Source: Candidatus Woesearchaeota archaeon
GTDB lineage: Archaea; Nanobdellota; Nanobdellia; Woesearchaeales; GW2011-AR15
DNA length: 17,874 bases
NCBI GenBank assembly: GCA_023701075.1
Contig: JAMPXQ010000010.1
Span: 1 to 17,874 of the forward strand
Direction of reading: 5' to 3'
The translations under genes and the position numbers were made by a program. Numbering within the stretch: position 1 is the first letter of the stretch; the number at the start of each line of letters is the position of its first letter. Under the pieces are notes generated by a model. That model was given only the letters and a program-made list of their open reading frames with translations. It was not told the DNA's origin and ran no database searches. Positions 1 to 17,874 of the stretch are shown here, piece by piece.

Positions 1-164
1 AGGATGACTTTCTTCCCATAATGTTCTTCAAGCCTGGAGACCGGTACATTGAGCCTTGAAGTGTAGTTCTCTAAGAATATGAAATCACATCTCTTTATGG
101 CTTCAAGCCCGTTTATTGAAACATCCTTCTCATCATTGAGTCCAAGACCGATCATGTATAGCAT
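1..164 (-). CDS. dphB: Diphthine synthase, N-terminal part (runs off the left edge)
   Basis: The visible 54 residues begin MLYMIGLGLNDEKDVSINGL and continue with an ENYTSRLNVPVSRLEEHYGKK-like segment. This matches the N-terminus of archaeal diphthine synthase (DphB/Dph5). That enzyme is a SAM-dependent tetrapyrrole-methylase-fold protein that methylates the modified histidine of elongation factor 2 during diphthamide synthesis. The GLGL turn near residues 6-9 belongs to the SAM-binding first strand and loop of the family. The ATG at 164 was chosen because it gives the family's usual start and because a T-rich TATA-like element (TTTTTTTAAC on the minus strand, about 184-193) lies about 25 nt upstream, suggesting a leaderless transcript. 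It sits 31 nt downstream of the unknown gene on the same strand. The rest of the gene is outside the window. Confidence 0.85.
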   Translation of the reverse strand, partial: MLYMIGLGLNDEKDVSINGLEAIKRCDFIFLENYTSRLNVPVSRLEEHYGKKVI

Positions 165-195
165 AAGAAGATAGGAATCAAGAGTGTTAAAAAAA

Positions 196-645
196 CTATC
201 TTTTTTGAGGTAAGCCGTAGCGTCCAGCGACAGCAGGTTCTAGTTGTTGGTTTTTGATATGTCTAGAATAATTTCTTGCAGCTTGAGCAGCAGCAAATAC
301 TGCGTTAGGGTCTGTGCTAGATACATTGAGGACAACATGATGGTTCCAACCCATGATGTGATAAGAAGCCTGGAATGAAAATTTCAGTCCTGGCACATAT
401 ATCTCATATAGCTTGCCTTTGTTGATGAAGCCGATGTCAGATATCCCCATATATTCAGCTGCAAAATTCATCCCGATTATCTCTCTGAGTTTTCCGGGGT
501 CGAAATCAAGCCGGTTTGAATCTGCATCTATCATCAGCTCTAATTCAAGAGAATATATATCATTCTCAAATCTTGGAGGTTTCTGAGATTTTATGAATCT
601 TCCATCTGGCATGTAAGCGCTAAGTTCAGATACCCAAGGGTCCAT
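196..645 (-). CDS. Hypothetical protein, 149 aa
   Basis: I do not recognise this protein. It is soluble, without a signal peptide or membrane segment. It starts MDPWVSELSAYMPDGRF and has a central segment of alternating hydrophobic and polar residues (about 65-110, including HHVVLNVSSTDP), suggesting a mixed alpha/beta fold. An Ala-rich helix (FAAAQAARNYSRHI) and a basic tail follow. A TATA-like element (TTTTAAAAG, about 667-675 on the minus strand) lies about 25 nt before the ATG, so the mRNA is probably leaderless. It precedes dphB by 31 nt on the same strand, but dphB seems to have its own promoter, so co-transcription is uncertain. Codon use looks like that of its neighbours. No function is proposed. 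Confidence 0.65.
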   Translation of the reverse strand: MDPWVSELSAYMPDGRFIKSQKPPRFENDIYSLELELMIDADSNRLDFDPGKLREIIGMNFAAEYMGISDIGFINKGKLYEIYVPGLKFSFQASYHIMGWNHHVVLNVSSTDPNAVFAAAQAARNYSRHIKNQQLEPAVAGRYGLPQKR

Positions 646-725
646 CCTGATATAAAAAAAGGATTCTTTTAAAAAACTATCAATTCTCTAGGATATTATG
701 CTTATAGGATTCTGGAGTATATATT

Positions 726-782
726 TACTAAAAAGTAGTAAAAATAAAAATATTTTTAAATAAGACTTTTTGATGAGTCTTA
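726..782 (+). promoter_or_regulatory. Promoter with two operator-like palindromes
   Basis: A TATA box (TTTAAATA, 755-762) lies about 27 nt before the ATG at 786, consistent with a leaderless mRNA. It is flanked by two inverted repeats. Upstream, at 726-743, is TACTAAAAAGTAGTAAAA, with half-sites TACT/AGTA. Downstream, at 761-767 and 776-782, are perfect 7-bp arms TAAGACT/AGTCTTA with an 8-nt spacer between the TATA box and the start codon. A protein bound there would block pre-initiation complex assembly. The upstream 18-mer recurs exactly at 11381-11398 before another gene. The sites are seen directly; the binding protein is unknown. Confidence 0.55.
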
Positions 783-785
783 AAT

Positions 786-1577
786 ATGGCATTTGATAAA
801 GTCTCTGTTGATAATGATTATGTTACAGATATGTATATGGATCCAAGTTCTTTCTGTTATGTCTTGCCATCAAGTAAGGTTCTGGAAACAGGTCCTGGTG
901 CAGATCCGCATGTTAAGCTTAAGTCTATGATATTAAGTCTAGGTCAAGTGAATCTAGGCACAGCGCCTATGAATCCAAATTCAATGTTTTTTAGGGAGTA
1001 TCTTAATAGTCAAGGGGTATTGACTATAGTTGATCAATCTCGGGCTGATGCGATCAAAGGGTCATATGGGGGAGGCCTTACAGATATAACTGGGATAGAA
1101 GTTTTCATGCAGAATCTTGATCGTTATGACAAAAGAGAGTGTAATCTCTATATCCAGGAACTAAATCTTTTGCAGGCAGGAACCCAGATGAAAGAACAGC
1201 ATGGTTCGCCGATGATCCCTAGTTCATATGACGTAATAATCGATCATTGGACTTGGTATTGGCTGAATGATGGTTTTCCTACAGAAGCAAATCTGTCTCA
1301 TCTATTCTCATTTTACAAGTCGGCATTGGCTGAAGAGGGGAGAGTATTTCTGTTCTATCCAAAGGATATATCTGCGATGGAAGAATATTCTGATTTCATT
1401 GGCCAGATAGATTCTAATTTTTCAAAAGTGGTTGAGGTTGCAGGGTTTAAGAATTATTATAGAGTGAATAATGGCTTTGCAAACATGGTATATCAGGATA
1501 ATCCTCGCAGAAGGCCGCGGGATAAGGTGTTTAGGCCATATTACCGTATGGAAAAGTTATTGGTTCTATCTGATTAA
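786..1577 (+). CDS. Class I SAM-methyltransferase-like protein
   Basis: This 263-aa protein has the outline of a Rossmann-fold methyltransferase. KVLETGPGAD at residues 31-40 resembles motif I, the glycine-rich SAM loop after the first strand. GVLTIVDQS (77-85) would be the second strand ending in an acidic residue. SSYDVIIDHWTWYWL (146-160) resembles the motif IV strand, and LAEEGRVFLFYPK (181-193) the strand 5 region with its 'GG/EGR' turn. The region between motifs I and II is longer than usual and the motif IV residues DHWTW are atypical, so the substrate cannot be guessed and catalysis is unproven. It is a stand-alone gene convergent with ftsZ. The ATG at 786 sits about 27 nt after a TATA box and just after an operator-like palindrome, so regulation by a repressor is plausible. 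Confidence 0.6.
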   Translation: MAFDKVSVDNDYVTDMYMDPSSFCYVLPSSKVLETGPGADPHVKLKSMILSLGQVNLGTAPMNPNSMFFREYLNSQGVLTIVDQSRADAIKGSYGGGLTDITGIEVFMQNLDRYDKRECNLYIQELNLLQAGTQMKEQHGSPMIPSSYDVIIDHWTWYWLNDGFPTEANLSHLFSFYKSALAEEGRVFLFYPKDISAMEEYSDFIGQIDSNFSKVVEVAGFKNYYRVNNGFANMVYQDNPRRRPRDKVFRPYYRMEKLLVLSD

Positions 1578-1580
1578 AAT

Positions 1581-1637
1581 GAAAAAATAAGTTGCCTCTA
1601 TCCTAAATCTTCGGGGGTGATTAACAGATAGAGGCAA
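1581..1637 (-). terminator. Hairpin terminator downstream of ftsZ
   Basis: Read on the minus strand after the ftsZ stop, a perfect 11-bp stem (TTGCCTCTATC pairing with GATAGAGGCAA; plus-strand positions 1592-1602 and 1627-1637) encloses a 24-nt loop containing CACCCCC. It is followed at once by CTTATTTTTTC, a U-rich tract (1581-1590). This looks like a hairpin plus U-tract terminator. Archaeal termination depends mainly on the U-tract, so the stem may serve RNA stability or regulation instead. The 5' arm is also complementary to the candidate RNA at 3122-3414. Confidence 0.6.
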
Positions 1638-1670
1638 GAAGGCACCACACAAAGACTACGGGTGATCTTC
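1638..1670 (-). other. Second hairpin in the ftsZ 3' untranslated region
   Basis: GAAG-G-CACC (1638-1646) can pair with GGTG-AT-CTTC (1661-1670), giving two 4-bp helices split by a small internal loop around a 14-nt apical loop (1647-1660). It abuts the terminator stem without a gap, so the whole 1578-1680 interval is structured. It is weaker than the neighbouring stem and could be fortuitous. Confidence 0.3.
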
Positions 1671-1680
1671 AAATCTATGC

Positions 1681-2748
1681 CTATCTGACTATCTCAATCC
1701 CCAAGTCTTCAGACATCTCTCTCATCCTGGCATTTGCACTTTTCACATCATGCTTGCCTAGGATCCATGGGCTCTTTACACCTGTGACGATTGTCATCAC
1801 AGTCAATTTGCCTTTCATATCTTCTTGGATTCTTGCTCCCCAGATGACGTTTGCATCTTCATCCAAACTCTCTGTGACAAGCTCTCCAATCTTATTGATC
1901 TCATCAAGTGTCAAGTCAGGTCCGCCGCATACATGGATTAAAGCACCTGTTGCACCTTCATAGTTGATATCCAAAAGTGGGTTGCTTAGTGCTCCTTTGA
2001 CTGCTTCTTCTACTCTGTTGTTTGTATCTGAAGCGCCAACACCAATTGCTGCAACTCCTCCATTTGTCATGATTGCTTTTACGTCAGCATAATCGAGGTT
2101 GACAAGTGAAGGCAGCGCAATTGTTTCAACAATCCCTTTGATCATTGTTGCAATGAGTTCATTTGCCACAGCAAAAGCCTGTCTGATAGGCAGGTTTCCT
2201 GCAATCTGCACAAGCCTGTTGTTGTCGATGACAATGACTGTGTCGCATACTTGTCTTAGCTGCTGCAGTCCGAATTCTGCCTTGTCTACTCTTGCTCTCT
2301 CGATCTTGAATGGCATAGTGACTGTTCCAATAACGATTGATCCTGAATCTCTTGCTACTTCTGCAATTACTGGGGCTGAACCTGTTCCTGTCCCTCCACC
2401 CATTCCTGCGCAGACAAAGACCATGTCACTTCCTTTTAATGCGTCTTTTATCTCATTCATCTGCTCATGTGCAGCTTCGCTTCCTCTTTCTGGAAAACCA
2501 CCGCAGCCAAGTCCTCTTGTCGTCTCTCTTCCGATCAAGAATTTCCTGTCTGATTCAGTGATGCTTAGATGCTGCTGGTCTGTGTTGCATGCAATGATTT
2601 CAGCACCCTTGATGCCTTTTTGGTAAAGCCAGTTCACCATGTTGTTGCCTGCACCGCCAGCGCCTATGACTTTGATAGTTGCTTGGTGTACTTCTACACT
2701 TTCGAATCCTTGGTCCTGTTTCAAAGCGTTGTTCATGACGTATTCCAT
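1681..2748 (-). CDS. ftsZ: Cell division GTPase FtsZ
   Basis: FtsZ is the tubulin-like GTPase that polymerises into the division ring at mid-cell. From the ATG at 2748 the protein has 355 residues. It shows the first nucleotide-binding loop GAGGAGNN (29-36), the tubulin signature GGGTGTGSAP (117-126), and the T7 synergy loop NLDYADV (217-223) whose acidic residues act on the GTP of the next subunit. The reading frame stays open to 2847, but the extra 33 residues (MWLILERSMFKLV...) are unlike FtsZ N-termini and overlap the promoter, so I chose the internal MEYVMNN start. GGGGG lies about 8 nt before that ATG and could act as a weak SD. It is monocistronic, convergent with the methyltransferase-like gene, and has an unusually elaborate upstream region. 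FtsZ1 versus FtsZ2 is not decided here. Confidence 0.95.
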   Translation of the reverse strand: MEYVMNNALKQDQGFESVEVHQATIKVIGAGGAGNNMVNWLYQKGIKGAEIIACNTDQQHLSITESDRKFLIGRETTRGLGCGGFPERGSEAAHEQMNEIKDALKGSDMVFVCAGMGGGTGTGSAPVIAEVARDSGSIVIGTVTMPFKIERARVDKAEFGLQQLRQVCDTVIVIDNNRLVQIAGNLPIRQAFAVANELIATMIKGIVETIALPSLVNLDYADVKAIMTNGGVAAIGVGASDTNNRVEEAVKGALSNPLLDINYEGATGALIHVCGGPDLTLDEINKIGELVTESLDEDANVIWGARIQEDMKGKLTVMTIVTGVKSPWILGKHDVKSANARMREMSEDLGIEIVR

Positions 2749-2777
2749 TTTGTTTTCCCCCACATCCTTGTGTTTGA

Positions 2778-2816
2778 GTATATAGTTCCAACTAGCAAAA
2801 AGTTTAAATACTAGTT
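2778..2816 (-). promoter_or_regulatory. ftsZ core promoter region with flanking inverted repeat
   Basis: On the minus strand there are two TATA-like elements before the ftsZ ATG: TATTTAAA (2803-2810) and CTATATAC (2778-2785). They would place initiation near 2780 or 2755. The first is enclosed by a perfect 6-bp inverted repeat AACTAG/CTAGTT (2790-2795 and 2811-2816), arranged as a repressor operator would be. Which element is used cannot be told from sequence. A further candidate start near 2917 would give a long leader. Confidence 0.5.
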
Positions 2817-2852
2817 TAAACATACTCCTCTCTAGAATTAGCCACACGCGAT

Positions 2853-2918
2853 ACTCGTCGCCAAACGAGTGTTACTAACGGTTATTGGTAGTATGTCGCC
2901 AAACAAACACCCAATAAC
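2853..2918 (-). ncRNA. Tandem hairpins with a shared loop (small RNA or ftsZ leader element)
   Basis: On the minus strand, hairpin A pairs GTTATTGG with CCAATAAC (plus-strand arms 2881-2888 and 2911-2918, 22-nt loop). Hairpin B pairs ACTCG with CGAGT (2853-2857 and 2866-2870, 8-nt loop). Both loops contain the 10-mer GTTTGGCGAC, written GTCGCCAAAC on the plus strand at 2895-2904 and, overlapping the closing pairs, 2857-2866. A minus-strand TATA box TTTATATA (2939-2946) would start transcription near 2917, exactly at the outer arm of hairpin A. The RNA could be the 5' end of a ~170-nt ftsZ leader or a separate small RNA. Repeated loops on tandem stems usually present a binding site for a protein or another RNA; the partner is unknown. 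Confidence 0.45.
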
Positions 2919-2984
2919 GATTCTTATATTTTATCTTGTATATAAACGTTATTATACTTAGAAATATATTTTCTAGACTATAGT

Positions 2985-2999
2985 TTTTCCTATACTGGT
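2985..2999 (+). repeat. Left copy of a 15-bp inverted repeat pair
   Basis: TTTTCCTATACTGGT here is the exact reverse complement of ACCAGTATAGGAAAA at 3474-3488. Each copy is also the core of a local imperfect palindrome (here CTATAG before and CTATA after a TTTTTC spacer). The pair encloses the candidate RNA and about 490 bp of gene-free DNA. No target duplication is visible outside the pair, so a MITE-like element is possible but unproven; two sites for one regulator is the alternative. Confidence 0.55.
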
Positions 3000-3000
3000 C

Positions 3001-3120
3001 TACTTAATTTAATGACGTGGAACATGCCGATCAAAAACAGGTTATCTAATATTTTTATGTGGTTTTTTTAGTCTTGGTTTATCATGCAGGCGATTGTTTT
3101 TTCTCTCTTATCTGGCGACA
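3001..3120. other. T-rich gene-free spacer
   Basis: No credible coding sequence is seen here. On the plus strand it is T-rich with runs at 3052-3057, 3062-3069 and 3097-3102. Near its right edge TGGCGACAT (3113-3121) is the reverse complement of ATGTCGCCA at 2893-2901, so a minus-strand transcript reading through could pair the two segments. Confidence 0.4.
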
Positions 3121-3121
3121 T

Positions 3122-3414
3122 TATTAAGAAAAATAGAGACACCCTATTTTTCTTGTGTTGGGGAGGGGTAAGAAAGGGCATAGGGTGCCTCTCTAGTAAT
3201 TGTGACTCAGTGATTTTGTTTGTTTTTTTGTATGGGTTTTTTGCTCCCCTGGTAATTGTTTGGGTGGGTGGGGTAGAAATCCCAGGGGAGCGTGATCATA
3301 AAGATCGTAAAAGCACAGCTTCTACGACCGGTTTCTTCTTGCCTCAATCAAATTGCTTGGGTCTTCACGAAGCAAAGCTTCAGGTTTCACCTCTTGATCC
3401 CTAAGGTCCAAGCA
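3122..3414 (-). ncRNA. Candidate structured noncoding RNA, about 290 nt
   Basis: A minus-strand TATA box (TTTTATATAT, 3431-3440) would start transcription near 3410-3415. From there the RNA folds into clear helices, given by plus-strand positions: 3408-3413 with 3355-3360, closing a domain with two small hairpins (3389-3392/3382-3385; 3377-3381/3369-3373); a 12-bp stem 3318-3329 with 3303-3314 and a 3-nt loop; a 10-bp stem 3282-3291 with 3243-3252; and a 13-bp stem 3180-3192 with 3135-3147 plus an inner 6-bp stem. The last is followed by a U-rich tract (3121-3134), as in a terminator. Several pairs are G-U only on the minus strand, which fixes the strand. I looked for RNase P and SRP RNA core motifs and did not find them; no known family is recognised. 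It could also be the first part of a long ftsZ leader. Confidence 0.6.
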
Positions 3415-3430
3415 TCTTTGACTTGTTGAA

Positions 3431-3440
3431 ATATATAAAA
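3431..3440 (-). promoter_or_regulatory. TATA box for the candidate structured RNA
   Basis: TTTTATATAT on the minus strand is a good archaeal TATA box and sits about 20-25 nt before the first helix of the RNA. The right copy of the 15-bp inverted repeat lies about 60-75 bp upstream of the predicted start, where an activator could bind. Confidence 0.5.
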
Positions 3441-3443
3441 CAA

Positions 3444-3458
3444 TACTAGTATATAAAT
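3444..3458 (+). promoter_or_regulatory. Plus-strand TATA box with palindrome
   Basis: TATATAAA at 3451-3458 is a strong plus-strand TATA box. It overlaps the perfect palindrome ATACTAGTAT (3444-3453). Initiation would fall near 3480, giving a leader of about 45 nt for the gene at 3525. A second TATA-like element, TTATATTT (3499-3506), could instead give a leaderless start at 3525. It is back to back with the TATA box of the minus-strand RNA. Confidence 0.45.
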
Positions 3459-3473
3459 GTTACGCTTTTTGAT

Positions 3474-3488
3474 ACCAGTATAGGAAAA
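3474..3488 (+). repeat. Right copy of a 15-bp inverted repeat pair
   Basis: ACCAGTATAGGAAAA is the exact reverse complement of 2985-2999. It overlaps a local inverted repeat, CAGTATA (3476-3482) and TATACTG (3491-3497) around GGAAAAGG. It lies between the plus-strand TATA box and the start codon at 3525, so bound protein could affect both divergent transcripts. Confidence 0.55.
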
Positions 3489-3524
3489 GGTATACTGATT
3501 ATATTTCACATCTATATCTTTATT

Positions 3525-4790
3525 ATGGTGTATTCATTTCTTTTAGCGATGGTGCAAGTGATGGATGTGACCGTGGATTTGATAGATCTGATAGAGAATG
3601 GCCAGCCTAAGCAGGCGTGGAAGAATCTGGATGTCGGTTCTGAGTATTACCTGACTAATATTGCGTCTCTTGGAGATTCTGAGAAGTTTGCAATGTGTCG
3701 TGATGTAGGAGATGCGTTCATAACTGCACTGCTGGGTGCAGAGCATTCATCGAATTTTGATAGGGCTGTGGAGATATACAGGAGGGCGTTATATAATGCT
3801 GCCCAGGCAGGAATAAGCATATTGGCGCTTGAAGACGGTCTTGAGACTAGGCTTCTATCAATTAGGCATCCCAAATTAAAAGAGGAGAAACAGGTGGAGT
3901 CTTTAATCATTCTAAATAAAGACGCAGTCATATTGCAGGGGATGACAGATTCAACTATAGCGTCCAGGTTTGCAAACAGGCTTATCTATGCAGGATACGC
4001 AGGATTCGAGACATTTGGGTCTGCACTTGATTACATAGAGGCTAATGCAGAGAAAAAAGATAGCCTGCTGTATGAAGGGCTTGCAAATATCGCATTAGGG
4101 ATAGCAAGGGAATACGATTCTGTCGATTTCAGGAGGCTGGATTTCCGTAATGCCAGATCATATGAACACGATTGCCATGATATAGCGAAAAGTTACATGG
4201 ATATTGCTGCAGCATTCATCAAGAAAGCTATCAGTCTTTCAGGAGATAGGTTGGCAGATTCAAAGAGATATATAGACATGACAAGCGGGATTGATAATCC
4301 GCAGATGAGATGGGTAAGGGCAGAGATGATGATAGCAGGTTATGATGCGTCTGAACGAAAAGCAGACCTGCTAAAAGAGATTGAATCTGAATACAAAGCA
4401 TTGATCCGTGGTCTCTTGATGCCAAAGAACTATTCTGATCAGGAGTTCAATCCATTGCCCCAGAACGCGATAATTGCAAAACTTGAGCTTTTAGGGCTGC
4501 ATTTCCTGATAGAATCAGGTCTTCCGGTAACCCAGCTGAGGGAAAATTTAGTTGCAAGAGGATATCATGGAGAAGATAGGGCATATACGACAGAGATAAT
4601 CCATAAGGTCGGTAAGTTCTTGCAGGCGAATGACAGTCCAAGTTTGAAGAGAGACCTTGGGGAATTATATGAATTATATGACACTAGGATAAGGTATCTT
4701 GGTCAAAGCAGGCAGAATCAGGATATCATAAGCCACTGCAGGCATGTGAAACTTGATATTTTCGGATATCTTCACCCGGAATCAAGATAA
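3525..4790 (+). CDS. Hypothetical alpha-helical protein, 421 aa, possibly TPR-like
   Basis: I do not recognise a family. The protein is almost entirely helical with repeated amphipathic helices. Segments such as FDRAVEIYRRALYNAAQAG (about residues 79-97) resemble tetratricopeptide helices, but I cannot place a regular 34-residue period. No catalytic motif, signal peptide or membrane segment is clear. The start is uncertain: ATG codons at 3525, 3549 and 3561 are in frame. The first 12 residues (MVYSFLLAMVQV) are hydrophobic and may not be translated if MDVTVDLIDLIENG at 3561 is the true start. It is alone on the plus strand, and its last 65 bp overlap the convergent truncated HAD-like gene. 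The shared promoter region with the structured RNA could link their expression. A scaffold or binding role is possible but only a guess. Confidence 0.75.
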   Translation: MVYSFLLAMVQVMDVTVDLIDLIENGQPKQAWKNLDVGSEYYLTNIASLGDSEKFAMCRDVGDAFITALLGAEHSSNFDRAVEIYRRALYNAAQAGISILALEDGLETRLLSIRHPKLKEEKQVESLIILNKDAVILQGMTDSTIASRFANRLIYAGYAGFETFGSALDYIEANAEKKDSLLYEGLANIALGIAREYDSVDFRRLDFRNARSYEHDCHDIAKSYMDIAAAFIKKAISLSGDRLADSKRYIDMTSGIDNPQMRWVRAEMMIAGYDASERKADLLKEIESEYKALIRGLLMPKNYSDQEFNPLPQNAIIAKLELLGLHFLIESGLPVTQLRENLVARGYHGEDRAYTTEIIHKVGKFLQANDSPSLKRDLGELYELYDTRIRYLGQSRQNQDIISHCRHVKLDIFGYLHPESR

Positions 4791-4977
4791 CATATAAAAA
4801 TTCACTATATTCTATTTTAGAGAGATATCCGAATCTTCTATCGAAAAGCCATATCAGTTTTTTTCTGTCATATGTTTCAGCCGGAGATATTTTTATTTGT
4901 AGATGTTCATCCAGCCAAGCAGAAATTAGTTTAGGTGTATCTGCAATCACGCCGTCAAAATCTATCCCGATTCTCAT
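4726..4977 (-). CDS. Truncated HAD-like phosphatase fragment, 83 aa
   Basis: The start MRIGIDFDGVIADTP carries the HAD superfamily motif I (DFDGV, residues 6-10), whose first aspartate is the usual nucleophile. A cap-like helical part follows, but the protein ends after 83 residues. Motifs II, III and IV, which hold the phosphate and Mg2+, are missing. The ATG overlaps the stop of the upstream 318-aa gene (ATGA), with GAGGT a few nt before it, so translation would be coupled. Its 3' end runs through the end of the convergent gene at 4790, which suggests a former longer gene was cut by a rearrangement here. It is probably a decaying remnant, although a small protein with another role cannot be excluded. 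Confidence 0.6.
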   Translation of the reverse strand: MRIGIDFDGVIADTPKLISAWLDEHLQIKISPAETYDRKKLIWLFDRRFGYLSKIEYSEFLYVILIPGEDIRKYQVSHACSGL

Positions 4978-5930
4978 CGGATTACCTCAACAGCTTTGAT
5001 GCAGTCAGTATAATGCAGTTCATCCAAATAGTCTATCACGCCTATCCCGGGGATGATGCCTCTATCTAAACATAGTTGGCAGGTAGGTTCTTGTAATATG
5101 ATCTTTGGATTATTATAATACCGCAAAACTGAATCTCTTAGCACCTTAAGTCCATCTTGGTGTGATTTATAGCAATCAGGTCTTGTAGGGTTAGTATCAG
5201 GATTCCAAGTCCCATTCTGATAAATCAGGACATTTGGAGATTTTTGGGAATGCGGAAATTCTTCTTCTAATGCTTTTATGAAATTCAGTTTTTCCATCCC
5301 CAAGGATTCTCCAAGTCTTGGTGCTCTGACAGGGCTTTTATTTTCGTTATATGCATGCATAGTTCCTACTCTTCCGCCCATATCAAGCGAGGCCATAGAC
5401 ATCAAGTATCCGCAAAAACCATCTTCAAGAACCTTTGAATGGAATGCAGGATCTATTTTCTCAATAATCTGATAGACCATATTATGGATTGAGCCATAAA
5501 ATCCAAGGTCGCCAATGATTATCTTTTCTCCGGTGAACAATTGGCTGTCAACTAGGTATTGAAATATCTCTTCTGGGGTATTATTCCCTCTGCTGTCTGA
5601 AAATCTATCCTCGCTCAGCAATTTTTCGAGGCTGAAAAGTCCCCTGCCTGTTCCTGCGGAGCCGAAACAAAAACCGGGAAACCCGATGACTTTTCTGCCT
5701 AAGAAAAGAGGTTTTAGCGTGATATCCTTCCATTCTGGAAGATTGATCTCTTCAATCATGATGGCAGCAAGGTCATGGAGCGGCTCAGATCCCATGAGCA
5801 TGAAGGATAAAATGCCACCATTTCCTTCAAAGAGGCTCAGCGCTTTAGCAGCAGCAGGGATTGCCCATCTTTTTAATCCTCTATCATATGGGTAGGTTAT
5901 TCTGTTGAAATCATCGTAGTAATGAAGCAT
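4974..5930 (-). CDS. Hypothetical protein, 318 aa, coupled to a HAD-like fragment
   Basis: No family is recognised with confidence. The protein is soluble. A segment IIIGDLGFYGSIHNMVYQII (about 157-176) resembles the 'VDxGxxGS(I/L)' strand-turn-helix found in some proteins that travel with HAD phosphatases or phosphosugar enzymes. Upstream of it are GFPGFCFGSAGTGRGLFSLE (about 83-102), rich in glycine, and near the C-terminus a CQLC pair (about 287-290). The gene starts at an ATG about 26 nt after TTTAAATATT (5951-5960), so it is likely leaderless, and it is translationally coupled to the HAD-like fragment by an ATGA overlap. The coupling suggests the pair once acted together, perhaps on a phosphorylated small molecule; this is inference only. 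Confidence 0.7.
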   Translation of the reverse strand: MLHYYDDFNRITYPYDRGLKRWAIPAAAKALSLFEGNGGILSFMLMGSEPLHDLAAIMIEEINLPEWKDITLKPLFLGRKVIGFPGFCFGSAGTGRGLFSLEKLLSEDRFSDSRGNNTPEEIFQYLVDSQLFTGEKIIIGDLGFYGSIHNMVYQIIEKIDPAFHSKVLEDGFCGYLMSMASLDMGGRVGTMHAYNENKSPVRAPRLGESLGMEKLNFIKALEEEFPHSQKSPNVLIYQNGTWNPDTNPTRPDCYKSHQDGLKVLRDSVLRYYNNPKIILQEPTCQLCLDRGIIPGIGVIDYLDELHYTDCIKAVEVIR

Positions 5931-5950
5931 GTTGGTTGGAACAAACAGCT

Positions 5951-5960
5951 AATATTTAAA
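5951..5960 (-). promoter_or_regulatory. TATA box of the 318-aa gene
   Basis: TTTAAATATT on the minus strand lies about 25 nt upstream of the ATG at 5930, the spacing expected between an archaeal TATA box and the transcription start. The mRNA would start at or next to the start codon. Confidence 0.55.
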
Positions 5961-6068
5961 TGGTTCAGCTAAAAAATGCTTTCTTTTTGCACACAAGCTG
6001 TTGTTGTAAAATTCAGTTATTTCCAAGACTGCATAATGCATTTTTTTTAGAGATGATGGTAGTTTTCC

Positions 6069-6269
6069 TCACAGTTTTGTCAGCACAGATTTAAGAAGGT
6101 CTTTTGTCTTTCCTATATGATTGGTTATGTCTTTTTTCTTGTCACTGCTAAGGTGCTTGACTTTTTTTAATTCCGTTACTTGGTCATCAAGGATTTTGAC
6201 ATAGCTTTCAATCGAAGTTTTTAGGGTCTCAAGTTCATATTGGTTCAAGATGATAGATTTTTCTTCCAT
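6069..6269 (-). CDS. Small helical, coiled-coil-like protein, 66 aa
   Basis: This short protein begins MEEKSIILNQYELETLKTSI and is rich in Lys, Glu, Leu and Asp with heptad-like hydrophobic spacing through most of its length, so it is probably one or two long helices. It has no signal peptide and no known motif. A TATA box (ATATTTATACC on the minus strand, about 6288-6298) lies about 24 nt before the ATG, supporting a real, leaderless gene. It stands between xpd and the 318-aa gene on the same strand but with its own promoter. The function is unknown. Confidence 0.6.
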   Translation of the reverse strand: MEEKSIILNQYELETLKTSIESYVKILDDQVTELKKVKHLSSDKKKDITNHIGKTKDLLKSVLTKL

Positions 6270-6373
6270 ATGATTAAAAATGGATGTTGGTATAAATATT
6301 TTCTGACATTGACAGGAGGGATAGAGTTTTTACTGGACTCTAAGGCAATCTGTTTTCAAGAATGTAATTATAT

Positions 6374-8242
6374 TTAATTGGTCTTAAAAAAATCCATGAT
6401 CATCTCCTTATAGTTCAGGTTCACTTCAATATCCCAGTCCTCGGGGAAGCATCTCCTGTAATTAGGCCAGGTGAATCTCTCATCCAGGAAGATTATTATG
6501 CCTTTGTCTGTCTCGCTCCTTATGCATCTTCCGGCGTTCTGCAGCGTCTTATTGAATGCAGGGAACAGGTATCCATAGTCCCATCCCTTCTTGAATTTCT
6601 TGTCAAAATATTCAATGAGTGATTTTGTCTCAAGATCAGGTGCAGAGAGCGGCAGGCCGACAATTATCACGGCTTTGAGGAAATCTCCAGGCAGGTCAAT
6701 CCCTTCTCCAAAGCTTCCGGACGCAACCCCAAGTAAGACAGCTCCGCTGTCCTTATATCCTTTGAAATTTGTGAGGAATAATTCTTTCTCTTCTTTATCC
6801 ATGCTGGGGTCTTCGCTAAAGACAGTCTTTGTGACGCCTTTTAATGCAGTTTTCACCTTATCCATGATGAAATAGCTAGGGAAGAACACAGCGCTGTTTC
6901 CAGGAACAGTATTTATTATTTCCGCGAGTATCTCTGCGATATTATCGAACTGCTGGTCATTCCTCGCAGTGAATTTTGTCGTCGTCTTAGGTATGATGAG
7001 GTTTAGCCTGTTTTTCTTGGGGAATGGGTCACTAAAGACGACCTCCTGGCAGTTCTCTACGCCTAGGAGTTCCTTATACATGCTGGTGGGAAGAAGTGTC
7101 CCTGACATCAGGATAGTGCTTCTCGCGCCGTTTATTATCTCTTTTGATACGACACTTGAATCCAGGCATCTATAAGATAGCGTGATGAGCGGTTCCTTGA
7201 AACCCTGTTTCTTTGATATTATCCTTGCAAATCCTTCGTCAGGGCCAAGCCACTTGTGCAAGAAATTGGCGACGCTTCCAAGGTATGACTGCTTCTGGAT
7301 CTTCCTCACTTCGCTGGCAGTGTCCTCAAGCTCTTTTATGAGCGATTCATAATCAAATTTCTGCAGCGGCTTATAGAACTCATCTTTGACGACAATCTTC
7401 TCGCCGATATTTATCTCCATGCATAGCCTGCTTAGGATCTTATCGATATATTCTATCTGAGCAGTTATCTTGTATCCGTATTTCTTGCATTCGCTTACTG
7501 CTCTTTTTATCATCACATTTGAGAGGTGTTCGGATGCAAGGTCCTTGAGCCTGTATGGGAGGTTATGCGCCTCATCGATTATCACGATTATGTCTTTTAG
7601 TTCTTTCTCTATCTTGCTTAGGAAGCTATCGCCTATGTCTGGATGGAACAGGTAGTAGTAATCGGTTATGATGACCTTTGCCCTATGCGCAATCCCAAGC
7701 GATATCTCATAGGGGCATACTTTTTCAAAAGCGCTCTCTTCAACGATCTTTTCAGATGAGGTCGGTGCATCAGAAAGCACCTTTATGAGCTGGCTTCCTC
7801 TTGGCGTGAACTTTGTCTGGCTTGACCTGCAGTTGGTATAGAATTCGCATTTCTTCTCTTCCTTTAGCTTCTTGCAGTATTCCAGGAAATCCTTGTTGTA
7901 TAGTTTCTCGATTCCTCCCTGCAGGCACATGTGCTTCTTCCCGATTATCGAGACGCAGCTTGCATCCACATCATATATCTTTTTTATTGCTTTTAGGGTA
8001 TCGATAGCTATCTTATGCTGAGTATGCCTTGATGTCAGGAAAAGTATCGTTTTCCCATTTTTTATGGCATAGGCAAGTGCAGGGCTAAGAGTAGCAGCAG
8101 TCTTCCCTAAGCCAGTAGGCGCATGTACGATGAGATTTCTGTTGTTCTGTATGGAAGCATCAGTCAGAAGAAGAAGTTTGTTCTGCTCATCTCTGACGAT
8201 CTCATGCGGGAAGAGAAGCTCTTTTTTCCTTGATTCATCCAT
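6374..8242 (-). CDS. xpd: XPD/Rad3-type Fe-S DNA helicase
   Basis: This superfamily 2 helicase (about 622 aa) unwinds DNA 5' to 3'; XPD works in nucleotide excision repair in eukaryotes and probably in repair in archaea. Visible parts are Walker A APTGLGKT (about 41-48), motif Ia LTSRHTQ, the DEAH box (223-226), SGTLLP, SYFIMDKV, GSFGEGIDLPG and motif VI QNAGRCIRS (568-576). Between motifs Ia and II are cysteines at about 106, 123, 132, 138 and 176 (CPYE), the region where XPD holds its 4Fe-4S cluster; four would be the ligands. The frame opens at a TTG (8245), but ATG 8242 is preferred; a TATA box CTTTTATTAA (8265-8274) about 27 nt upstream implies a leaderless mRNA. The length is usual for archaeal XPD. 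DinG is less likely because the CPYE and overall layout fit XPD. Confidence 0.9.
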   Translation of the reverse strand: MDESRKKELLFPHEIVRDEQNKLLLLTDASIQNNRNLIVHAPTGLGKTAATLSPALAYAIKNGKTILFLTSRHTQHKIAIDTLKAIKKIYDVDASCVSIIGKKHMCLQGGIEKLYNKDFLEYCKKLKEEKKCEFYTNCRSSQTKFTPRGSQLIKVLSDAPTSSEKIVEESAFEKVCPYEISLGIAHRAKVIITDYYYLFHPDIGDSFLSKIEKELKDIIVIIDEAHNLPYRLKDLASEHLSNVMIKRAVSECKKYGYKITAQIEYIDKILSRLCMEINIGEKIVVKDEFYKPLQKFDYESLIKELEDTASEVRKIQKQSYLGSVANFLHKWLGPDEGFARIISKKQGFKEPLITLSYRCLDSSVVSKEIINGARSTILMSGTLLPTSMYKELLGVENCQEVVFSDPFPKKNRLNLIIPKTTTKFTARNDQQFDNIAEILAEIINTVPGNSAVFFPSYFIMDKVKTALKGVTKTVFSEDPSMDKEEKELFLTNFKGYKDSGAVLLGVASGSFGEGIDLPGDFLKAVIIVGLPLSAPDLETKSLIEYFDKKFKKGWDYGYLFPAFNKTLQNAGRCIRSETDKGIIIFLDERFTWPNYRRCFPEDWDIEVNLNYKEMIMDFFKTN

Positions 8243-8294
8243 CAAGCAATAAATTTGGAGGGGGTTAATAAAAGATGTGGAAAAATAAATCGGT

Positions 8295-9158
8295 CTATCT
8301 CATTGCAGCTCGATGCATAAGGTAGATCTCTTTAGCGAAAGGTGAATCTAGTCTCATTATTTCATCTGAGCTAAAATACCTCAATCCTCTGCATTTTTCA
8401 ATCTCTCTGTTGTGTGGGACCTGATTTCCAATATCTACCTGAAATATGGTCTGCTCATATTCTCCTGTTTGGTTCAGGCAAGTCTTTAGTGTGCGTTTGA
8501 TGCTTGCTTTTACACCTAGTTCTTCATACATCTCAGAGATTACGGTCTGTTCTGGATTGTCTTGGATATTGCCGGTCGGGATGAACCAGCCATTGTATCT
8601 CTTTTCAGTTCGTTCCATCAAGAGTATTCTGTCTCTGGAATCAAGGATTACTGCACCGACGCCAATTATAGGCAATGTGTTTATTCGTATTATATTCTCA
8701 TCAATCAAAGCGAAATTTCCAGTGATATAACCAATAAGCCTCTCACCCTTTAGTATCTTTCCGGCATACATGATATCTGCTTCAGGACCATAAAAACCAC
8801 CGACAGAGACATGGATCCGTTGTCCATCCAAGGTATTATATCCCAATCCATCTCTGAGGGATCTCACTGCATTTGTTGCATCATCCCCATCTATTATTGC
8901 AGTAATTAGTCCATCACTTCCAAAGTATTGCTGGATTTTCCTTGTGAGTGCATAGGGATTGAATTCATTCGTTTTTGCAGCTATTGGTGAAGTTGTTGGG
9001 CTGCAGGCTATCTTAGGTATCATTGACGCAGTGGCATCTGGTAGGAATTCAACTGGCCAGATATGCAATCCAGTCACATCAAGTCTCTTCAAGAAATCAG
9101 CAAATCTTGTCTCGCCAGAAGGATTCATCGCTGCAATATAGCACATATCCCAATTCAT
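8295..9158 (-). CDS. Nudix-domain protein with an unknown N-terminal domain
   Basis: The C-terminal half (about residues 162-287) is a Nudix hydrolase fold. GVGAVILDSRDRILLMER is the first strand pair, WFIPTGN leads into the Nudix box at about 196-215, and a LRYFSSDEI segment closes the fold. The box keeps the metal-binding EExG (YEELGV), but the usual first Glu seems replaced by Asp in IQDNPEQ and the Arg of REL by Ser (SEM), so activity or substrate may differ. The N-terminal 160 residues (WDMCYIAAMNPSGETRFADFL...) are unrecognised but contain Rossmann-like strands such as GLITAIIDGDD. The ATG at 9158 is preferred to the GTG at 9167 because GAGGTGAT, complementary to the 16S rRNA 3' end, lies just upstream. 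It is the second gene of a pair with the HPr-kinase-like protein. Confidence 0.75.
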   Translation of the reverse strand: MNWDMCYIAAMNPSGETRFADFLKRLDVTGLHIWPVEFLPDATASMIPKIACSPTTSPIAAKTNEFNPYALTRKIQQYFGSDGLITAIIDGDDATNAVRSLRDGLGYNTLDGQRIHVSVGGFYGPEADIMYAGKILKGERLIGYITGNFALIDENIIRINTLPIIGVGAVILDSRDRILLMERTEKRYNGWFIPTGNIQDNPEQTVISEMYEELGVKASIKRTLKTCLNQTGEYEQTIFQVDIGNQVPHNREIEKCRGLRYFSSDEIMRLDSPFAKEIYLMHRAAMR

Positions 9159-9162
9159 TTCT

Positions 9163-9170
9163 ATCACCTC
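9163..9170 (-). promoter_or_regulatory. Strong Shine-Dalgarno overlapping the upstream stop codon
   Basis: GAGGTGAT on the minus strand matches eight bases of the expected anti-SD at the 16S rRNA 3' end. It contains the TGA stop of the HPr-kinase-like gene and is four bases before the ATG at 9158. It decides the start of the Nudix gene and couples it to its upstream partner. Confidence 0.7.
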
Positions 9171-10345
9171 GGTTCAATGGTATGTATTCCTTTTCTCTGA
9201 TACTCAAATATCTGTTCACCTATCTCTAGCATTAACTTATATCTCTCTTCTGAAGGCCTTAGATTGTCACTCTCATCAAAGACAACTGATCTTGTATTGA
9301 TAAGCACTGCTCCACCTGTTTTTTTTGCAAGCCTGTCAAATCCAGTTGCAATATACTCAAGGAACTCAGGGGCCTGATTGACAAGGACAGGAAGTTCAAA
9401 TGGGCTAGGATAGTATCCTATGTCAGCCATTCCATTCCTTAGCTTTGGCGCTTGATAATCTCTCAGATAATTAGATGTTGATTCTGGCGGGATTGCAGTG
9501 ATGATTTCATTCCCTTGCCAATAGGTTCTATGTGCATCTGGAATCCCCCAAGATAGGATTACTAAGCATCTTGTCCCAGTATATCTATCTATATCACCAT
9601 ATATTTCCCTAGGCTTGATGAATGCTCTGCTTCCGAAATCAATATCTTGGGGTAGTAGTGTTCCATCCAATAAGGTATTTTCAAGTCCATATAATCCTTT
9701 AATGTCATTGATATCGACCCTGCCGGATGCTCCTTCAAGCAGTGTCCTTAATCTGGGATACCATAGGTCAGTCTCAAGATTGATCCCTCTCTCAAAACCA
9801 TGTTTATCCTCATGTACAAAAGTCAGGTCTTCAGAGAATGGCGTAGAGTTCCGCATTTTCGCAATGAAATTACCGATGCTAGATTTTCCGGTTCCAGTAG
9901 CTCCGATCACTGCAATCGGGCTGTTGACAAGAGCATGCAGAAGTATTCCTTCATTGCCAGTCAAGAAAGAGTCATAATGGATTATCCCGGCTAATGCATT
10001 CTTTACATTTCCAAACCAGGAGGTTCCATCTATCTCAATATTTCCTCTAGGGTCTATATACATCCCATGCGGTCTGTTTGAATTGGTTCTAATCGTTAGT
10101 TGATATTCATCAGTTTCAAAATGAAATCCAGGTGAGAAATTAAATGAATTAGGTAAGATCTTAGCTAAGTAAGGAGAATCTGTTTCTATCCTCACTACAG
10201 TATTATTTATTTCAACCCAATGGCTGTAAGGTAATTCTTCAAATGGTAATCTCTCATCTATATATTGGATAGGCGCTCGTGAATTGGTATTTGTATTTGA
10301 AATTAAGACGTGTCCTTGTGTTTTTACTGATTCATCCTGTGGCAT
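9164..10345 (-). CDS. HPr kinase-like P-loop protein
   Basis: The 393-aa protein has the layout of HPr kinase/phosphorylase-related kinases. An N-terminal beta-rich part contains VVRIETDSPYLAKILPNSF (about 50-68). Then come GILLHALVNSPIAVIGATGTGKSS with Walker A GATGTGKS at 148-155, and an acidic SEDLTFVHEDKHG segment where the family has its catalytic acidic residues. Those kinases phosphorylate a serine in a partner protein or a small molecule; the PTS-linked HPr itself is not expected here, so the substrate is unknown. The frame opens at TTG 10384, but ATG 10345 follows AAGGAGTG at a good distance and was chosen. A TATA box TTATATATAAAT (about 10391-10402) lies upstream. It is coupled to the Nudix gene, so the two probably act on one nucleotide-related substrate. 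Assignment rests on the P-loop context only. Confidence 0.65.
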   Translation of the reverse strand: MPQDESVKTQGHVLISNTNTNSRAPIQYIDERLPFEELPYSHWVEINNTVVRIETDSPYLAKILPNSFNFSPGFHFETDEYQLTIRTNSNRPHGMYIDPRGNIEIDGTSWFGNVKNALAGIIHYDSFLTGNEGILLHALVNSPIAVIGATGTGKSSIGNFIAKMRNSTPFSEDLTFVHEDKHGFERGINLETDLWYPRLRTLLEGASGRVDINDIKGLYGLENTLLDGTLLPQDIDFGSRAFIKPREIYGDIDRYTGTRCLVILSWGIPDAHRTYWQGNEIITAIPPESTSNYLRDYQAPKLRNGMADIGYYPSPFELPVLVNQAPEFLEYIATGFDRLAKKTGGAVLINTRSVVFDESDNLRPSEERYKLMLEIGEQIFEYQRKGIHTIEPR

Positions 10346-10350
10346 AGTTT

Positions 10351-10463
10351 CACTCCTTCTTTTTTGGAATGCGATTTTGGACAAGTTTCATTTATATATA
10401 ACTTTGTTCTATAATTATATAATAACACAAATTATTAATATAACAAGTTCATCCGTTAGGACA
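10351..10463. promoter_or_regulatory. Divergent promoter region
   Basis: This short AT-rich interval serves two genes. On the minus strand TATATATAAAT (10391-10401) and the SD AAGGAGTG (10351-10358) serve the HPr-kinase-like gene. On the plus strand TTATTAATATAAC (about 10431-10443) lies about 25 nt before the AbrB-PhoU start at 10464, with another AT-rich element, ATTATATAATAA, near 10416. No clear operator is seen. Confidence 0.5.
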
Positions 10464-11393
10464 ATGAAAAGAAAGCTCGTGAAGCAAGGCAATAATGCTT
10501 TGACGATAACCCTTCCAAAGGAATGGCTTACCCGGTATGGGCTTAATGCAGGAGATGAAGTCTTCCTAAAAGAGAACGATTCAGATATCCTGATAAAGGC
10601 AGAGCCTTCCGCGGAATTGAAGAAAGTCCGCTTCAGGCTAGATTCTTTCAAAGGCATAATCCAGAAGTATCTTCAAAGTCTTTATCGTCAGGGGATAAGT
10701 GAGATTGAATTGGATTATCAGGATTCATCTCTTCTTTCAGAAGTCCATAAGACTCTAAATGCAAGTTTGATAGGCTATGAGATTATCGATCATTCGCAAA
10801 ACAAGATAATAATAAAGAGTGTCGCAGAAGTTCAGGACGGGAATTTTGATGCTATGTTTCGGAGGATATTTAGGGTGAACTTAAGCATGCTTCATCTTCT
10901 GAAAAAAATGCTTGAAGAGTCAATATTTGATGAGATTGAATCTGTGATGATGCTGGAAGAGACAAATAACAAGCTCACAAATTTCTGCAGGAGAAGCATC
11001 TCTAAGAGGCTCTACGAAGGCCAAGAGATAGTGCTCTTATATTCAGTGATAGAAGTGCTGGAACGGATGGCAGATGAGATCAAGTATCTGATCAGCTATT
11101 TCAAGTCAGGAAAAAAACCGATTATAGCATCAAACGAGAAAAAATTGATATCAGATGCAGTGGATTTTTTTGAATTATGCCACACATCCTATTTTAGTGA
11201 TGATTTTTTAAGCCACGTAAAAGAAGGCATTAAGCGTAAAGACCTAATCGAGAATTCACTAAAGGTTTTCCATAAATCGACCCATAAGGATTTCTACATC
11301 ATGCATTACTTTATCAACATAATCCAGCAGACAGCGCATATCTTGACATATAGGCTCCAGATATATTTCCTAACTAATACTACTAAAAAGTAG
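10464..11393 (+). CDS. AbrB/SpoVT DNA-binding and PhoU-like regulator
   Basis: Residues 1-46 (MKRKLVKQGNNALTITLPKE, then GLNAGDEVFLKEN) form a swapped-hairpin AbrB/MazE/SpoVT DNA-binding domain. The remaining ~260 residues are helical and resemble the PhoU domain. This two-part architecture is common in archaea and is annotated as a phosphate uptake regulator; in bacteria PhoU couples the Pst transporter to phosphate signalling. No pst genes are in the window, so the phosphate link is by family only. The frame is open upstream to 10284, but the 60 extra residues overlap the promoter and are not family-like, so ATG 10464 was chosen. Its last codons and stop overlap the palindrome that precedes the next gene. 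It could bind that palindrome, but nothing shows this. Confidence 0.85.
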   Translation: MKRKLVKQGNNALTITLPKEWLTRYGLNAGDEVFLKENDSDILIKAEPSAELKKVRFRLDSFKGIIQKYLQSLYRQGISEIELDYQDSSLLSEVHKTLNASLIGYEIIDHSQNKIIIKSVAEVQDGNFDAMFRRIFRVNLSMLHLLKKMLEESIFDEIESVMMLEETNNKLTNFCRRSISKRLYEGQEIVLLYSVIEVLERMADEIKYLISYFKSGKKPIIASNEKKLISDAVDFFELCHTSYFSDDFLSHVKEGIKRKDLIENSLKVFHKSTHKDFYIMHYFINIIQQTAHILTYRLQIYFLTNTTKK

Positions 11394-11406
11394 TAAAATT
11401 TAAATA
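11378..11406 (+). promoter_or_regulatory. Palindrome and TATA box before the membrane protein gene
   Basis: A perfect inverted repeat TACTACT-AAAA-AGTAGTA (11378-11395) runs straight into the TATA box TTTAAATA (11399-11406), which is about 26 nt before the ATG at 11429 (a leaderless start). The 18 bases 11381-11398 are identical to 726-743, also just upstream of a TATA box. The site covers the expected TFB recognition element, so a bound protein would compete with the basal machinery. Confidence 0.55.
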
Positions 11407-11428
11407 TGTAAGGTTCATCTAGTGCTGC

Positions 11429-11950
11429 ATGCACAATGGTTTTGGGGTAAAGGCAGTATTTGAGAGCTGGTACTTCTTTTTGGCAGCACTTCTCATAGGC
11501 CTATTGGTATTCTCAAAGGCAGCATTCTTCATATTTGCATTTTTCCTATTAGATGTATTCAAGAATATACTTGAACTCAGGCTATGGATGAATTATTTTC
11601 CTATAAAAATAATGGAGATAGGGATAATAACTGTCAGCTATATCTTTGGGTTCAAGGCAGGATTGGTTCTTGTCATATTGTATTTCATGAACAAGGCAGC
11701 ATTCTCAAGGATAGACAACCGTTTTGTGATAGACCTGTTCCCATTGATGATTATCTGCATCTTGGCAGACATATTGTCATCCATGCCTTTTCCTTGGATA
11801 GCTATTGTATTATTTGTGCTGAGGTACTTCCTTGACATCATTTTTGAATTCATGTTTGCATATGCTATAACACTAAAGAATCTGCCGGCAAGGGTCCTTA
11901 ATTCTATTGTTGCATTTTTTATCTTCAATCTAATCAGCAGCTTCATCTAG
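11429..11950 (+). CDS. Hypothetical multi-pass membrane protein, 173 aa
   Basis: The protein is strongly hydrophobic with about five or six membrane helices (around residues 14-42, 56-84, 96-115, 118-145 and 152-173) joined by short loops with few charges, such as NRFVID and KNLPARVLN. No transporter signature is recognised. It follows the AbrB-PhoU gene by 35 nt on the same strand but has its own TATA box and palindrome. The ATG at 11429 is the first in frame and fits a leaderless mRNA. It may be controlled together with the methyltransferase-like gene at 786, which has the same 18-base element. Function unknown. Confidence 0.75.
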   Translation: MHNGFGVKAVFESWYFFLAALLIGLLVFSKAAFFIFAFFLLDVFKNILELRLWMNYFPIKIMEIGIITVSYIFGFKAGLVLVILYFMNKAAFSRIDNRFVIDLFPLMIICILADILSSMPFPWIAIVLFVLRYFLDIIFEFMFAYAITLKNLPARVLNSIVAFFIFNLISSFI

Positions 11951-11955
11951 GCTAA

Positions 11956-11965
11956 AAATATATAA
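11956..11965 (+). promoter_or_regulatory. TATA box of the nitroreductase gene
   Basis: ATATATAAAT lies about 27 nt before the ATG at 11989, so the transcript should start at or beside that codon. This supports the upstream ATG rather than an internal one. Confidence 0.6.
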
Positions 11966-11988
11966 ATCACCTTATCTAAAATAATTCC

Positions 11989-12699
11989 ATGGATGTGAGT
12001 GAAGTCCATAATGAGACTTTTGAGATAAAGGATTCAGTGAATCCTGACATGATAAAGATGAATGTCTTTGAAGCGATAGCTACAAGGCGTTCCATTAGGA
12101 AATATACTTCTCAGGATGTCCCTATGGAGATACTGGGTCTGATAATAGATGCTGGAAGATACGCTCCTTCAGCAGGGAACACCCAGAACTGGAGATTCAT
12201 AATCATAAAGGATCCTTCCAACAGGCAGAAGATTGCAGAGGCATCCATGCAGCAGCTATGGATTGCGGAGGCGCCTATCTTGATCTGTGTAGTATCAGAG
12301 ACAGAGAAATTGAAGAAGTTCTATGGTGTGAGGGGAGAGAGGCTATATAGCGTGCAGAACTGTGCAGCAGCTGTTCAGAACATGCTCCTTACAGCACATG
12401 CACTTGGTCTTGCATCCTGCTGGATAAGCAGTTTTGATGAAGAGGTGCTGAGCAGGACATTAGGTCTTCCAGGAGAAGTGAGGCCTCAGGCAGTCCTCCC
12501 TATAGGCTATCCTGATGAGATAGTCCCGGCACCTTCGCACTATACGATGGAGAATGTAACCTATTTTGAAGCATATGGAAGAAGGTTCACAAATATCGAG
12601 AGGATAATGCAGAACCCGCTTGTGTTCGATAAGATCTCCAGGATGATATCAGGTTTCATCGAAGCAGGGAAAGATGCGATGAATAAGAAAAAGAAATGA
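11989..12699 (+). CDS. Nitroreductase-family flavin oxidoreductase
   Basis: The 236-aa protein belongs to the FMN-dependent nitroreductase family, which reduces nitro compounds, quinones or flavins with NAD(P)H. ATRRSIRKYTSQDVP (31-45) holds the FMN phosphate-binding RRS-R, APSAGNTQNWRF (59-70) is the second FMN-contacting segment, and LGLASCWISSF and VLPIGYPDE are the late family motifs near the dimer interface. An N-terminal extension of about 23 residues before MNVFEAIATRRS and a C-terminal helical tail of about 50 residues ending in KKKK are additional. The ATG at 11989 is supported by a TATA box 24-33 nt upstream; the internal ATG at 12058 is the alternative. It is convergent, three bases apart, with the next gene. 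The natural substrate cannot be told. Confidence 0.9.
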   Translation: MDVSEVHNETFEIKDSVNPDMIKMNVFEAIATRRSIRKYTSQDVPMEILGLIIDAGRYAPSAGNTQNWRFIIIKDPSNRQKIAEASMQQLWIAEAPILICVVSETEKLKKFYGVRGERLYSVQNCAAAVQNMLLTAHALGLASCWISSFDEEVLSRTLGLPGEVRPQAVLPIGYPDEIVPAPSHYTMENVTYFEAYGRRFTNIERIMQNPLVFDKISRMISGFIEAGKDAMNKKKK

Positions 12700-12702
12700 T
12701 TG

Positions 12703-13377
12703 TTATCTCTTTTCTGCAGTGATGCTTCGGGTGTTTGCGATTGAATTCCTATAGAACGAACTTTTTTCTCTTTCATCAATCCAGCTAAGATAATATTGGC
12801 TGTTTGTCAGCTCTATGACTTCTTCTTGGGTTGGGATAGAGACTTTAGGGTTTTTGAAGTCATATCTCTTGATTCCATCAGTTATTATGGTTATGTCTGC
12901 TTCAGAGATGATATTGAATTTGCCGCCATGCATCAGGAATCTTGACGCAAAGGAGTACACATTTTTTCTATTTTTCATGTCTTTTAGGTCTGTGAAAGAG
13001 GTATGTGTCAGGTAGTGATGGGGAAAATACATGGATATTGCCTGTATTGCAGCATATGTGCTTAGGGTGCCTAGGATATGTTCAGTTCTATCAGACATGG
13101 CAAGGATGTCTTCATCTATTGCAAAGCATCTGTCTGCTAAATCAGGGTGTTGGAAAAGGATGATTTCTGCAGTCTCTTGGACATTAGATTGGTCATAATC
13201 AAAACCGATTATCATTTTTCTCTCAAGTGTTCCATCGCTAAGGGCTCTTAGGCCGGCGTGGACTACATCAAGATAGCCGCATCCCAGATATAATTCAACA
13301 GCAGGCTTTCCAAGCTGCTCAAACCTTGGCAGTATGAATGAAGAATCATTTATCTCGGAGTAGAACTCAAATCCCAT
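12703..13377 (-). CDS. SAM-methyltransferase-like protein, 224 aa
   Basis: The N-terminal half has Rossmann methyltransferase features. AVELYLGCGYL (26-36) resembles motif I with the GCG turn, KMIIGFDYDQSN (54-65) is a second strand ending in an acidic residue, and DRCFAIDEDIL (about 82-92) could be motif III. A Pro-rich FPHHYLTHTSF and a GGKFNIISEADI strand follow. No substrate-specific motif is visible. The start at 13377 is about 27 nt after a minus-strand TTTAAATATT (13399-13408), giving a leaderless mRNA. It shares this promoter block with the Nudix gene on the other strand. It is unrelated in obvious sequence to the methyltransferase-like protein at 786. Confidence 0.65.
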   Translation of the reverse strand: MGFEFYSEINDSSFILPRFEQLGKPAVELYLGCGYLDVVHAGLRALSDGTLERKMIIGFDYDQSNVQETAEIILFQHPDLADRCFAIDEDILAMSDRTEHILGTLSTYAAIQAISMYFPHHYLTHTSFTDLKDMKNRKNVYSFASRFLMHGGKFNIISEADITIITDGIKRYDFKNPKVSIPTQEEVIELTNSQYYLSWIDEREKSSFYRNSIANTRSITAEKR

Positions 13378-13398
13378 GCAGGTGGTTAAAAAAATTAA

Positions 13399-13425
13399 TA
13401 TTTAAAGATACCCGAAATGTTTAAA
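13399..13425. promoter_or_regulatory. Bidirectional promoter of methyltransferase-like and Nudix genes
   Basis: On the minus strand TTTAAATATT (13399-13408) sits about 26 nt before the ATG at 13377. On the plus strand TGTTTAAATC (about 13417-13426) sits about 28 nt before the ATG at 13450. The latter spacing is the reason the Nudix start is placed at 13450, not at the earlier ATG 13417 that overlaps the TATA box. Confidence 0.55.
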
Positions 13426-13449
13426 TCTAATCCAAATGTCTGGTTTGAT

Positions 13450-13887
13450 ATGCAGAAAGAAACATCTTCAGGAATAATCGTATTCAAGAGATCAGGCATG
13501 GTGAAATACTTGATACTTAATTATCCGGTAAATATCCGCTCTGCAAAAGAGTATTGGGGGCTTGTTAAAGGCCATGTCGAGAAAGATGAGTCATTGGAAG
13601 AAGCTGCTGTGAGAGAGACAAGGGAAGAGACTGGACTGATTGTAGATGTCCTTCCGGGTTTCAAGGAGAAGATAGTCTATAACTTCGCATTCAAGGGTGC
13701 GCTTGTAGAAAAGACAGTCTATTTCTTCGCAGGCGAGTCTGTAAGTGAAGAAGTCAAGCTTTCTCATGAGCATAAAGGATATGCCTGGCTTTCATTTGAT
13801 GATGCATTAAAACAGCTTTCTTATGATAAAGACAAAGATGTTCTGATAAAAGCAAACAGTTTTCTTAAAGAAATATCCATTTCTTAA
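13450..13887 (+). CDS. Nudix hydrolase, Ap4A-hydrolase type
   Basis: A compact 145-aa Nudix protein with a textbook box at residues 41-63: G41, E47, R55, E56, E59, E60 and G62 fit G-x5-E-x7-RE-U-x-EE-x-G. It begins MQKETSSGIIVFKR, as archaeal bis(5'-nucleosyl)-tetraphosphatases do, and lacks extra domains. The GHVEKDES start of the box and a SHEHKGYAWLSFDDAL segment also fit that group, which cleaves Ap4A and related dinucleotides with Mg2+. Other nucleoside polyphosphates or RNA 5' ends are possible substrates. The reading frame opens at 13417, but that ATG overlaps a TATA box, so 13450 was chosen. It is divergent from the methyltransferase-like gene and followed by a T-tract. In contrast to the Nudix protein at 8295, its box is intact. 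Confidence 0.85.
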   Translation: MQKETSSGIIVFKRSGMVKYLILNYPVNIRSAKEYWGLVKGHVEKDESLEEAAVRETREETGLIVDVLPGFKEKIVYNFAFKGALVEKTVYFFAGESVSEEVKLSHEHKGYAWLSFDDALKQLSYDKDKDVLIKANSFLKEISIS

Positions 13888-13894
13888 GGATAAC

Positions 13895-13901
13895 TTTTTT
13901 T
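13895..13901 (+). terminator. T-tract terminator after the Nudix gene
   Basis: Seven consecutive T residues lie 8 nt after the Nudix stop codon. Archaeal RNA polymerase terminates at such tracts without needing a hairpin, and none is seen. Confidence 0.45.
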
Positions 13902-13926
13902 ATCGCTAGGTAGGATAATTCGGAAG

Positions 13927-14289
13927 CTAAATATTCATATCTGGCAATCTATCAAAAGGCGGAAGCCTTGATGAGCAGTTTTCAGGGTCATAAAAATATT
14001 CAGAGATAGGTCTTCCCTGGAAATGCAGGATGCCTTTTATTACTTCCACTTTTATTATGCCGTATTCATGCATGATTAGGTTATCAAGCTTCCTAAGCGG
14101 CATGTCTGAATGTATCTCGCCATTTATCCATCCAGAACTGGTCCTGGTCCAAGAAGGGCTGACCCTTTCAACTGTTTCAGGAAAATATATCTTATATTCT
14201 AAGGAGAACAGGTCTGTTTTGACAGTGAGACGGCCATTCATCGGAAGATTGGTAAGATAGCCTCTATCATCATATACTATCAGGAACAT
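13927..14289 (-). CDS. Hypothetical protein, 120 aa
   Basis: I do not recognise it. The protein begins MFLIVYDDRGYLTNLPMNGR and alternates short hydrophobic strands with Gly, Asn or Pro turns, suggesting a small mostly beta domain (for example LTVKTDLFSLEYKIYF and GIIKVEVIKGILHFQGR). There is no signal peptide, membrane segment or metal-binding cluster. TTTAAAC (about 14310-14316, minus strand) lies about 24 nt before the ATG, so a leaderless transcript is likely and the gene is probably real. It is convergent with the Nudix gene and divergent from the ribbon-helix-helix operon. Confidence 0.6.
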   Translation of the reverse strand: MFLIVYDDRGYLTNLPMNGRLTVKTDLFSLEYKIYFPETVERVSPSWTRTSSGWINGEIHSDMPLRKLDNLIMHEYGIIKVEVIKGILHFQGRPISEYFYDPENCSSRLPPFDRLPDMNI

Positions 14290-14375
14290 GATTTATAGAT
14301 AGTTTACAAGTTTAAAAAAATGATTTAATTGTAGGTGTCTTGCTTGTTCTGTCTGCTATTTTCCTTTGCAAATAT

Positions 14376-14493
14376 TATGTCTTAGTTAAGTCATACAAAT
14401 ATAATACAAATATACTACGTATGTCTTAATAATAACATTTATATATTACATATAACTATGAATTATCATACATATGTATGTGCTAGTATACTA
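14376..14493 (+). promoter_or_regulatory. Repeat-rich control region of the ribbon-helix-helix operon
   Basis: This AT-rich region holds several ordered repeats: TATGTCTTA twice (14376-14384 and 14420-14428, 44 bp apart), the 11-mer ATACAAATATA twice in perfect tandem (14393-14403 and 14404-14414), a 14-bp palindrome CATACATATGTATG (14467-14480) and a 10-bp palindrome TAGTATACTA (14484-14493). The TATA box TTTATATATT (14439-14448) would start transcription near 14470, on the first palindrome. Such spacing by helical turns is typical of operators for ribbon-helix-helix proteins, suggesting autoregulation by the gene products just downstream. Confidence 0.6.
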
Positions 14494-14520
14494 AAATCAC
14501 ATAAACCAGATTGGATCAAA

Positions 14521-14673
14521 GTGAAAGTAAAAGTAGTCAACATAAGGCTTCCAGAGAAGCTGATAAGCTGGATAGACTCTTTGGTAGATAAGGAAATCTA
14601 TAATTCTAGGAGCGACGCTATACGCGAGTTTTCACGTTCATACGTCATGAAGAACAGAGGCGATGAAAAATAG
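14521..14673 (+). CDS. Ribbon-helix-helix (CopG-like) DNA-binding protein 1
   Basis: About 51 residues from the GTG at 14521: a basic KVKVVNIRLPE ribbon strand that would enter the DNA major groove, a first helix KLISWIDSLVD, then the turn YNSRSDAIREF leading into the second helix that forms the dimer. This is the ribbon-helix-helix fold of small dimeric repressors. The frame extends up to ATG 14458, but that codon lies before the transcription start predicted from the TATA box at 14439-14448, and the added residues (MNYHTYVCASIL...) are not family-like. The start is therefore uncertain. Five bases separate it from a second ribbon-helix-helix gene, so they are co-transcribed. Its likely target is its own promoter repeats; effects on the surface protein gene downstream would follow. 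Confidence 0.75.
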   Translation: MKVKVVNIRLPEKLISWIDSLVDKEIYNSRSDAIREFSRSYVMKNRGDEK

Positions 14674-14678
14674 AAAAG

Positions 14679-14924
14679 ATGGTCTCTGTAAGGATGCCTT
14701 CGTCCCTTCTTGAAGAGCTGAAAGAGGTTTCAGAGAAGAACCATTACCTTGATGTGAGCGACGCCATCCGTTCCATCCTGAGGGAAAGATGGCTAGAGGA
14801 GAAAGATCCATATAGGTCTAAAGTGAATGAGATAAAAAAACAGTTTTCAGATATAACAGGGGATGAGAAGATAGCAGCAATGAAGAAGACGCTCAAGCTC
14901 TTGGAGGAATTAAATGAGCTCTAA
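14679..14924 (+). CDS. Ribbon-helix-helix DNA-binding protein 2
   Basis: The 81-aa protein starts with the ribbon strand MVSVRMPSSLLEELKEVSEK and the helix-turn-helix YLDVSDAIRSILRERW of a ribbon-helix-helix repressor. A C-terminal extension of ~40 charged residues (KVNEIKKQFSDITGDEKIAAMKKTLKLLEEL) is probably one or two helices for oligomerisation or partner binding. It begins five bases after the first such gene and overlaps the start of the surface protein gene by 11 bases. The two paralogues differ clearly in ribbon residues (VVNIRLPE versus VSVRMPS), so they may bind different sites or form a heterodimer. An antitoxin role is possible for such proteins, but no toxin gene is adjacent. Confidence 0.85.
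   Translation: MVSVRMPSSLLEELKEVSEKNHYLDVSDAIRSILRERWLEEKDPYRSKVNEIKKQFSDITGDEKIAAMKKTLKLLEELNEL
14903..14907 (+). promoter_or_regulatory. Shine-Dalgarno of the surface protein gene
   Basis: GGAGG lies six bases before the ATG at 14914, inside the coding end of the second ribbon-helix-helix gene. It fixes the start of the 961-aa protein and implies translation coupled to the regulator. Confidence 0.7.
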
Positions 14925-17799
14925 GAAGATATTGATTGTCGTGATGCTGCTATTCTATATAGCATCTGCATTAGGCCAGGAGTCAAATATTACTTCTGGG
15001 AACACCACTTCAAACATCACTATGGAATCATTCTTGGAGACATGGCACATAGGTCCTTATGTGAATCAGACAGTATTTTTTTACGCAGATTTTGTCTCGA
15101 TGAACGGCACTTTAATAGGCAGCTGTGAACTCAATGGGGACGCAATGCAGTTCAACCAGTCAAACTACTATTTCACAAATATATTTGCAGTTCCATCTAA
15201 TTATACTTATGAGATATCATGCACAGCATCAGGTTATGAAACTCAGGTAAAGACAAGGATAGCAAATATCCTGCCTGTCCCGGATTTGGATGCTGATGAT
15301 GATTATTACGTGGTACCGATGGATTGCAATGATAATAATGCAAATATCAATCCAGGTGAAGAAGAGGTATTAGGCAATGGTCTTGATGACGATTGCAGTC
15401 CAAAGACAAAAGATGCGCAAGTCCTAAACATCACGACAAACAAGGAGAACTATGCGCTTTCAGAGACAGTCTTAATCAACATCACCGCAAACAATGAGAC
15501 TGATACATATATCACGATAAACACCCCTACGAATGTGTCATATATCTATATCTTCAGTAACGGCACATATCCTGTGACGCAGCAGTTCTCATTGACAGGG
15601 CTTGCAGGTCTGTATAGCATAGAGGCAGTCAATTATTATCAGGACAATGTGAAGCAGGCATATAATGAATTCATTGTCGGGAGCCCGATGATCCTTGAGA
15701 TAAGCGTCAATGACACAGACATATATGTGGGAGAGAGGGTAAAATTAAGGGCGATCGTCAGCGGGAACAGCGGGAATGTGAATACGATATGGAACATGGA
15801 TGATGGGACGCAAAAATACGGGCTTACGATAAACCACACATATTCTGCAGCGAAATCATACAATGTCGTGCTTGTGGCTACAGACCAAGGAGGCGGCCAA
15901 GTCATAAAGAGCAAGCAGATTATAGTGAAGCCTGCATATTACCTTAAAGTGAAGGTCGTGGACAATTCCACTTCAGAGATAATAAAGAATGCGACAGTGA
16001 AGCTGGATGGGAAAGAATTAGATGTGAATTCATCAGGCATGGTGGAATATAAGACGACAAATGCGACATACAAATTGAAGGCATCAGCGCCTTATTATAT
16101 AGGATACAGCGAGGACATCAAGCTGAATAAGTCTTTAGTGTTCACTATACGGCTCACAAGGAGCAGAGAGGATCAAAAGCCAGTAGTGTCATTGATTTCA
16201 CCAGGGAACAATGGTGTCTTTGATGGTATATTCAAGTTCAAGTTCACAGATAACACAGATGCTGACTGCTCATTATATCTCTCAGAGGAAGTCAATTGGT
16301 GGATTGAATCAGCAAAGCTGGAAAACTTAGACTCAGGGAAAGAATATTCAATAACATCAGATGCAGAAGAGAAGGAATACAAATGGAAGATATTATGCAA
16401 GGATGAGGACGGGAATACAGGAGAATCCCAAGTATATGTAGTGAAGCCAAAAGAGGTAGAGGAGCTTGCGACAAGCAGCATTGTGCAGGATGTCTATGAT
16501 GTCATCCCGGATTTTGAGACATATGGTCCTGATGAGAGGAGGATAGTGCAGTTCCTGGACCTGGAAGTGGTCCTCAAGGATGCGCAAAGAAAGCTTGAGA
16601 TGGCGAACCGCGACCTATTCAATCTTCGGACAGTCACAAATCCTGATGACTATGAGACCAAGAGGCAGGAGATACTGAAGAGGCTTGAGACAATAAAAGA
16701 TGAGACCCCTCTTATAGTGCGGTCGAAGAACAAGGCAAATTTTGTGAAATATGCAGATGATACAGAGCTTGAGAATCTCCTGGATGAATACATGGGGCTT
16801 AAAGGCAGGGAGATAAAGAATAAGAAATCTCTCCTTGAGACGAATAAGGAGCTTCAGAAAAGATTCATGATACAGTCATCAGCATATAATATCGAAGTTG
16901 AATACATATCCGGAAGGAAAGATGAGATAACCTTGGTCATCAGGGAGATAGAATCAGCAGGAGAGAAAGATACCTATGTCGAATCTATCCCTAAGAGCAT
17001 CATAGAATCTGCCAAGGATATAGTATTTGTGACGCCTGTGAACGTCTTAAAGGAAGATCCATTGTTCGAATCAAGCCTTGGTGCAGGAAAGATAGTCTAT
17101 TATGTGAAGAGGTCTATGAATCTTGATGATCTCCCGAAGATAACAGCAGCAGTTATATCTACAGAAGAGGCAGGAGTAAGTTCAGTCACAGGATTTGCAA
17201 TCCTGGACGGCCTAGGACTGAATGATTCAAACAAGAAAGTATTCTTCATCCAGCTGATAATAGTGTTCATCCTCCTGGGAGTTTACATATATTATTCGAC
17301 AGACAGGACTACAATCTTCATGGGTGGGAAGAAAGATGCAGCAAGAGAGACCATGGCTGTTGAGCCGGCAAAGCATATTGGAAGGAAAAATGTAGAAACG
17401 AAGTATGTAGAGAAAAATTATGTGGAAAGAAGAGATGTGGGGAGCGATAAGATATCCTATCTAAAGGAACTTATAGCATCGATACATGCACTCGCGGATG
17501 TGAACCTGAAAGATGCAGCGATAAAATATTATGAGCTGAAATTATTGTATGGCACTCTTGATGAATCAGAGAAATCATTGCTCTACTTTGATGTGATGCG
17601 TCTTTCAGATGAGATAGGGTCAAGGCACATAATAAGCCTTGTCAATGAGGCTATGGCAAATATCTCAGAAGGGAATGACGAAGAGGCTCACAAGATATAT
17701 ATGGATATTGAGGTTGAATTCGAGAAATTATCAGATGGCATGAAAGCAGAAGTCTATCAGAGATGCTGTGATATCGGCATGAGGTTGAAAGATGGGTAA
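14914..17799 (+). CDS. Large surface protein: MopE-like, PKD, PEGA-like and Ig-like domains with a membrane anchor
   Basis: This 961-aa protein has a signal peptide (about 1-20, KKILIVVMLLFYIASALG). A calcium/copper-type metal-binding motif follows at 123-161 (DLDADDDYY, DCNDNNANINPGEE, GNGLDDDC), as in PF11617/MopE-like proteins. Next are a PKD-like domain (about 258-339), a PEGA-like beta domain (about 340-416), an Ig-like domain (about 420-510), predicted coiled coils (about 545-655) and a beta-rich domain to about 755. After SVTGFAILDGLG is one membrane helix (about 776-794) and a ~165-residue cytoplasmic tail with helical repeats. Many N-x-S/T sites in the outer part suggest N-glycosylation. 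The topology is N-out, C-in, so it could join outer contacts to an inner partner. It is third in an operon after two regulators. Domain names are by eye; adhesion or envelope structure is the best guess. Confidence 0.75.
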   Translation: MSSKKILIVVMLLFYIASALGQESNITSGNTTSNITMESFLETWHIGPYVNQTVFFYADFVSMNGTLIGSCELNGDAMQFNQSNYYFTNIFAVPSNYTYEISCTASGYETQVKTRIANILPVPDLDADDDYYVVPMDCNDNNANINPGEEEVLGNGLDDDCSPKTKDAQVLNITTNKENYALSETVLINITANNETDTYITINTPTNVSYIYIFSNGTYPVTQQFSLTGLAGLYSIEAVNYYQDNVKQAYNEFIVGSPMILEISVNDTDIYVGERVKLRAIVSGNSGNVNTIWNMDDGTQKYGLTINHTYSAAKSYNVVLVATDQGGGQVIKSKQIIVKPAYYLKVKVVDNSTSEIIKNATVKLDGKELDVNSSGMVEYKTTNATYKLKASAPYYIGYSEDIKLNKSLVFTIRLTRSREDQKPVVSLISPGNNGVFDGIFKFKFTDNTDADCSLYLSEEVNWWIESAKLENLDSGKEYSITSDAEEKEYKWKILCKDEDGNTGESQVYVVKPKEVEELATSSIVQDVYDVIPDFETYGPDERRIVQFLDLEVVLKDAQRKLEMANRDLFNLRTVTNPDDYETKRQEILKRLETIKDETPLIVRSKNKANFVKYADDTELENLLDEYMGLKGREIKNKKSLLETNKELQKRFMIQSSAYNIEVEYISGRKDEITLVIREIESAGEKDTYVESIPKSIIESAKDIVFVTPVNVLKEDPLFESSLGAGKIVYYVKRSMNLDDLPKITAAVISTEEAGVSSVTGFAILDGLGLNDSNKKVFFIQLIIVFILLGVYIYYSTDRTTIFMGGKKDAARETMAVEPAKHIGRKNVETKYVEKNYVERRDVGSDKISYLKELIASIHALADVNLKDAAIKYYELKLLYGTLDESEKSLLYFDVMRLSDEIGSRHIISLVNEAMANISEGNDEEAHKIYMDIEVEFEKLSDGMKAEVYQRCCDIGMRLKDG

Positions 17800-17874
17800 G
17801 ATGGATATAGATACGCTGCTCAGCAACCTCTTCATAATAATGCTGATAATCACATCCACGCTATCTCTAGTCAT
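17792..17874 (+). CDS. Start of a membrane protein gene (runs off the right edge)
   Basis: The reading frame beginning at ATG 17792 gives MGKMDIDTLLSNLFIIMLII and continues hydrophobic to the edge, so it is probably an N-terminal membrane helix or signal anchor. It overlaps the stop of the surface protein gene by a few bases, with GAGGTT (17781-17786) as a likely SD. ATG 17801 (MDIDTLL) is an alternative start. Coupled translation suggests the product works with the surface protein. Only 27 residues are visible, so no family can be named. Confidence 0.6.
   Translation, partial: MGKMDIDTLLSNLFIIMLIITSTLSLV

Follow-up and report, generated by a model that had tools for sequence, protein, structure and literature searches.

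A C-loop RNA upstream of ftsZ in a Candidatus Woesearchaeota archaeon: member of a conserved hairpin family with poly-G Shine-Dalgarno sites as proposed targets

Gene structure of the region upstream of ftsZ

We analyzed a 17,874-nt stretch of DNA from a Candidatus Woesearchaeota archaeon (hereafter, the window), which is contig C40 of a MAG with 76% completeness. On its minus strand, the window carries ftsZ and, upstream of it, promoter elements followed by a series of hairpins (Table 1). A preliminary description had read this upstream region as a complete and novel small-RNA gene instead of a long ftsZ leader. The multi-hairpin domain closed by GCTTGG/CCAAGC, the 12-bp stem with its 3-nt loop and the U-rich tract after the last stem are all present as described. 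The 10-bp and 13-bp stems between them were also found, but they are not ordinary stems, as both carry long C-rich loops. Hairpin 1 is followed by A and not by U. Likewise, the TATA box placed at 3431-3440 exists as a TATA-like stretch (TTTTATATAT), but the promoter that relatives have in common corresponds to the box further upstream at 3457-3446. Of note, six predicted proteins of the window (196-645, 786-1577, 3525-4790, 4974-5930, 9164-10384 and 13927-14289) gave no Pfam match at E<=0.1.

Table 1 Features of the ftsZ region of the window, all on the minus strand.
Feature	Position	Strand	Basis or remark
C-loop hairpin in the ftsZ 3' UTR (loop with AATCACCCCCGAA), then T-rich stretch	1592..1637	-	sequence
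Possible hairpin in the ftsZ 3' UTR, loop GTAGTCTTTGTG	1643..1664	-	complementary to ACACAA in the ftsZ leader of the window
ftsZ coding sequence (MEYVMNN...)	1681..2748	-	ORF
Poly-G Shine-Dalgarno GTGGGGGA of ftsZ, proposed target	2756..2763	-	sequence
ftsZ TATA box	2935..2947	-	RNA ends some 175 nt upstream of it
Predicted transcript, about 308 nt	3120..3427	-	fold -89.1 kcal/mol; both ends inferred
U-rich tract, predicted 3' end	3123..3134	-	sequence
C-loop hairpin 2 (13-bp stem; loop core ACCCCTCCCC, 3169-3160)	3135..3194	-	R2 match 3138-3189, E 4e-7; BLASTN to G009, E 6e-7
C-loop hairpin 1 (10-bp stem; loop core ACCCCACCCACCC, 3274-3262)	3242..3292	-	covariance model R2, E 0.0019
12-bp stem with 3-nt loop	3303..3329	-	folding
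5' domain, multi-hairpin, closed by TCAAA..GCTTGG / CCAAGC..TTTGA	3347..3422	-	76 nt, -24.2 kcal/mol
Putative Shine-Dalgarno-like AAGAGGTGA within the 5' domain	3387..3395	-	sequence
Second TATA-like stretch	3431..3440	-	sequence
Conserved TATA box TTTATATACTAG	3446..3457	-	predicted start near 3427
Upstream promoter element TATAC-N7-TATACTGG (TATACCTTTTCCTATACTGG, 3494-3475)	3475..3494	-	kind common to promoters of 136-aa genes and free-standing copies

The minus strand from 3422 to 3115 folds to -88.4 kcal/mol, compared to -63.3 +/- 4.7 kcal/mol for shuffled sequences (z -5.4), and none of 100 shuffles folded as well. The plus strand holds an ORF at 3084-3404 that encodes 106 aa, so a protein gene such as this one, or a fold without any meaning, had to be considered. 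Given the z-score and the order-wide conservation of the minus-strand hairpins with covariation (see below), we regard a coding or chance origin as extremely improbable.

Comparison with known RNA classes

At gathering level, the covariance models of Rfam 15 yielded no match in the window, in line with the novelty claimed for the RNA, and only a single tRNA among 29 relative loci. All matches to the window region at E<=10 stayed far below their cut-offs; a potC match at 3296-3238 (E 0.72), for instance, scores 18.8 bits against a cut-off of 44 and is not credible. The preliminary description had looked for core motifs of RNase P RNA and SRP RNA and had seen none, and indeed the only matches of the genome to the archaeal models lie away from this locus, at C76:12583-12908 for RNase P RNA (RF00373) and at C100:5562-5834 for SRP RNA (RF01857). 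The 6C RNA (RF01066) was absent among the E<=10 matches in the window region, and its model found none of ten family genomes at E<=1, with a weak control (2 of 14 named genomes, none above cut-off). The 6C-like trait of two hairpins with C-rich loops is present in the window (3292-3242 and 3194-3135).

A family of C-loop hairpins

In a BLASTN comparison of the 311-nt region with 60 genomes, one clear match was obtained, namely of the last hairpin in genome G009 (E 6e-7), together with weaker ones in G004 and G008; all three lie just 3' of a small gene that encodes a protein of about 136 aa. Downstream of 90 such genes, a good part of the loci showed stems like GGCUCCC/GGGAGCC with loops like UUUCUUA-N-ACCACCCCC, and the window hairpins have the same GGCUCCC-type stem and UUCUU..ACCACCCCC-type loop. 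From 43 extracted hairpins, 34 were kept (nine long or odd ones were excluded) and used to build a covariance model, R2. Since both window hairpins are among these 34 training rows, the R2 match of the window is partly given by construction, and its independent link to the family is the BLASTN match to G009.

At E<=0.05, R2 recognized a hairpin in 34 of the 90 loci with a 136-aa gene. A threshold of E<=0.01 gave matches in 8/10 family genomes (a ninth appears only at E 0.8) and in 151/287 genomes of the order (Woesearchaeota), counting one locus each, with a tandem pair in six. When 38 genomes with no match listed in this search were screened again at a looser threshold, 17 gave a match at E<=0.5, including five at E<=0.01. 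Across the phylum, 72 of 279 genomes matched at E<=0.001 and all 72 belong to the same order, although the share of this sample outside the order is not stated. Relatives with names are mostly labelled Candidatus Woesearchaeota, Nanoarchaeota or Nanoarchaeia.

The stem varies among relatives while the loops are kept in sequence, making the C-rich loops the conserved part. In the training alignment, all 10 stem pairs contain double changes (38 cells compared to 7.6 in shuffled alignments), but the strength of this signal is inflated, because the rows had been picked for having a stem. The fairer test, which uses a sequence-only model, supports the stem as well: 92.5% of cells pair, and covariation amounts to 0.163 against 0.081 +/- 0.010 in shuffles, none of 500 being as high. 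Pairs changed on both sides numbered 4 versus 2.9 in shuffles, and 28/500 shuffles reached 4. The compensatory changes that the preliminary description would expect are thus found for the 3' hairpins, but conservation was not seen for the 5' half. A search of 99 genomes for the 5' domain returned its own match and one at E 0.68; no relative of this domain or of the 12-bp stem turned up in these genomes, and both thus appear to be peculiar to the lineage. Literature on DPANN or Woesearchaeota RNAs held, among the matches listed, no description of such an RNA. Altogether, we are highly confident that the C-loop RNA represents a real and new RNA family.

A repeat of a replication origin was also considered, in view of the inverted-repeat hairpins, the G run on the opposite strand and the adjoining DNA-binding-like gene. 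This reading was set aside, because the hairpins keep one orientation after the 136-aa gene, show compensatory stem changes and are often followed by T. Moreover, the GC skew of G002, a genome of the same genus used for genome-wide background counts, has its minimum near 860 kb and its maximum near 100 kb, and neither extreme lies at 186 kb, which likewise argues against an origin.

Genomic settings and promoter

Next to the window, 88 relative loci were classified by setting. Among these 89 loci, the hairpin stands after the 136-aa gene in 61, directly before ftsZ in 12 and free of both in 16, the window included. The set comprises the window, L222, L226, 26 loci of the order search and 60 further stretches and represents part of the 151 matched genomes; linked loci of the family genomes G001, G002, G004, G008 and G009 are excluded, and L240 counts as linked, its hairpin being directly 3' of the 136-aa gene. 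When loci were fetched by the protein alone, 51/80 had a hairpin on the coding strand 0-234 nt past the stop codon and one more had it about 1.3 kb off. The independent RNA of the preliminary description therefore holds for the window locus and 15 others but not for the C-loop family as a whole, since most of the relatives examined carry the hairpin as the 3' UTR of a protein-coding gene.

All 16 free-standing copies have a TATA-like box 37-218 nt upstream, and in nine of them only 37-60 nt separate box and hairpin. This bears on the possibility that the hairpins are mere 3' end signals, i.e. terminators or stabilisers whose loops are kept for termination or 3' processing. T-rich DNA does follow many copies, including the one in the ftsZ 3' UTR. 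However, the nine copies with short spacing consist of a promoter and little else, such hairpins are too few in G002 for a general terminator, and hairpin 1 of the window lacks the U run; we therefore consider this explanation quite improbable. Between the genes of G002, C-loop hairpins with a stem of at least 9 bp were found in just three places, namely 3' of ftsZ, at the RNA locus and near 223 kb. The hairpin at 223 kb (G002:C1:223089-223147, minus strand; L081) has a 14-bp stem and the loop UUUCUUACUAUCACCCCACCC and lies shortly after a TATA box of its own, possibly forming a second free-standing C-loop RNA.

A common promoter type accompanies the hairpins. The TTTATATA box was found in 78/89 loci and is preceded by TATAC within 45 nt in 67 of those 78, compared to 11 of 103 promoters in G002. 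The window has both elements, which, being present together in 67/89 loci, do not mark every member. Its promoter layout equals that of the hairpin-linked 136-aa genes, where TATA box and ATG are 29-34 nt apart in 48 of 51 cases; the genes thus look leaderless, and the same distance places the predicted start of the window RNA near 3427. In the upstream regions of L139, L144 and L324-L403, an inverted repeat like TATAC-N6/7-GTATA was further observed. Many hairpin-linked 136-aa genes have it ahead of their TATA box and some unlinked paralogs have it 3' of the box, before the start, as would be expected of a single regulator that activates one class and represses the other.

The gene order in G002 is ftsZ, nitroreductase, a regulator-like gene, a helicase-like gene, the 136-aa gene, the hairpins and a Nudix gene, while the window shows similar genes in a different order and, in addition, hairpins adjoining ftsZ (gene names are predictions in both cases). 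G000, G003 and G006 have kept the hairpins, and their single 136-aa gene, which is of the poly-G type described below, lies away from them. Inspection by eye of three translated frames between promoter and hairpin 1 of the window revealed neither an ORF nor coding remnants of the 136-aa protein. Between the 136-aa-type promoter and the tandem 3' hairpins, the window gene instead contains the unrelated 5' domain. The simplest reading of these sequences would be that the ORF of the 136-aa gene was lost at this locus and the RNA was kept.

Alternatively, the region might act on ftsZ in cis only, as a long leader or attenuator. Consistent with this, the hairpin stands directly before ftsZ in the 12 loci mentioned above. 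In the window, however, ftsZ has its own TATA box at 2947-2935, between RNA and gene; the DNA upstream of ftsZ in nine family members was free of the RNA (three of these stretches being 177 nt or shorter); and 77/89 loci are not directly before ftsZ. Cis-only control thus appears very unlikely, and the view of the locus as a complete and novel small-RNA gene, not a long ftsZ leader, is supported by its sequence. A second TATA-like box was noted at 2811-2799 in the ftsZ leader (2950-2750, minus strand), and ftsZ may have two promoters. The leader also shares sequence blocks (CTAGTATTTAAAC and others) with those of family members.

As a further observation, a purine-rich motif, GGAAAA(A)GAGG (frequently GGGAAAAAGAGGTGA), occurs within 130 nt of the C-loop hairpin in 19/89 loci (L238, L239, L247, L248, L251, L256, L262, L300, L316, L320 and L322 among them), where about 0.03 per locus would be expected. 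It resembles a very strong Shine-Dalgarno sequence, and a hairpin often follows directly. We did not take it as part of the RNA, since even the loose pattern is near only 22/89 loci and missing from the rest.

The 136-aa protein

The protein of about 136 aa was detected in 86/99 genomes, and nine diverse relatives share 65-79% identity with the G002 copy. Searches of Pfam, NCBIfam and PDB gave no sequence relative (a single NCBIfam match at E 0.049 carries no weight). An AlphaFold2 model with a mean pLDDT of 85.6 shows what we read as a winged-helix-like arrangement, and Foldseek returned no match to it at E<=0.001.

Such a protein, or a C-binding one, could itself be the partner of the C-loops, which would then be protein binding sites and the RNA an autoregulatory element or sponge. 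The position of the hairpin after the 136-aa gene (61/89 loci, or 51/80 of those fetched by protein), the conservation of the loop sequence on a varying stem and the winged-helix-like model would fit this explanation. However, the RNA also occurs in G011, G072 and G087, where the 136-aa protein was not detected (these genomes are incomplete), a similar loop sits on an unrelated stem in the ftsZ 3' UTR, and the structural search offered no significant match that would hint at a ligand. Overall, we consider protein binding fairly unlikely as the function of the loops.

The 136-aa genes fall into two classes by their Shine-Dalgarno sequence. A poly-G type (GGGGG or GGGGA in 24 nt) precedes none of 51 hairpin-linked genes compared to 19 of 28 unlinked ones (Fisher 8e-12, uncorrected for shared ancestry; 79 of the 80 protein-fetched loci were readable, one being too short). 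For the linked class, the missing Shine-Dalgarno sequence is largely automatic, as these genes are mostly leaderless. Where the RNA stands before ftsZ, the adjoining 136-aa gene is of the poly-G type in 5/7 loci.

Poly-G site and 3' UTR of ftsZ

The ftsZ gene of the window likewise has a poly-G Shine-Dalgarno sequence. Taking GGGG within 28 nt of the start as the criterion, 28/30 ftsZ genes without the RNA in the leader are positive versus 0/12 with it (Fisher 8e-9, again uncorrected for shared ancestry); the window was tallied as without, because its own ftsZ TATA box lies between RNA and ftsZ, and tallied otherwise the counts become 27/29 and 1/13. An R2 search of the 30 loci without the RNA found it upstream in the window only, about 370 nt before ftsZ, with three loci offering 177 nt or less of upstream DNA. 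By the same criterion, 81/969 genes of G002 have GGGG, and GGGGG before the start was counted in 45/1161; these backgrounds are rough, like those for promoters and for pairing of start regions in G002, as gene starts were taken from the longest ORFs. If it acts through such sites, the RNA may therefore not be specific to ftsZ, given the 45 genes with poly-G Shine-Dalgarno sequences. By predicted name, the GGGGG genes of G002 include growth genes, among them those for FtsZ, PCNA, a ribonucleotide reductase, TFB, a thermosome and a PRPP synthetase.

In G033 and G040, the ftsZ copy preceded by the RNA has GGAGG and no poly-G, while a second ftsZ copy has GGGGGA. Further best-matching ftsZ copies have poly-G in 11/13 cases, and five other second copies (L428, L434, L436, L031 and L032) in none, so that poly-G does not extend to every ftsZ paralog. 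Poly-G at ftsZ was also seen in incomplete genomes without a detected RNA (G005, G007, G044 and G048; G045 reaches only E 0.23).

A C-loop hairpin with a different stem is present in the ftsZ 3' UTR of 28 of the 30 loci, with (C/U)CACCCCC in 26 and UACCCCC in 2. Among the 12 ftsZ genes with the RNA in front, the three readable ones had no such hairpin by eye. As poly-G and C-loop occur together in the same ftsZ mRNAs, an avoidance of pairing in cis does not hold for them. The 5' UTR of ftsZ pairs better with the 3' UTR from its own species than with that of another (p 0.0008, 29 loci, one of the 30 being excluded for its short leader). Many ftsZ mRNAs of the order have a second possible hairpin with the loop GTCTTTGTG located 5' of the 3'-UTR C-loop hairpin (L021-L030, L404-L423). 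In the window, this place is taken by the hairpin at 1643-1664, whose loop is in some relatives complementary to longer leader stretches such as ACACAAAGAC. The GTCTTTGTG loop is complementary to a ACACAAAGAC-like box of the leader, and the two could possibly form a separate interaction between 5' and 3' UTR.

Proposed mechanism

The poly-G sites, the 3'-UTR hairpins and the distribution of the hairpins suggest one partner for all C-loops, and the obvious choice would be a run of G in the ribosome binding site. We propose that the TATA promoter gives rise to an RNA of about 300 nt with its 3' end at the second C-loop hairpin and U-rich tract. Both hairpins would expose single-stranded loops of the type UUUCUU-N-ACCCC(U/A)CCC, which would base-pair with mRNAs that have a G-run Shine-Dalgarno sequence (GGGGGU and similar). 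Among the targets, ftsZ and the unlinked 136-aa paralog would come first; pairing would lower their translation and, through ftsZ, tie cell division to the level of the C-loop RNA.

When the 1222 start regions of G002 were ordered by their pairing energy with each of the two loops, the unlinked 136-aa paralog took ranks 68 and 156, versus 446 and 485 with reversed loops. In the case of ftsZ, the ranks are 73 and 140 of 1222, and 156 and 54 with reversed loops, so the energy ranking does not single out ftsZ as a specific target. A test for coevolution of loop and target in 18 genomes found the pairing of a loop with its own ftsZ no better than with a swapped one (p 0.86). Judging from these sequence comparisons, the chances that the C-loops pair with the poly-G Shine-Dalgarno sequences of ftsZ and the unlinked 136-aa paralog and lower their translation seem evenly balanced. 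More tentatively, and at present doubtful, there might be an RNA circuit that controls cell division across the order, in which the C-loops of the small RNA, of the leaderless regulator's 3' UTR and of the ftsZ 3' UTR compete for the poly-G Shine-Dalgarno sequences that mark growth genes, ftsZ and the regulator's paralog included; in the lineage of the window, the regulator ORF would have been lost, turning an mRNA into a non-coding RNA.

Relation to known systems and implications

Several bacterial and archaeal regulators invite comparison. We take B11 to be the 6C family (RF01066) of mycobacteria and other Actinobacteria. The mycobacterial B11/6C RNA is described as a small RNA with two loops of C strings that pairs with ribosome binding sites, and as repressing through the 5' UTR of eccB4 with its six-G tract (PMC10470900). 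The window RNA resembles it in its two C-rich loops and in the poly-G site of ftsZ. It differs in being archaeal, in its longer mixed UUUCUU/ACCCC loops and its extra 5' domain, and in that the C-loop hairpin lies inside the 3' UTR of a protein gene in most relatives examined. As proposed, the C-loop RNA would work like 6C/B11, but by model it is no member of that family.

RoxS, the equivalent of RsaE in Firmicutes, provides a second parallel. Its C-rich regions are described as pairing with G-rich sites, and it binds the Shine-Dalgarno sequence of two targets (PMC5419742). RoxS/RsaE is bacterial and of another structure, unlike the window RNA, which has no Rfam family match. For ftsZ itself, DicF is a precedent: this short prophage RNA blocks ftsZ translation at the start region and, to our knowledge, has no C-rich loops. 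DicF of Escherichia coli is described as a small RNA connected with cell division (PMC5069750). Among archaea, CdrS of Haloferax volcanii is a regulator of cell division (PMC8406309), but, unlike the window RNA, it is a protein.

The C-loop RNA adds a conserved, covarying RNA family, absent from Rfam 15, that roughly half of the genomes sampled from one archaeal order carry and that both its position and a similar loop connect with ftsZ. If true, it would plainly show one RNA element in three roles, as a 3' UTR, before ftsZ and as a free gene. If the proposed pairing is real, it would be an archaeal counterpart of the bacterial RNAs with C-rich loops and would offer a simple handle on how these uncultured archaea set their FtsZ levels.
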